Part shown: piece by piece, positions 1 to 64,000 of the stretch
Layout of the letters: the number at the start of each line of letters is the position of its first letter
Numbering within the stretch: the first letter of the stretch is position 1
Assembly: GCA_015485155.1 (NCBI GenBank)
Contig: WFUF01000008.1
Span: 1-64,000, forward strand
Reading direction: 5' to 3'
DNA: 64,000 nt
Origin: Robiginitomaculum sp.
GTDB lineage: Bacteria > Pseudomonadota > Alphaproteobacteria > Caulobacterales > Maricaulaceae
Notes under the pieces: generated by a model
Databases searched by the model: none
What the model was told of the DNA's origin: nothing
What the model saw: only the letters and a program-made list of their open reading frames with translations
Made by a program: the position numbers and the translations under genes

Positions 1-149
1 TCAGGAGCAGCATCAATATCCGCATAATCCTGAAAATCACCAAAATACTTGGTAATCGCAGCAGTCAATGTCGTCTTGCCGTGATCAACGTGACCAACCG
101 TCCCAACATTAACGTGCGGCTTGTTACGCTCAAACTTCTCTTTTGCCAT
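1..149 (-). CDS. tuf: Elongation factor Tu, N-terminal 49 residues (cut by window edge)
   Basis: GTPase that carries aminoacyl-tRNA to the ribosomal A site; cytosolic. The visible residues begin [16 protein letters not shown] and contain the G1 P-loop GHVDHGKTT (about residues 19-27), which is diagnostic for EF-Tu. The reading frame runs off the left edge just after the ADIDAAP stretch, before the switch I region. The ATG has a good AGGAAGG ribosome binding site a few bases upstream. The gene lies downstream of tRNA-Tyr and tRNA-Gly on the same strand, the usual alphaproteobacterial arrangement, so it may be transcribed with them. Identity is certain; only the start is visible. Confidence 0.96.
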
Positions 150-545
150 TTCAACCTTCCTGTGAGTTTTGCGCGACAGCCGAACCAAACAGATGCCGCA
201 GCCAAGTTATTCCTAAAACGAGCAATCGCCCGTCATTTATTTCAATTTTCGCCCCATTACCAGCGCTATCTGCATCCCTTTGGCGAAACCCGCAATACAC
301 CACCTAAACAGTATTAGCCAAAACAAGGCCACCAACCCAGGCAATCAACGCTACACATACCGAACCTTAGCATCAGAAAAATACCTGATTGATGCGCCTA
401 GCTGCTTGACATCTGCATATCCCCAGAACCGACAATAGGCAAGTTTACAATACTAAACACAACCAATAGCAACAGACTGCACTTAACTCCTTCAGTAAAA
501 TTCGCCATATTGCTCGCAAGGATATCGGCTGGCAACTGATTTTGC
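150..545. other. Intergenic region between tRNA-Gly and tuf
   Basis: About 400 bases of AT-rich sequence. I see no convincing gene: the open frames here are antisense to tuf or cross the tRNAs. It is probably the untranslated leader and promoter region of tuf on the minus strand. No clear hairpin terminator or riboswitch was recognised. Confidence 0.5.
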
Positions 546-619
546 TGGAGCGGGTAGCGGGAATCGAACCCGCATCTTCAGCTTGGAAGGCTGTGACTCT
601 ACCATTGAGCTATACCCGC
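546..619 (-). tRNA. tRNA-Gly (anticodon TCC)
   Basis: Read on the minus strand the gene starts GCGGGTATAGCTC and ends TACCCGC-T-CCA. The seven-base acceptor stem GCGGGTA/TACCCGC pairs perfectly, the T arm contains GGTTCGAATCC, and the anticodon loop CTTCCAA gives anticodon UCC for glycine (GGA/GGG codons). The 3' CCA is encoded. It sits 66 bases downstream of tRNA-Tyr and upstream of tuf on the same strand, so processing from a common transcript is likely. Confidence 0.96.
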
Positions 620-685
620 CCTGTCAGCAAAACTGCACAAAAATGTAAGATGCGCCAAGCTTATATACGAGCGATTCAGATGAAA

Positions 686-771
686 TGGTGGAGGGGGCTG
701 GATTCGAACCAGCGTACGCTCACGCGGCCAGATTTACAGTCTGGTGCCTTTAACCACTCGACCACCCCTCC
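686..771 (-). tRNA. tRNA-Tyr (anticodon GTA)
   Basis: An 86-nt class II tRNA with a long variable arm (CCGCGTGAGCG). The acceptor stem GGAGGGG pairs with CCCCTCC, the discriminator is A, and CCA is encoded. The anticodon loop CTGTAAA gives GUA for tyrosine. The T arm has GGTTCGAATCC. It is the first gene of the minus-strand tRNA-Tyr / tRNA-Gly / tuf group and lies head-to-head with the rlmB-like gene. Confidence 0.96.
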
Positions 772-958
772 TTAAAAATTTCAAACGTAACCTATCGTAA
801 AATAAGCAACGAAAAAATTACTTCTCTCCCATCAAAAAATAAGCCTTCGCCGCTTCATCCGATTTTTTTGGACAAAAAGTGCAAAGACTTTGCTAGAACC
901 TGAGAAGCGGAATATAGAGACAAGTTCCAAAACCTGCAACTAGGCAAAGAGACTTTTT

Positions 959-1729
959 ATGCACAAACCCAGCAAAAAGACAATCGCCCGGGGACGAGCA
1001 AAAAACCAAGCAAATTCAACGACTAAATTATGGATTTGGGGCACGCATGCTGCGAATGCGGCTCTGTGCAATCCCAAACGCAAGGTCTTGCAGGTATTAG
1101 TCAGCAAGAACGCCATGTCCCGAATTGCCAAAAACACTCTGCCTCCAGGCATCAGGACTTGCGACCCGCAAAGAATCAGCGATGCCCTGCCAGCAGGCGC
1201 TGTGCATCAGGGCATAGCCGTACAAGTCACCCCCTTACCAGTAATTTCACTTGAGGATGTCACAGAGCGCCAGACCGGCCCGCTGTTAATGCTTGATGGG
1301 ATCAGTGACCCCAGAAACATTGGCGCTATTTTTCGATCTGCTGCGGCTTTTGGTGCCAGCGCTATTATTGCTCAGGATCGCCATATGCCGGGCCTGCATG
1401 GAACTTTGGCCAAGGCTGCGGCTGGTGCCATCGAAACCGTGCCGTTTATTCCGGTAGTTAACCTGGCACGAACACTGGAAAAACTCGAGCAGGAAGGTGT
1501 GCAGAGCATTGGCCTGACCGGAGAAACCGATTGCCGGATCGATCAGGCTGCCGATGCGCGCCAGGTTGTTCTGGTATTAGGGGCCGAAGGCAAGGGCCTG
1601 CGCCCCAATGTGGCCAGACATTGCGAAGTATTGGCCAGAATTCCAATGACCAGTGCCATGCAAAGCCTGAATGTGGCCTCAGCAGCCAGCATTGCCCTTT
1701 ACGAGTTGACGCGCCAACAGGTACTTTAG
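959..1729 (+). CDS. rlmB: 23S rRNA 2'-O-ribose methyltransferase of the TrmH/SpoU family (RlmB-like)
   Basis: SAM-dependent methyltransferase that probably methylates a guanosine ribose in 23S rRNA (G2251 in E. coli), in the cytosol. 256 aa, normal for RlmB. The N-terminal part (about 25-95) carries the small L30e-like substrate-binding domain, beginning at LWIWGTHAANAAL. The SPOUT knot domain follows with all three motifs: motif 1 DPRNIGAIFRSA (118-129), motif 2 LGAEGKGL (207-214) and motif 3 SAMQSLNVASAASIALYE (232-249). An alphaproteobacterial rlmB/trmH gene commonly faces the tRNA-Tyr/tRNA-Gly/tuf cluster, as here. The exact target nucleotide is inferred from the family. Confidence 0.88.
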   Translation: MHKPSKKTIARGRAKNQANSTTKLWIWGTHAANAALCNPKRKVLQVLVSKNAMSRIAKNTLPPGIRTCDPQRISDALPAGAVHQGIAVQVTPLPVISLEDVTERQTGPLLMLDGISDPRNIGAIFRSAAAFGASAIIAQDRHMPGLHGTLAKAAAGAIETVPFIPVVNLARTLEKLEQEGVQSIGLTGETDCRIDQAADARQVVLVLGAEGKGLRPNVARHCEVLARIPMTSAMQSLNVASAASIALYELTRQQVL

Positions 1730-1786
1730 ATCAGAACGCCAAAATACCTGCAAAACCCGGATTAAAAAACTCCATCCTGTTTTCCC

Positions 1787-2133
1787 AGTTGATAAGAGCA
1801 AGAGGCAGAGCCAATTTGTATGACTGCCTGTTAAAACCATTTGTGCGATGCAAACCGGCATAGCCCTTAATTCTTATCAGGTTTTGAAGAAATATTTACC
1901 TGTCAAAGAGCGTTTTTTCGGGAGCTTTACCCCAACCCTTACATTATAACAGTTTTTGGGAAGGCGGGCGCCTTTTGCACTTATCCCCTTATTGTAAGGG
2001 TCAGTCAGTGTCATCAAGGGTCATCTAAGGGTCATCTGATTATCAAAAAGTGCTGTTTTGGTATGATCACAGGGGATATCAAGTATCACCCAAGGGACAG
2101 CCGAAAAATGGCACTGACCCTAATAGTGACCCT
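1787..2133 (+). repeat. Dispersed intergenic element, copy 1 (AGGGTCA-rich)
   Basis: First of three related non-coding copies (others at about 23.0-23.4 kb and 47.7-48.05 kb), all in the same orientation. The best conserved core is 1892-2133. It starts ATATTTACCTGTCAAAGAGC, then has CTTACATTATAACAG, CACTTATCCCC, then AGGGTCA at 1997, 2017 and 2028, then GTGCTGTTTTGGTATGAT, GATATCAAGTATCAC, AAGGGACAG, and inverted copies TGACCCT at 2115 and 2127. A weaker similar part extends left to a GATAAG near 1790. It lies between rlmB and the GFA gene, both on the plus strand. This copy has fewer inverted TGACCCT units than the other two. Confidence 0.85.
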
Positions 2134-2205
2134 GGACTGCGACACATTTTATTACCCCGTAAATAGCTATTGCCCAATACGCACAAACCCGTCAGACTAT
2201 CTTGC

Positions 2206-2583
2206 ATGACAGCCTTGAAATATTCTGGACATTGCGGGTGCGGCGCTGTGCGGTTCATGGCCACAGGCAAACCGAAATTTGTTGGAGTTTGCCATTGTTC
2301 TGATTGTCGTAATTATACCGGCGCGGTATTTTCGACTTTCGCCGGCTTCCTGAACGAACAAGTCAAGTGGCTGGGCGAGCCGCGCAGCACTATCAGCAGC
2401 TCTCCCGGCGTAGCCCGTGGGTTTTGCGCCAAATGCGGAACCCCCATGTCGTACAAGGGACAAAAATGGGACGGTGAAACGCATTTGTTTTTGGGCACAT
2501 TTGACGACCCGGAGGCGCTTCCCATCCAAGGGCCAATGGGCCAGGTTTTTGAGCATGAGAAACTATCCTGGGTGAAATTATGA
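2206..2583 (+). CDS. GFA/CENP-V fold zinc protein
   Basis: 125 aa, typical of the GFA (glutathione-dependent formaldehyde-activating enzyme-like) family. All seven zinc cysteines are present: C10 and C12 (GHCGCGAVRF) with C74 and C77 (FCAKCGTPMSY) for the structural zinc, and C29, C31, C34 (CHCSDCRNYTGA) for the second zinc. Most family members are not formaldehyde enzymes and have no known substrate, so I do not assign a reaction. I chose the ATG at 2206, where the family normally begins; a TTG 36 bases earlier is possible. Its stop overlaps the start of the acyl-CoA dehydrogenase (ATGA), which implies co-transcription and translational coupling. Confidence 0.88.
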   Translation: MTALKYSGHCGCGAVRFMATGKPKFVGVCHCSDCRNYTGAVFSTFAGFLNEQVKWLGEPRSTISSSPGVARGFCAKCGTPMSYKGQKWDGETHLFLGTFDDPEALPIQGPMGQVFEHEKLSWVKL

Positions 2584-4229
2584 AACCGAACAATCCACGC
2601 GACCATCTGGCCACTCATGATGTGCTGAACCAGCCACCTTTGCCCGGTGATTTTGATCTGTTTAACGATCCGGCCATGCAAGATAGTTTGGCCATGGCCG
2701 CGTCACGCCTGATTAAATATGGCGGCACTGACAGCACCCTGGCCCAACAGGCAAAGCATTTTGGCAATTTTGGCAAGCTGGCCGGCAGTGAACACAGCCG
2801 GGAGCTTGGGCGACTGGCCAATGAAAACCCGCCAATTCTGCGCGCCTTTGATGCCAGAGGGCGGCGCATTGATGAAATTGAATACCACCCGGCCTATCAC
2901 CAATTGATGACAATGGGTCTGGATAATAATGTCGCCTCTATCGCATGGACCAGCAAAAATGCCGGTCACATCGCCCATGCCGCTTTGGGTCAGATGATGT
3001 CATGGCCTGATACCGGGGTTGGCTGTCCGATGACCATGACCTATGCCGTGGTTCCAGTCTTGCAAAACGACGAATGGGCGGCCAAAAACTGGCTGCCGGG
3101 CGCTTTGGCTGGTAAATACGACCAAAGATGCTGCCCGCCCGAAGAAAAATACGGGCTTACATTTGGCATGGCCATGACTGAAAAGCAGGGCGGATCTGAC
3201 CTTCGCGCCAATACGACCAAAGCAAAAACTACAAATGATGGCGAGGCCGAATTAACCGGGCACAAATGGTTTTGCTCGGCACCGATGAGTGATGCCTTTT
3301 TGACCTTAGCATATGAGGACAAAGGGCTTTCTTGTTTTTTAGTACCAAAGTGGAAGCCCGATGGAAGCCGCAATGCCATTGAAATCCAACGGCTAAAAGA
3401 TAAGATGGGTGATCGCTCCAATGCCAGCAGCGAGATCGAATATCGCGGCGCTTGGGCAAAACGTATTGGCGAGCCGGGGCGCGGCATAGCCACCATTATC
3501 AACATGGCACACCATACCAGATTTGATTGTGTTTCCGGCTCTGCTGCCGGCATGCGCAAATCGGTAAAACTGGCGGCGCATCATGTGTCATACCGCACCG
3601 CATTTCAGCGCAAATTGATCGACCAGCCATTGATGCAAAACACTTTGGCTGATCTGGCACTGGAATCCGAAGCGGCCATGGCCCTGGCATTTGCGGTAGC
3701 CGCCAGCTTTGATGCGGCACCGCACAGCCCATATCAGGCGGCTTTGTCGCGGGTGCTGACCCCGATTGCAAAATACTGGGTATGCAAGCGCCAGCCGTCC
3801 GTGGTGGCTGAGACTTTGGAATGTCTTGGCGGGGTTGGCTTTGTTGAGGAAACCGGAATGCCAAACCTGTTTCGCACCTCTCCACTTAACAGTATATGGG
3901 AAGGCTCTGGCAATGTGATTGCTTTGGATATCATGCGCGCCATGAATAATGAGAAAGTTTCCGCCATACTTGCCGATGATATGAGCCGAATTGGTGACGA
4001 AATCACAGATTTGCGCCCCCTTACTGACTGGCTGATTGAAAACAGCAATGCCGATCCGAGACTGTTTGCCGAACGTGCGGCCATTGCCTTTGCTGCTGAT
4101 GCCCTGCCCGCTGGCCCTTTGCGCGAGGCATGGATCAGTTTGCGCCTGCAATCACCCAGTCATATATGGGGTGCCAATGCTGCCCAAATTGATCGTGAGG
4201 CCCTGTTAAAGCGCACACAGGGTTGGTGA
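2580..4229 (+). CDS. aidB: AidB-type acyl-CoA dehydrogenase
   Basis: FAD-dependent acyl-CoA dehydrogenase fold protein of the AidB subfamily, 549 aa (E. coli AidB 541). Recognisable pieces: GVGCPMTMTYAVVPVLQ (about 145-161), AMTEKQGGSDLRAN (the FAD/substrate loop, about 198-211), CLGGVGFVEE and NSIWEGSGNV near residues 415-446, the latter holding the conserved glutamate (about E441). E. coli AidB belongs to the adaptive response to alkylation damage and binds DNA through a C-terminal basic domain; the C-terminus here (about 450-549) is similar in length, but DNA binding is not shown. Start overlaps the stop of the GFA gene by four bases, so the two form one unit. The pairing suggests a detoxification role (inference). 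Confidence 0.88.
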   Translation: MKPNNPRDHLATHDVLNQPPLPGDFDLFNDPAMQDSLAMAASRLIKYGGTDSTLAQQAKHFGNFGKLAGSEHSRELGRLANENPPILRAFDARGRRIDEIEYHPAYHQLMTMGLDNNVASIAWTSKNAGHIAHAALGQMMSWPDTGVGCPMTMTYAVVPVLQNDEWAAKNWLPGALAGKYDQRCCPPEEKYGLTFGMAMTEKQGGSDLRANTTKAKTTNDGEAELTGHKWFCSAPMSDAFLTLAYEDKGLSCFLVPKWKPDGSRNAIEIQRLKDKMGDRSNASSEIEYRGAWAKRIGEPGRGIATIINMAHHTRFDCVSGSAAGMRKSVKLAAHHVSYRTAFQRKLIDQPLMQNTLADLALESEAAMALAFAVAASFDAAPHSPYQAALSRVLTPIAKYWVCKRQPSVVAETLECLGGVGFVEETGMPNLFRTSPLNSIWEGSGNVIALDIMRAMNNEKVSAILADDMSRIGDEITDLRPLTDWLIENSNADPRLFAERAAIAFAADALPAGPLREAWISLRLQSPSHIWGANAAQIDREALLKRTQGW

Positions 4230-4392
4230 AACGAAGGTCAGGGTTACGGCCCTACAATCAAAATAAATAGCACGCTAAATTCAGTAATGTTGCAAATATT
4301 CAGCCTTTGTGATAGGAGAACATTATTATAATGGTGTTCATTATTACTAACAATCAGCCAACAGAAAGCGGCTGAATTTCTGGGGGGCAGAA

Positions 4393-6204
4393 ATGCATAA
4401 GACAGGTATAATATTTATAATTGGTTTTGTCCTTTTTTCTCAAAATGCAATTGCACAAAGACTGGATTTCAACTCTGCTATTTTACCAAGTCACAGATCA
4501 GTCGCCGTCAATGACACTTTTAGCCATTTTGCCGTAATTATTAATTCCTCCAGCACCGATACCTTTACCAATTGCCGTTTGCGGGCCACTGGCAATATTG
4601 CTGGAGATGATGAAGCCTTGCGCCGGGCCAGCTTCACCTACCAGACCGTTGACGCAAGTAACAGCTTAACCGGAACACCCAATACCCCGGTCGACATTCC
4701 ACCTGGTGGCACACAGTATTTCGTGTTTTCCATGGATGCTGGAGCGATAATAAGCAATATCAACGCCTTTGTCGGCCAAACCATCTATATATTATGTGAT
4801 AATGCTTCTGGGCAGGAATTCACCTATCTAAACACATCTTCCTTATTTTACTCAGATATTAAAGCTCCCATGGATGCTCTGGCCATTGCATCAACTCCAT
4901 CAAATGATGGCGTAATGCGCATTTCCAATGCCGGGGCAACCGGAGCCTTTTCGTTAGCTGCAACCAATCTTGGATCAGCAGGGGCCAACGAGAACGTCAT
5001 AGTAACACCAACTTTGGAAGTTCAAACTGAACCATTTGCCTTTAACCGCGAACTGGTAACAAGCAATGCATTTTCAAAACTGGCGGAACTTTCTATTTGT
5101 GAAACCAATCCGTCTGATGGCACTTGTCTGGCTCCGGCGGCCGCCAGCGTCACTGCCTCTTTAGGCACCGGGGTCTCTACATTTAGCGTGTTTGTTACTC
5201 CAGATGCCGAATTAGGAGCTGCGCTTTTGCCGCAATGGCTGCGCATCACGGTTAATTTTGTTCCTGAAACTGCTGCATCAGATGAAATCGCAGGCCGAAC
5301 CAGTGTGGCATTGCAGGCGCCGGGCAGCTTAACTGGTTCTGCGGATACCTTTGCCGGACTTAGCCCTGGGCTATATACATTTCGCTCCCGCCCTCACATT
5401 TTTACTTCAGCCGCCGGTAACAAGGATGGTGAATTTATCGTGTTTGACCCCCCCACTCCCGCCGCCAGTGATAAGCTTGGAAGAACAGCCAATGCTGATA
5501 ATCCACTTATGCATTCAGGATGGGGCTTGGGAATTTTATTTGCAAGACTATTTGATGGCGGCAATGTTGCTCTGCCAGTAAAGCTGGATGATACATCCAA
5601 CATTGCCAATCTTCATGCTGATATTCGTAACCCAAACGATCCCGACAAACCACCAAACGGAACCGCAGTAACGCCCCCTGCACCAAGAACACATAATGGA
5701 ATGGGCTATACCATGGTTCGCGACCCGCAGGATTGGCCCGGAGATGAATTGGTCTTGCTGCAAAAGGCTGCCAATGACACCACGATGAAGAATTTTACCA
5801 ACAATCTGGGAATTGCCCTTAACAATAACGCCACCCTTTCAGTGCCCGTGCGCAACCCGGCTACCGGCGCCGTAGAAGGAACCTTAAACCTTGGCCCCAA
5901 TGATACTACGAGTCAGCTAGATATTCTTGGATGTATGATGCGGATTGTCCAGCAACCCCCAGACTTTCAGGCGTTTTTCATTTATTTTGTTGTAACCTTC
6001 GCGGATATAGCTGCCAATAGTTGCGCCAGCCCCGGTGAATTTTACATGGTAATTAATGAAAGCATTTTGGCTGAACGAGCATATGAGCCTACACAGTCGG
6101 GAAGCTCCTATGCAAGTGTAACCCTGTTCGGTATGCCGGAGACTCCAACCGAAGGCCAGGGGATTGTTTTTGCCTCTGAGTTCAGAACGCTTGGTGGACT
6201 ATAG
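4393..6204 (+). CDS. Large secreted protein of unknown function
   Basis: 603 aa. The N-terminus MHKTGIIFIIGFVLFSQNAIA is a clear Sec signal peptide with cleavage after AIA-Q. The mature part is rich in Ser, Thr, Asn, Ala and Gly with alternating hydrophobic residues, as in beta-sandwich extracellular proteins, and has only a few scattered cysteines. No transmembrane anchor, lipobox, LPXTG motif or autotransporter C-terminus is visible, so it is probably periplasmic or released. I do not recognise the family. It starts 163 bases after aidB behind an AT-rich leader and has a strong GGGGGG ribosome binding site, so it probably has its own promoter. Confidence 0.75.
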   Translation: MHKTGIIFIIGFVLFSQNAIAQRLDFNSAILPSHRSVAVNDTFSHFAVIINSSSTDTFTNCRLRATGNIAGDDEALRRASFTYQTVDASNSLTGTPNTPVDIPPGGTQYFVFSMDAGAIISNINAFVGQTIYILCDNASGQEFTYLNTSSLFYSDIKAPMDALAIASTPSNDGVMRISNAGATGAFSLAATNLGSAGANENVIVTPTLEVQTEPFAFNRELVTSNAFSKLAELSICETNPSDGTCLAPAAASVTASLGTGVSTFSVFVTPDAELGAALLPQWLRITVNFVPETAASDEIAGRTSVALQAPGSLTGSADTFAGLSPGLYTFRSRPHIFTSAAGNKDGEFIVFDPPTPAASDKLGRTANADNPLMHSGWGLGILFARLFDGGNVALPVKLDDTSNIANLHADIRNPNDPDKPPNGTAVTPPAPRTHNGMGYTMVRDPQDWPGDELVLLQKAANDTTMKNFTNNLGIALNNNATLSVPVRNPATGAVEGTLNLGPNDTTSQLDILGCMMRIVQQPPDFQAFFIYFVVTFADIAANSCASPGEFYMVINESILAERAYEPTQSGSSYASVTLFGMPETPTEGQGIVFASEFRTLGGL

Positions 6205-6294
6205 ACGCGTACATATCCTTTTAAGCAGCAATTGGCTTTGATGCGTTGTTTGCCAACATATTGGTTGGAAGTGCTCTGGTATTTAAGCCCGGCC

Positions 6295-7206
6295 TTAACC
6301 TTCCAACAATGCCAGTTCCAGATTCTGCATGGCCTGTGAGGCTGCGCCCTTTAGCAGATTATCCAATACCGAAACCACAACACCATGCCGGCCATCCTTG
6401 CTAACATCAAGGCCGCCTATCACCGCATTGGGTGAATATGCAATATCGGCAACTTTTGGGATTTCCCTGGTTATTTTAACCAGTCCAGATTCTTGGTAAA
6501 ATTCTTCCAGCCTTGCCCTTAATTCTTCCTCATCCTGACTTTGGGTAAAGTCCATATGAATGGTCAAAGACAGGCCCCGGAAAAATGATGCAACATGAGG
6601 ACTGAACCTTACCTGCTGCCCCAAATGAAGGCTGATTTCGCGCTCATGAATATGGTCGCTTAAAGTATAGGGTAATAAATTATCCTTCAGGTTATTGGGA
6701 TCATTGCGCGGATTTGGGGTGGCGCCAGCGCCTGAATAGCCGGAAACACCAAATATCACAGGCGGCAATGCCAGAATATCCCGCAAGGGAAACAACGCTA
6801 ACTGTGCCGCCGTTGCATAACAGCCCGGGTTGGAAATGCGCTTTGCCTTCCTGATATGCTGATTATTGATCTCCGGCAGGCCATAAACCCAGTCATCGCA
6901 AAACCTATAATCAGCACTAATATCAAGAATGCATAAATCCATACCAGCTAGCTCAACTTCTCTTACCCAGTGCCTGGCCTGTCCATTGGGAAGCGCCAGC
7001 ACCAAGGCATCAATATCCTTAAACTTGCTGATCTGCGAGGGCTGCAAGGAAATATAATCCAGATTAGAGTTTTGTATTGGCTCATTAGCCTTGCTTGAGG
7101 AGGAGGCAAAGGCAAGCTGCATATGCGGGCTATCTTTTAACAAGGCGATAAGTTCCGCCCCGACAAAACCGCGGCCCCCGACCAATCCTATTTGCAAGGA
7201 GCTCAC
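6295..7206 (-). CDS. argC: N-acetyl-gamma-glutamyl-phosphate reductase
   Basis: NADPH-dependent reduction of N-acetylglutamyl-5-phosphate to the semialdehyde, third step of arginine synthesis. 303 aa, the shorter class of ArgC. The N-terminal Rossmann motif GLVGGRGFVGAELI (7-20) binds NADP, and the catalytic cysteine is C129 in SNPGCYATAAQLALFPL. VSGYSGAGATPN follows. The start is GTG at 7206, overlapping the argB-GNAT stop by four bases (GTGA). It is the last gene of the minus-strand cluster deacetylase / argB-GNAT / argC. Confidence 0.93.
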   Translation of the reverse strand: MSSLQIGLVGGRGFVGAELIALLKDSPHMQLAFASSSSKANEPIQNSNLDYISLQPSQISKFKDIDALVLALPNGQARHWVREVELAGMDLCILDISADYRFCDDWVYGLPEINNQHIRKAKRISNPGCYATAAQLALFPLRDILALPPVIFGVSGYSGAGATPNPRNDPNNLKDNLLPYTLSDHIHEREISLHLGQQVRFSPHVASFFRGLSLTIHMDFTQSQDEEELRARLEEFYQESGLVKITREIPKVADIAYSPNAVIGGLDVSKDGRHGVVVSVLDNLLKGAASQAMQNLELALLEG

Positions 7207-8558
7207 GACTTCTTCCCCTCACATCTGTCTTCCCCCACAAAAGCATCAGGCAGGCCCGAAATATACCCCACATGATTTGCCAGACCGGGCCAGTTTACTT
7301 CCCCAATCCAAAATACCTGCCACATTCCCATTCTGGCACTGCCATCGGCTTCAGCAAAATAAAACTGGTTCACCGGATTGCCCACCCTGGAGCGCCAGAA
7401 CATATTTGGGGATTGGGCACGCAATTCCTTCCAGACAGCAGCGCCAAGCCCCTCACCTCTGGCTTCTTCGAGTACAGCAAATTTATCAAGATACAGCAGG
7501 CCATTTTGCCGGGTTACCAGAGCAATAGCCCGATTGCTATCGGATGCCACCGCAAAGTCCAATTCCATATCACGCCAATATTCCGGCGCCAGCCGGCGAC
7601 CAAAGGCCTGTTCAATCAACTGGCAGACCTTACCTCCATCCAGTTCAGATTTTTGCCGTTTTACCTCAATCATCTCGCCCTTGCGGATCAAGGTACCGGA
7701 GCCGCTATGGGTGAACAATTCCTTGATTAACGCATCAGGCCGGGTAATGGCCGCCGAAGCCGTAAGCGGCAGCTGCCCCAACATTTCGCTGATTTGCTGG
7801 ACCTTTAACTTCATGCCGCCCTGTAACCAGTCCTGCCTCATTAGCTCATTATATTCACTGGTTAGATGAATCACCGAGATACGCTGCTGATCAGCATCTA
7901 AAATTGCTCCGGCCGGAGTCAGAAAAATGATTTTCTGTGGCCGTAAACCAATAGCCAATTGCCGAACCAGTGCATCAGCATTGATATTTACCTCACCGCC
8001 ATCTTCAGCAATGGCAATACTGCTAAGTATTGGCAGTTCCCCGCGTTTGGTAATTTTAGATATTGATTCTAAGTCAATTTGCACAGGAGTTCCAACCCGT
8101 CCCAGATTCTCCTCATCCACCAATTCGGCCATAACCAGCTCTGCCGGGCAAAATCCGGCACGAACCCCATAGGCATTCAACGCAGAAATGAAATCCAGAC
8201 TACAGGCACGCAAAGCTGCTGATACTATTGGCATGGCCCGATCATCAGTAACCCGCAAGCCGTTATTGCGACGGGTCTCAGCTCCGGCCCGGGCCAGTGC
8301 CTCATCAATTTGCGGCCCCCCGCCATGCACCACGATCGGACACAAGCCCAGCTTTTGCAAAAAAGCCAGGCTGGAGCAAATGGTCGGCAATTCATCACGT
8401 AAGGTTCCACCGCCAATTTTGATAATGGCAAAACGGCTGCGCTCAAGCCTGCCAAATTGTTTTAGCCATGCTCGCACCTCCCGGCCTTCGGTCATGGCTC
8501 CGAGCAGTTCTCTAACTACCTGCCGGGTTTCCCTGTGATTTGTATCTTGATCAGCCAT
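7203..8558 (-). CDS. argB: Bifunctional N-acetylglutamate kinase / N-acetylglutamate synthase (ArgB-GNAT fusion)
   Basis: Carries out steps 1 and 2 of arginine synthesis: acetylation of glutamate and phosphorylation of N-acetylglutamate. 451 aa. The amino-acid kinase domain (about 40-290) has KIGGGTLRD (47-55) and the substrate loop VHGGGPQID (77-85). The C-terminal GNAT domain (about 300-445) has the acetyl-CoA loop EARGEGLGAAVW. Such fused NAGS/K enzymes are characterised in Xanthomonas and Maricaulis maris; there the kinase domain binds arginine and gives feedback control (established for the family, not shown here). The ATG at 8558 is preferred over a TTG 36 bases upstream; it lies inside the end of the deacetylase gene (8-base overlap). 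Confidence 0.92.
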   Translation of the reverse strand: MADQDTNHRETRQVVRELLGAMTEGREVRAWLKQFGRLERSRFAIIKIGGGTLRDELPTICSSLAFLQKLGLCPIVVHGGGPQIDEALARAGAETRRNNGLRVTDDRAMPIVSAALRACSLDFISALNAYGVRAGFCPAELVMAELVDEENLGRVGTPVQIDLESISKITKRGELPILSSIAIAEDGGEVNINADALVRQLAIGLRPQKIIFLTPAGAILDADQQRISVIHLTSEYNELMRQDWLQGGMKLKVQQISEMLGQLPLTASAAITRPDALIKELFTHSGSGTLIRKGEMIEVKRQKSELDGGKVCQLIEQAFGRRLAPEYWRDMELDFAVASDSNRAIALVTRQNGLLYLDKFAVLEEARGEGLGAAVWKELRAQSPNMFWRSRVGNPVNQFYFAEADGSARMGMWQVFWIGEVNWPGLANHVGYISGLPDAFVGEDRCEGKKS

Positions 8559-9636
8559 TTTGCTCAAACACCTTGCAAAACACTTCAGTGGCAATTTGTA
8601 ATTGCTCCATACTCACCCACTCATCCACCGCATGAGCTTGCGCAATATTACCGGGGCCAAACACAAAGGCCGGAAGCCCAGCTTCGGCAAAAAGGGCAGC
8701 CTCAGTCCAAAAATTAACCGGCTCACCTGCGCCAATTCCCAGTGCAGTTGCCAGCTTCTTTGCGGCAGATAATTGCTCTGGCGCCATGTCCAGCGCCGGA
8801 CTGCCATAGGTTTGTTCAAATTTGATGAAATAATCAGCAGGAACAAGAGACTTTAGCTCGTCTGCTACCTGTTGCAGATCAAAGCCAGGGCCGGGGCGAA
8901 TACCAAAATTAAGTCTGCAATCCGGAGCACAGATATTGGGTTTAATACCGCCTTCAATATGACCGCAATTAAAACAAATGCCCGGCAAGGAGCCGCCTTT
9001 TTGCCGCTGCTTGTCCGCATACAGGCTTGCCGCCGCTATCCATTTGCCGGCACGGTGTATCGCTGAAGCTTCCAGTGCGTCCCATTCTGATGAGTGCATG
9101 GAGGTTCCGGCAAATTCCAATTCATAAGCCCCTAAGCCCCTGTGACTGAAAATTGCTTTGGAACTGGTGGGCTCACAAACAATTACCTGTTTAAAGCCAT
9201 GATCACTATTAGCAAAATGCTCCACGCAGCGGCCTTTGCCGTTTTCCTCATCAGTGGTAAACAGCAGGGCAAAGTCATTGTCTTGTTGCTGAGCCGCAAT
9301 AATTGCACAGGCCGCAGCTCCCTTAATATCACAGGCACCAAGGCCAAATACCCGCTCCTCAGTCCGATGCAGATGAAATGGTGAGTGGCTCCACCCTTCA
9401 GCACACGGCACCGTGTCCACATGCACATTGATCAGTGTCGATGGCTGTCCCCGTTGCAGTAATATTTGCACACAGCCTTCGCCAAGATCATTAACTCTAA
9501 GCACGCCGTCCTCAAAACCTTCCACCAATGCGCCAATGATGGGATGGGTAGCATCCATATCCCTGGGCGGATTTCTGGTATCAATGGCAACTAATTTTTC
9601 CAGGCGATCTAGGATTGCTGGTAGAAACTCAGTCAT
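8551..9636 (-). CDS. M20 family N-acetyl-citrulline / N-acetylornithine deacetylase
   Basis: Zinc metallopeptidase-fold enzyme that removes acetyl from an acetylated arginine precursor. 361 aa. Metal and catalytic motifs are in order: NVHVDTVP (about 70), GLGACDIKGA (about 98), TTDEENGKG (about 128, Glu-Glu pair) and HAVDEWVS near the C-terminus. In Xanthomonas, where the kinase/synthase fusion also occurs, the matching gene encodes N-acetyl-L-citrulline deacetylase, which works after an acetylornithine transcarbamylase. The operon with argB-GNAT makes that specificity likely here, but acetylornithine cannot be excluded without the transcarbamylase, which is outside this window. First gene of the three-gene arginine operon. 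Confidence 0.85.
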   Translation of the reverse strand: MTEFLPAILDRLEKLVAIDTRNPPRDMDATHPIIGALVEGFEDGVLRVNDLGEGCVQILLQRGQPSTLINVHVDTVPCAEGWSHSPFHLHRTEERVFGLGACDIKGAAACAIIAAQQQDNDFALLFTTDEENGKGRCVEHFANSDHGFKQVIVCEPTSSKAIFSHRGLGAYELEFAGTSMHSSEWDALEASAIHRAGKWIAAASLYADKQRQKGGSLPGICFNCGHIEGGIKPNICAPDCRLNFGIRPGPGFDLQQVADELKSLVPADYFIKFEQTYGSPALDMAPEQLSAAKKLATALGIGAGEPVNFWTEAALFAEAGLPAFVFGPGNIAQAHAVDEWVSMEQLQIATEVFCKVFEQNG

Positions 9637-10011
9637 GGGATTTACCTTTCGCTCTGGTTCTGACCCATTGGTTTAAGGTTTTCAACGGCAAATCTGTGTA
9701 AACCCTGCACAAAAGGCGTGATTCTTGCTGTAAGTTGATTACTAGTGTGCCGAACTAGATCAAAGATTCAGCAATTGCCCGGTCAGGGCATACGCTTTAG
9801 GATCACGATCTGTTACTTTGGTTGAGTTTTGTTACAAGATATAAAGGTCAATATGTCAGTAAATACCTTAAAAAACAGCTTTGCTCCTGTGCATAAAGCA
9901 TTTGCGCAGCAGATAAATCTTTACTCTCAAACCAAATGAGCGTGATTGGTTTGCGAACTTAAAACATCGATTACAGGCTCTTGGCCTGCCGGGCAGAATT
10001 ATGGGGGGATT
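9637..10011. other. Intergenic region between the arginine operon and tdk
   Basis: Divergent promoter region of 375 bases serving the minus-strand arginine operon and plus-strand tdk. It holds one 28-codon open frame (9853-9939, ATG after an AAGGT) with no recognisable product; I do not call it a gene. No hairpin or operator was recognised with confidence. Confidence 0.45.
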
Positions 10012-10593
10012 TTGGCTAAATTATATTTCAGTTATGCAGCAATGAATGCCGGGAAATCGACAGTCCTGCTGCAGGCATCTTACAATTATCGCGAGCGTGG
10101 TATGAATACCCTTATCCTTAGCGCGGCCTTGGATACACGTGCAGGAAGCGGCAAAGTTGCCTCGCGCATCGGTATTGAAGCACAGGCAAGCCCCTTTAGC
10201 AGCGATATGGATTTATTTGAATTTGTTAGCAAACACCATGAGCAGGACAAACTGCAATGTGTGCTGATTGATGAGGCTCAATTTCTGCAAGAAAAACAGG
10301 TGTGGCAATTGGCCAAAGTGGCCGATCAACTGGGGATTCCTGTATTGTGCTACGGGCTGCGCACAGATTTTCAGGGGAATTTGTTTTCAGGAAGTGCTGC
10401 CCTGCTGGCTATTGCCGACAATTTGCGTGAAATACGCACAATCTGCTGGTGCGGCTCCAAAGCCACAATGGTGTTGCGGGTGGATGCCGATGGCACCGTC
10501 ATAGAACATGGCGAGCAAGTGGAAATCGGAGGCAATGAGCGCTATGTTTCACTATGCCGTCATCATTGGTCACAACGAGAAACCGGGTTATAA
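10012..10593 (+). CDS. tdk: Thymidine kinase (type II, TK1-like)
   Basis: ATP-dependent phosphorylation of thymidine to dTMP in the pyrimidine salvage pathway; cytosolic. 193 aa from the TTG at 10012, matching the usual 190-205 aa. The P-loop is MNAGKST (11-17), the DE-motif LIDEAQFL follows, and the lasso/thymidine-binding part is [19 protein letters not shown]. Zinc ligands include the CWC in TICWCGSK and the cysteine in YVSLCRHH. The frame is open further upstream, but TTG-GCT-AAA-TTA immediately after a GGGGGGAT ribosome binding site gives the standard family start, so a TTG start is inferred. It ends three bases before the next gene. Confidence 0.92.
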
Positions 10594-10595
10594 AA

Positions 10596-11900
10596 ATGAG
10601 AAGATTACTGCGTTTCGTATTTATTTGTGCGCTGGCTGGAGCGATGACAGCATTGGCTGTTGGATCAGCAAAAGCCGATTGCATGACCGAGCGTCTTATT
10701 GGCATTGGCAAGGCTGATGCTCTGGATAAGGCAATGCGCCTTTATGATGATAAGGCGAGAATCTATAATCAGAATATCAAACATGCCGATAACGCCTTTG
10801 CCAGCGGCAATGATATGGATAATATCTGGCCACAGGTGTTAATAGCCCGTGACCAACTGATAAAGGCCGCAGAACAGGCCAGCCTGACCCTTGATGACAT
10901 GAACAGCTTTAGCCGGGAATATCTATCCTCAGGCTGTTTTGATGCTGACCCGGACAAAGTTGAACAGGAATACCAGCAAACCAGCACCACTATTAAAACC
11001 AGCATGCAAACCTTGGCAAAAGTACCTGAGAACTGGCAGGATCGCTATAACCGCAGCAAAATATGCAGTGCCTTGAATGAGCGCGAACAGCAAGGACAAA
11101 AAAGAGGTCGGGAATGGGCGGATAAATATGATGGTTTAATAGAAATTTATGACGAGGCGAGAAAAACCGCGTCCGCTCTTGACCCAGCTGATCCTGGCTA
11201 TGCCAAAGCCAGAAAAAACCTGATTGATGCAAGAAACAACGCATTTCCTGGAGTGGCAGGATACCCGCAAATTCTGGCCGACATGTTTGATATAACCATT
11301 ATGAAACAAAACGCAGGCTGTATTTCGCTTACACCGGCACAGCTAAAGTCATATACTGATCGCCAGTCAATTGTAAAAGTCGAAATAGAAACGAAATCAC
11401 AGCAAATGCAAAACCTGGAACAGGACTTTCCAGTGGCAAGCCGTCAGCCAAAGGCACAACAGCCAGCCAGTTACACTCCCAAGCCCCAAACAGAACCAAA
11501 ACAAGCGCCTGCAACTCAACAAGCAGAAACACCGATAATTCGCCTTAGAGCCTCCCCGGACAATAATGCTGATGACAACAATGCCGTTGATGCATCGCCT
11601 TCACGGCCTGCTATTAGTTCTGCCAGCACCGACCCCATAACCGCAGAAATATCAATTCGCAATCGAAGCGGAGATATTTTGTGCTTGTTTGATAGCAATT
11701 CTGCCCAAACTGCCTGTGATTTTATGGCAGGAGAGGTACGCAAGATAACCGCAACAAGAATTATTGCCTTTGGCGGGGGCTATTGGTCGTCAAATGGCCA
11801 ATACATGCAGATGAAAACCTGCCGTATTTTGACGCCCAAACCACAGGAACAGGCGGTTATGTCAGGCATAGACCCTGATTGCTCGCCAGCCTCCTTGTAG
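10596..11900 (+). CDS. Secreted helical protein of unknown function
   Basis: 434 aa. The ATG at 10596, two bases after the tdk stop, gives a clean Sec signal peptide (MRRLLRFVFICALAGAM, cleavage near AKA-D). Residues about 30-270 are mostly helical and charged with scattered cysteines. About 290-345 is a Pro/Gln/Ala/Lys-rich linker (PTPK-like stretches), and the last 80 residues (ISIRNRSGDILCLFDS onward) look like a small beta-rich domain with cysteines. No known domain was recognised. Close spacing to tdk suggests one transcript. A weak hairpin with a T run follows the stop. Confidence 0.7.
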   Translation: MRRLLRFVFICALAGAMTALAVGSAKADCMTERLIGIGKADALDKAMRLYDDKARIYNQNIKHADNAFASGNDMDNIWPQVLIARDQLIKAAEQASLTLDDMNSFSREYLSSGCFDADPDKVEQEYQQTSTTIKTSMQTLAKVPENWQDRYNRSKICSALNEREQQGQKRGREWADKYDGLIEIYDEARKTASALDPADPGYAKARKNLIDARNNAFPGVAGYPQILADMFDITIMKQNAGCISLTPAQLKSYTDRQSIVKVEIETKSQQMQNLEQDFPVASRQPKAQQPASYTPKPQTEPKQAPATQQAETPIIRLRASPDNNADDNNAVDASPSRPAISSASTDPITAEISIRNRSGDILCLFDSNSAQTACDFMAGEVRKITATRIIAFGGGYWSSNGQYMQMKTCRILTPKPQEQAVMSGIDPDCSPASL

Positions 11901-11904
11901 GATG

Positions 11905-11929
11905 TTGCCAACGTTAGCGGCAAATTTTT
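11905..11929 (+). terminator. Weak hairpin plus T run between convergent genes
   Basis: TTGCC (11905-11909) pairs with GGCAA (11919-11923) around a nine-base loop and is followed by ATTTTTG. It lies just after the plus-strand secreted-protein gene and overlaps the stop codon of the convergent minus-strand gene. A five-pair stem is weak, so termination is only possible. Confidence 0.35.
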
Positions 11930-12876
11930 GCCCTAGCCTGTGCATATTCCTCACGCAGGCGCAAAATGCAATCGACTACTGGAACCACTTGTTTTACGGC
12001 ACCAATACCCTGTCCACAGCCCCAGATATCTTTCCACGCCTTGGCATCACTATCGCCGCCGGAACCAAAATTCATTGCGTCCGGCCCACTATCTGCGAGC
12101 CTGGAAGGATCAAGTCCGGCCTTAACAATTGATGGCGCCAGATAATTGCCGTGAATTCCTGTAAACAGGTTTGAATTTACAATATCCGCAGCTTCACAAT
12201 CTACCACCATCTGCTTGTAATCATCCACCGCCCTGGCTTCTTCGGTGGCAATAAACATGGAGCCGGCATAGGCCAGATCAGCCCCCATCACCTGTGCCGC
12301 CAGAATTGATCGGCCCGTGGCAATACTTCCCGACAATAATAACGGGCCGTCAAACCAGTTGCGAATATCCTGCAATAATGCAAATGGAGAAACTGGCCCG
12401 GCATGGCCGCCAGCACCCGCCGCCACTGCAATTAAACCATCAGCGCCTTTTTCTATGGCTTTGTGGGCAAAGCGATTATTGATTATGTCATGTAAAACAA
12501 TTCCACCATAAGAATGAGCCGCCTTGAACACTTCTTCGCGCGCACCCAAAGAGGTAATCATAATCGGGACTTTGTGCTTTACGCAAAGCTCCACATCCTG
12601 TTCAAGACGGGCATTTGAGCGATGAACAATTTGATTAACTGCAAATGGTGCAGAAGGATTATCAGGATTTGCCTGATCCCATGCGGATAATTCCTCGCGG
12701 ATTTGGTATAACCACTCGTCAAGCTGTTCAATAGGTCTGGCATTCAAGGAGGGAAACGAGCCGACAATTCCAGCCTTGCACTGGGCTATTACCAACTCCG
12801 GTCCCGATAAAATAAACATCGGCGCCCCAACCAGAGGCAGACGTAAACGATCAGATAAAACAGATGGCAGCGGCAT
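11914..12876 (-). CDS. Nitronate monooxygenase-like flavoprotein (NMO/2-nitropropane dioxygenase family)
   Basis: FMN-dependent TIM-barrel enzyme of the nitronate monooxygenase family, 320 aa. The N-terminal LRLPLVGAPMFILSGPELV and the later GADGLIAVAAGAGGHAG (phosphate/FMN-binding glycine-rich loop, about 145-161) are typical. LLLSGSIATGRSILAAQVMGADLAYAGSMF is the conserved second half of the barrel. Family members oxidise nitronates; many have uncertain physiological substrates, so the reaction is tentative. Convergent with the preceding secreted-protein gene (13 bases apart). Confidence 0.87.
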   Translation of the reverse strand: MPLPSVLSDRLRLPLVGAPMFILSGPELVIAQCKAGIVGSFPSLNARPIEQLDEWLYQIREELSAWDQANPDNPSAPFAVNQIVHRSNARLEQDVELCVKHKVPIMITSLGAREEVFKAAHSYGGIVLHDIINNRFAHKAIEKGADGLIAVAAGAGGHAGPVSPFALLQDIRNWFDGPLLLSGSIATGRSILAAQVMGADLAYAGSMFIATEEARAVDDYKQMVVDCEAADIVNSNLFTGIHGNYLAPSIVKAGLDPSRLADSGPDAMNFGSGGDSDAKAWKDIWGCGQGIGAVKQVVPVVDCILRLREEYAQARAKICR

Positions 12877-12940
12877 AAAATCCCCAATAATTATTGAAAC
12901 CCTGTTTTTTAATATCTATTGCTTTTATTCATAATGCCAC

Positions 12941-12973
12941 AAAAAAATATCCCGGCCCTTGCGAGCCGGGATA
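12941..12973 (-). terminator. Rho-independent terminator downstream of the 12992-13870 gene
   Basis: On the minus strand a perfect nine-pair stem (TATCCCGGC 12948-12956 with GCCGGGATA 12965-12973, eight-base loop) is followed by seven T. It begins 19 bases after the stop of the minus-strand secreted-protein gene. Confidence 0.85.
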
Positions 12974-12991
12974 CTTGCAGATTTTGCAATA

Positions 12992-13870
12992 TTATTCCGC
13001 ACCGTTGGCGGCTTCTCTTAGAGCAGTTTTAATATCTCCGGGTGCCGATGATATTTTCATGAAAGTTCCCATTGTCAAAGATGGATAGCTCTGGGCAATG
13101 CGAAATCTGGCCCCAAGCATATAAACATCATTCCCCGATACCAGCATTTCATATGGAAAATGCGGTGTGGAACGAGGTGAAGCCCGATCTACCGTGGCTC
13201 TTACATGATCATCAGCACCAGTATTTGCTCCTGCTCCCAAAGATACCCCAAACACGCTTTCCGGTTTTCCCGGCACATCAACCCGATATACTTTGGCCAC
13301 ATCGTATTTACCTTGCGCCAACCCTGCCTCTACGGCGGCCAAAGCCTGTTCATGGCTGTCATAACTGGCCAGTTTCATGTGTCCGCCAAACCCTGGCATG
13401 CTGATCATATAGCGGTAGCTGCGTAATTTTTTTACGCTCAAGCCCTGTTTGGCACCAAATTCTCCCTGATTGCCCAAAGCAGCCTCCAGTGCCGCACGCA
13501 CAGGTGCCAGATCAGAATTCATCTGATAGATATTCGACATATAAGCCGGGTTATTATAGGCAATCTGACGCTCACCATTCACATCGGTAATTGATACCCG
13601 TATAGCGGCCCCGTAGCCACCAAAGTCAGACTGGCTGACAGCATTTTTCAGATCATCACTGGTAACAACAATGATTTGCGCCCCGGCATAGGGTGAAAAG
13701 TCCCCTACGATCTCAAAGCCTGCACCTGTTAGTGCCGCGCGCACATCAGCAGTATCTGAAGAGCCTTGAATATAAGGCATCATGGTTTTTTCGGCACTAA
13801 CAGCCGGTGCCACAAGAAGCATAAGCGCCCCGAGCAATACTCCAAAAACTGAATTGATTTTCATTTTCAC
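12992..13870 (-). CDS. Secreted protein, possibly DUF302-like
   Basis: 292 aa with a Sec signal peptide (MKMKINSVFGVLLGALMLL, cleavage near VSA-E). Residues about 30-150 (start MPYIQGSSDTADVRAALTGAGF, later AAIRVSITDVNGERQIAYNNP) resemble in pattern the small alpha/beta DUF302 fold, but I am not certain. The rest has a conserved-looking MISMPGFGGHMKLASYDS segment and no cysteine or membrane anchor. It is downstream of eno on the same strand (82-base gap) and ends in a strong intrinsic terminator. Function unknown; periplasmic location inferred from the signal peptide. Confidence 0.72.
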   Translation of the reverse strand: MKMKINSVFGVLLGALMLLVAPAVSAEKTMMPYIQGSSDTADVRAALTGAGFEIVGDFSPYAGAQIIVVTSDDLKNAVSQSDFGGYGAAIRVSITDVNGERQIAYNNPAYMSNIYQMNSDLAPVRAALEAALGNQGEFGAKQGLSVKKLRSYRYMISMPGFGGHMKLASYDSHEQALAAVEAGLAQGKYDVAKVYRVDVPGKPESVFGVSLGAGANTGADDHVRATVDRASPRSTPHFPYEMLVSGNDVYMLGARFRIAQSYPSLTMGTFMKISSAPGDIKTALREAANGAE

Positions 13871-13952
13871 ATCCTCCCATGCGTTATCTCTAATATAAGA
13901 TAAGACTAATGTGAGGTAAAAGCAAATCCGGGATCAATTTTATATCAATGCC

Positions 13953-15254
<1,302 letters not shown>

Positions 15255-15307
15255 TCACTACTTGTACGCTTTATGCTCGCAAATAAAGGGGGAAACCCAG
15301 TATGAAT

Positions 15308-15346
15308 AAAAAAACGCCGCCTTACAAAGTAAAAGCAGCGTTTTTG
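15308..15346 (-). terminator. Intrinsic terminator between rpmF and eno
   Basis: AAAAACGCCGC (15310-15320) and GCAGCGTTTTT (15335-15345) form an 11-pair stem with one wobble/mismatch, closing a 14-base loop. On the minus strand a run of seven T follows. It is placed 20 bases after the rpmF stop; because the stem is A/T-flanked on both sides it could act bidirectionally. Confidence 0.7.
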
Positions 15347-15366
15347 CAAACCTTGGGAAATTTGTA

Positions 15367-15549
15367 CTAGTCTTCCTGTGCTGGCAAAATTTGTCTGCCA
15401 CGATACATGCCGGTTTTCAGGTCAATATGGTGGGGACGGCGCAACTCGCCAGAATCGGCATCCTCAATATAGGTAGCCGCAGCCAGACGATCATGGCTAC
15501 GGCGCATTCCTCGACGGGAGCGGGTGATTTTACTTTTAGGTACTGCCAT
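15367..15549 (-). CDS. rpmF: 50S ribosomal protein L32
   Basis: 60 aa structural protein of the large ribosomal subunit. Starts [20 protein letters not shown], the conserved L32 N-terminus, and ends with [16 protein letters not shown]. It lacks the CxxC zinc motif of some L32 paralogues, which is normal for alphaproteobacteria. AGGA lies 11 bases before the ATG. Monocistronic by appearance, with a terminator directly behind it. Confidence 0.95.
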
Positions 15550-15710
15550 GGGAAAAATCCTGATTGGTAAAACTGATCAAAAATGAAAGACAGCAATAAA
15601 TTACTGATTAAGAGCGGGCAGATACCCTATCTTGCCCGTATCGGCAAGAGCAAATGCGACATTTTGACAAAGGGGGTGCAATCAGATCAATTTTGTGCTA
15701 TACAATGATC

Positions 15711-15799
15711 TCGGTCGTCCCCTTCTGACGCACGATCGCAAACGACTAGATATATGCTATATGAGGGTCGTAGCGGTTCAGACAGGACGACCGTTTTTT
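15711..15799 (+). ncRNA. Candidate rod-shaped structured small RNA
   Basis: About 89 nt on the plus strand. A perfect nine-pair outer stem CGGTCGTCC (15712-15720) / GGACGACCG (15785-15793) is followed at once by six T, an intrinsic terminator. Inside it nest TCTGA (15724-15728)/TCAGA (15778-15782), ACGAC (15742-15746)/GTCGT (15767-15771) and ATATA (15750-15754)/TATAT (15758-15762), giving one long interrupted hairpin. A -10-like TATACAAT lies at 15699-15706, about seven bases before the outer stem; no good -35 at the right spacing was found. It does not carry the SRP RNA tetraloop motif and is too short for 6S RNA. Family not recognised; it could also be a long terminator-like hairpin. Confidence 0.6.
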
Positions 15800-15827
15800 A
15801 TGCAAACTCCTCTTTGCCGGAAATACA

Positions 15828-15854
15828 AATACGGCCACCATTGGTGGCCGTATT
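15828..15854 (-). terminator. Perfect 12-pair hairpin behind hppA
   Basis: AATACGGCCACC (15828-15839) pairs with GGTGGCCGTATT (15843-15854) around a three-base loop. It sits 27 bases after the hppA stop on the minus strand. The following T content is modest (ATTTGTATTT), so it is a plausible but not textbook terminator. Confidence 0.6.
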
Positions 15855-15880
15855 CATAACATTGCCCTTTGAAAGCTTGT

Positions 15881-17962
15881 TTAGCCAGCAGCCAAAACCG
15901 CCAATAGCAACAGCGCTACAATATTGGTGATCTTGATCATTGGGTTTACAGCCGGGCCAGCGGTATCCTTATATGGATCGCCAACAGTATCGCCGGTAAT
16001 GGAGGCTTTGTGGGCTTCAGAGCCCTTACCGCCATGGGCACCGTCCTCGATGTATTTTTTAGCATTATCCCAGGCTCCGCCACCGGCAGTCATTGAAATA
16101 GCAACAAACAAGCCATTTACAATCACACCCAAAAGCATTGCGCCAACAGCGGCCAGCGCTTCGGTTTGCCCTGCTACTGCGTCCACTGCAAAGTACAACA
16201 CAATCGGAGACAATACCGGAAGCAAAGATGGTACAATCATCTCGCGAATGGCAGATTTGGTCAAAATGTCTACAGCTTTGCCGTAATCCGGTTTATTCTT
16301 GTACTCCATAATACCGGGAATTTCGCGGAACTGGCGACGCACTTCCGTAACCACCGACTCAGCGGCGCGCCCCACAGCCATCATCGACATGCCACCAAAC
16401 AAATATGGCAATAGACCACCAAACAAAAGCCCGGCAATCACATATGGGTTTTCCAGCGAGAAGTTTGGCTCAATGTGCAACAGGTGCTTTACGTCTTCGG
16501 TATAGGCGGCAAATAAAACCAGAGCACCCAAACCGGCAGAACCAATAGCATAACCCTTGGTTACAGCTTTGGTTGTATTGCCCACAGCATCAAGCGTGTC
16601 AGTAGTGTTGCGAACATCCTCAGGAAGACCAGCCATTTCAGCAATGCCTCCGGCATTATCAGTCACCGGGCCAAAGGCATCCAGTGCCACAATAAAGCCA
16701 GCCAGAGCCAACATGGTGGTCACGGCAATGGCAATGCCGAACAGGCCAGCAAAGGCAAAAGTAGCCAAAATCGCGGCAATAATAATCAAAGCCGGCAATG
16801 CAGTTGATTCAAGCGAAATAGCCAAACCTTGAATAACATTTGTACCATGACCGGACTCAGAGGCCTTGGCCACAGAGCGCACAGGGCGAAAACTGGTACC
16901 TGTATAATATTCAGTTACCCAGACAATCAGGGCAGTAACCAGCAGACCGATCAAACCGGACAAATACAGATCCATTCCGGTAAACTTAGAACCTTCAACA
17001 GCTCCCATACCATTGGGAAGCATTTGTTCGATTACAAAATAGATGGCAATGACCGATAAAACACCTGTAGCTATCAGTCCCTTGTATAAGGCTCCCATCA
17101 CATTTTCACTGCCTTTGCCAAGGCTTACAAAGAATGTACCGATGACCGAAGTAACAATACAGGCCCCGGCAATTGCCAGAGGCAACAGCATCATGACGCT
17201 TTGCAAGGCATTGGTAAAATAAATCGAAGCCAGAACCATGGTGGCGACAATAGTAACCGCATAAGTTTCAAACAAATCTGCCGCCATGCCTGCGCAGTCA
17301 CCGACATTATCACCAACATTATCAGCAATAGTTGCCGCGTTTCTAGGATCATCTTCAGGTATGCCAGCCTCGATCTTGCCAACCATATCGCCGCCAACAT
17401 CAGCACCCTTGGTAAAGATGCCGCCGCCCAAACGGGCAAAGATAGAAATAAGCGATGCCCCAAAGCCCAGAGCGACCATAGCGTTGATCACTGTACGCGA
17501 GCCAAGCTCCAAACCCATGACTGCAGTCAGCAAATAAAAATATCCAGCCACGCCAATCAGCGCAAGACCCGCAACCAGCATGCCGGTAATTGCACCGGAG
17601 CGAAACGCAATCGATAAACCACCTGAAAGTGACTTACTAGCCGCTTCGGCAGTGCGCACATTGGCCCGAACAGATACCAGCATGCCAACAAAACCCGCAA
17701 GACCAGATAATATTGCACCCAGCGCAAACCCGATAGCAACCAAAGCGCCAAGCATAAAGAAAATACCCACAAATACGACGACACCAACAGCGCCAATAGT
17801 AAGGTATTGTCGTTTCAAATAAGCATCGGCACCCTCTTGAATGGCTTTGGCAATTTCTTGCATTTTTTCATTACCGGAGCTTGCCTTTAGCAAGGACATC
17901 GTTTGCACAATGCCATAAATAATGGCGAGTAGACCTGCGCCAATGACTAACAAAAGTTCCAT
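15881..17962 (-). CDS. hppA: Membrane-bound proton-translocating pyrophosphatase, K+-independent type
   Basis: Integral membrane pump that couples pyrophosphate hydrolysis to H+ translocation. 693 aa from ATG at 17962 ([10 protein letters not shown]); the frame is open 63 bases further but the family starts here. About 16 hydrophobic segments. Active-site motifs: [37 protein letters not shown] and [14 protein letters not shown]; a later [11 protein letters not shown] and [13 protein letters not shown]. The diagnostic stretch reads [15 protein letters not shown]: a lysine where K+-dependent enzymes have alanine, so it is assigned to the K+-independent, H+-pumping subfamily (established subfamily marker). 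Followed by a 12-pair hairpin. Confidence 0.95.
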
Positions 17963-18133
17963 GATATTTCCCGTACAGTTTCTGTTCCAGACAACGGGGA
18001 AATTGTGCAAGCACGTTGGCTGCACCCCCCTCTATGGCGGGCTTAACGGGAAGTTAACACAAGTGCAAGCCCATGAGCCCCGCTGGATACGAAAAATATA
18101 ACGGTTTTGTATTATAGATACCAAAAATATGGT

Positions 18134-18517
18134 TTATAACGCGGCGGCAGGCTCTATGGTTACGCTGATCCCGCAACCGCATGCATCGGTTTCGTTGGGG
18201 TTTTTGAACACGAATTTGCTGTGCAGGGTTTCCACTTCATAATCAATCACCGAGCCAAGCAAAAATAAAACTGCTGCCGCATCAATAAGGATTGTAACTC
18301 CCTTATCTTCAACTATTTCATCCAGCGCCGCCGGCTCTGTCACATAGTCCATGGTATATTCCATGCCGGCACAGCCGCCATTTTGAACGCCAACCCGTAA
18401 AAACCCGCGCTCTTTTTCCGCCAATAACTGTTTTATCCGCGCAGAAGCTTTTTCAGTTAAACTGACAATTTGAGGTTTCTTTCCCATGATTTTGGCAAGA
18501 TGGGTTGCCATGATCAT
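18134..18517 (-). CDS. Fe-S cluster assembly/carrier protein of the HesB/IscA/SufA family
   Basis: A-type carrier that binds and delivers Fe-S clusters, 127 aa. The three ligand cysteines are present: one in GGCAGMEYTM (about residue 49) and two in DACGCGISV (about 113-115). IDYEVETLHSKFVFKNPN is the usual pre-motif segment. Start is ATG at 18517 or two codons later at 18511; neither has a strong ribosome binding site. No other suf/isc gene is in view: the upstream neighbour is divergent and hppA lies downstream. Confidence 0.9.
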   Translation of the reverse strand: MIMATHLAKIMGKKPQIVSLTEKASARIKQLLAEKERGFLRVGVQNGGCAGMEYTMDYVTEPAALDEIVEDKGVTILIDAAAVLFLLGSVIDYEVETLHSKFVFKNPNETDACGCGISVTIEPAAAL

Positions 18518-18637
18518 AATTGCAAGCCCTAAACTGCTCTATGGCCTTTATATTACTCAAATTTAAGTGGTCTTTTGTAACAATTAGCCGCAAAATAAAT
18601 TTTGCCCGCCTTTAGGATCTGTTTTGAAAGCATAAGA

Positions 18638-19816
18638 ATGCATCCGTTATTTTTCATTACCCCGCTTGCCATGATGCTAAGCACAGGAATTGCAATAGCC
18701 AAGCCAGACAAGTTAACCAGAATTATGGGATTTGGTGGTGTCTGCTCTGATTGTGACCTGTCCAAAAAGAACCTGTCCGGCGCCAATATGAACGGTGCCA
18801 GCTTTCCCCGCTCTAATTTCACTGCCGCAGATTTAAGCAATGCCAAACTACGCGGCTCTAATTTCTCCCGGGCAATTTTCAGACGCGCCGACCTTTCGGG
18901 GTCTTCTGCCACCGGGTCAAATTTTTCATGGGCTGATTTTTCCGGCGCAACCCTCGATAATATGAATGGAAATGGCAATAATTTTTCAAGAGCTACATTA
19001 AACGGGGCCAAGGGAAAGTCAGCCGATCTGGTTGCCGCCAATTTCAGCTATGCCAAATTATTGGGAACATCCTTTCAGGATGCTGAATTTTCCTACAGTA
19101 ATTTCAGCAATACTGATTTCTCCGGAGCCAAGCTGAATGAAGCCAGATTTGAGATGTCAAACCTGTCTTTTGTGAATTTCGGAACCTCTGATTTGAGCAA
19201 TGTAGAGTTCAACCGGGTCGATCTGCAAAATGCCCGTTTTGACAACACTTTGCTCACCGGGGTCATTTTTACTGAAACATTCCTGCCCGGTGCTGATCTT
19301 TCAAAAGCCAGTGGCCTGATGCCTGAGCAACTTGCTTCGGCTTGCGGTGATTCTAAAACCAAGCTACCCGAAGGACTGTCTCTTGCTGATTGCAATACCA
19401 CAAGCTGGTCAAAACAGTTTACCCGTATTGACGATAATGCTGCCAGCTTTAATCAGGCACGCTTTGGCAAGATGCACAATCGGGATATCCTTACCATTCA
19501 CACGGAAACCAAAAGAACCTTGAATGAAGGCCGCATAGCCCTGTTAGAAGCAGGTCGGGTTCTGGCTGGAGCACTGGAAGATTCAAATATAAAAGAGCTT
19601 ACCGGCCAACAAAACTTATCAGTGTCCTCAAAAAGTACGCTGCTTCAGCAACACCAGCAACGATCACTGGAGCGCATTATCCGCTCTTTGACGAAATTGA
19701 GACTTTCTTCAAACGGCGCAGCGCAATCAGAAATTGATCAGGCAATCATTGAACTAAAAAAGGCGCAAGAAATCATGAAACAGAAAAATCAGGATATGGA
19801 GGTAGCCGGCAAATAA
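18638..19816 (+). CDS. Secreted pentapeptide-repeat protein
   Basis: 392 aa. The ATG at 18638 gives a Sec signal peptide (MHPLFFITPLAMMLSTGIAIA); a TTG 36 bases earlier would spoil it. Residues about 45-235 are continuous A(D/N)LSX/SNFSX-type pentapeptide repeats (CDLSKKNLSGANMNGASF, and so on), predicted to form a right-handed quadrilateral beta helix. A TLLTGVIFTETFLPGADLS end-cap and a cysteine pair follow (about 250-265). The last 120 residues are charged and helical, probably coiled coil. Phenylalanine-rich (NFS) repeats dominate. Function unknown; exported location distinguishes it from cytosolic Qnr/MfpA-type proteins. Convergent with aspS. Confidence 0.82.
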   Translation: MHPLFFITPLAMMLSTGIAIAKPDKLTRIMGFGGVCSDCDLSKKNLSGANMNGASFPRSNFTAADLSNAKLRGSNFSRAIFRRADLSGSSATGSNFSWADFSGATLDNMNGNGNNFSRATLNGAKGKSADLVAANFSYAKLLGTSFQDAEFSYSNFSNTDFSGAKLNEARFEMSNLSFVNFGTSDLSNVEFNRVDLQNARFDNTLLTGVIFTETFLPGADLSKASGLMPEQLASACGDSKTKLPEGLSLADCNTTSWSKQFTRIDDNAASFNQARFGKMHNRDILTIHTETKRTLNEGRIALLEAGRVLAGALEDSNIKELTGQQNLSVSSKSTLLQQHQQRSLERIIRSLTKLRLSSNGAAQSEIDQAIIELKKAQEIMKQKNQDMEVAGK

Positions 19817-19834
19817 GCCATCACCCCCTCACCA

Positions 19835-21640
19835 TTAGCTTTCCTTCTTTGGTGGCTCAATGGGCCTGATGTGCAACTCGCGCAATTGCGCCTGGTCCAC
19901 CTTGTTTGGGGCCTGCATCATCAGATCGCGGGCCTGCTGATTCATCGGGAACAGTATTACTTCTCGGATATTTTCCACTCCGGCCAACAACATGACAATA
20001 CGATCAATGCCCGGCGCAATGCCTCCATGAGGCGGGGCGCCGAACCTGAATGCGTTTAGCATGCCACCAAATTTTTCCTCAACCACGTCCGGCCCATAAC
20101 CAGCCATTTCAAAGGCTTTTAGCATAATTTCCGGGCGATGGTTCCGAATAGCGCCAGAGCTAAGCTCGACACCGTTACACACAATATCATATTGGTAAGC
20201 CAATATCTCCAGCGGGTCGGTGTTTTCCAGCGCCTCCATACCGCCTTGAGGCATTGAAAACGGATTGTGTGAAAAATCGACACGCTTTTCGTCTTCATTC
20301 CACTCAAACATTGGAAAATCCACAATCCAGCAGAACTTAAACTCATCATCTGAAACAAGCCCAAGATCCGCCCCGATTTTGACCCGCGCCGCACCTGCCA
20401 ATTTGGCGGCATCACCTGCCTTACCTGCCGAGAAGAACAGGGCATCACCAGCCTTAATACCGGCATGGGCTGCCATGCGAACCAGCGTGTCAGCCGGGAA
20501 AAACTTGGCAATCGGGCCTTTGCCAATCAGAGTACCGCCCTCTTCGGCAAAATTGATATACCCCAAGCCCGGGGCCTGCATTTCCTTTTGCGCCCACGAG
20601 TTCATCTTGTCGAAGAAAGAACGAGGTTTATCGGCAACATCTGGTGCCGGGATCGCCCGCACCACACCGCCTTTTTTGACAATATTCTTGAACGCGCCAA
20701 ATTCGACGGCATCTTCTATGAAGAACTCCGACACATCAGATATTTCAAAGGGAATGCGCAAATCAGGCTTGTCGGTGCCATATTTTAGCATTGCCTCCTT
20801 ATAAGGGATGCGCACGAAAGGTTCGTCTGATACTTTGCGCCCATTGGCAAATTCGCTGAACACATCGCGCAACATTGGCTCAACGGCATTGAACACGTCC
20901 TCCTGGGTACAGAAGCTCATCTCCACATCCAATTGATAGAACTCACCAGGAGAACGATCCGCGCGACTGTCTTCGTCACGGAAACACGGCGCTATCTGAA
21001 AGTATTTGTCAAAGCCCGAGACCATGATCAATTGCTTGAACTGTTGTGGTGCCTGCGGCAGCGCATAAAACTCACCCGGGTGAAGTCGTGATGGCACCAA
21101 AAAGTCCCGCGCCCCTTCCGGTGATGATGCTGTTAATATCGGGGTTTGGAACTCCATAAATCCCTGTTCAGTCATCCGCCTGCGGATGGAAGCAATGATT
21201 TGTGAGCGCAACACAATATTTTTGTGCAGGGTTTCACGGCGCAAGTCCAGATAGCGATAGGTCAACCGGATGTCGTCCGGGTAATCTGGCTCGCCAAACA
21301 CCGGCAATGGCAATTCCTGCGCCGTAGAGAGCACTTCTAGCTCTTGCACCTGCAATTCCACGGCACCGGTAGGCAGGTTCTCATTGACGGTTTCTGCTGA
21401 TCTTGCGACCACTTTGCCGGTTACACAGATAACACCCTCAATGCGCATGCGCTCCAGAGTTTTGAAATGCTCATTTTCCGGCAAGATCACACACTGGGTC
21501 AGGCCATAATGATCGCGCAGATCAATAAACAACAAGCCGCCATGGTCTCGTTTTCTGTGGATCCATCCTGAAAGCCGAACGTCGCTGTCAACGTGTTCCA
21601 GCCGCAGCTCGCCACAAGTATGGGTGCGAAAGTCGTGCAT
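19835..21640 (-). CDS. aspS: Aspartyl-tRNA synthetase, probably non-discriminating (Asp/Asn)
   Basis: Class II synthetase charging tRNA-Asp. 601 aa, bacterial-type length with the GAD insertion. Anticodon-binding OB fold at the N-terminus ([21 protein letters not shown]), motif 2 region [23 protein letters not shown], and motif 3 [16 protein letters not shown]. In the OB fold the residue after RKRD is His; in Pseudomonas AspRS the equivalent His marks the non-discriminating form that also charges tRNA-Asn for GatCAB amidation (established), so the same is inferred here. Start ATG at 21640. Confidence 0.96.
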
Positions 21641-21823
21641 GATTTTGCCCTGAATTGCCTGTAATCAAATGGAAGCGCAAATGAAAGTCAAAGCACACAA
21701 ATGTCAAGCAGGGGTTTTGGTTAAACCTGCAAGTCATGACAGGACAACTGGTTGCCGGGCTTGCATTTTTGCCTATACTCAAAATTCAGGTTCGGCTGAT
21801 GGGTTACTAAAAGAGATCAAACC

Positions 21824-22957
21824 ATGAAGTTCATTTTTCGAAGTCTTGGCTTACTGTTATTGCTGTTGCTGGCTTATTTGCTGTTCTGGCCGGTTCCAAT
21901 CAAGCCCGTGGCCTGGCAGGCTCCACAAGCAACTGGATATACAGGCCCCTATGCCAGCAATACAAAACTGGCCGAGCTTAGCAATATCGACTTACAAGGC
22001 TATAGCGGCCCCGAAGATGTAACTTCCGCCATAATTGACGACATTTTGTACCTGTTTGTGGCTACTCATGAAGGAGTTATCCTGAAAGTAAATCCGGACA
22101 CAGGCGAAATAGAGCCATTCGCAGACACTCAGGGGCGACCATTGGGGCTGGAGTTTGATGCCGACGGCAATCTGATTGTTGCCGATGCCATGCGCGGCCT
22201 GCTGTCCATATCCCCAAGCGCCAAGATTACCCTTCTCAGCGATACTGTCGATGATGGCAGCAAGATTCTCTATGCTGATGATCTGGATATTGCCGCCGAT
22301 GGCCGTATCTTTTTTTCTGATGCCTCAACCAGATTTTCAGCCAAGAAATACGGCGACACCCTCACCGCCAGCGTGCTTGACCTGATGGAACATTCATCAA
22401 ATGGCCGATTATTGCTCTATAATCCGGCCACTGGTAAAACCAGCCTGGTCAAGGATGGCTTTAACTTTGCCAATGGCGTAGCCATGTGTCCTGATGATGC
22501 CTGTGTGTTCGTTGCCGATACCGGAACCTATTCTGTATGGAGGGTCTGGCTTGATGGCGACAAGGGCGGGCAAGTAGACAAAGTATTGACGAACCTGCCG
22601 GGATTTCCTGATAATATTAACCGCTCCAGTGATGGAACCTATTGGCTGGGGCTGACCAGTCCGCGCCTTGCCGCCATTGACGCTCTGGCGGACAAGCCTT
22701 TTTTACGCAAAATGGTCATGCGCCTGCCCGAGCGTTTCAAACCCGCGCCCTTGGCCTATGGCATGGTGATTAATTTTGGATTTGACGGCTATATACTGAA
22801 CCAGTTTCAGGACCCAAAAGGCGCCTACCCGACCACTACCGGGGCATATGATGCTGATGATGGCTGGCTCTATATTACATCGCTAAGCTCCAAAACTCTG
22901 GGGCGAAAGGGATGGAGCCAACCAAGAGCTCCCAAAAGTCAGCCTCTGGACGAATAG
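21824..22957 (+). CDS. SMP-30/strictosidine synthase-like six-bladed propeller protein, membrane-anchored
   Basis: 377 aa. The N-terminus MKFIFRSLGLLLLLLLAYLLF is an uncleaved signal anchor or signal peptide, so the rest is periplasmic. The body has propeller blade repeats: GPEDVTSAIIDDILYLFVATHEGVI, GRPLGLEFDADGNLIVADAMRGLLSI, YADDLDIAADGRIFFSDAS, NFANGVAMCPDDACVFVADTGTY and LPGFPDNINRSSDGTYWLGL. This matches the strictosidine synthase-like / APMAP branch, which are usually lactonase- or arylesterase-like; the substrate is unknown. Monocistronic; dispersed element copy 2 lies directly behind it. Confidence 0.85.
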   Translation: MKFIFRSLGLLLLLLLAYLLFWPVPIKPVAWQAPQATGYTGPYASNTKLAELSNIDLQGYSGPEDVTSAIIDDILYLFVATHEGVILKVNPDTGEIEPFADTQGRPLGLEFDADGNLIVADAMRGLLSISPSAKITLLSDTVDDGSKILYADDLDIAADGRIFFSDASTRFSAKKYGDTLTASVLDLMEHSSNGRLLLYNPATGKTSLVKDGFNFANGVAMCPDDACVFVADTGTYSVWRVWLDGDKGGQVDKVLTNLPGFPDNINRSSDGTYWLGLTSPRLAAIDALADKPFLRKMVMRLPERFKPAPLAYGMVINFGFDGYILNQFQDPKGAYPTTTGAYDADDGWLYITSLSSKTLGRKGWSQPRAPKSQPLDE

Positions 22958-23034
22958 TTCTGATAACAGGTTCATCAGAACCGGCAGAATACCGAAGAAA
23001 CGCTCACAAAAAACTCTTAACTGCCTGTGCCCGG

Positions 23035-23403
23035 CGGATAAGGGCCGAAGACCGGCGCGGGGGCGTTATTGTACTGCCGGTTTATTTAACAGCAGGCAAG
23101 TGCCAAGAACCCTTTTATTTTATAGGCCTTGAGAAAAATATTTACCTGTCAAAGAGCATTTTGTAAGGGGCTTTGCCCCAACTCTTACATTATAACAGGT
23201 TTTAAGATTGCGGGCATCGTTATCACTTATCCCCTAGTTGGAAGGGTCAGTCAGTACACCTAAGGGTCATTTAAGGGTCAGTTTATTACCAACAAGTGCT
23301 GTTTTGGTATGATTACAGGGTGGCGCAAGTATCACTCAAGGGACAGCAAAAATTGCGATGACCCTGTAAGTGACCCTTCACGGTGACCCTCGTCACTGAC
23401 CCT
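23035..23403 (+). repeat. Dispersed intergenic element, copy 2 (AGGGTCA-rich)
   Basis: Second copy, core 23138-23403. Conserved blocks are in the same order as copy 1: ATATTTACCTGTCAAAGAGC, CTTACATTATAACAG, CACTTATCCCC, three direct AGGGTCA (about 23243, 23263, 23274), AAGTGCTGTTTTGGTATGAT, CAAGTATCACTCAAGGGACAG, then four inverted TGACCCT. A GGGGCTTTGCCCC hairpin lies at about 23167-23179. The left extension starts at GGATAAGGG near 23037. It fills the space between two convergent genes and its last TGACCCT overlaps the stop codon of tdh. Confidence 0.87.
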
Positions 23404-24425
23404 CACCAATCCAGAATAACCTTGCCGCTTTCGCCTGAGCGCATGCGCTCAAAACCTGCCTTAAAGTCATCCACCCTGTAATGATCGGTGATGATCCCAT
23501 CAACGCTCAAGCCCGACCCCAACATGGCCAACATTTTATACCAGGTTTCAAACATTCTGCGGCCATAGATTGCCTGAATGGTAAGGGCTTTACCAACTAT
23601 TGTTCCCCAGTTCACCCTGGTTTCGCCAGACGGAATACCAAGCATGGCAATTTTACCGCCCATAACCATGGTGTCGGTCATTTGCGCAAAAGCAGGCTCA
23701 GCGCCAGACATTTCCAGACCCACGTCAAAGCCCTCACTCATGCCAAGCTCACTCATCACATCGCGCAAGTCTTCCCTAGACACATTTACCGCCCGCACAT
23801 CTGCCAGCTTCGCCGCCAGATCAAGGCGGGATTGGTTAATATCGGTAATCACCACATGGCGCGCCCCGGCATGGCGGGCAATGGCTCCTGCCATGGCACC
23901 AATTGGCCCGGCACCGGTGATAAGCACATCTTCGCCAACCAGATCAAAGGTAAGCGCCGCATGAGTGGCATTGCCCAGCGGATCCAAAATTGCCCCCACA
24001 TCATCAGGCACATGTTCCGGCAATGGCACTACGTTAAATGCGGGCAAGGCCAGATATTCGGCAAAGGCACCGTTAATGTTAACTCCAATCCCCTTGGTAT
24101 CGTGCGATAAGTGCCATTTACCTTCGCGGGCGGCGCGGGAGCGATCGCCAACCACATGACCTTCACCGGACACCCGAAGCCCGACCTTGTGGCGGGTGAC
24201 ATTTTTGCCCAATTCAACGATTTCGCCCATAAACTCATGGCCGGTTATCAGCGGCACCGGCACATTTTCCTGCGCCCATTGATCCCAGTTATAAATATGA
24301 ATATCAGTGCCGCAAATCGCGGTTTTCTTGATCTTGATCAGTACTTCATCATGGGCAGGCTCGGGCATGGGAGCGTCTTGCATCCAGATACCGGGCTGCG
24401 CTTTGGCCTTTACCAGTGCTTTCAT
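23403..24425 (-). CDS. tdh: L-threonine 3-dehydrogenase lacking the structural-zinc cysteines
   Basis: NAD-dependent oxidation of L-threonine to 2-amino-3-ketobutyrate. 340 aa medium-chain dehydrogenase. Catalytic zinc ligands are intact ([16 protein letters not shown] and GHEFMGE), and the Rossmann motif is [14 protein letters not shown]. However, the lobe that carries four cysteines in E. coli Tdh (after VSGEGHV) reads [16 protein letters not shown] here: every cysteine is replaced (by Gly, Ser, Ala, Ser in my alignment by eye), so the structural zinc is probably absent. Operon with kbl; the start overlaps the kbl stop by one base (TGATG). Confidence 0.94.
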
Positions 24426-25630
24426 CAGATCACCCCCAATTCCTTGCCAATTCGCGTAAAGGCAGCCACCGCAAAGTCAATTTGTTCAAACGTGTGCGCC
24501 GCTGACATCTGGGTTCTGATCCTAGCCTGTCCCTTTGGCACCACCGGGAATGAAAACCCGATTACATAAATGCCCTGTTCCAATAATTTTGCCGCCATGT
24601 CCTGCGCCAGTTTTGCATCCCCCAGCATCACCGGAATAATCGGATGCTCGCCGGGGGTTAAGTCAAAGCCTGCTGCGCTCATAGCAGCTCTGAAGCGTGT
24701 TGCATTGGCAAACAGTTTTTCGCGTAAAGCCGCACCATTTTTCACCAGTTCCAACGACTTGCTGCCCGCAGTACACAGCATTGGCGGCAAAGCGTTCGAG
24801 AACAAATATGGCCGCGAGCGCTGGCGCAACATATCCAATACTTCTTTGCGCCCCGATACATAGCCACCGGCCGCACCGCCCAAAGCCTTGCCCAAAGTTC
24901 CGGTTAAAATATCCACCCGATCAAGCACTCCGCAATGCTCTGGCGTGCCTCTACCGCCTTCGCCCATAAAGCCGACAGCATGACTGTCATCGACCATGGT
25001 GATCGCGCCATATTTATTGGCAAGGTCACAAATGCTGGGCAAATCGGCGATGATCCCGTCCATCGAGAATACCCCATCAGTGGCAATGATTATATTGCGC
25101 GCATTGTCAGCAACAGCCTGTTTTAGTTTTGCCTCCAGATCAGCCATATCATTATTGGCATAACGGTATCGTTTTGCCTTGCAAAGCCTTATTCCATCAA
25201 TGATCGAGGCATGATTGAGACTATCGGAAATGATCGCATCTTCGGCGCCAAACAATGGCTCGAACAAGCCGCCATTGGCATCAAAACAAGCCACATATAA
25301 AAGGCTGTCTTCCTTGCCAAAAAAATCGGATAATTCGCGTTCTAATTTGGTGTGAACACTTTGGGTGCCGCAAATAAACCGCACCGAAGCCATGCCAAAC
25401 CCGGCGCTGTCCAGACCGTCTTTGGCAGCCCTGACCAATTCGGGACTATCAGCCAGTCCCAGATAATTATTAGCACAAAAATTAACCACCAATGGCGGGG
25501 TGCCCGGCGCGGCATCTACGGAGATTTCGGAGGCCTGGTGTGAGGTGATAACTCGTTCTGATTTGGTCAATCCGGCGGCCTCGATACTGGCCAGCTCCGA
25601 AGTAATACGCTGGTAAAATGCTTCACTCAT
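24425..25630 (-). CDS. kbl: 2-amino-3-ketobutyrate CoA ligase (glycine C-acetyltransferase)
   Basis: PLP enzyme that cleaves 2-amino-3-ketobutyrate with CoA to glycine and acetyl-CoA, completing threonine degradation after Tdh. 401 aa, standard length. Seen: [48 protein letters not shown] and the PLP lysine in [35 protein letters not shown] at the C-terminus. First gene of the kbl-tdh operon, divergent from the DUF481 gene (189-base shared upstream region). Confidence 0.96.
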
Positions 25631-25819
25631 TTTGACATTCCTTGATAGGTTTGCAGGCTCTTGTGCGCCAGCTTATTCGGACAGCTTACTTCGCTATGAA
25701 ACCTTAGCAAGCCATGGCGCCCAAAAAAGCAGCCTATCAAATCCTGACACCCACATTCATAAAACATTCATAGCCCTTGCGCCAGTACATGGCGCTTTAC
25801 CAAAAGAGGGGTTTTTAAG

Positions 25820-26548
25820 ATGAATAAAGTTATTATGCTAACTGCGCTTACCAGCCTGCTGTCGCTTTCGGCAATTGCTGAAGATGCAAACAATGGCTGG
25901 AGTGGAGAGGCTTCACTTTCCGGATCAAAAACCACAGGCAACACCAATACCACCGATATTGGCATGGCAGTAAAGCTGGCCAGAAAAGACGGCCCGTGGA
26001 ACAGCAAATTAGACACGACTTATGATTTGGGTCGGGCCAATGGTATTTCCAACAAGAAGCGCTGGACAATTGGCTATCAACTTGACAGACAATTAAATGA
26101 GCGCACCTATATTTATGGCAATGCTGATTATTTTTCCGATGATTTTGGCGCCTTCAAGCAAGGCGGCTTCATTGGTGCCGGACTTGGCTTTGATGCCATA
26201 AAATCTGAAACTGCCAATTGGAAAGTCGAAGCCGGAACCGGATATCGCAGCCAAAAATCAAGGGGAGCAGGGATAATTGCTCCGCTGCGAACCAATGAAC
26301 TGGCGTTTCGCGGCGCTTCTAATTTTAGCTATCGTTTCAATGAACAGGTGGACTTTTTCAATACTACCGAACTGGTATGGTCGGACAGTGATCGCTATAT
26401 CTGGAATGATATTGGCCTGAATGCCAAAATCGGAGGCAATCTTGCCGCACGCTTTAACTTTCGGGTGGATAATCACTCGCAAGTAGCCGCCGGCATTAAA
26501 AATACCGACACCATCACCCGGGCTGCCCTCGTTTATTCACTACAATAA
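25820..26548 (+). CDS. DUF481 (YdiY-like) outer-membrane beta-barrel protein
   Basis: 242 aa with a Sec signal peptide (MNKVIMLTALTSLLSLSAIA, cleavage AIA-E). The mature protein is a chain of amphipathic beta strands: GWSGEASLSGSKTTGNTNT is the typical DUF481 start, and the chain ends in ITRAALVYSLQ, with an aromatic/hydrophobic terminal strand as expected for BAM substrates. YdiY in E. coli is salt- or acid-induced; the function is unknown. Stands alone, followed by a seven-pair inverted repeat. Confidence 0.85.
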   Translation: MNKVIMLTALTSLLSLSAIAEDANNGWSGEASLSGSKTTGNTNTTDIGMAVKLARKDGPWNSKLDTTYDLGRANGISNKKRWTIGYQLDRQLNERTYIYGNADYFSDDFGAFKQGGFIGAGLGFDAIKSETANWKVEAGTGYRSQKSRGAGIIAPLRTNELAFRGASNFSYRFNEQVDFFNTTELVWSDSDRYIWNDIGLNAKIGGNLAARFNFRVDNHSQVAAGIKNTDTITRAALVYSLQ

Positions 26549-26580
26549 TCAGGCAATAATCCGGGCAATGCTCAAGCCAT

Positions 26581-26600
26581 CTGCCGGATAATACCGGCAG
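26581..26600. repeat. Perfect inverted repeat (hairpin)
   Basis: CTGCCGG (26581-26587) and CCGGCAG (26594-26600) around ATAATA, 33 bases behind the DUF481 gene. No T run follows, so it is either a rho-assisted 3' hairpin or an unrelated palindrome. Confidence 0.5.
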
Positions 26601-26675
26601 GTGATGCAATCTACTCTATGCCGGGACAGTGGTATCGACCTGTTTATTCCAGCGAATCCATGATATAATCTGATT

Positions 26676-27554
26676 ATGCAGGAAAATAATGACACACCTC
26701 AACAGAGCAAGCTCACGGATTTGCAGATTACAATAAATGATGACCCAAAATATTGGGAATGGTTTGACAAGTGGTGGGAACAGGATTTTTCTTGGGCCGG
26801 ACTGGCAAAGAAGAATATTTATAATTCCAATCAAACCTTGCAGGATTATTGGTCGGGCGAAAGGGACGATTTGATAGAATTTGCCGGTCGTAATTGGACA
26901 CGGTTTCATTTGCCATTTCATGATCAGGAAGGAAACCCAAGTCCGAAACACAATTTTAATCAAGATGAAGACGCGCTTTGGCAGCAGGAAATTAAGAAAA
27001 AGCTTAATGAAGCAACTTTACAACAAGCAGCTCAATTTACTGGTGTAGTATTTCCAGAACGTTTTATGTCTACGAGGAAAAGAACAACCGACCCAAATGC
27101 GGATATATGCCTTCGCGCCGATTGGGCGCAATTCGGTAGGAAAGCCTGTTTTAGCGATTTAAGTTTCAGTGGAAATACTAATTTCTCCAATGCGTATTTT
27201 GATGTGGGAGCCAGTTTCGAGTACGTATTATTTGAAAGTAGAACAAAATTTGCGATGGCACAATTTGGAGACTTTATAAGTTTTAAAGACGTTAAGTTTA
27301 GGGATATAGCTGATTTTGGAGGAGCGAGATTTAGAGCGTCGAGCACCTTCCTAAATGCCGAGTTCAAAGATAATGCAATCTTTAAAAATACACAATTTAA
27401 GGAAAGTACAAGATTCGAAAATGCTGTGTTTAGAAAGCACGCCCTTTTTAATTATGTAGTATTTGGCCCGTTCGCAAATTTTGACAAAGCGAAATTTTTC
27501 GACACTTGCTCCTTTGCAGGCCCGCTATCCAACGAGCAACGACAAACACTATGA
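26676..27554 (+). CDS. Pentapeptide-repeat membrane protein, N-terminal part (frameshifted)
   Basis: 292 codons in one frame. The first 150 residues are charged and aromatic (WGEWFDKWWEQDFSW-like region near 25-40) without a known domain. From about residue 155 degenerate xFxxA pentapeptide repeats begin (FSDLSFSGNTNFSNAYF, KFAMAQFGDFISFKDVKF). The repeats run without interruption into CSFAGP near 27525, after which this frame stops at 27554 while the same repeats resume in the +1 frame downstream. I read it as the 5' part of one gene spanning 26676-28296. No signal peptide. Confidence 0.6.
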   Translation: MQENNDTPQQSKLTDLQITINDDPKYWEWFDKWWEQDFSWAGLAKKNIYNSNQTLQDYWSGERDDLIEFAGRNWTRFHLPFHDQEGNPSPKHNFNQDEDALWQQEIKKKLNEATLQQAAQFTGVVFPERFMSTRKRTTDPNADICLRADWAQFGRKACFSDLSFSGNTNFSNAYFDVGASFEYVLFESRTKFAMAQFGDFISFKDVKFRDIADFGGARFRASSTFLNAEFKDNAIFKNTQFKESTRFENAVFRKHALFNYVVFGPFANFDKAKFFDTCSFAGPLSNEQRQTL

Positions 27555-28296
27555 GGGTTTACACTTTCCAAATACTATGAGCGGTTTAGACTTTTCCGAA
27601 GCGATATTTTATAAAGATGTAGATTTTCGTGATCGAACATTTCCCAAAGGAACCAATTTCACCAAAGCGAACTTTCATGGTCTTGCCAAATTTCATGGCT
27701 GTAGTTTCCATTATGATACCAGCTTTGATGATGCAACCTTCAATTTGCCAAGAAAATATAGCAGTAACGAAAACGAATCGAAAAACGACTACAATAAAAT
27801 GGTAGGCCAGTTCCAGAGATCGTTCCAAGTATTACGACTCCATATGGAAAAACATGGGGCAGTAGCAGGTGGCTTCAAATTTGCCAAACTTGAAATGCAG
27901 GCAAAACAGCGACGTGTTGACTCCAACGATGTCTCTTACCCGGAACGCATCCAGTCCTGGCTATATGGCACCTTTGCTGATTATGGGCAAAGCGCTGAGC
28001 GGCCTTTATTTTGGCTGATTTTTTTCTTTGCTCTGGCAACTCTTGCTTACACTTGGATTGCCGGTGATTGGCAGCATATGGGTTCAGCCGCAGCAATGGC
28101 TTTTCAATACTCCTTGCCGCCAGTATCCACATTCACCTCGCAATTCTTTGCCGATGAAATTGACCCTGTTTTTGTGAGCGCACTGCTTGATAATCAGATT
28201 TATACTCGATTGGTTATGTTTCTTCACGGCATTTCATCATTGGCTCTGGTGTTCTTTTTACTGCTGGCCTTAAAACGCCGGTTCCAAATTCGCTAG
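27463..28296 (+). CDS. Pentapeptide-repeat membrane protein, C-terminal part (+1 frame)
   Basis: Open frame overlapping the previous one; its first ATG is at 27577 and has no convincing ribosome binding site. The sequence continues the pentapeptide repeats (SGLDFSEAIFYKDVDFRD, FTKANFHGLAKFHGCSF), then a helical region with YPERIQSWLYGTFADYGQ, and two transmembrane helices (FWLIFFFALATLAYTWIAG and the C-terminal SSLALVFFLLLALKRRF) flanking a short re-entrant-like segment. This layout, pentapeptide repeats plus a two-helix pore-like end, occurs in other bacterial membrane proteins. A one-base change between about 27525 and 27560 would restore a single 540-residue protein: a real frameshift, a sequencing error, or programmed slippage. 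Confidence 0.6.
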   Translation: MARSQILTKRNFSTLAPLQARYPTSNDKHYEGLHFPNTMSGLDFSEAIFYKDVDFRDRTFPKGTNFTKANFHGLAKFHGCSFHYDTSFDDATFNLPRKYSSNENESKNDYNKMVGQFQRSFQVLRLHMEKHGAVAGGFKFAKLEMQAKQRRVDSNDVSYPERIQSWLYGTFADYGQSAERPLFWLIFFFALATLAYTWIAGDWQHMGSAAAMAFQYSLPPVSTFTSQFFADEIDPVFVSALLDNQIYTRLVMFLHGISSLALVFFLLLALKRRFQIR

Positions 28297-28418
28297 AATC
28301 AGCATGGCTTGCGCAAATACCTGAAACCTCCGATTAACAAAACATTTGCTTTTTGCTCCCAATATACCTAGAACATATCAGGAACATTTGTGAATAGATT
28401 CGAAAGTTGAGATTATCC

Positions 28419-29804
28419 ATGGTGAAATTAGCCAACATATTTGTCTGTCAGTCCTGTGGCTCGGTACATGGCAAATGGGCCGGGCGCTGCGATAGCTGCG
28501 GCAGTTGGAACACTTTGATTGAGGAAATAGCCGAACAATCATCCGGGCCAAAATCGAAGGCGATTACCCGCCGGGGGCGCGGCATTGAATTTACCTCCCT
28601 GCAAGGAGACAGCACCCCCCTGCCCCGCCTGAAAACCGGCATTGCTGAATTTGACCGGGTCTGTGGCGGTGGCATCGTCCCGGGCTGTGCGTTGCTGGTG
28701 GGTGGAGACCCTGGAATTGGAAAATCCACACTAATGTTACAAGCAGCAGCAAAACTGGCTATTTCAGGCAAATCCGTTATTTATATTTCCGGCGAGGAAA
28801 GCGTGGATCAGGTGCGCGCACGGGCCAAACGGCTGGGCCTTGCTGATGCTCCGCTGCAATTGGCGGCAGAAACCTCCCTTGGCCCAATTGTGGACAGCTT
28901 AAAATCCGAGCGGCCTGATCTGGTAATTGTTGACAGTATGCAGACCCTGTGGACCGACGCTCTTGGTGCGGCACCTGGCACTGTGGCTCAGGTGCGGGCC
29001 TGCGCGCAGGATCTCACCCGATTTGCGAAAAAGCATGGCTCGGCAGTGGTGCTGATCGGCCATGTTACCAAGGAAGGGCAAATCGCCGGGCCGCGAGTGG
29101 TCGAGCACATGGTTGACGGAGTTTTGTATTTTGAAGGCGACCGCGCCCATCAGTTTCGGATTTTACGCGGGGTAAAAAACCGCTTTGGCCCAACCGATGA
29201 AATCGGGGTTTTTGAAATGGGTGAGCGCGGGCTGGCCGAAGTTGCAAACCCGTCCTCCTTGTTTCTAGACGGCTGTGAAAACGGTACTATCGGCTCAGCA
29301 GTTTTTGCCGGAATGGAAGGAACCCGCCCGGTATTAACCGAGGTACAGGCCCTGATTGCCCCCTCACCCTTAGGCACTCCGCGCCGCGCCGTAGTTGGGT
29401 GGGACAGCGGAAGACTGGCGATGGTAATGGCTGTTTTAGAAGCCAGATGCGGAATTTCTTTCGCCGGAAAGGATGTATACCTAAATGTGGCCGGAGGACT
29501 AAAAATCAGTGAACCGGCGGCAGATCTGGCCGTGGCCGCGGCTCTGGTTTCTTCGGCTTTTGATCAGCCATTACCACCGAAAACCGTTGTTTTTGGGGAA
29601 ATAGCGCTCTCTGGAGCCATTCGGCAGGTACACAGAACCGGCGCCAGATTAAAAGAAGCAAGCAAGCTGGGCTTTACCAATGCCATGACTCACACCCAAG
29701 ACGGCAAACGTGAATTAGACACGCATTTGGAATGTACCATTGCGAACATTGCAAAATTAAGCAATCTTGTGGCTGGATTCGAGAGATCTGAATCTGTGTC
29801 TTGA
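28419..29804 (+). CDS. radA: DNA repair protein RadA
   Basis: RecA-like ATPase/helicase that promotes branch migration in recombinational repair. 461 aa from ATG 28419 (MVKLANIFVCQSCG); a TTG 12 bases earlier is less likely. N-terminal C4 zinc finger (CQSCG and CDSCG), Walker A GGDPGIGKST (about 91-100), the RadA-specific KNRFGPTDEIG motif (about 250), and a C-terminal Lon-protease-like domain without the catalytic dyad. First gene of radA-cvpA-purF-SDR. Confidence 0.96.
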   Translation: MVKLANIFVCQSCGSVHGKWAGRCDSCGSWNTLIEEIAEQSSGPKSKAITRRGRGIEFTSLQGDSTPLPRLKTGIAEFDRVCGGGIVPGCALLVGGDPGIGKSTLMLQAAAKLAISGKSVIYISGEESVDQVRARAKRLGLADAPLQLAAETSLGPIVDSLKSERPDLVIVDSMQTLWTDALGAAPGTVAQVRACAQDLTRFAKKHGSAVVLIGHVTKEGQIAGPRVVEHMVDGVLYFEGDRAHQFRILRGVKNRFGPTDEIGVFEMGERGLAEVANPSSLFLDGCENGTIGSAVFAGMEGTRPVLTEVQALIAPSPLGTPRRAVVGWDSGRLAMVMAVLEARCGISFAGKDVYLNVAGGLKISEPAADLAVAAALVSSAFDQPLPPKTVVFGEIALSGAIRQVHRTGARLKEASKLGFTNAMTHTQDGKRELDTHLECTIANIAKLSNLVAGFERSESVS

Positions 29805-29815
29805 GGGGGGCCGTT

Positions 29816-30511
29816 ATGGAAGCAAATTCCGCTACAGCATTAGATGCAATTGCATTAGGGGTATTATTATTATCAAGCCTGTTGGCGCTGACACGCGGCT
29901 TTGTTCGCGAGTCATTGTCAATTGCCTCCTTTGTTGTTGCCGCCCTGGCCACCATTTTTACCTATAGTATTTTTCGCGATGTAGCTATGAACTGGATCGA
30001 AAGCGAGCTGGTTGCCACCGTATTAACGGCGTTTGTGATCTTCATTGGTGTCTATGTTATTATGGCATTCATCACCCGCAAGCTGGGTGATATTGTGCGA
30101 AAAAACTCCCATATCAGCATACTTGATCGAACTGCAGGCTTTGCATTTGGTCTGGTGCGGGGCATGATCTTGCTGGCTCTGGTAATGCTCGGCTGGAACT
30201 TTTTGACCAGACCAGATCAGACACCAGCATGGGTCTCCGAAGCAAAACTGTACCCGGCAGTTCATGCCACGGCAGATGCTTTGAAAATGCTGGTTCCCAA
30301 TTCCAGAATTTCGGCCATCGAGGTTCCGGCCATCGAAGAAAGCCCGTCCTCAGAACAGCCAAATACAGCAGAGCCAGTGGTCAAAGAGGACGAACAGGGC
30401 TATGGACAAGAGGATAGAAATATCCTTGATCAGGTTGTTACCACAAAACTTGCAGAGGAAACCGATGATCAGCCACCTGCCGATACAGAACCGCAAAAGG
30501 ATCCGGAATGA
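29816..30511 (+). CDS. cvpA: CvpA family membrane protein
   Basis: 231 aa with four transmembrane helices in residues 1-150 (ALGVLLLSSLLALTRGF, FVVAALATIF, VLTAFVIFIGVYVIMAFI, MILLALVMLGW) and an acidic, disordered tail (about 175-231, rich in E, Q, D). CvpA is needed for colicin V export in E. coli and envelope robustness elsewhere. ATG at 29816 follows GAGGGGGG. Sits between radA and purF, and its stop overlaps the purF start (ATGA). The cvpA-purF linkage is widely conserved. Confidence 0.9.
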   Translation: MEANSATALDAIALGVLLLSSLLALTRGFVRESLSIASFVVAALATIFTYSIFRDVAMNWIESELVATVLTAFVIFIGVYVIMAFITRKLGDIVRKNSHISILDRTAGFAFGLVRGMILLALVMLGWNFLTRPDQTPAWVSEAKLYPAVHATADALKMLVPNSRISAIEVPAIEESPSSEQPNTAEPVVKEDEQGYGQEDRNILDQVVTTKLAEETDDQPPADTEPQKDPE

Positions 30512-31998
30512 ATGAAATACCGCATGGGGGCTGGTCGGAACTTATGATTGACCCCTTTGAGGACAAACCTCGTGAAGAATGTGGAGTTTTTGGTGTAACA
30601 AACGCTGAAGATGCTTCCTCACTGGCTGTTCTTGGACTGCATGGCCTGCAACACCGGGGGCAGGAAGCCTGTGGCATTGCTGCTTTTGATGGCAGAAGGT
30701 TCGCCTCAGAACGGCATTTGGGACTGGTATCTGAAAACTTTTCAGGCGACCAGATCAACCTGCGCCTGCCTGGAAATGCCGCTATTGGCCATGTGAGATA
30801 TTCCACACAAGGCGAAACTGCTTTGCGCAATGTGCAACCGCTTTATGCTGACTTGAAATCAGGGGGCTTTGCAGTTGCCCACAATGGAAACTTTACCAAT
30901 GCACGCAAACTGCGGCAGCAATTGGTCAATGAAGGTGCCATATTTCAATCAACCTCAGACACCGAAGTTGTCTTGCAACTGGTTGCCCGTTCCCGACGCA
31001 CCAAACTGATTGATCAATTTGTTGATGCCTTGCGGCAAATTGAGGGCGCATATGCTCTTATCGCCCTGACCAATAAAAAACTCATCGGCGCCAGAGACCC
31101 TTATGGAATCAGGCCATTGGTATTGGGGGACTTAAATGGCAGCCCGATTTTGGTTTCTGAAACTTGCGCTTTAGATATGATCGGCGCCCGGTTTGTGCGA
31201 AATATTGAACCGGGTGAGGTGGTCATTATCAACCATGCTGGAGAAATTCACTCGGTTCGTCCGTTCCCGAAGGTTCAGGCTCGTCCCTGTATATTTGAAT
31301 TTGTGTATTTTTCCCGGCCTGACAGCTATGTTGATGGGCGCAATGTGTATAATGTGCGCAAGGAAATGGGTCGCAATCTGGCATTAGAATCCCCTGCTGA
31401 TGTAGATGTAATTGTTCCGGTTCCCGACTCAGGCGTTCCTGCAGCTTTGGGATATTCGCAAGAAACGGGTATTCCATTTGAGCTTGGCATTATCCGTAAT
31501 CATTATGTGGGCCGTACATTCATACAACCCACCCAAAAAGTGCGGGATTTGGGCGTGCGCATGAAACATGCCGCCAATCGTTCAGTATTAAAGGGAAAGC
31601 GGGTTTTGCTGGTTGATGACAGTATCGTCCGGGGCACCACTTCAAAAAAAATTGTCCGCATGGTTCGTGATGCCGGAGCAGCAGAAGTGCATTTTCGCTC
31701 TGCCAGTCCAAAGATTTGCTATCCTGACTTTTACGGCATAAATTTATCAAATAGAAAAAAACTGATTGCTGCCACCCATTCGCTTGCAGATATGGAAAAA
31801 GAACTGGGTGTAAAAAGTTTGGGATTCCTGTCCGTTGACGGGCTTTACCGGGCGATGGGAGAGCCGGGCAGAAACCCTGATAATCCGAAGTTTGCAGATC
31901 ATTATTTTACTGGCGATTATCCCACACGGCTGTATGATTACGACCACGCAAAAGCTGACAAGGACTTGCAGCTTTCCCTATTATCCGAAGTGGCATAG
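30508..31998 (+). CDS. purF: Amidophosphoribosyltransferase
   Basis: First committed step of purine synthesis: PRPP plus glutamine to phosphoribosylamine. 496 aa. A short propeptide precedes the nucleophile C25 (REECGVFGV), so N-terminal processing is expected. N-terminal glutaminase motifs: HGLQHRGQEACGI, GHVRYSTQG, VAHNGNFTN, SDTEVV. PRPP-binding loop VLLVDDSIVRGTT. The C-terminal FADHYFTGDYP lacks both cysteines that ligate the Fe-S cluster in the Bacillus enzyme (CxxC position), so no cluster is expected at that site. Confidence 0.96.
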   Translation: MNEIPHGGWSELMIDPFEDKPREECGVFGVTNAEDASSLAVLGLHGLQHRGQEACGIAAFDGRRFASERHLGLVSENFSGDQINLRLPGNAAIGHVRYSTQGETALRNVQPLYADLKSGGFAVAHNGNFTNARKLRQQLVNEGAIFQSTSDTEVVLQLVARSRRTKLIDQFVDALRQIEGAYALIALTNKKLIGARDPYGIRPLVLGDLNGSPILVSETCALDMIGARFVRNIEPGEVVIINHAGEIHSVRPFPKVQARPCIFEFVYFSRPDSYVDGRNVYNVRKEMGRNLALESPADVDVIVPVPDSGVPAALGYSQETGIPFELGIIRNHYVGRTFIQPTQKVRDLGVRMKHAANRSVLKGKRVLLVDDSIVRGTTSKKIVRMVRDAGAAEVHFRSASPKICYPDFYGINLSNRKKLIAATHSLADMEKELGVKSLGFLSVDGLYRAMGEPGRNPDNPKFADHYFTGDYPTRLYDYDHAKADKDLQLSLLSEVA

Positions 31999-32007
31999 AA
32001 TTAACCG

Positions 32008-32742
32008 ATGACAAATTCAAAACCCGGCCCGCTTGATGGCCGTATCGCACTTGTAACTGGCGCCTCCAGAGGTCTGGGCCGCGCCGCCTCAATAGAACTG
32101 GCAAAATCCGGAGCGCATATTATTGCCATGGCCCGCACGCAAGGGGCACTGGAAGAGCTGGACGATGAAATATCTGCTTTGGGCGGAAGCTGTTCACTGG
32201 TCACAGCCGATCTTGATGATCTGGATGGCATTGACCGCCTTGGCGGCATCATTGCCGAGCGCTGGGGCAAATTGGACATACTTGTTGGTAATGCCGCCAT
32301 GCTTGGCTCCATATCCCCGGCACCACACATTGACCCGGCTTTGTTCGAACAGACCATGAAGATCAATGTAACTGCCAACTGGCGATTATTGCGATCCTTT
32401 GATCCTTTGCTGCGCGCATCAGATGCCGGCCGGGTGATTTTTGTAACATCCGGTGCCGCAACAGCCAGAGGAGCATTCTGGTCGCTTTATGCTGCCAGCA
32501 AATCAGCCCTTGATGCCATTGCAGAATGTTATGCCAAGGAAGTAGCCCATTCCGCAATCCGGGTAAATCTTATTTCCCCCGGGCCGGTGGCTACTGCCAT
32601 GCGCGCCAAGGCCATGCCCGGCGAAGACCCGGCCAGCCTGCCGCAACCTGCGGATATTGCCCCGCTGTTTGTTGAACTTGCCCTGCCGGATTGTGAACGG
32701 CACATGGAGACAATACGCTGGCAGGATTGGGCAAAGGGCTAA
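32008..32742 (+). CDS. Short-chain dehydrogenase/reductase
   Basis: NAD(P)-dependent oxidoreductase, 244 aa. Cofactor motif TGASRGLGRA (about 16-25), NAA motif in VGNAAML (about 94), catalytic Ser in FVTSGAATAR and the YAASK pair (about 165-169). Substrate unknown. Nine bases after purF, so the last gene of that operon; an SDR gene in this place is common in alphaproteobacteria. Confidence 0.9.
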   Translation: MTNSKPGPLDGRIALVTGASRGLGRAASIELAKSGAHIIAMARTQGALEELDDEISALGGSCSLVTADLDDLDGIDRLGGIIAERWGKLDILVGNAAMLGSISPAPHIDPALFEQTMKINVTANWRLLRSFDPLLRASDAGRVIFVTSGAATARGAFWSLYAASKSALDAIAECYAKEVAHSAIRVNLISPGPVATAMRAKAMPGEDPASLPQPADIAPLFVELALPDCERHMETIRWQDWAKG

Positions 32743-32762
32743 AGCATTTTTAGCAAAAGTGG

Positions 32763-32978
32763 GAGTCTTTATTTGCACTACCGCTTCGCTACTTGAGGAG
32801 TCTTTTAATGTCCTATCGCCTAGCGGCTACTTGAGGAGTCTTTGTTTGTCCTATCGCTTCGCTACTTGAGGACTCTTTATCTGTCCTACCGCTTCGCTAC
32901 TTGAGGACTCTTTATCTGTCCTACCGCTTCGCTACTTGAGGAGTCTTTATCTGTCCTATCGCCTAGCGGCTACTTGAG
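32763..32978 (+). repeat. Tandem repeat array, six units of 35 or 38 bp
   Basis: Units: 32763-32797 (35), 32798-32835 (38), 32836-32870 (35), 32871-32905 (35), 32906-32940 (35), 32941-32978 (38). Each starts GAGTCTTT or GACTCTTT and ends GCTACTTGAG. The 35-bp form has CGCTTCGCTAC in the middle and the 38-bp form CGCCTAGCGGCTAC; these give two alternative small hairpins, GC-TTC-GC and GCC-TAGC-GGC. The array fills the space between the convergent SDR and hemN genes. A single further copy is at 62454-62489, also between convergent genes. Confidence 0.92.
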
Positions 32979-33022
32979 GACGGGTTTTACGGTCAAAATG
33001 CCCTAAGGTCACAGCATAATAA

Positions 33023-34375
33023 TTAAACACTGGCGCTGTGCCGCTCTGCAACCGGTTGCCAATGGGGGTCAAAACAGGCTGCTATATTGCGTGAAAAACG
33101 TATGCCTTGCTCCAAAATCAATATTTTGCGCCCGCTAAGATGAAACAGATCATCACCGGGCAAATCCTGAAGCTTTGGTATTGCATCATCAAGGGCGTCC
33201 ACATCACGGCCAAATTTGGTGCACAATGCCGCCATATCCAACTGCCCCTGACTTAAAATCTGCATAATGGCAGCCCGGCGGAATTTATCCTCATCGCTTA
33301 AACCCAATCCACGCACAGTGGGCAAACATCCCTCGCGCACCGATTTACGCCATTTACCCATATGCGGATCATTTTGAACATAGCCCTGCTCAAGCGCTGA
33401 AATTGCAGAAGCGCCAAATCCAATCAGGGTATCACAATCATCGTCCGTATAGCCTTGAAAATTACGGCGCAGGCTCTTTGTCTGTGCGGCCCGCGCCAAA
33501 TTATCATCAGGGCGGGCAAAATGGTCAAATCCAATTCGTATATAGCCGGCAGCAACCAGCAGTTCTTTCACCAATTCCGCCTGTTGCATGCGGGTGTTTG
33601 TTTTGGGCAGATCCTCTTGCCTGATCAATTGCTGGTGTTTTTTGAACCATGGCACATGGGCATAGCCAAACACTGCAAACCTCTCAGGCTCCATGGCAAG
33701 TGACCGCTCGATTGTATACCGAATATGATCCAGGCTTTGGCCCGGCAATCCATAAATAAGATCAAAATTAATCGCATAAATCCCGGCAGACCTCAGCCAC
33801 TTAACCACTTCCTGCACCATTTCGGGCGGCTGAATACGGTTGATTTTTTCCTGAACCGCAAGATTAAAGTCCTGCACGCCCAGCGAGACCCGGTTCACCC
33901 CGGCACCTGCATAAGCGGCAATTTTTTTCTCATCAACCGTGCGCGGGTCAATTTCCACAGCGATTTCAATTGCCTTGTCAAAGGAAAAACCTGATTTTAT
34001 GCCCTCGATTATGCTGATAAAATCTTCGCTGTTTAACATGCTTGGCGAGCCACCGCCAAAGTGCAACTGCACTACAGGATTGGATCTATCCGGGATTTTT
34101 TGCGCAACCAGTTCAATCTCATGCAATAGATCACCCACATAGGTCTGCACCCGGTCATAGCCGGATACGATATTTGTATGGCAACCACAATACCAGCACA
34201 TCTGGTGGCAAAACGGGATATGCACATAAAGTGACAATGGTTGGTTCTGCGGCAAGTTTTGCAACCAGCCTGTATAGGTTTTTTCTGTTACCCCCTGATG
34301 AAACTGTACGGCGGTTGGATAGCTCGTATAGCGGGGTACTTCTTGCGATGCGAGGTTCAGCAAACTGGTTTTCAT
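33023..34375 (-). CDS. hemN: Oxygen-independent coproporphyrinogen III dehydrogenase
   Basis: Radical SAM enzyme of anaerobic heme synthesis, oxidative decarboxylation of coproporphyrinogen III. 450 aa, the true HemN length (short HemW-like proteins are about 380). The 4Fe-4S site is CHQMCWYCGC (C-x3-C-x2-C, plus the following Cys typical of HemN) near residues 55-64; GGGSPSML and EIDPRTVDEKK follow. Its ATG (34375) has no obvious FNR site upstream. Convergent with SDR across the tandem repeat. Confidence 0.95.
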   Translation of the reverse strand: MKTSLLNLASQEVPRYTSYPTAVQFHQGVTEKTYTGWLQNLPQNQPLSLYVHIPFCHQMCWYCGCHTNIVSGYDRVQTYVGDLLHEIELVAQKIPDRSNPVVQLHFGGGSPSMLNSEDFISIIEGIKSGFSFDKAIEIAVEIDPRTVDEKKIAAYAGAGVNRVSLGVQDFNLAVQEKINRIQPPEMVQEVVKWLRSAGIYAINFDLIYGLPGQSLDHIRYTIERSLAMEPERFAVFGYAHVPWFKKHQQLIRQEDLPKTNTRMQQAELVKELLVAAGYIRIGFDHFARPDDNLARAAQTKSLRRNFQGYTDDDCDTLIGFGASAISALEQGYVQNDPHMGKWRKSVREGCLPTVRGLGLSDEDKFRRAAIMQILSQGQLDMAALCTKFGRDVDALDDAIPKLQDLPGDDLFHLSGRKILILEQGIRFSRNIAACFDPHWQPVAERHSASV

Positions 34376-34765
34376 ATATCGTCCATTAGCAGAATTTCAC
34401 CAGCCTTAAATGCGTCAAATTGTGCAGTCTTCTGATTTTCAGATACCCCCGAATGACGCCGGTTGTGACCTCGCCAAACAATACAGGAAAGTTACCATCA
34501 GACCAATATAAACGGAATATTATGAGCATTTTATTACAGCAATTTGTGTGTGGGGTGGGGATCCCGGTAAAACCTTATATTTCTTTACTGTATTTGTTAC
34601 AGCAACACAGCAAGCAATACTTGTTCAGCAGCAGCACTGGCATCTCATTGCTTCAAAGATGAATATATGATAAACAAAGCAATCACATTGACTTCAGTAT
34701 GAGGCAAGTATGCATATGGGTATTGTTGTTGCGTATTGTCAATTACATAGACTTATGAGGATATT
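34376..34765. other. Divergent intergenic region between hemN and a secreted-protein gene
   Basis: 390 AT-rich bases with no supportable gene. A TTGACT at 34688 is the only -35-like element I noted for the plus-strand gene; its -10 is poor. No clear FNR, SAM or other riboswitch-like structure was seen. Confidence 0.45.
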
Positions 34766-35935
34766 ATGATTATCGAAAGCCACAAAAAATCCCATATGCT
34801 GACTGTGAGCGGTGCTGTTCTGGCTCTTTTTGCCATACCAGCAGGAGCGCAGGCGCTAAGCCATGGCGAAAAGCTGACCGCAAAACCTGCAATGCCTAAA
34901 ATGGTGAAAACATTTGGTGGCATGGTACCGCAAAAGGGAAGCGGAGCTGTTATCAGGGTATATGGTAGCCCAAACGGGTATGAGGGTATTGCCGATCTTA
35001 CCAAAACAACCGGACAGCCGTGGATTGTGGAAGCCAGAGCCCCGGTGGGCAGACAGATTTCTGAAAGCTGGATAAAAATAGGTAATAAGGGATGGACAGT
35101 TTTTGAAAACAGCAAGGCAGGTATCAGAGGCCATGGCCCGCGCACAATTGTTACCAATCTTACAATTGGAAAACTTGATATCGGCATGGATCCTGTTGCT
35201 GCCTGCAACTCAGAACTGAACATGCGCAGCGCCCGTTCGGGAAATAGCAAGGCACAAATACTAAAGCAGGGCTTTGTTCTTAAAGTTGATGATGCAATCA
35301 GGGGTGAGGCAAAAATGAGGCATTATGTGGGATTGCGAAAACCACACACAAAAGCCATACCCATTTCTGCACCAGTTTATATTTCCTGTTTGGGTGATAT
35401 AGGCGCCGGGAAAAACCCCTTGCCAACACCAAAACCACGACCAGGGCCACCAAGTACGACACCGCGTCCAGGACATGGAATAAAAGTTGCCATGGATCCG
35501 GTAAGCAATATTTCAGAAGGTACGGTGAACAAGAATTCCCTGTACTTCAGAAAATGCCCCTTACAGGCCAGGTTTCAGGCCAGTATCACTTCGCCTCGCT
35601 CATTGACCGTCCGTTACCGCTATGTGGGCAATGGCTGGGAATCCACGATAAGACAAAAGCAATTACAAAAAGGCACTCAAAAACTACCCGTTTATACCAA
35701 ATGGGTTGGTAAAGCCAAATCCGGCGGCGGAATGAAGCTAAAAAGTGCAAAAAACCAGCCGGACTATACAGGCTGGGCTGCGGTGGAAATCATCCGGACC
35801 GGCGATAATCTTGTCTCCAAGCGAAGGAACTATAAAATATATTGTTCGGAAAAGCCAAAACGAGCACCAAGTAAGCCCAAGGTCATGAAGCTTCAACCGG
35901 CCAAAATTGCTGTTCCAAAGTCGGAGAGGCAATAG
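34766..35935 (+). CDS. Secreted two-domain protein of unknown function
   Basis: 389 aa. A signal peptide runs to about residue 30 (MLTVSGAVLALFAIPAGAQA, cleavage after AQA). Two parts with cysteines, about 40-215 (IRVYGSPNGYEGIADLTKTTG) and about 240-365 (LYFRKCPLQARFQASITSPR), are joined by a Pro-rich linker with PTPKPRPGPPSTTPRPG. The C-terminus is basic (Lys/Pro). Both parts look beta-rich; a similar VAMDPV/IGMDPV stretch starts each half, which suggests an internal duplication. Ribosome binding site GAGGA precedes the ATG. Family not recognised. Confidence 0.7.
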   Translation: MIIESHKKSHMLTVSGAVLALFAIPAGAQALSHGEKLTAKPAMPKMVKTFGGMVPQKGSGAVIRVYGSPNGYEGIADLTKTTGQPWIVEARAPVGRQISESWIKIGNKGWTVFENSKAGIRGHGPRTIVTNLTIGKLDIGMDPVAACNSELNMRSARSGNSKAQILKQGFVLKVDDAIRGEAKMRHYVGLRKPHTKAIPISAPVYISCLGDIGAGKNPLPTPKPRPGPPSTTPRPGHGIKVAMDPVSNISEGTVNKNSLYFRKCPLQARFQASITSPRSLTVRYRYVGNGWESTIRQKQLQKGTQKLPVYTKWVGKAKSGGGMKLKSAKNQPDYTGWAAVEIIRTGDNLVSKRRNYKIYCSEKPKRAPSKPKVMKLQPAKIAVPKSERQ

Positions 35936-35977
35936 TTAGGAGCAATCAGGCAAATTCGTATCGGTAGGCAGGACTTA

Positions 35978-37348
35978 TCATTTCTTTTTGTTTTCCTGCC
36001 CGCCGCGCCTGCCATCAACATAAGGGTTTTTGCCAGCTTTTACTATAAACCGGATAGGAGTGGCGCTGAGCTCAAAATCCTCCCTAAGCCCATTGATAAG
36101 AAACCGCTTATAGGATGTGGGCAGGTGTTTTGCCCGGCTGCACATCAATACAAATGTCGGAGGTCTGGTTTTAGTTTGGGTTAAATATCGTGGCTTGATG
36201 CGCCTCCCCTGTACTGCTGGCGGTGGATGGCGCTCAATTTTATGGTGCAGCCAATCATTTAAGTCACGGGTTTTAACCAGGGCATTCCAGTCCCGATACA
36301 CTTCCAGAATTGCCGGCATTAAAAGCTCCAGACCTTTGCCGGTAACACTGGACAGGGCAATGAGCGGAATGCCCCGCATTTGAGGCAAGGCAAACATCAG
36401 GCTTTTCTTTAACTCTGCCAGTTTTCTTTGTTTTTCCTGAACCAGATCCCATTTGGTAACAGCAACGACAACCGCCCGACCCTCCCGTTCTGCCAGATCG
36501 GCAATCTGCAAGTCCTGCTTGTCAAATGCGATCAGGGCATCAACGACCACAACTACCACTTCGGCAAACCGTATGGCATGCAAACTGTCATTAACCGAAA
36601 GCTTTTCAAGACCATCTTGAACTTTGGCCTTTTTTCGCATTCCAGCGGTATCAGCCAATCGAACCGCCCTGCCATCCCATTTCCAGTCTACTGCAATTGA
36701 ATCACGGGTGACCCCGGCCTCAGGCCCGGTAATCAGCCGATCATCACCGATAAGAGCATTGATAAGAGTAGATTTGCCTGCATTGGGCCGCCCAACCACC
36801 GCAATGCGCAACGGCGGCTCACCAGTTTCGTCTTCAGCTTCCTCTGCCAGCGCTTTGGGACCAGCAACCTTCATTATTGCGTCAAATAACTCGCCCATGC
36901 CTTCATTATGCTCTGCCGAAATTTCCACAGGTTCACCAAAACCCAGCGAAAACCCTTCCAGCACTCCGGGAAATTTGGCAACTCCCTCGGCCTTATTGGC
37001 TGCTATGACCACCGGCCTTCCGGCTTTGCGCAACAGGCTGGCAAATGTTTCGTCTAGGGGTGTAAGACCATCTCTGGCATCAATCAGGAACAGACAGACA
37101 TCTGCTCTGGCCACAGCCTCTAGAGTTTGCGCCCTCATATCAGCTTCAATACCGCTTTTTGCAGTTTCAAATCCGGCTGTATCAACTAGCGCCAGATCCA
37201 AACCGCCAAACCTGCCATGTCCCTCTCTGCGGTCACGAGTAACCCCCGGCTGATCATGCACAATCGCCAGCTTGCGACCGGCCAGCCGGTTAAAAAGGGT
37301 GGACTTTCCCACATTGGGTCGACCAACAATTACCAAACGAAGAGGCAT
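35978..37348 (-). CDS. der: Ribosome biogenesis GTPase Der (EngA)
   Basis: Essential tandem GTPase needed for 50S assembly. 456 aa. G domain 1: GRPNVGKSTLFNRL (9-22), DTAGFE, NKAEG. G domain 2: GRPNAGKSTLINAL, DTAGMRKKAKV, VTKWDLV. C-terminal KH-like domain ends with ANPIRF-like TPIRFIVKAGKNPY. Lies directly downstream of bamB and the yfgM-like gene, the same order as in E. coli yfgM-bamB-der. Confidence 0.96.
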   Translation of the reverse strand: MPLRLVIVGRPNVGKSTLFNRLAGRKLAIVHDQPGVTRDRREGHGRFGGLDLALVDTAGFETAKSGIEADMRAQTLEAVARADVCLFLIDARDGLTPLDETFASLLRKAGRPVVIAANKAEGVAKFPGVLEGFSLGFGEPVEISAEHNEGMGELFDAIMKVAGPKALAEEAEDETGEPPLRIAVVGRPNAGKSTLINALIGDDRLITGPEAGVTRDSIAVDWKWDGRAVRLADTAGMRKKAKVQDGLEKLSVNDSLHAIRFAEVVVVVVDALIAFDKQDLQIADLAEREGRAVVVAVTKWDLVQEKQRKLAELKKSLMFALPQMRGIPLIALSSVTGKGLELLMPAILEVYRDWNALVKTRDLNDWLHHKIERHPPPAVQGRRIKPRYLTQTKTRPPTFVLMCSRAKHLPTSYKRFLINGLREDFELSATPIRFIVKAGKNPYVDGRRGGQENKKK

Positions 37349-37411
37349 TTAGGCTCCCAACCTGTATTATGACTGGCTTTTAAGATATAGCCATCAGACC
37401 TGACAACCACA

Positions 37412-38851
37412 CTATTTTAGCGCATAAACCCTAGCTTTGTCAGAGACAAGGTAAGCAACACCTCCGGCAACTACCGGGGGAATAAAAAACCTGTCCTTGA
37501 ATTTTATTTCATTCAAGGTTTCACCGGTTTGCGGTGACAATTGCACAATATTGCCCGCAGAAGAAACCAGCAAAAGACGATCACTTACCAATACCGGCCC
37601 CGCCCAGGCAATGCGTTTTTTGCGCTTTTTCTCATTCTTGAACTTGCGCATTTCCCGCACCCAGATAACCCGGCCATCGGCTCTGGACACGGCAGCGACC
37701 TGACCATCATTGGTTACGACAAAAATAGTATTACCGGCAATCCACGGCATGTGTATGCCACCAACCTGCCGGGCCCATATTCGCTGTCCGGTTTTAAGAT
37801 CAATTGCAACCAGCATTCCTGAGTGTGAGATCGCATATACGGTATTATCGAAAATTGCCGGACTGGCCGCAATATCATTTAATTCAGACAGCGCCGTCAA
37901 ACCCGCTGATCTGGTCAAGGCATCATTCCAGATAGAGCGGCCATTTTGCACCCGAAAAGCACCTAACTCGCCAGAGGCAAAGGGTGCAACGACAATTTCC
38001 CCATAAATAGCAGCGGCACTTGAGGATAAAATCCTAGCGGGTTCCACAATTCCTTGAAATGTCCAGATTACTTCCCCGTTTGCGGCATCAAATGCAATTA
38101 GTTCACCGTCCTGGGAAACAGCAAAAACCCGCCCATCAGCAACAGATGGGGCCGTGTGCAATGGTGTTGGCGTAAGAGTTTGCCAAATTTCTTCACCAGT
38201 ATTTACATCCAAAGCCATGGCATAGCCATAACCTGAGGTAATATAAACCCGCCCTCCTGAAACTGCGATCCCACCGCCATAAGCATGGCTGGAACGATCC
38301 CTCAGCCGATCAGCAACCCCTCGGAAGCCTCCGGAAAACATGCCCTGTCGATCTTGTTTGTCGGCCTCAATTTCTTCAAATTGCATTTTCTTTTGCCAGT
38401 AAACCTGCCCGCTTTGCAAATCCATAGACCGAACAGTCCCTCTGGAATCCATTACATACATCCGTTTGCCGGCAATCACCGGCGGGGCCATAACCCGACC
38501 CTTGGTGTCGGATTTCTTGCCTATGCGACGCTGCCATACCAACTCCAGGTTTTCTGCTCCTTGCAGATGCTGCGGAGCATGACTGGGATAAGCACCAGCT
38601 TGCGACCAGTCATCATTGATATAGGATCTTGGCAACTGTATCTGCAATCCGGCCAATTCATTATCTGGCGTGAGGCTTTGCTCAAACATCAAGACAGAAA
38701 CGCGCTTTTCCTCATCAGGTGTAATGCCCTGTTCCCGTAATTGCTTGGCCTCATCACTTTCCTGAAATGGCAAAATACTACGGGCACGATCCAGCGTGGA
38801 ACAACCAGCCAGCATCGTGACCAGAAAAACAGACAAAAAGAAACGCTTCAT
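37412..38851 (-). CDS. bamB: BamB-like outer membrane assembly lipoprotein
   Basis: Eight-bladed PQQ-type beta-propeller lipoprotein of the BAM complex, inner leaflet of the outer membrane. 479 aa, longer than the E. coli protein (392). Lipoprotein signal MKRFFLSVFLVTMLAGCSTL, lipobox LAGC, acylated C16. Blade repeats: GKRMYVMDSRGTVRSMDLQSGQ, GGRVYITSGYGYAMALDVNTGE and DGRVFAVSQDGELIAFDAANGE. Start overlaps the stop of the yfgM-like gene (ATGA); der follows. Operon context supports the assignment. Confidence 0.93.
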   Translation of the reverse strand: MKRFFLSVFLVTMLAGCSTLDRARSILPFQESDEAKQLREQGITPDEEKRVSVLMFEQSLTPDNELAGLQIQLPRSYINDDWSQAGAYPSHAPQHLQGAENLELVWQRRIGKKSDTKGRVMAPPVIAGKRMYVMDSRGTVRSMDLQSGQVYWQKKMQFEEIEADKQDRQGMFSGGFRGVADRLRDRSSHAYGGGIAVSGGRVYITSGYGYAMALDVNTGEEIWQTLTPTPLHTAPSVADGRVFAVSQDGELIAFDAANGEVIWTFQGIVEPARILSSSAAAIYGEIVVAPFASGELGAFRVQNGRSIWNDALTRSAGLTALSELNDIAASPAIFDNTVYAISHSGMLVAIDLKTGQRIWARQVGGIHMPWIAGNTIFVVTNDGQVAAVSRADGRVIWVREMRKFKNEKKRKKRIAWAGPVLVSDRLLLVSSAGNIVQLSPQTGETLNEIKFKDRFFIPPVVAGGVAYLVSDKARVYALK

Positions 38852-39639
38852 TGATTTGTATCCTCAGCAGGCGGGTTTGCGTGTTCAGCAGAGTGATCTT
38901 CCGGCAATTCATCTGTAGCCACATCGCCCTCCTGCCCCGTATTCTCCACAGCAGGTTCAGCAAGTTTGGATACAGATTCAAGCAAAGCTTCTTCTGGCGC
39001 CGGCCCCAACAAGGACAATGCCATCTGTGCCCGCTGCCGGGTGCCAGATGGAGCATCAAACGCCATGGATAAAACCGAATACTCCTGCCGGGCACGAGTA
39101 AAATCACCTTCATCCATCGACTTGCTGGCCATTAGTTCACGGGCCAGAGCGCGAAATGGCCGCCCCGGCTCCATCAATGGCCCAAGTTTTGCGTCCATAT
39201 CGGCCAGGCTTATCTCATCGTAAACAACCATTACCGCCTTTAACATAGCCAGATCGGAAAACAGCGGATCATCAAATGCGCTTGCCGCTTCGGTAAACAG
39301 TTTGGCAGCTTCTGCCTTGCGTCCCATATTCATGGTGGCTATGGCCGCTTGCACTTTAGACAGTGCCGCATAGCCAGACGGGCCGGTTTGCGCAAAATCC
39401 GTAAACGCTGCTGCTGCTGCCGCAAAATCTTTCTGCTCAAGCAGTTTTGCGGCTCTGGCATAGGTGTCTGCTGCTTCGGATCGTTGTTTCTCCTGCCACC
39501 ATGTCCACCCCTGCACGGCTGAAACACCGCCGACAATCACAACTATAAGAGCTATGATATATGGCAAAAATCGCTTGAATAAACGATTGGCCTGCTCGCG
39601 ACGAAGTTCTTCGTCTACTTCATTAAAAACGTCTGACAC
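38848..39639 (-). CDS. YfgM-like membrane-anchored TPR protein
   Basis: 263 aa. One N-terminal transmembrane helix (FLPYIIALIVVIVGGVSAV, about 26-44) with the charged N-terminus inside, and a periplasmic TPR-like helical repeat domain (about 60-215, ADTYARAAKLLEQKDFAAAAAAF). An acidic, low-complexity tail of 45 residues follows (EDHSAEHANPP). E. coli YfgM is an ancillary subunit of the SecYEG translocon working with periplasmic chaperones; the bamB-der linkage is the main reason for the name. Confidence 0.86.
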   Translation of the reverse strand: MSDVFNEVDEELRREQANRLFKRFLPYIIALIVVIVGGVSAVQGWTWWQEKQRSEAADTYARAAKLLEQKDFAAAAAAFTDFAQTGPSGYAALSKVQAAIATMNMGRKAEAAKLFTEAASAFDDPLFSDLAMLKAVMVVYDEISLADMDAKLGPLMEPGRPFRALARELMASKSMDEGDFTRARQEYSVLSMAFDAPSGTRQRAQMALSLLGPAPEEALLESVSKLAEPAVENTGQEGDVATDELPEDHSAEHANPPAEDTNQ

Positions 39640-39663
39640 TTATATTTAACCCGATACAATTGG

Positions 39664-39690
39664 AAAAAATTCTGACCCCAAAGATCAGAA
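39664..39690 (-). terminator. Terminator behind the ECF sigma operon
   Basis: On the minus strand TTCTGA (39690-39685) and TCAGAA (39675-39670) pair around a nine-base loop, followed directly by six T. It lies 65 bases after the small membrane-protein gene that ends the operon. Stem of six pairs, so moderate strength. Confidence 0.55.
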
Positions 39691-39754
39691 CCTCAAGGAC
39701 TGGCGGCAGACATTACCTTTCTTGGCATTTTGCCGCAACCCGGATTACGCCTGT

Positions 39755-40087
39755 TTATCTGTTTGTTGCGGGAAGAACCAGCCCAAACATAACCATAATC
39801 GCAGCCAAAACCATGCTAATCATGATTTGCGGTGACAAACCTGTTAAAACCTGTTCCAGCAGCCCGCCTCCAATAATAGTCCTGTTGGCTATTTGCGGCA
39901 ATTGACTGCCAGCAATCAAGGCCCCGGAAGAGGCGGCAAGTCCCAAAAATATCCAACGCTGGCGATTGGCTCTGCCCAGATGGCGTAGCAATTTATCGAC
40001 AAATTCCTGTGAGGCAGAAACCTGCCCATCGGCGCGGGCAAATGCTACTGCTAATTTAGCATCAAAATCATCTTCCATAGTAATCAC
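39755..40087 (-). CDS. Small membrane protein, putative anti-sigma factor
   Basis: 110 aa with two predicted transmembrane helices (WIFLGLAASSGALIAGSQ and MISMVLAAIMVMFGLVL). The short cytosolic N-terminus (MEDDFDAKLAVAFARADGQVSASQEFVDKLL) is helical. GTG start at 40087 overlaps the sigma factor stop (GTGA), with GAGGTG before it; an ATG at 40078 is the alternative. Placement directly behind an ECF sigma gene and the topology suggest an anti-sigma factor, but no ZAS/HxxxCxxC motif is visible, so this is inference. Confidence 0.6.
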   Translation of the reverse strand: MITMEDDFDAKLAVAFARADGQVSASQEFVDKLLRHLGRANRQRWIFLGLAASSGALIAGSQLPQIANRTIIGGGLLEQVLTGLSPQIMISMVLAAIMVMFGLVLPATNR

Positions 40088-40635
40088 TCTATCACCTCTT
40101 GTGCATCCATCAACATTTGCCGCATTTTTTCCTTACCGCGCTTAATGTGAGATTTTACCGTACCCAAAGGCAGCCCGCTAACCTGTGCGACTTCCTCATT
40201 GGTCAAGCCGGTAGAATAAGTAAGAACTATCATGCTGCGCTCAATATCCGATAACTTGTCCAAGGCCCGATCAAGGTCTATTGCCTCACCACTGTCCCAA
40301 TTCTGGCTTTGTCCGACGATAATTTCACTGTGATCCTTAAATTTCTGCATGGCTTTGGCAGTGGATTTTCGCTTGCGATAATTTTGCAAAAATTCTGTAT
40401 ATGCAATACGGCACAGCCATGCCTTGAATGATCCCTTGCCGCTAAAACTGTCAATCTTGTTCCAGGCCTGTAAAAAAGCATTTTGCGCCAGATCATCGGC
40501 CAAAGCATGGTCAGAGGTCATTCGCAGCATCATTGCGCGAATGAGAACCTGATAACGGTTAACCAGAGAACCAAATGCCCGCTGGTCGCGAGAAGCCACG
40601 ACCAACGCCACCAGTTCAAGATCAGAAGCCGACAT
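40084..40635 (-). CDS. ECF-type RNA polymerase sigma factor
   Basis: 183 aa. Sigma region 2 (AFGSLVNRYQVLIRAMMLRM, ALADDLAQNAFLQAWNKI, KAWLCRIAYTEFLQNYRKR) and region 4 (LDKLSDIERSMIVLTYSTG, helix-turn-helix NEEVAQVSGLPLGTVKSHIKRG). Lacks regions 1 and 3, as in ECF factors. In an apparent operon DUF6249 protein / sigma / small membrane protein. No cognate promoter motif could be assigned from this window. Confidence 0.92.
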   Translation of the reverse strand: MSASDLELVALVVASRDQRAFGSLVNRYQVLIRAMMLRMTSDHALADDLAQNAFLQAWNKIDSFSGKGSFKAWLCRIAYTEFLQNYRKRKSTAKAMQKFKDHSEIIVGQSQNWDSGEAIDLDRALDKLSDIERSMIVLTYSTGLTNEEVAQVSGLPLGTVKSHIKRGKEKMRQMLMDAQEVIE

Positions 40636-40669
40636 GAAAGAGTGCCTAAGCTATTGTTGTCTTTTGCAC

Positions 40670-41050
40670 TTATTCACTTTCAGTTTTATTCTTCAGTAAA
40701 AAGTGCATGGAAATCAAGGCCAATCCGATAAAACCCGGAAATGCAGCAATAGAAGCCAAAACAGCTACAACTTTTTCATCAGACTCAATGGTTTCAATAC
40801 CAAAACCCAAAACAATAAATGCAGCAGCAACCGCCAGCAAAATCACGCCTGTGCGCAAATCGCCATCAGGTGATTTTGGCTTTACACCCAGTGCCTTTAT
40901 TGTATCCGGGGTAAGTTCCACGCCCTTTTCAATGGCTTTTTGCACAGTTGCCTGCAAATCGGCAGCCCGCTTGCGTCCATTTAACGATACAATCAATACA
41001 ATTATCGGAACAATTGCAAACAATGCAATCGGTACAAGTATGTCTTCCAT
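40670..41050 (-). CDS. DUF6249-like membrane protein
   Basis: 126 aa. Three hydrophobic helices (VPIALFAIVPIIVLIVSL, GVILLAVAAAFIVLGFGI, VLASIAAFPGFIGLALISMHF) with a soluble loop containing LTPDTIKALGVKPKSPDGDLRTG, the typical DUF6249 layout. ATG at 41050 is preceded by a perfect AGGAG; an earlier ATG at 41071 would contain that site. 34 bases before the sigma gene; probably part of the same stress-response module. Confidence 0.75.
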   Translation of the reverse strand: MEDILVPIALFAIVPIIVLIVSLNGRKRAADLQATVQKAIEKGVELTPDTIKALGVKPKSPDGDLRTGVILLAVAAAFIVLGFGIETIESDEKVVAVLASIAAFPGFIGLALISMHFLLKNKTESE

Positions 41051-41131
41051 TTTACTCTCCTGTTTTATCATCGACCGATAAATTCGGCTCTAACATAATG
41101 ATGCAGTAAAGCAGGATTTTAGATGCAAACT

Positions 41132-41683
41132 TTATAAAATCTGTACGCCGAACAAAACCGGATGCAAAAACACAAAAATCAAAGAGATCACCAAACCGCC
41201 TGCAATTGCCATAAAATCATGCCTGGCCTTTATTTCAAACTCCGGCGGCTCGGCGCGCAAAAACCCGAATATCAGGCTGACAAGGGAATAAAGGGCAAAA
41301 GCCCCAAACAGCCAGATACTGGCCAAATCGCCATTTACTGCCAGATGCACTGCCGCCCAGATTAAAATCCCGATCATCATTGGATGACGAAATACTGCGC
41401 GCAACAATCCCTTCATGTGCGCTGATGCCACCAAAATCAACGCAATTGGCACCAGCACAAAAGCCGCAGATCTGGCCCAGGGCTGTGGCTCAAAAACCTG
41501 TATATGCGGGGCCACAATCATGCCCCAGATGATCAAGCCAAGCCCGATCAGGGAAATTATTGAAAACATGCCCCTATAGCCATTTGCCCCAAGTTTTGCC
41601 TGCAAGCCGATTTTAAGCGGCGCAATCATCGGCACCAGATGAATACCGATTATCAAGGCCAGCCCGACTTGTAAAATTTCCAT
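41132..41683 (-). CDS. NnrU family membrane protein
   Basis: 183 aa, five to six transmembrane helices. AVFRHPMMIGILIWAAVHLAVNGD is the NnrU/isoprenylcysteine-methyltransferase-like signature (RHP then GxxxWAxxHL). NnrU was named for nitrite and nitric oxide metabolism in Rhodobacter, but homologues such as 15-cis-zeta-carotene isomerase show a broader heme-isomerase role; nothing nearby decides. Alone on its transcript by spacing. Confidence 0.88.
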   Translation of the reverse strand: MEILQVGLALIIGIHLVPMIAPLKIGLQAKLGANGYRGMFSIISLIGLGLIIWGMIVAPHIQVFEPQPWARSAAFVLVPIALILVASAHMKGLLRAVFRHPMMIGILIWAAVHLAVNGDLASIWLFGAFALYSLVSLIFGFLRAEPPEFEIKARHDFMAIAGGLVISLIFVFLHPVLFGVQIL

Positions 41684-41761
41684 GAGATTACTCCACGATC
41701 AAAACCAATTGCGCCTATATATCATGAAAATTGGAAGGTGGGCACTTTCCGTGTCATAAAA

Positions 41762-42367
41762 CTATAAAATAGGTCTACCGCGACCGCCTGAGCCAGGAAA
41801 TTGATAGCCCATACTGGTCACTGTTGTCACAACAGCACCAATCAACTCGACCACATGCTTTCGGGTTTGTTCCAGATATTCGATGTCTATAGGAGTATCA
41901 AAAGCTTCCAGTTTCTTTTCAGCGCGATTCATTGTATAAAAAGAAGGAATGGTTTTTCCATCTTTGTCTGGCTTGTTATTCCAGCAGCCGTGGCACAAAA
42001 CGTTTCTTAATTGCGCAGCAGCACGAAGAGCAGCAATTAAATCATCGGGACGATTGATGCACTTTTTTGGATCTTTTCTTAACGCGGTTCCGAATAATCT
42101 TATTCGTGCTACCAAAGGATCAGACAAAGATTTTTCAAGTTTTGGTATCCATTTTTCATACTCCTCCTCAATTCCACTCTCATCATAATATATGGTACCG
42201 GAAAGCGCGAAATACGCCCCAGCCAAAGTAAACTCTAACGCCCCGAATGTCGCGACTGTCCGCCCCAAAGCAGTCCAAAACTCAGCATCATGAAGATCGG
42301 TTGGCCAATTAGCAGGTAAGTTATTCACATCCACCGCGAATGTTTGATTTTCAGTATTATGTAACAT
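41762..42367 (-). CDS. HEPN-like protein with an RX4H motif
   Basis: 201 aa, soluble, mostly helical. AAAQLRNVLCHGCW contains R-N-V-L-C-H, i.e. the R-x4-H arrangement that forms the catalytic centre of HEPN ribonucleases, preceded by a long helix and an N-terminal helix with FGALEFTLAGAYFALSG. This pattern, plus its position beside a PIN/Phd toxin-antitoxin pair, suggests a HEPN-domain RNase or toxin; identification rests on one motif. ATG at 42367, no strong ribosome binding site. Separated by 83 bases from the PIN gene upstream on the same strand. Confidence 0.55.
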   Translation of the reverse strand: MLHNTENQTFAVDVNNLPANWPTDLHDAEFWTALGRTVATFGALEFTLAGAYFALSGTIYYDESGIEEEYEKWIPKLEKSLSDPLVARIRLFGTALRKDPKKCINRPDDLIAALRAAAQLRNVLCHGCWNNKPDKDGKTIPSFYTMNRAEKKLEAFDTPIDIEYLEQTRKHVVELIGAVVTTVTSMGYQFPGSGGRGRPIL

Positions 42368-42450
42368 GTTAAAGCCTTCATATAAAATAAAGCGGCTTCA
42401 TGATATGGCACTATGTCTAATGCGCCAACGCACAGCACGACCACTTGCAA

Positions 42451-42870
42451 TCACTTCGCAACGTCAAACGCATCCAGATACCCAGCATCTGCATAATCAA
42501 GAATTTTTTGATCGGCAGTTAGCAATTTCGCACCCACATGACGCGCAGTAGCAATAATCAATCGATCTGCCGGATCTTTGTGGGGGTAATTCGGCAGGTT
42601 GACGCTATCGACGGCAATATCTGGCTCAATAGGTAACATCTTAATACAAGCCGGATCCAAAGCGGTTTTAAGCCAGTCTGTTACGTCTATACCAAATGAC
42701 AACCTGCCTTTTTCAACTAACATGGCAATTTCCCAAGGCGTGATCGCTGAAACAGCCAAAAGCCCTGATTGCATGGCATTTTCAATCAACACCCGCGTCT
42801 GTGACCCAAGGCGCTTGTGTCGATTATCATGCACAACCCAAATCAAAACATGGGTATCCAAAATAATCAT
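42451..42870 (-). CDS. PIN-domain toxin (VapC-like ribonuclease)
   Basis: 139 aa. PIN acidic residues: D5 in IILDTHVLIWVV, E47 in ITPWEIAML, D99 and D102 in HKDPADRLIIATA, and a further D in LLTADQKIL. The family cleaves RNA (often initiator tRNA or rRNA) when unbound by its antitoxin. The start overlaps the antitoxin stop by four bases, the standard antitoxin-toxin coupling. The PhoH-like WIxx variant 'DTHVLIWV' is common in Phd-linked PIN toxins. Confidence 0.93.
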   Translation of the reverse strand: MIILDTHVLIWVVHDNRHKRLGSQTRVLIENAMQSGLLAVSAITPWEIAMLVEKGRLSFGIDVTDWLKTALDPACIKMLPIEPDIAVDSVNLPNYPHKDPADRLIIATARHVGAKLLTADQKILDYADAGYLDAFDVAK

Positions 42871-43112
42871 TCCTCAGACAACCAGTCTGATGCATCAATT
42901 GCCGGTGTAAATGGGTCATCAAACTGTAACGGAATATCTTTGAATAATCCAAAAATTGACTTGGCGTCTTTTTCGTTGGCAATCGGCATCAAAATCGCCA
43001 CCGGATGCCCGCGCTTGGTTATAGTTACAGCTTGCCGATCGTGGGAAATGCTATCAATCACCCGCAAACAGGTTGCCTTAAACTTTGCAATTCCTATGGT
43101 TTTTTCTGACAT
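42867..43112 (-). CDS. Phd/YefM-type antitoxin
   Basis: 81 aa. N-terminal Phd fold (IGIAKFKATCLRVIDSI, then VTITKRGHPVAILMPI) that binds DNA and dimerises; the acidic C-terminal half (about 48-81, FDDPFTPAIDASDWLSEE) would wrap the PIN toxin. First gene of the pair, AAGGG before the ATG. A sigma-70 promoter overlapped by two 12-bp direct repeats lies just upstream, the likely autoregulatory operator. Confidence 0.92.
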   Translation of the reverse strand: MSEKTIGIAKFKATCLRVIDSISHDRQAVTITKRGHPVAILMPIANEKDAKSIFGLFKDIPLQFDDPFTPAIDASDWLSEE

Positions 43113-43128
43113 AATTACACACCCTTAT

Positions 43129-43169
43129 ATATAGTCACTTAATATAGTCACTTTGTGTTAATTTGTCAA
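43129..43169 (-). promoter_or_regulatory. Promoter and operator repeats of the antitoxin-toxin operon
   Basis: Minus strand: TTGACA (43169-43164), 17-base spacer, TATATT (43146-43141), a near-consensus sigma-70 promoter 29 bases before the antitoxin ATG. Two identical 12-mers AAGTGACTATAT (43153-43142 and 43140-43129), one base apart, overlap the -10 and the start region, so a bound antitoxin would block RNA polymerase. Confidence 0.75.
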
Positions 43170-43191
43170 TGTAACCAAACTAATCGCTACC

Positions 43192-44745
43192 CTACTCCCA
43201 CTCAATGGTTCCTGGTGGTTTTGAGGTTATGTCATAGACCACGCGGTTAATGCCGCGTACTTCGTTGATAATTCTGGTGGCGGTACGTCCCAAAAAGTCA
43301 TGGGGAAACGGGAAATAGTCGGCGGTCATGCCATCGGTCGAAGTCACAGCACGCAAAGCCAATACCTTATCGTATGTGCGCTCATCGCCCATTACACCAA
43401 CGGTGCGAACCGGCAGTAAAACGCTAAACGCCTGCCAGATGTCGTCATAAAGCCCGGCTTTACGGATCTCATCGAGATAAATAGCATCGGCCTTTTGCAA
43501 AAGAGCCACAGCCTCGGCCGTGATCTCGCCGGGAATACGGATCGCCAGACCCGGCCCCGGAAACGGGTGACGACCCACAAAACTTTCCGGCAGGCCAAGT
43601 TCACGCCCCAACTCGCGTACTTCGTCTTTGAACAGCTCGCGCAATGGCTCGACCAGTTTCATATTCATGCGTTCTGGCAGACCGCCAACATTGTGGTGGC
43701 TTTTGATGGTCACCGACGGCCCGCCATCAAAACTGACACTTTCAATCACATCAGGATACAAGGTTCCTTGCGCTAAAAAGTCCGCGCCACCTAGTTTTTT
43801 GGCCTCAAGCTCGAACACATCAATAAACAGGCTTCCAATGATTTTGCGTTTTCTTTCCGGATCACTAACCCCGGATAATTTGCCCAAAAACAAATCACCG
43901 GCATCAACTGCAATTAGCGGGATATTATAATGATCGCGGAACAGGCTTACCACTTGCTTTGTTTCGCCAGAGCGCATCAGGCCAGTATCCACATAAACAC
44001 AGGTTAATTGATCGCCGATCGCTTCGTGTAATAATACCGCCACTACCGAGCTATCGACCCCGCCGGAAAGCCCACAAATCACCCGTCCCTCACCCACTTG
44101 CGCCCGTATTTTGGCAATCATTTCGCCGCGAAACGCCGCCATTGTCCAATCCCCGGACAGGCCGGCAATATTTTTGACAAAATTGCTCAAAATTCTTGCA
44201 CCAGATGGGGTGTGTACCACTTCGGGGTGGAATTGTACGCCATAAAACTGACGTGTTTCATCCGCAATAGCAGCAAATGGCGCATTGGCAGAACTGGCAA
44301 TAGCCACAAAGCCATCCGGTAAGGCATCGACCTTATCACCATGGCTCATCCACACAGTTTCGATTTTTTGCAAACCCTCAAACAATGGACTTGCCGCAAT
44401 AGTCTCAATCTCTGCCCGGCCAAATTCGCGTTCCGCAGAAGCACTGACCGAACCGCCTAATTGCGCGCACATGGTTTGCTCGCCATAACAAATACCAAGC
44501 ACCGGAACGCCCAGTGAAAACAAACAATCATCAGCCCGTGGGCTATCGTCCCAATGTACCGAATTGGGGCCACCAGAAAGGATAATCGCTTTGGCAGCAA
44601 ATTGCTCGGCAAACGCTGCATCAACCTTATTGTATGGATGCACTTCGCAATAAACACCCATCTCGCGCAAGCGCCGGGCTATCAGTTGCGTAACCTGAGA
44701 ACCAAAATCGACAATCAGAACCTGTTGGTGAATTTTTGTCATCAT
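43192..44745 (-). CDS. guaA: GMP synthase (glutamine-hydrolysing)
   Basis: XMP plus glutamine and ATP to GMP. 517 aa. Class I glutaminase: [15 protein letters not shown] (nucleophile Cys) and [12 protein letters not shown] (His, Glu). ATP pyrophosphatase P-loop [10 protein letters not shown], then the dimerisation domain with [13 protein letters not shown]-terminus [12 protein letters not shown] is canonical. Start overlaps the rsmB-like stop (ATGA); strong GGAGGG ribosome binding site. Third gene of guaB / rsmB-like / guaA. Confidence 0.97.
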
Positions 44746-46046
44746 TCCCTCCGCAGTGCTGCCATGTAAAACCCGTCAGTGTCGGCACTGTGTGGTGACA
44801 TTCGCAAATCACCCGATGCGGTCAAACATTTTTCCAGCATCAACAGGCCTGCCGGGTTTAACAAGCCGCCTAGTTTGGCAATTTCGCCTATGGACACCCG
44901 TGTGAACTCATTGTGTTCAGCCAAAAACCCGTCCACCTGATCTTCGTTTTCTTCTGCTAACAAGGAACAGGTCACATAGAACATCATGCCGCCGGATCGG
45001 GCAAACGGAGCTGCCTGGCGCAATACTTGAGCCTGCTCATTCATTCGCACCTGCAATTGCCCCTCACGCAGCCGCCATTTGGCATCAGGGTGCCTGCGCC
45101 AAGTACCCGTACCAGTACACGGCGCATCAATCAGCACCGCATGCATTTTGCCAGTTAAATCACCCAGAGGATCATCGTCACGGGGATCACGAACCTGTAC
45201 ATTTCGCACACCGGCGCGTTTCAACCTGGCATGGATAGGCACTAATCTGCGACCATCACGATCATAGGCAAATACCTGCCCCTTGTTTTGCATTTGCTGC
45301 GCCAGTGCCAGAGTTTTGCCACCACCCCCAGCACAATAGTCCAGAACTTGCGAACCGCCCCCAATACCGGTGCAAAGCGTGACAAATTGCGAACCGGCGT
45401 CCTGCACTTCCAGCCAGCCTTTGGCAAAGCCGGGCAAGGACTGCACATGGCCAGAGCGCGTATCGGCGCTTGGCGCAGGTATTCGCGCCGCAGTCGGCAG
45501 CCACTCAAGCCCTTGCCCACCGATTTTGCTCACCGCCTTTAAGCTATCAATTGCGGGGCGTTTTAACTCGTTCAGCCGTAAATCAACGGGTGCGCGGGTG
45601 TTCATGCCTTTTGCCTCTGCCACAACACGCTCAGCAAACGCCCGCTCGAAATTCGGCCATAACCATTTGGGAACATTGGCTTGCACATATTCCGGTTCAT
45701 CGGAAATATCCGATTGTAACCCGGACTTTTCCTCTTGGGTTAATGGCTCCGGTGCGTGTTCACTTTGGGTAAAGTCAGTATCAATCTTTTCTGCCGCACG
45801 CTCCCAAACCCGACCCAGAGTTCCGATAACCAGCGATCTGGGACTATCCGATCCCATTGCCGCTGCAATTGCTGATTTATGGCGCAACGCGTCCAAAACC
45901 AATCCCGACACATAAGCCCGATCCCGTGCCCCGGCATAACGCGCCGCCCGCCCCCATGCTTTCAAGGCGATTTTGGCCGGGCGTTTGGCATCAACCATGT
46001 CGGTAAGTACCGCAATAGCTGCGGCGGCTTTGGCTCCATCTTGCAT
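44742..46046 (-). CDS. RsmB/NOP-family rRNA cytosine-C5 methyltransferase
   Basis: 434 aa. N-terminal NusB-like helical region (about 1-150) and a Rossmann SAM-dependent methyltransferase domain with [17 protein letters not shown] (motif I), [18 protein letters not shown] (motif IV, catalytic thiol chain) and [17 protein letters not shown] (motif VI, second Cys). Both catalytic cysteines are present. E. coli RsmB modifies C967 of 16S rRNA; this alphaproteobacterial relative probably has a similar target. Between guaB and guaA on the minus strand. Confidence 0.9.
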
Positions 46047-46061
46047 AACAGGATCCTTAAA

Positions 46062-48199
<2,138 letters not shown>

Positions 48200-48610
48200 C
48201 TAGTCAAAAATTGACCAGATTGCTGCAACCATGGAATAACCGATCAGGATATAAACGCCATCAATAATCGCCATCTCAATCGGGAAATTGCCATAAACCC
48301 AGGCATAGGCCTCGGTGGTAATGGCAAACACCAATGCAGCAAACAGGCCGTATTTAATGGCTGTTACCATGTCTTCTGCCTTTAACCATTTTAACAACAG
48401 TCCAAGGCCAAGAGAAGTCACAGCAACATTAACAAACCCCAGCGTCAATTGCGAACCAAAGCCAAAATTCATCGCCGTATTTTCATCATAGCCCATCAAT
48501 TCTGTCATATTGTCCAGAAAAATGACGCCAAAAAACAAATAGCCAAGTAAAAAGAAAGCAATACTGGTTACGATCCACCCCAATAGGCTTAACCCAAAAA
48601 TCCTAGGCAT
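48200..48610 (-). CDS. DUF1761-like four-helix membrane protein
   Basis: 136 aa with four transmembrane helices (LLGWIVTSIAFFLLGYLFF, LGFVNVAVTSLGLGLLL, YGLFAALVFAITTEAYAWVYG, AIIDGVYILIGYSMVAAIW). The size, helix spacing and the FFGVIF segment after helix 1 resemble DUF1761 proteins. Function unknown. ATG at 48610 with a GGGGAGG-like purine stretch just upstream. Confidence 0.65.
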   Translation of the reverse strand: MPRIFGLSLLGWIVTSIAFFLLGYLFFGVIFLDNMTELMGYDENTAMNFGFGSQLTLGFVNVAVTSLGLGLLLKWLKAEDMVTAIKYGLFAALVFAITTEAYAWVYGNFPIEMAIIDGVYILIGYSMVAAIWSIFD

Positions 48611-48741
48611 TTTAACCTCCCCTAAATTAGCACCTTCTGCCTGTTGTCAGCCGGTGCTTGTCCCTTTATTCATGACAGATAGCTCCTGCCAATACTGGTA
48701 ATATAGGCGCAATCGATGCCTTTGAGAATGAAAACTTTGAT

Positions 48742-50454
48742 ATGAACCGAATTCTGATTACTTCCGCACTTCCTTATATCAATGGAGTCAAGCATTTAGG
48801 CAATCTTGCCGGCTCCATGCTGCCTGCTGATATTTATGCGCGTTTTGAAAGATTGCGTGGCTCAGAGGTTTTATACATCTGTGCCACCGATGAACACGGC
48901 ACCCCGGCTGAGCTGGCCGCAGAAGCTGCCGGACAGGATGTTAAAACCTATTGTGATGAACAACATGAATTACAACGTGCTGCGGGGGAAGGGTTCTCAC
49001 TTTCCTATGACTGGTTTGGCCGTTCCTCGAGCATCCAAAACCACCAATTGACACAGCATTTTGCCCAAAAACTGGAAGCAGAAGGGCTGATTGAAGAGCG
49101 CACCTCGCGGCAGGTATATTCCATTGATGACAAGCGATTTCTTCCGGATCGCTATGTGCAAGGCACCTGCCCGCACTGTGACTCAGCAAAAGCCAGAGGC
49201 GATCAATGCGATGATTGCGGCCGACTGCTTGACCCTACTGATCTGATCGACCCCTATTCAGCGCTTTCCGGCTCAAAGAATGTTGAGCTGCGTGACACCA
49301 CCCATTTATTCCTGAAACAGGCAGCAATGCAGGATACTATCCGCAACTGGGTTGAAGCTTCTGTTGACTGGCCATCTCTGGCCAAATCAATTGCCCTAAA
49401 ATGGCTGGATGAGGGCCTGCAGGATCGTGCTATTACTCGCGATTTATCATGGGGTGTGCCGGTATTAAAAGATGGCAAGCCAAGGCCTGGATTTGAGGAC
49501 AAGGTATTTTATGTCTGGTTTGATGCCCCCATCGAATATATTGGCGCAACCATTGAATGGGCAGAAGCCAATGGCAAAACATGGGAGGATTGGTGGCGTA
49601 CCGACAAGGGCGCGGATGATGTAACCTATGTGCAATTCATGGGCAAAGACAATGTCGCCTTTCATACGGTAAGTTTTCCCATCACCCTGTTAGGATCAGC
49701 CGAACCATGGAAAACTGTTGACCGGCTAAAAGCCTTTAACTGGGTCACATGGTATGGCGGCAAGTTTTCAACCTCGCAAAACCGTGGAATATTCATGGAT
49801 CAGGCGCTCAAAATTGCTCCATCTGATATGTGGCGCTGGTATTTAATGGCCAATGCCCCAGAAAGCTCTGATGCCGCATTTACGCTGGAACAGTTTCAGG
49901 CCGTGGTAAATTCGGATCTGGCCAATGTGCTGGGGAATTTCGTAAACCGCATCACTAAATTTGCAAATGCCAAATTTGACGGACAAATACCGGACGGCGG
50001 CACTATTGGCGAGCTGGAGCAAAAACTGTTTGCTGAGTTTGACGCACAGATAACGGCTTTGAGCGCTCATCATCAAGCCATGGACTATCGCAAGGCTGCT
50101 GCTGCGACCCGTGCCATCTGGGCTTTGGGCAATGAATATCTGGCCGAAGCTGCGCCGTGGACAGTAATTAAAACCGATCCTGACAAGGCCGCGATGATAG
50201 TGCGCACCGCCCTTAATATGGTGGTAATGTCGGCAATAGTGGCGCAAGTGTTTATTCCCGATGCTGCCACCAGAGTTTTGGATGCCATGGGAGTGCCGAA
50301 AGAAAATCGCAACTGGCCCAATCAAGCAGGATCAGTGCTATTGGACAAACTGCCGCGCCGGTCGCAATTTACGGTGCCTGAATTATTGTTTGCCAAAATC
50401 GAAGACGAACAAGTGGCCGAGTGGTCGCAGCGTTTTGGGGCCTCGCCCACCTAA
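48742..50454 (+). CDS. metG: Methionyl-tRNA synthetase
   Basis: Class I synthetase charging initiator and elongator tRNA-Met. 570 aa. HIGH motif as KHLGN (residues 15-19 of [20 protein letters not shown]). Zinc knuckle CPHC...CDDC (about 145-163). The KMSKS equivalent is KFSTS (about 337-341), as in archaeal-like type MetRS. The C-terminal dimerisation domain is absent, so probably monomeric. Followed after 18 bases by a YciI gene. Confidence 0.96.
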
Positions 50455-50472
50455 CATAAGGAAAATTAGAAA

Positions 50473-50769
50473 ATGTTTTTCATAGCACTTGAATTTTCTG
50501 ACAATAAGTCTCAAGCCAGCCACTATATGCAGGAGCATAACAACTGGATAAGGGGCGGCTTTGATGATGGGGTTTTTCTGGTTTCGGGCAGCCTTGCATC
50601 AGGATCAGGCGGTGCCATAATCGCCCATAACACTTCGCCGACAGAGCTGGAAAAACGAGTGGCTAATGACCCATTTGTTGCACAAAATATTGTCACAGCA
50701 ACCATCACTGAAATATCTGTGGCACGAACTGATAAAAGACTGGAATTCCTTTTAACCGACTCCGACTGA
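50473..50769 (+). CDS. YciI-like protein
   Basis: 98 aa ferredoxin-like alpha/beta protein. HYMQEHNNWIRGGFDDGVFLVSGSL holds the conserved His (HxxW/HxxH) and the Asp/Gly-rich turn of the YciI family, and DPFVAQNIVTATITEI its C-terminal strand. YciI family members have no agreed reaction. Likely in the metG operon. Confidence 0.85.
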   Translation: MFFIALEFSDNKSQASHYMQEHNNWIRGGFDDGVFLVSGSLASGSGGAIIAHNTSPTELEKRVANDPFVAQNIVTATITEISVARTDKRLEFLLTDSD

Positions 50770-50812
50770 ATATACGCTTCCCACGAGCTGGTTTTAGGTT
50801 ATTCTGCACCCC

Positions 50813-51994
50813 ATGTTTTTGAATTTCTTTTCTGAATTGCGCGCCGCCAAGGTTCCGGTCTCCTTGCGTGAGTACCTGACGCTGATGGAAGCGTTGGACA
50901 AGGGGGTAATCGGGCACAAGGTTGAGGACTTTTATTTTTTGTCGCGCTCGGCTCTGGTTAAGGATGAACGCAATCTTGACAAATTCGATCAGGTATTTGG
51001 TCATGTTTTTAAGGGGTTAGAGCCCACTTCCGACCTTATCGAGGATGCGCAAATCCCGGAAGACTGGCTGCGAAAACTAACCGAAAAATACCTGTCCGAA
51101 GAAGAAAAAGCCGAAATAGAAGCATTGGGCGGCTGGGACAAGCTGATGGAAACATTGCAAAAACGCCTCAAAGAACAGGAAAAGCGCCATCAGGGGGGCA
51201 ATAAAATGATCGGCACTGCCGGTACCTCTCCGTTTGGAGCATATGGATATAATCCTGAAGGAGTGCGCATCGGACAAAATCAGGGCCGCCATGGCCGGGC
51301 GGTAAAGGTATGGGACAAGCGCGAGTTCAAAAACCTTGATGGCGATAAGGAATTGGGCACCCGCAACATAAAAATGGCCCTGCGCCGCCTGCGCAAGCTG
51401 GCCCGCGATGGTCACCCGGATGAGCTGGATTTATCGGGAACCATAAATGCCACTGCCCGCCAGGGCTGGCTCGATATTTTAATGCGCCCGGAACGCAGGA
51501 ACACCATCAAGGTTGCCTTGTTCTTGGATGTGGGCGGCTCAATGGATCCGTTTATTGAAACTTGCGAGGAATTATTCTCGGCAGCCCGCTCCGAGTTCAA
51601 ACGTCTGGACAGTTTTTATTTTCACAACTGCCTTTATGAAGCAGTGTGGAAAGACAATCTGCGCCGACGCTCTGAAACCATACCCACCTGGGATTTGCTG
51701 CATAAACACCCAAGCGATACCAAAATTATCTTTGTCGGCGATGCTGCCATGAGCCCTTATGAAATAACCATGCCCGGCGGATCAGTAGAACACTGGAACG
51801 AAGAGGCCGGCGCTGAGTGGTTGCGCCGCGTAATCGACATTTATGATGATGTGATCTGGCTGAACCCGACCCCGGAAAAATACTGGGATTATACCCCAAG
51901 CATAAACATGATAGCCGAAATTATCGGAAAACATCGCATGTTCGCGCTAACTCTGGACGGAATCGAAGCAGCAATGCGCGAATTGGGGCGGTAA
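50813..51994 (+). CDS. CoxE-like VWA domain protein
   Basis: 393 aa. The N-terminal FFSELRAAKVPVSLREYLTLMEAL is the signature of the CoxE branch. A charged region (about 95-185) precedes the VWA domain, whose MIDAS motif is ALFLDVGGSMD (D-x-G-G-S, about 235-245); later VFVGDAAMSPYE and WLNPTPEKYW are typical. CoxE proteins usually work with a MoxR AAA+ ATPase to mature metalloenzymes, but no moxR-like gene is in this window. Starts 43 bases after the YciI gene. Confidence 0.88.
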   Translation: MFLNFFSELRAAKVPVSLREYLTLMEALDKGVIGHKVEDFYFLSRSALVKDERNLDKFDQVFGHVFKGLEPTSDLIEDAQIPEDWLRKLTEKYLSEEEKAEIEALGGWDKLMETLQKRLKEQEKRHQGGNKMIGTAGTSPFGAYGYNPEGVRIGQNQGRHGRAVKVWDKREFKNLDGDKELGTRNIKMALRRLRKLARDGHPDELDLSGTINATARQGWLDILMRPERRNTIKVALFLDVGGSMDPFIETCEELFSAARSEFKRLDSFYFHNCLYEAVWKDNLRRRSETIPTWDLLHKHPSDTKIIFVGDAAMSPYEITMPGGSVEHWNEEAGAEWLRRVIDIYDDVIWLNPTPEKYWDYTPSINMIAEIIGKHRMFALTLDGIEAAMRELGR

Positions 51995-52131
51995 ATACTT
52001 CACATTGAATGATAAAAGGACTGAAATTCGTTCATTTTAAGTTTTTTATTCAAAAAATATGCAAAACTTAATCACCATAACCAAACTTTGCGCTATAATG
52101 GGCCCATCATAGACGGGAATTATTCATTCAA

Positions 52132-52692
52132 ATGAACCTTAGTAAACCGAAAACCAAACTCCATAAGGACAAACTGCTGGCTGCGGTTCACTATATCTGT
52201 TCCAAAATGAAGAAGGATGAGCTGGGAAACGTCAAACTGCATAAAATTCTGTATCTCGCAGATATGTTCCGGTTTTTAGAATCGGGGCAGCCCTTGACCG
52301 GTGTTGAATATATAAAACAAAAAATGGGACCTACTGCTCGCCATTTAGCTTGGGCTCTAAGGGAATTGGAAAAATCAAACAAAATTTCAATTTCTGAAGA
52401 GAATTTTCACGGCTATATGAAAAAGAACTATATTTCAATTTCGGAATTTAAGTCGAATGTTCTGGAAAACGAGGAATTAAAAGTTCTTGATGACTCCATT
52501 AGCTTTCTTGCAGGACTCTCCGCATCTGAAGTTAGCGAAATAAGTCACAATAAAGCATGGGAACTGGCTAATATGGGAGAGGTGATCCCATACCATTCCG
52601 TATATCGGCTTTTTGCAACTGAAATTGAGCCCGAGGACATACGTTGGGCTCAGCAGGAAATTATAAACCATGAAATTGCGCCCGCCGGGTAA
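52132..52692 (+). CDS. Panacea (DUF4065, SocA-like) antitoxin
   Basis: 186 aa. KLHKILYLADMFRFLESGQPLTG followed by YIKQKMGPTARHLAWALREL is the Panacea/DUF4065 core (about 40-85). These proteins neutralise many unrelated toxins and are usually encoded with one. The next frame starts at 52670, overlapping this gene by 23 bases, and looks like the toxin but is broken. Lower GC than its neighbours by eye, consistent with acquisition. Confidence 0.83.
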   Translation: MNLSKPKTKLHKDKLLAAVHYICSKMKKDELGNVKLHKILYLADMFRFLESGQPLTGVEYIKQKMGPTARHLAWALRELEKSNKISISEENFHGYMKKNYISISEFKSNVLENEELKVLDDSISFLAGLSASEVSEISHNKAWELANMGEVIPYHSVYRLFATEIEPEDIRWAQQEIINHEIAPAG

Positions 52693-52967
52693 GAAACCAC
52701 CATTTCGTGTTGAATATTCAGAAATAGCGGAAGCAGGTTATTTTAGAATTCAAAAAAATTCCCAAGATATGAAGAAATCTTTTTTGACTTATATGATGGA
52801 TGGAAAAAGATCCACTTTCATGTGGCACTCAGATATCTCGCTTTGCAAGCCGTAAGTTTTACATATGCAAAACGCCCAACTTCGCCCATGCTACAGGCAC
52901 AAGAGTTTTATTTGAAATAGTCGATAACGAAAGCAAAGTTATGATTTGGTCTATCGCAATAGCTTAA
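52670..52967 (+). pseudogene. Degraded partner (probable toxin) of the Panacea antitoxin
   Basis: The undisturbed frame encodes 61 residues (MKLRPPGKKPPFRVEYSEIA onward) and stops at 52855. Reading on in the other frames restores a longer protein: after the seven-A run at 52752-52758 one shift gives FFDLYDGWKKIHFHVALRYL, and a second shift near 52849-52853 gives FYICKTPNFAHATG and RVLFEIVDNESKVMIWS to the stop at 52965. Both shifts are in the same direction. I infer a gene of about 99 codons that lost two single bases. No toxin family recognised; sequencing error in the homopolymer cannot be excluded. Confidence 0.5.
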
Positions 52968-52970
52968 AAC

Positions 52971-54158
52971 TCAAGAAAAATTCTTAAATTCAGTGGCTTT
53001 TGCAGAAGTAGGCGCTTGCGCGGCATCACTAATTTCCCCCATTCCCGGCCCCTTAACATGCAAGGTGCGAGTGGGAAAGGCAAAATCAGAACCAGCATTG
53101 GCGACAATTTCCTTAATGGCATAGGCAAAGTCTTCCTTGACCTGCAGCCACTCACCCCAATCGGTAGTTTTAGTAAAACAATAAACCATCAGATCAATCG
53201 AGCTGTCGTTAAAGCTGTCAATGTGAATGAGCAATGTGCCTTCAGGCGGGTGCAGAAAAGCGTCACTGTCCATGATGTAATCATGTATGCCTTGACGAAT
53301 TTCGCGCAATTGCTCAATGCTTGAATCATAAACAAGACCAATTTTCCAATAAATCCTGCGCGCCGTCATCCGCGAAAAATTAGTCACGGCATTGTCAGAT
53401 AAATTGGCATTTGGAACATAGACCGGGCTTTTATCAAACCTGCGAATGGTGGTTGAGCGAAAATTGATCAATTCCACCGTGCCTTCAACCACACCATCGA
53501 CCTTGATCCAGTCGCCCACCTGAAAGCGCTTTTCCGCCAGCACTAAAAACCCGGCAATAAGGTTTTTGAACAAGTCCTGTGCTCCCAGCGCCACCGCCAC
53601 GCCAAAAATCCCCAAACCGGCCAGAAACGGCCCGACCTGTATCCCCCACAACTCCAGAATTGCCGCAGCGCCAATGAATGCGAACAAGCCCTTGGCCGCC
53701 TTGCGCACCCATAGCATAATCTCCGGAGTAAGCACTTTGTCTAATGGACGAAACACTGCCGCCAAGGGATCAACCGCCCGCACCAAGGACCAGAAAATTG
53801 AAAATGCAATCAGCGATGACAACACCTTGTCAAACACAAGGGAGGTTTCTGCATCGGCTCCCAACACCCGCAAGGCAAAGAACAAACCAATTATTACCGG
53901 AATCAGCTTTAGCGGTTCTTCGAGTGCCCGCAGCAATTCATCATCAAGCTCGGTTTTGCTGCGCCTTGTAATCCGGGAAAAGAACCCGACCAGGTGATGA
54001 GCAATAAACCCGCGCAAAACCAAAGAAAGCACAAGCACGATTACCGCCATAATCATATTACCGGCACTTACACCTAACAGGCTGGTATCCCAGACCAGTT
54101 TTGTCTGTAGCCAGAGATCCGATAAGGCTGCTGGGAAACCTGTTGCAGAGATTTTCAA
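52971..54158 (-). CDS. MscS family mechanosensitive ion channel
   Basis: 395 aa inner-membrane channel. Four or five N-terminal helices; the pore helix and following beta domain read GLGIFGVAVALGAQDLFKN and RFQVGDWIKVDGVVEGTVELI, the MscS signature. C-terminal cytosolic domain ends before an Ala/Ser-rich tail. The start is TTG at 54158, eight bases after AAGGAG and two bases after the prfC stop, so a coupled TTG start is inferred; an ATG 36 codons in would lose the first helix. Confidence 0.9.
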   Translation of the reverse strand: MKISATGFPAALSDLWLQTKLVWDTSLLGVSAGNMIMAVIVLVLSLVLRGFIAHHLVGFFSRITRRSKTELDDELLRALEEPLKLIPVIIGLFFALRVLGADAETSLVFDKVLSSLIAFSIFWSLVRAVDPLAAVFRPLDKVLTPEIMLWVRKAAKGLFAFIGAAAILELWGIQVGPFLAGLGIFGVAVALGAQDLFKNLIAGFLVLAEKRFQVGDWIKVDGVVEGTVELINFRSTTIRRFDKSPVYVPNANLSDNAVTNFSRMTARRIYWKIGLVYDSSIEQLREIRQGIHDYIMDSDAFLHPPEGTLLIHIDSFNDSSIDLMVYCFTKTTDWGEWLQVKEDFAYAIKEIVANAGSDFAFPTRTLHVKGPGMGEISDAAQAPTSAKATEFKNFS

Positions 54159-54159
54159 T

Positions 54160-55746
54160 TCAACGCTCCTTGGTGGCAGTAAATGAAATATCAGGGAATT
54201 TTTCTTGCGCGTAATTTATTTCCCAAGCACTTTTGGCCAAAAAGACTGCATCACCATCCACATCTTCGGCCATTTGCATTTTGTGACGATCACTAAATGC
54301 CTGCAACGCCGCCCTGTCACTGGCGCTTATCCATCTTGCAATTGAATATGGACACGGCTCAAACAGAACATCCAGCTTATATTCATTGGCAATGCGTTCA
54401 GCAGTTACCTCAATTTGCAATTGCCCGACCGCTCCCAAGATCATATCGGAGCCGATCATTGGCTTGAACAATTGGGTTACCCCCTCTTCGGCCAGACTTT
54501 CCAGTGCCCGGCGCAAATGCTTGGCCTTCATCGGGTCTTTGGGACGGGCCCGGCGCAGTAATTCCGGGGCAAAATTTGGCAATCCCGGAAATTGCAATTT
54601 ACCGCTTTGGCTCAAACTGTCACCAACCCGCAGCACCCCGTGATTGGGAATACCAATAACATCTCCGGCATAGGCAGTATCGGCAATACCGCGCTCCTGA
54701 GCAAAAAACATCAAAGGCTGTGAAATAGTCATGGACTTGCCAAAAGTGGTTTTTAGCTTCATTCCCCGCTTAAACTCGCCAGAGCAAAGCCGGGTAAAGG
54801 CAATCCGGTCCCGGTGATTGGGATCCATATTGGCCTGCACCTTAAATACAAATCCTGACACCTCAGCGCTGCCCGGTTGTTGTTGCACATCGGCATCGGA
54901 TTTTTTGGCGCTGGCAGCGTGAGGGGGCGGCGCCAGATCAACCAAAGCATCGAGCAGTTCACGCACACCAAATTTACGCAAGGCAGAGCCATAATAAACC
55001 GGGGTAAGATGCCCCTCCAAATAGCTGTCTTTTGAAAACTCTGCAAAACTGCCATCGGCCAGCTCAAGAGCCTCGGCAAGTTCCAGCCGCTCCTCTTCAG
55101 GCAAATATTTTACCAGATCAGGATCATCCATCGCCAGTGATGGCAATACTTCGTCCTGCTCTTTTACAAATGGCAAAAACTTGTTTTTTGCTATTTGCTG
55201 CACTCCGCAAAATCTCGAGCCGGAACCAGCAGGCCATTGCATCGGCACCACATCCAGTGCCAGCTTGTCGGCAATTTCCTCCAGAATCTCCAGGGGGTCG
55301 CGGGCCTCACGATCCATCTTGTTGATGAAGGTTAAAATAGGAATGTCGCGCAGACGGCAGACCTCAAACAGTTTCAGGGTTTGTGGCTCAATACCCTTGG
55401 CCGCATCAAGCACCATTACTGCGCTATCAGCAGCAGTCAGGGTGCGATAGGTGTCTTCGGAGAAATCTTCGTGTCCAGGAGTATCAAGCAGGTTTACTGT
55501 GCAATCACGATATTCAAAGGTCATTACCGATGAAGAAACCGAAATTCCACGCTCGCGCTCTATTTTCATCCAGTCTGATGAGGTGCGCCTGCTCTGCCCT
55601 CTAGCCCGCACCTGCCCGGCCAGACGCAAGGCGCCGGCAGCAAACAACAAATTCTCAGTCAATGTGGTTTTGCCGGCATCGGGATGCGAAATAATCGCAA
55701 AAGTACGCCGACGCCCGGCCTCGCTTGCAAACGGTAATTCAGTCAT
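54160..55746 (-). CDS. prfC: Peptide chain release factor 3
   Basis: Translational GTPase that recycles RF1/RF2 after peptide release. 528 aa. G1 HPDAGKTTLTE, switch I RTSSDWMKIERERGISV, G3 DTPGHEDFSEDTYRTL, G4 NKMDRE. The RF3-specific region with FGVRELLDALVDLAPPP and the C-terminal domain are complete. ATG at 55746 is chosen over a TTG at 55761. Followed on the same strand by mscS with overlapping signals. Confidence 0.95.
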   Translation of the reverse strand: MTELPFASEAGRRRTFAIISHPDAGKTTLTENLLFAAGALRLAGQVRARGQSRRTSSDWMKIERERGISVSSSVMTFEYRDCTVNLLDTPGHEDFSEDTYRTLTAADSAVMVLDAAKGIEPQTLKLFEVCRLRDIPILTFINKMDREARDPLEILEEIADKLALDVVPMQWPAGSGSRFCGVQQIAKNKFLPFVKEQDEVLPSLAMDDPDLVKYLPEEERLELAEALELADGSFAEFSKDSYLEGHLTPVYYGSALRKFGVRELLDALVDLAPPPHAASAKKSDADVQQQPGSAEVSGFVFKVQANMDPNHRDRIAFTRLCSGEFKRGMKLKTTFGKSMTISQPLMFFAQERGIADTAYAGDVIGIPNHGVLRVGDSLSQSGKLQFPGLPNFAPELLRRARPKDPMKAKHLRRALESLAEEGVTQLFKPMIGSDMILGAVGQLQIEVTAERIANEYKLDVLFEPCPYSIARWISASDRAALQAFSDRHKMQMAEDVDGDAVFLAKSAWEINYAQEKFPDISFTATKER

Positions 55747-55821
55747 GTTTTGCCCTGACAAATATCTGGGCCCCGCTTAACCCAGCTTGTGCCTCAAGGC
55801 AATCAGATATCAACGCCTGGA

Positions 55822-56241
55822 TCAGGTATCCTGGCCCTTGTCTTTATCATACAGGGCCTGCCAGACATCGCGATACACCTGCTGGGGGGTTAGTGTTCCA
55901 CCGGATTGCAAATGATTCAAATAAGAAAGCGTCACCAAGGATACCTCGGCCAGCCGCAGGCCTATTTCGGCAGGCGTGCTTGCGCCTGTTGCCGGAGGCC
56001 CCACCAGAACGGCATTGGCAGCACCGGTTCTAACTGCCAGCATAATTGCCAGAACCCTGGCCTTTTCTGGCTGGGTTCGTGGCAATTGCAAGTCTTCAAA
56101 AATACCCTGTCGCACCAGTGTGGTGATTTGCACTAATGACATTTTGGCAAAGGCCTGCTTGCTGATGGGAAAATCCTCAGCTTCCAGCGCTTCCAAAGGC
56201 TGCCCCAGCTCCAAAACCACATCATTAAACAAAAATAACAT
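55822..56241 (-). CDS. Hypothetical soluble protein
   Basis: 139 aa from the ATG at 56241 (MLFLFNDVVLELGQPLEALE); an upstream start at 56262 is possible but adds a cysteine-rich stub. Helical in pattern, with an Ala/Leu-rich middle (ARVLAIMLAVRTGAANAVLVGPPATG) and no membrane helix of full length or known motif. I do not recognise it. Same strand as prfC (76 bases upstream of it) and DUF1491. Confidence 0.6.
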   Translation of the reverse strand: MLFLFNDVVLELGQPLEALEAEDFPISKQAFAKMSLVQITTLVRQGIFEDLQLPRTQPEKARVLAIMLAVRTGAANAVLVGPPATGASTPAEIGLRLAEVSLVTLSYLNHLQSGGTLTPQQVYRDVWQALYDKDKGQDT

Positions 56242-56309
56242 ACATGCTTTTTGGCAGAACAAATCACAGGGTCAAGAGTAATAGCGTATTTTGCCTGTAT
56301 TGATAACAG

Positions 56310-56645
56310 CTACAGAACCTGCTCCACCAAAAAGTGCCGGCCTTTGCGATCTTCCACTTCCACCAGCCATAAATCAGGATCAGAGCTTAGCCGGCGCTGT
56401 AGAATTTCCTCAATTTGCTCATATTTGCTTTCCGGCTGACACAGATATTCCCACACCCGGTTAAAATCCTCATCTCGTGTCTGGCCCAGCAATGCCCCCA
56501 TGCCATCAAGAGTGTTGACGATTACCAAAATACTGCCCGCATCCTCATCGCCGGATTTGCGAACCAGAGCAAAGGCACCATTGGTTTCAGCCCGGCGTAT
56601 TAACGCCTGCACCTGCAGTTTTGATCGAAGAAGAGCCATGGCCAT
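56310..56645 (-). CDS. DUF1491 family protein
   Basis: 111 aa. LRSKLQVQALIRRAETNGAF at the N-terminus, VRKSGDEDAGSILVIVN, and SSDPDLWLVEVEDRKGRHFL at the end are the three conserved blocks of DUF1491, a family largely confined to alphaproteobacteria. Function unknown. Start uncertain between ATGs at 56645 and 56639. Divergent and very close to the BcsB-like gene (45 bases). Confidence 0.86.
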   Translation of the reverse strand: MAMALLRSKLQVQALIRRAETNGAFALVRKSGDEDAGSILVIVNTLDGMGALLGQTRDEDFNRVWEYLCQPESKYEQIEEILQRRLSSDPDLWLVEVEDRKGRHFLVEQVL

Positions 56646-56689
56646 GTTCTTGCTGGATACGTCACAAAACACCAGAAAAAAGTGCCAAG

Positions 56690-58576
56690 ATGAGACAATT
56701 TTCTTTTAGCCTGTTGATACTGATATTCCTGTGTGCTGTTTCTGCGGCCAATGCACAAACCTCCTTTGCTGCGCTCGCAGGATCTGATCAACCGGTAGAG
56801 CTGGATTGGCGCAATCCGTTAATGGTCCTTGAGTTTCATCTGCCACCTGCCCCCGGGGCGGCCAGCCTGACCATTGCTGCCAGACCTATGGACACTCCTG
56901 CAATTGATGGCAGTTATTTTCTGCTCAGTGTCAATCAGCACCCTGCGGTTCCATTTGCTCCGGCCGCCAGGGGTTTTTCCGCCCGCTTTGACATACCACA
57001 AGGACAATTAAGGCCCGGCATGAATCAGGTTGAGCTTAGTTTTGTATCAGGAAAGCAACAGCAATGCCTTGGCAGGCAGGACGGCGGCTGGACAATCAAT
57101 ATGAAAAAAAGCCGGTTTGATCTTGCACTGAACCACCCCAGACCAGAGCTGTCACAAATTGAAGACTGGCTGCGGGCTGATATGGGCGCGCCTGAAGTGG
57201 TTGCAATTGAACAAGGCATGCTTTCATTTTCAGCCTATCAGGAATTTGGCGCAACTGTGATGCAGGCGCTGGCCCTGCGCATGAAAAACATTCCCAAAAT
57301 CACCGCCAACAGTAATCATGCGGATCTGGTTATACGAGCCGTACAGGCACAGACAAACAATCATCCCATAACCATGGAACAGGTTTCATCAATACCGCAT
57401 TTGAGTTTTAGGGCGCCAACTGAAAGTTTACAGCTTGGTAAAGCAAAATGGTTCGCGCAAAACAAAATTACAGGAGTATTGCCCGCTTCTGAAAATAAAT
57501 TACCAACAGATCAACTGCCCACGCCACAGCCATTGCGGTCTTTGCTGCAAAAAACCAGTGTTCCTGCATGGCGGATAATAAGCCCGCCGGTTGAGATGCG
57601 CCTGCCGCCCATAGCTTCCGCCCGCTTGCAAATGGATGTGCGCCGACCACAAATAGCAGGATGGGCATCCAGATTGCGGCTGTCTATTGATCGCAAGCAA
57701 ATTGCGGCACCGGCACTACTTGGCAAAAAGAATATTTTGACATTCAATCTTCCCGCCAGCCAGTCAGCAGCAAGAGTTTTCTCCGTGACCTCGGACATGG
57801 TTCCGACAGGAAAATCCGAAAATAACTGCCCGCCCTTTGCTACTGAGGTTAAAACCGGGCCAATAGCGGTTTCCTTGCAACTGGCTGGAATAGATGCGCT
57901 TTCAGAATTGGATAAAATAGCCTGGAATGGCGGCCGGTTCAGTTCTGGAAATGGCAAGAATGTACAGATATTTCTACCCCCAACCAAGGGCGAGACCTTG
58001 TTCCAGAGCTGGCGGGTCTTGGCCAAATTGGCCAAGCTGGGAAACAGCGCACTTATCCATGCCGACTTTGGCGGCAGGCCTGATACAACAAAAAGCCTCT
58101 TATATATTGGGAAAAGGTCAAAAATCCCGGCAATTATCAATGAAAAACTACCAAAAAGTTTTGCAATTGGCGCTGGTAGATATCCATCTGAACCTGAGCA
58201 AGAATATAAATTCCCCTTCACGCAAAGTGCATTTGCAGCATCACCAATTACTGCCGCGCCGGGTGTGGCAGCCGCCGTAAAAGTGCCAAATGGACAGGTC
58301 TGGGCAGCAATCTCAGAAATAGACGAGAGCACAAAGGCACGAGCCTTGCAGGATTTGGCTGATGGCAGGGCCATTGATCATTTTGGAGGCAATGTGGTGC
58401 GCTGGCAGGGAGAACTGGTAGAAATAAACTCAACCGATCCGAACCTGCCTGGAACATTCACGCTCACCGAGATATCATTGTGGAATATTCTGGTGCTGGT
58501 TTTATTACCCGGCGGCCTGTGGGCGGTGGTTTATCTGGCCAAGGCCCACAAATTTTCCAAATTCACCCGTCTTTAA
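56690..58576 (+). CDS. BcsB-like periplasmic protein, membrane-anchored
   Basis: 628 aa from ATG 56690, which starts a Sec signal peptide (MRQFSFSLLILIFLCAVSA). Residues about 40-150 match in pattern the first carbohydrate-binding/jelly-roll module of BcsB, the periplasmic partner of cellulose synthase: LEFHLPPAPG, SYFLLSVNQHP, GQLRPGMNQVELSF, then GGWTINMKKSRFDLAL. A flavodoxin-like part and a second jelly roll follow, and a C-terminal transmembrane helix (NILVLVLLPGGLWAVVYLA) ends in basic residues, as in BcsB. No bcsA (glycosyltransferase) is in the window, so the polysaccharide is unknown. The next gene starts 39 bases later. Confidence 0.6.
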   Translation: MRQFSFSLLILIFLCAVSAANAQTSFAALAGSDQPVELDWRNPLMVLEFHLPPAPGAASLTIAARPMDTPAIDGSYFLLSVNQHPAVPFAPAARGFSARFDIPQGQLRPGMNQVELSFVSGKQQQCLGRQDGGWTINMKKSRFDLALNHPRPELSQIEDWLRADMGAPEVVAIEQGMLSFSAYQEFGATVMQALALRMKNIPKITANSNHADLVIRAVQAQTNNHPITMEQVSSIPHLSFRAPTESLQLGKAKWFAQNKITGVLPASENKLPTDQLPTPQPLRSLLQKTSVPAWRIISPPVEMRLPPIASARLQMDVRRPQIAGWASRLRLSIDRKQIAAPALLGKKNILTFNLPASQSAARVFSVTSDMVPTGKSENNCPPFATEVKTGPIAVSLQLAGIDALSELDKIAWNGGRFSSGNGKNVQIFLPPTKGETLFQSWRVLAKLAKLGNSALIHADFGGRPDTTKSLLYIGKRSKIPAIINEKLPKSFAIGAGRYPSEPEQEYKFPFTQSAFAASPITAAPGVAAAVKVPNGQVWAAISEIDESTKARALQDLADGRAIDHFGGNVVRWQGELVEINSTDPNLPGTFTLTEISLWNILVLVLLPGGLWAVVYLAKAHKFSKFTRL

Positions 58577-58615
58577 GGAAAATATGGCAATTTGCGCTCA
58601 AATTTGGGTGTAAAA

Positions 58616-59521
58616 ATGCAGCATATTTTGCGAACAGGCGGGATCGCCCTGATATTCTTGATGACGCTTGGCGTATCGGCACTTGCGGTTGGTGACCGGG
58701 GTGTATTTTCCAAAAGAACTGCAATTTTTGCCTTTGCCAACAAGTGCGATTTACTAAGTGACCGTGAGCTGCTGGCGGTAAAATCCGGTCAGCTACAAGC
58801 CCGTGGTGCCTTGCTGCGCTCTGGCATTTTAGCATCAGAAGTAAACAAGATGGATATGATTGCCAGACAAAGCGTTATTGGCATTGATTGTGAAAACCCC
58901 GAAGCCCTTGCCGAGATTGACAGGGTAAAGACCTCCCACAACCACTGGTTGAAGATGAAATCCCTGGAGTATCCCGGACAATACCGATCATGGCAGGCCC
59001 GGCGCGATGATGTACTTTCACAGCGCCATTGGCGCACCATTCAGGAAATTGAAAAAGCCGATACCGGCTCGGTTTTACTGGGCTCCTCAATTCTGGACGG
59101 TCAGTACTCACTGGATATTGTTATTGAAAACCAGCCCGCCCCGCGCTCGGTATTGTTGCGCATGCGTGATCCAGAAAAGCTGCCGAACCCACCTAATGAG
59201 TTTCTGCGTAAACTGCTAAAACTGCCAATGAAAGGCGTATCTGGACTGGCCCCGCCGGACAGTGCCACTAACACATATTTTGCCAAACACCGGGTCATGG
59301 CTGAAACTGGCATGCTGTCCACATCCGAAGGAGTGAGCGGGGTTCGCTTTGGCTTTGACGGGGAGGTTTTGCAAGCTTTTTCAGAACTTGAGCCCACAGA
59401 AGCAATAAGTATTGATCTTTACTGGTCGAACGGGCTGGGGAAGCCAGATCGCCACAAACGACTCTATGCCGAAGTCGGTGATTTTATGGCCGCCAGAATA
59501 TTTGCCGAAGCCAATGATTAA
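58616..59521 (+). CDS. Secreted protein of unknown function linked to the BcsB-like gene
   Basis: 301 aa. ATG at 58616 gives an N-terminal hydrophobic segment (GGIALIFLMTLGVSALAV) that could be a signal peptide or anchor. The mature part is mixed helical, with KCDLLSDRELLAVKSGQLQARGALLRSGIL near the start and DGQYSLDIVIENQPAPRSVLLRM in the middle; two cysteines. No domain recognised. Probably co-transcribed with the BcsB-like gene and convergent with mltF. Confidence 0.68.
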   Translation: MQHILRTGGIALIFLMTLGVSALAVGDRGVFSKRTAIFAFANKCDLLSDRELLAVKSGQLQARGALLRSGILASEVNKMDMIARQSVIGIDCENPEALAEIDRVKTSHNHWLKMKSLEYPGQYRSWQARRDDVLSQRHWRTIQEIEKADTGSVLLGSSILDGQYSLDIVIENQPAPRSVLLRMRDPEKLPNPPNEFLRKLLKLPMKGVSGLAPPDSATNTYFAKHRVMAETGMLSTSEGVSGVRFGFDGEVLQAFSELEPTEAISIDLYWSNGLGKPDRHKRLYAEVGDFMAARIFAEAND

Positions 59522-59549
59522 TTTTGCAAACTTATCCATATAATCAGGT

Positions 59550-60932
59550 TTAAGTTTCATCTTCCAAAGAAGAAATCGGAATTGCCGGGGCATGGGCCTT
59601 TTCAATAATATCAGCAAAGTTCAACACCGCAGCTACATAAGCCTGCCCCTCAAGCCCGCGCGCATAGCCATGTTTTAAGGTTGAGTAAATTTCCTTGCGC
59701 TCAAGTTCCGGCAACAAATCCGAAACCACAGACCATTGATCCGGATCCAGTCCTCTTCGCTGTGCCAACTCCCGTGCATCCATCATGTGCCCCCATCCCA
59801 TATTGTATGCTGCCAGTGCAAAGGCATAGCGTTGATCATCAGCAATGGTTTTGGGTAAACGTCGAAGCAGGCTGGCCAGATAGCGCGCGCCACCCCTTAT
59901 GGATTGCGCCGGATCAAGGCGGTTTTGCACCCCCTGCTCACTGGCAGTGACCCTGGTCAGCATCATAAGGCCCCTTACCCCGGTCGGGCTTTTGGCATTG
60001 GCTTTCCAATGGCTCTCGCGCCAGCCCACCGCCGCAAGTAATGTCCATGGCAGCTTGTATCTGTTGGCGGCGGCCTCAAAATCCTCACGATACAAAGGCA
60101 GGCGCGTGCGAATGGCCCTACGCAATCGCGATAAATCCACATAGTCAAATTCTGTATCAGCAACAGTGAAATACCGCTCGTTCAAAGTATCAAGCAAGGC
60201 CCGGGTCGCGTCCTGCTGCCACCAGTGTTCAAGATTGCGAAGAAAGCTCTTTTTGCGCCAGTTTGGCTCGCCATTAACCGCCCACGCCAGGGGCACTCCT
60301 GCTCCAAGCTGTAAACGGGATTCAAGATTGGGCCAGTATCGGCGCTGCAATGAAAACACGTGTTCATCGGCAATGGTGCAGTCAATTCGTCTGTTGGCCA
60401 CATCAGCCAGCAGGGTTTCAACCGAATTAATGCTGATAACCGGTGCCGGGATCATCTCATTGGTCTTACGCAAATCTGCAACCAGCTCAATAAAGGAAGA
60501 ACCATTTGCCAGCTCAAAGCGCAAATTGCCAAGGTCGGCAAGATCACTGATTTTGCCCAAGCCGCGCCGACAAACCAGAACCGGTGCGGCCTGCAAATAG
60601 GCCGGGCCAAATGCAAATTTTGCCTTGCGCTCAGAAGTAATGCTTAACCCGGCGGCAGCCATGTGCGCCTTGTCATCCTTAACCGCCTGCAATACGGCTT
60701 CGATATTGGGCAAAACCAGAAACTCTGCCCGGACCCCCAAATGCTGTGCATAGGCATTTGACAGATCATACTCAAACCCGGCCAGACCATCACCACCTTC
60801 AAAATACGTAGTTGGCGCATTGGTGGTAGCCACGCGCAACACCCCGCTTTGCTCTATTTCGCGCAGAATTGATCCCTTATGGGCAGAGCTGTTTTCACAC
60901 CCGGCCAACAATAACAATAGAATTAACGCCAT
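59550..60932 (-). CDS. mltF: Membrane-bound lytic murein transglycosylase F
   Basis: Lipoprotein that cleaves peptidoglycan glycan strands to 1,6-anhydro products at the outer membrane. About 460 aa. Lipobox LLAGC (acylated Cys), an SBP_bac_3 (glutamine-binding-like) domain (about 30-260, VLRVATTNAPTTYFEGG onward), and a C-terminal SLT domain with AAVGWRESHWKANAKSPTG (catalytic Glu), VRGLMMLT and FALAAYNMG. I use ATG 60932, eight bases after AGGTG; a start at 61004 (MAMIFFSS) would overlap the divergent gene but would supply positive residues before the hydrophobic core, so the start is uncertain. Confidence 0.93.
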   Translation of the reverse strand: MALILLLLLAGCENSSAHKGSILREIEQSGVLRVATTNAPTTYFEGGDGLAGFEYDLSNAYAQHLGVRAEFLVLPNIEAVLQAVKDDKAHMAAAGLSITSERKAKFAFGPAYLQAAPVLVCRRGLGKISDLADLGNLRFELANGSSFIELVADLRKTNEMIPAPVISINSVETLLADVANRRIDCTIADEHVFSLQRRYWPNLESRLQLGAGVPLAWAVNGEPNWRKKSFLRNLEHWWQQDATRALLDTLNERYFTVADTEFDYVDLSRLRRAIRTRLPLYREDFEAAANRYKLPWTLLAAVGWRESHWKANAKSPTGVRGLMMLTRVTASEQGVQNRLDPAQSIRGGARYLASLLRRLPKTIADDQRYAFALAAYNMGWGHMMDARELAQRRGLDPDQWSVVSDLLPELERKEIYSTLKHGYARGLEGQAYVAAVLNFADIIEKAHAPAIPISSLEDET

Positions 60933-60996
60933 GATAAGCGCACCTGTTACATGATAGCGCCGTGTGAAATGGCATGTAATTGAGGAAAAAAATATC

Positions 60997-61533
60997 ATGG
61001 CCAAAGCTGAATTCCATAAAAATCAACGGGTTTATGTTGAGCCCGTTGGAACCTGGGCGGTCATTGAACAGATAAAACCGCACTGGGTCAAAGATGTTCC
61101 TGAACCATTACGCATTACCTACGAAGTTGGTCTTGGTCGTGACTTTAAGGCAGAAGAGCTCTCAGCGGAAGCCCGTGATGAAACTGCCGAACATGCCTTG
61201 CAGGAAAACTGGCGGGTACAGCGTGCTAAAAACAAATGGCAAACGGCTGAAGAATGTGCCGGACACCCCTTCCCCGGCACCTTCCCGGTGGTCATTACTG
61301 ATAATCAGGACTGGGGCGGATGGCGCACGCCGGGGGCAGAATATGACCGCAATCCTGACAGGGTGGAATTTCAGGCCAAGGTAATGGCCAGTAGCCTGCG
61401 CTTACTTGGCATTGCCAAGCGCCTTTATCAAAATATATCCCGCGACAGTGCCAATGCCTCGGCGGAACTGATGGAACTGGCCAAAGAGGCAGAACAGATT
61501 ATTCGTTATGTGGAGGATCGTCCGGCGCGCTAA
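60997..61533 (+). CDS. Conserved-looking hypothetical soluble protein
   Basis: 178 aa, no signal peptide. The first 60 residues (HKNQRVYVEPVGTWAVIEQI, then RITYEVGLGRDFKAEELSAE) look like a small SH3-like beta barrel; the rest is helical with a Trp-rich middle (WQTAEECAGHPFPGTFPVV) and ends in an amphipathic helix. ATG at 60997 preceded by GAGGA. Divergent from mltF. Not recognised. Confidence 0.65.
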   Translation: MAKAEFHKNQRVYVEPVGTWAVIEQIKPHWVKDVPEPLRITYEVGLGRDFKAEELSAEARDETAEHALQENWRVQRAKNKWQTAEECAGHPFPGTFPVVITDNQDWGGWRTPGAEYDRNPDRVEFQAKVMASSLRLLGIAKRLYQNISRDSANASAELMELAKEAEQIIRYVEDRPAR

Positions 61534-61614
61534 CGGCCATATGATACCGAGCCAAAACCCGCCCAAATTGCAAATTTCACTATTTTGTGTATACTGCCGG
61601 GCAAGGGGGTGGCC

Positions 61615-62424
61615 ATGAGACAATTATTACTTAGCCTTTTTTTTGTCCTATCTGCAGGTTTTGCCGGCAAAGCACTGGCAAATAAAGCGCCGGCTTATCT
61701 TGCCAGCAATACATCACTGGTTAATCTCGCCACCCAGACATTAAAGGGAAGAGTTTGCCCAAGGGACTATAATCCGGTCTGCGCCCGAACTAATGACGGT
61801 AAAACAAAAACCTTTAACAACAGATGCCTGGCCTCTGGCGCTACTATTATTTCGCAAGGGCCATGCCCATCCAGGTTATCCACAGGGTCAACATGTCCCG
61901 AAGGTTCTATCAAAACACGAGGGGGCCTATGCGTACCGACAAGGCCTGGAGCCTCACGCTGTGAACAGGGATTTTTCAAAAACAGTCGTGGGAACTGCGT
62001 GCCAACAAGGCCTGAAACCCCACGCTGTGAGCAGGGATTTTTCAAAAACAGTCGTGGAAACTGCGTGCCAACAAGGCCTGAAACCCCGCGCTGTGAGCAG
62101 GGATTTTTCAAAAACAGTCGTGGAAACTGTGTGCCCCAGCCACCAAGAGAAACCAGACCATGCCCTGAAAACTACGCGCCGGTTTGCGGTCTGGATCCAT
62201 CGGGTAATGAAAAAACCTATTCCAATATGTGCCAATTGCGAAACCAGGGCGGTGATGCGATCTATAAAGGCACATGCACGAATACCCCAGATAATCAGGC
62301 AGCATGCCCACGCACCTATTCCCCGGTCTGCGCCTTGTCCAACGGTCGAAGAACGACGTACAATAATGATTGCGAGCGCAAAAAAGCAAACGCACGATTG
62401 TTACACAGGGGCCAGTGTCGCTAA
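61615..62424 (+). CDS. Secreted protein with three Kazal-type domains and an internal tandem repeat
   Basis: 269 aa. Signal peptide MRQLLLSLFFVLSAGFAGKA (cleavage near ALA). Three Kazal-like domains: residues 48-84 (CPRDYNPVCARTNDGKTKTF), 183-221 (CPENYAPVCGLDPSGNEKTY) and 231-268 (CPRTYSPVCALSNGRRTTY), each with the CP-x3-PVC and TYxNxC signatures. Between the first and second lies a Cys-containing 22-residue repeat (CEQGFFKNSRGNCVPTRPET) in two full and one partial copies at 115-174 (61957-62136), preceded by a divergent copy. Kazal domains inhibit serine proteases; the target here is unknown. Strong AAGGGGG ribosome binding site. Confidence 0.88.
   Translation: MRQLLLSLFFVLSAGFAGKALANKAPAYLASNTSLVNLATQTLKGRVCPRDYNPVCARTNDGKTKTFNNRCLASGATIISQGPCPSRLSTGSTCPEGSIKTRGGLCVPTRPGASRCEQGFFKNSRGNCVPTRPETPRCEQGFFKNSRGNCVPTRPETPRCEQGFFKNSRGNCVPQPPRETRPCPENYAPVCGLDPSGNEKTYSNMCQLRNQGGDAIYKGTCTNTPDNQAACPRTYSPVCALSNGRRTTYNNDCERKKANARLLHRGQCR
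61957..62136 (+). repeat. 66-bp in-frame tandem repeat inside the Kazal gene
   Basis: Two full 66-bp units (61957-62022, 62023-62088) and a partial unit (62089-62136), nearly identical at DNA level (only scattered third-position or single changes). Each encodes a 22-residue unit with two cysteines. The low divergence indicates recent expansion; copy number may vary between strains. Confidence 0.9.
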
Positions 62425-62453
62425 ACAAGCATTTGCAAGCAAAAGTGAGGGTT

Positions 62454-62489
62454 GTTTGTCCTACCGCTTCGCTACTTGAGGAGTCTTTA
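62454..62489 (+). repeat. Solitary copy of the 35-bp repeat
   Basis: GTTTGTCCTACCGCTTCGC followed by TACTTGAGGAGTCTTTA, the same as units of the array at 32763-32978 (35-bp form). It lies between the Kazal gene and a convergent minus-strand gene whose stop is at 62494. Confidence 0.85.
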
Positions 62490-62493
62490 CTCG

Positions 62494-62865
62494 TCAATAA
62501 ATCGCAGCCCCGGTCAGTTTGCGACAATCCGACCCCTGACAGCCGGGAACGCTCTTATAGTCATGGGTATCAAACCATATTCGCAATTTTTTGTTGCTGG
62601 TCTGTGCGCCAAGAAGGACTTGCAAAGTATAATCAACCTGTTTTGAATTCCTGCTTGCAATTGCCATTGCATAATAACGGATATCTTTAGTAAATGCTTT
62701 TTTAGGATCTGGTTTGCATTTAACGTGAATACGGTTCGAAAACACGGCTACTGAATCAGGAACGCAAACCCTGCTATTTATTCGCGGCTCATTTGCATTG
62801 CTTGGTGTTGACGTAAAAAACAAACCAATAACAGCAATGATTCCCAACTTGATAAAGTTATTCAT
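62494..62865 (-). CDS. Small secreted protein of unknown function
   Basis: 123 aa. ATG 62865 with GGAGG nine bases upstream; signal peptide MNNFIKLGIIAVIGLFFTST (cleavage near SNA-N). Mature part about 100 residues with four cysteines (CVPDS, VKCKPDP, PGCQGSDC), likely two disulfides. Probably periplasmic. Not recognised. Its 3' end abuts the solitary 35-bp repeat. Confidence 0.7.
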   Translation of the reverse strand: MNNFIKLGIIAVIGLFFTSTPSNANEPRINSRVCVPDSVAVFSNRIHVKCKPDPKKAFTKDIRYYAMAIASRNSKQVDYTLQVLLGAQTSNKKLRIWFDTHDYKSVPGCQGSDCRKLTGAAIY

Positions 62866-63208
62866 GTTAGCCTCCAATATAAGTCCTCCGCACTATTAAA
62901 ATTACTATGCGTAACACACCCGGTCAACAATACTCATACGCGGATATTACGCTTATTACATGATATGCGATATCTTGTTATTTCCTACAAACCCTATTAC
63001 TTCCATGCGCGGTTCCAGGGTATGTGGCCAGATTGATATTTAACAGGGTTTGACAGGAACGGCGGACTGTGGTGCCCCCTTATGAGAAAACCATTTTGGC
63101 CACAACTGCATTTAGGGCATTTTCAGGATGACCACATGACATTAAAGAGCTAGGTTCGCACCCTCATTGATTTTATCCATTCTGCACAATGACAAGACCG
63201 GGATTCAC
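62866..63208. other. Intergenic region upstream of pepN
   Basis: 343 bases of divergent upstream sequence serving the small secreted-protein gene (minus) and pepN (plus). I see no gene, hairpin terminator or known regulatory motif; there is an imperfect palindrome GATATGCGATATC near 62961-62973. Confidence 0.4.
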
Positions 63209-64000
63209 ATGAAAACTGACCTGCGCTCGCCGGTAAAACTGGCCGATTATCAGCCCTTTCCCTTTGAAATAGAACAAACAGAATTATGGTTTGATCTTGA
63301 TGAAAATGCCACAATAGTCAGGTCAAAATTAAAGCTGGTACGCAAGCCGGATATGGACGGGCCACTAATTCTTGATGGCGAGAATCTTGAACTGCTGGAG
63401 ATCAGACTTGATAACCGGAAACTAAATGCCAGCGAATATGAACTGGATGAGCAAAACCTTACCCTGTCACAGCTTGCCGATAAATGCGTGCTGGAAATCA
63501 CCACCCGGTTTTCGCCAAGTCAGAACCTGTCCCTGTCCGGGTTATATATGTCTGGCGGCAGATTTTGTACCCAGTGCGAGGCGCAGGGCTTTCGCCATAT
63601 AACCTATTACCCGGATCGCCCCGATGTAATGAGCAGGTTTGAGGTCTATATAGAAGCCGACACCTCCTTTGCCACCTTGCTTAGCAATGGCAATTTGCTT
63701 GAACAGGGAAATTTACCAAACCACAGGCATTTTGCGCGCTGGCAGGATCCGTTCAAAAAGCCCGCTTATCTGTTTGCGCTGGTTGCCGGAAGTTTTGATC
63801 TGGTGGAAGATGAATTTACCACCATGAGCAACCGCACTATCCCGTTGCGCATCTATGTGGATCCTGGAGATGCCCATCTGGCAGATTATGCCATGGATGC
63901 CCTAAAGCGCTCCATGAAATGGGACGAGGACGTATTCGGGCGCGAATATGATCTTGATCTGTTTATGATCGTAGCTGTGCGCTCGTTTAACTTTGGCGCC
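63209..64000 (+). CDS. pepN: Aminopeptidase N, N-terminal 264 residues (cut by window edge)
   Basis: M1 family zinc aminopeptidase that trims N-terminal residues from peptides; cytosolic PepN type. Visible: MKTDLRSPVKLADYQPFPFE, then LSGLYMSGGRFCTQCEAQGF (the M1 exopeptidase N-domain signature) and RHITYYPDRPDVMSRF. The sequence ends at VAVRSFNFGA, the start of the GAMEN substrate-binding motif; the zinc HExxH site is beyond the edge. The residues before GAMEN (RSFNF) differ from the usual DFNM. No signal peptide, as expected. Confidence 0.94.
   Translation, partial: MKTDLRSPVKLADYQPFPFEIEQTELWFDLDENATIVRSKLKLVRKPDMDGPLILDGENLELLEIRLDNRKLNASEYELDEQNLTLSQLADKCVLEITTRFSPSQNLSLSGLYMSGGRFCTQCEAQGFRHITYYPDRPDVMSRFEVYIEADTSFATLLSNGNLLEQGNLPNHRHFARWQDPFKKPAYLFALVAGSFDLVEDEFTTMSNRTIPLRIYVDPGDAHLADYAMDALKRSMKWDEDVFGREYDLDLFMIVAVRSFNFGA

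Follow-up and report, generated by a model that had tools for sequence, protein, structure and literature searches.

A candidate rod-shaped small RNA gene, conserved beside rpmF in the genus Robiginitomaculum

The window, that is, the whole stretch of 64,000 nucleotides of Robiginitomaculum sp. DNA analysed here, carries on its minus strand the rpmF gene (15367-15549), which encodes ribosomal protein L32 (Pfam PF01783), and, divergent from it on the plus strand, a rod-shaped element of about 88 nt (15712-15799) that ends in its own terminator and that its fold, its homologues and the covariance models R1 and R2 designate as a probable sRNA gene. The rpmF ATG lies 162 nt from this element. A perfect 12-pair hairpin, AATACGGCCACC/GGTGGCCGTATT, is found at 15828-15854 past the hppA stop codon, the minus strand being T-rich thereafter; this hairpin is probably the hppA terminator and separate from the sRNA. 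Another terminator-like hairpin with a T tail is located on the minus strand at 15310-15345, between rpmF and eno.

The original prediction described four nested stems followed by six T, and this arrangement was indeed found, the element being delimited at 15712-15799. The outer stem, P1, has nine pairs and joins 15712-15720 to 15785-15793; P2 has five pairs and joins TCTGA (15724-15728) to TCAGA (15778-15782), and the inner stems comprise 5 and 6 pairs. The 3' arm of P1 runs without a gap into six T (15794-15799), a tail that completes an intrinsic terminator, as judged from the window sequence and the T tails of relatives. The minimum free energy of the 15690-15810 region was -36.1 kcal/mol compared with a mean of -26.65 for shuffled sequences (z -2.86), 1 of 200 shuffles being equally good. 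Folding evidence by itself thus exceeds chance only moderately, and the earlier claim that such a nest is unlikely to form by chance finds its decisive support in the comparison of 18 genomes described below rather than in the single-sequence fold. Since the folding z of the minus strand was identical to that of the plus strand, the strand cannot be told from folding alone. The strand indicators are the position of the promoter, the T tail and G-U usage, and all three favour the plus strand: in the alignment, the P1 core and P2 contain 8 T-G cells, no A-C cell and one T-T, and this excess of T-G over A-C points to the plus strand as the one transcribed.

A putative promoter precedes the rod. 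The -10-like box that had been proposed just before the 5' end appears to be an extended -10 element (TTTTGTGCTATACA, 15691-15704), recognized by the spacing of TG.TA to the first stem and by a T run, with a -35-like element GTGCAA (15676-15681) located 17 nt ahead of it. TG.TA was found 12-15 nt ahead of the first stem in all 18 copies, and the T run ahead of it was kept in 14, 16, 16 and 18 of them. The GTGCA columns, exact in the window and separated from the -10 by the 17-nt spacer, were kept in 16, 17, 18, 17 and 16 of the 18 copies. It should be noted that the last TG.TA within 110 nt served as the anchor of the upstream alignment, which makes its four letters invariant by construction; this is not the case for the TG.TA-stem distance and the GTGCA columns. 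A scan of the window alone with the promoter pattern recovered the element at 0 mismatches and one further site at 3, where chance would give 0.94. Generic scans for sigma-70 promoters and for terminators made no plus-strand call at the element, the former because the -35 is not TTGACA-like and the latter because the stretch enclosed by the outer stem is longer than the short loop permitted by the scan. An activator may act at the unusual -35. Transcription is expected to start about 7 nt past a -10 element, and the predicted start accordingly lies no more than about 3 nt from the first stem of the rod. By conservation, the element has its own predicted promoter at a fixed distance from its 5' end; at its 3' end, it has an intrinsic terminator formed by the outermost stem and a T tail, the tails being T-rich in most copies and less uniform in L013, L015, L022, L023 and L027.

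Regarding the distribution of the element, a DNA search detected it in 10 of 61 genomes (its own included), all within the genus. A first covariance model, built from these 10 copies, retrieved it in all 18 genomes of the genus, the eight copies absent from the model being recovered at E 4.8e-14 to 4.4e-4; further matches in the genus up to E 1 were weak, short or antisense. Searched across the family, it was present in 18 of 137 genomes at E<=0.01, with one match each, and these were the same 18 genomes, none of the other 119 giving a match at this threshold. A second model, built from the 18 copies, was searched against 398 genomes of the order and matched 8, namely seven members of the genus and G271 (E 0.0115). 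The G271 match was rejected as a homologue, as it sits in an open frame, by eye that of an adenylate-cyclase-type gene. The family- and order-wide searches used stricter filters, so that weak divergent copies could escape them. The exact core pattern had 25 matches among named genomes, 16 of them in MAGs named 'Robiginitomaculum sp.' and 9 in others. In seven of these nine the model matched nothing at the core up to E 10, and in the other two it gave a weak match (L057, E 0.49, partial; L048, E 0.59). As all nine are covered by open frames of 112 to 764 codons, they were taken for chance occurrences in coding DNA and rejected as homologues outside the genus. The exact core pattern had no match in the viral collection IMG/VR. 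Outside the genus, rpmF was located in 33 genomes, and a covariance search at 12 of these loci yielded nothing better than E 0.14. Judged from these searches, the element looks like a gain in this genus, with loss elsewhere as the alternative.

Mean pairwise identity among the copies was 0.74 within the element (shuffled 0.514), 0.634 in the 40 nt upstream (shuffled 0.531), 0.636 over 90 nt of the rpmF spacer (shuffled 0.546) and 0.538 downstream (shuffled 0.535). In P1 and P2, 92.9% of the cells are paired, and 9 of the 14 pairs are invariant. Four pairs are changed on both sides, a count reached by 23 of 500 shuffles, as are 9 cells, reached by 4 of 500, and the covariation score was matched by 21 of 500, these shuffles ignoring the relatedness of the copies. 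Of these four, pair 1-125 is unpaired in 6 of 17 distinct rows and pair 9-117 in 10. The numbers of additional pair types showed no excess over shuffles for P1/P2 or for either of the two inner folds (options A and B, below). On the rpmF tree, which is weakly resolved, pair 4-122 needs at least 6 changes and is paired in all 18 copies, and pair 7-119 needs 3, pair 24-99 2 and pair 34-99 4, so that few independent events support the inner helices. The comparison of relatives that the original prediction had called for thus reveals a conserved structure with compensatory changes. The interval in which it was to be made, rpmF-hppA, holds on its rpmF side in 18 of 18 genomes and on its hppA side in 2 of 18.

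The inner part of the rod contains a highly conserved 20-nt core, TCTGACGCRCRAYCGCAAAC (15724-15743), kept in 17 of the 18 copies according to the alignment and the exact pattern scan, L029 being the one that departs; it is a candidate strand for binding a target or a protein. The conserved strand bears a segment that is partly repeated in direct orientation (ACGATC...ACGACT in the window), and either repeat copy can pair with one and the same 3' strand (15766-15777), which results in two mutually exclusive folds in the alignment. In option A, 15729-15737 pairs with 15766-15775; in option B, whose 5' arms span 15735-15747, 15735-15739 pairs with 15773-15777 and 15742-15747 with 15766-15771. 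For cells paired, cells changed on both sides and covariation score, option B was equalled by 0 of 500 shuffles on each measure and option A by 6, 32 and 27, so that covariation in the alignment is stronger for B, with shuffles that again ignore relatedness. RNAalifold, run on the first ten copies, chose option A. The minimum free energy structures of single copies were B in 8, B-like in 2, A in 2, A-like in 5 and another fold in L029, which fits both inner options poorly. When each option was imposed, the energies of A and B differed by no more than 2.2 kcal/mol in 12 of the 18 copies, the gap being at most 0.7 kcal/mol in six (L013, L015, L018, L021, L023 and L027) and 1.2 to 2.2 kcal/mol in six more (L012, L014, L016, L017, L019 and L020). 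Option A was better by 4.7 kcal/mol in L022; in L024, L025, L026 and L028, strict A was worse by about 4 kcal/mol, yet a bulged A-like fold was the minimum free energy structure. When the six bases of the window copy that are unpaired in B were swapped for every hexamer, an equally small gap was obtained with 84 of 4096, the median gap being 7.9 kcal/mol. This rarity would fit selected bistability, though the same picture would arise from a repeat maintained for some other reason. The rod is highly paired; the AA of GCAAAC is the only part of the core that is about 97-98% unpaired on average.

To compare the element with known RNAs, the whole window was searched with Rfam 15 at gathering thresholds, and the 15550-15880 interval at E <=10. 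At gathering scores the window contained two tRNAs alone, both on the minus strand at 549-771, and no family matched the element. At E <=10 the interval gave three sub-threshold matches, of which the sole plus-strand one was MicA (17.7 bits for a gathering score of 41, 15782-15854), which shares with the rod no more than its final 18 nt. SRP RNA (RF00169) of this genome lies on another contig (G000:C2:82833-82930, 62.1 bits), as does a 6S-like match (RF00013; G000:C19:52156-52314) that remains below its cut-off (42.4 bits for 46.4). With no RF00169 or RF00013 match at the element and these matches elsewhere, identity with SRP RNA or 6S RNA was rejected, in line with the earlier remark that the sequence lacks the signatures of SRP, 6S and tmRNA. 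Caulobacter belongs to the same order as Robiginitomaculum. Literature searches returned nothing on this element, and the text of PMC5988900 does not mention rpmF. In related bacteria, RusT and ChvR are lineage-limited sRNAs that act by base pairing, with and without Hfq, according to PMC11005374 and PMC6237742. As described there, RusT of Caulobacter crescentus has 118 nt and several stem-loops and lies between lolA and xth; like the element, it is an intergenic RNA of comparable size that close relatives retain at a single locus, it ends in a Rho-independent terminator, and it has a conserved internal segment, which in RusT is taken as the seed (PMC11005374). By description, its several stem-loops set it apart from a single 88-nt rod beside rpmF. 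C. crescentus ChvR, located upstream of recF/gyrB, is also a lineage-specific sRNA and pairs through two stem-loops offering two separate pairing segments (PMC6237742), whereas in the element, again as far as descriptions allow comparison, repeat copies compete for one partner strand.

The occurrence of the rod in all 18 genomes of the genus, with promoter-like elements at a fixed distance, is the decisive evidence on which the original observation was accepted, and the absence of an Rfam match together with the compensatory changes supports its reading as a candidate new small RNA. That the element is an RNA gene is highly likely, and it is very probably a real sRNA gene absent from Rfam 15; the promoter geometry, the rod, the terminator, the conserved strand and the lack of a conserved frame constitute the support drawn from sequence. 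From these we infer transcription, action in trans, base pairing and a role of Hfq. The explanation that we favour, with some confidence, is a free-standing sRNA of about 88 nt with its own promoter and terminator that acts by base pairing. Transcription would be initiated from the extended -10 and the GTGCA at -35, no further than about 3 nt from the first stem; the RNA would fold as a rod whose outermost stem and T tail form its own intrinsic terminator; one repeat copy would pair with the 3' strand, so that the other copy stays exposed, as does the AA of GCAAAC; and the exposed conserved strand would pair in trans with one or a few mRNAs, perhaps with the assistance of Hfq, the alternative folds setting which repeat copy is free. 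An hfq gene is present in the genome, and a ProQ gene was looked for and not found. The core-complement pattern alone disclosed no convincing target in the element's own genome: the single near-complement of the 20-nt core, at 45790-45809 on the minus strand, has 3 mismatches and lies within a long ORF (44742-46046, minus strand; by eye resembling an RNA methyltransferase), not at its start, and was rejected as too weak. A reversed control pattern had no match in the genome. A conserved bistable switch, in which two copies of a short segment compete for one strand and two folds of similar energy expose different faces of the RNA, is a tentative and rather unlikely extension; a ligand, a protein or a target mRNA would then select the fold, and the free-standing sRNA would change its own seed.

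Three other explanations were weighed against this base-pairing sRNA. Instead of being an RNA of its own, the element could serve a neighbouring gene as leader, attenuator or terminator, and its terminator and its position beside rpmF would be compatible with this: rpmF is upstream on the opposite strand in all 18 genomes, and its start codon lies 151-172 nt from the element in 17 of them and 250 nt in one, a constancy of the divergent spacer (15550-15711 in the window) that hints at a regulatory region shared by rpmF and the sRNA. The promoter and the terminator, however, face away from rpmF, and G-U usage favours the plus strand. On the other side, the first long ORF, read by eye, is codirectional with the RNA in 10 of 18 genomes but convergent in 8, which makes a leader for a single downstream gene unlikely. 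Moreover, the eight downstream proteins submitted to Pfam belong to different families (histidine kinase, penicillin amidase, RDD, H+-pyrophosphatase, CTP synthase, DUF819, ABC transporter and Usp), the remaining ten having been grouped with them by eye. A leader or terminator of hppA was ruled out, as this gene follows the element in only 2 of 18 genomes and is convergent there. Such a cis-acting element is improbable on this evidence. Still less credible is a chance hairpin, a stretch of conserved DNA that is not transcribed, or a portion of a small coding region, even though the single-sequence z is just -2.86. Two frames stay open across 14 and 13 of the 18 copies and longer ORFs cross the element in some relatives, where they are read as chance. 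No frame, however, is open in all 18 copies (14, 13 and 0 on the plus strand; 2, 9 and 9 on the minus strand), the lengths of the copies differ by non-multiples of three and so break the frame, and no ORF of at least 8 codons starts and stops inside the element. The lack of a conserved reading frame is what would be expected of an sRNA, and conservation in 18 of 18 genomes, compensatory changes and fixed promoter geometry speak against chance.

More serious, if still doubtful, is the possibility that the RNA is structural and binds a protein, which the rod and the conserved strand would titrate or recruit, instead of being an antisense regulator. Conserved bases in the inner part of a rod are an arrangement familiar from SRP and 6S RNAs, and conservation extends over much of the core, at paired and unpaired positions alike. 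The bacterial small SRP RNA has a conserved internal region, as the element does, and is a rod of similar length (97 model positions in RF00169); 6S RNA is likewise an interrupted rod, but its model (RF00013) has 187 positions and the element about half of that. Against this reading, an SRP RNA and a 6S-like RNA are present elsewhere in the genome, so that neither role looks vacant, and the search for partners, which covered Hfq and ProQ alone, provided no candidate protein.

Taken together, these results would define a new RNA family with an alignment and covariance models, in a genus of marine bacteria in which every named member found here is a MAG. Should both folds be real, the RNA would be a natural example of an sRNA choosing between two copies of its seed. 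The stable site beside rpmF, combined with changing downstream neighbours, would make it a clean case of lineage-specific sRNA gain.
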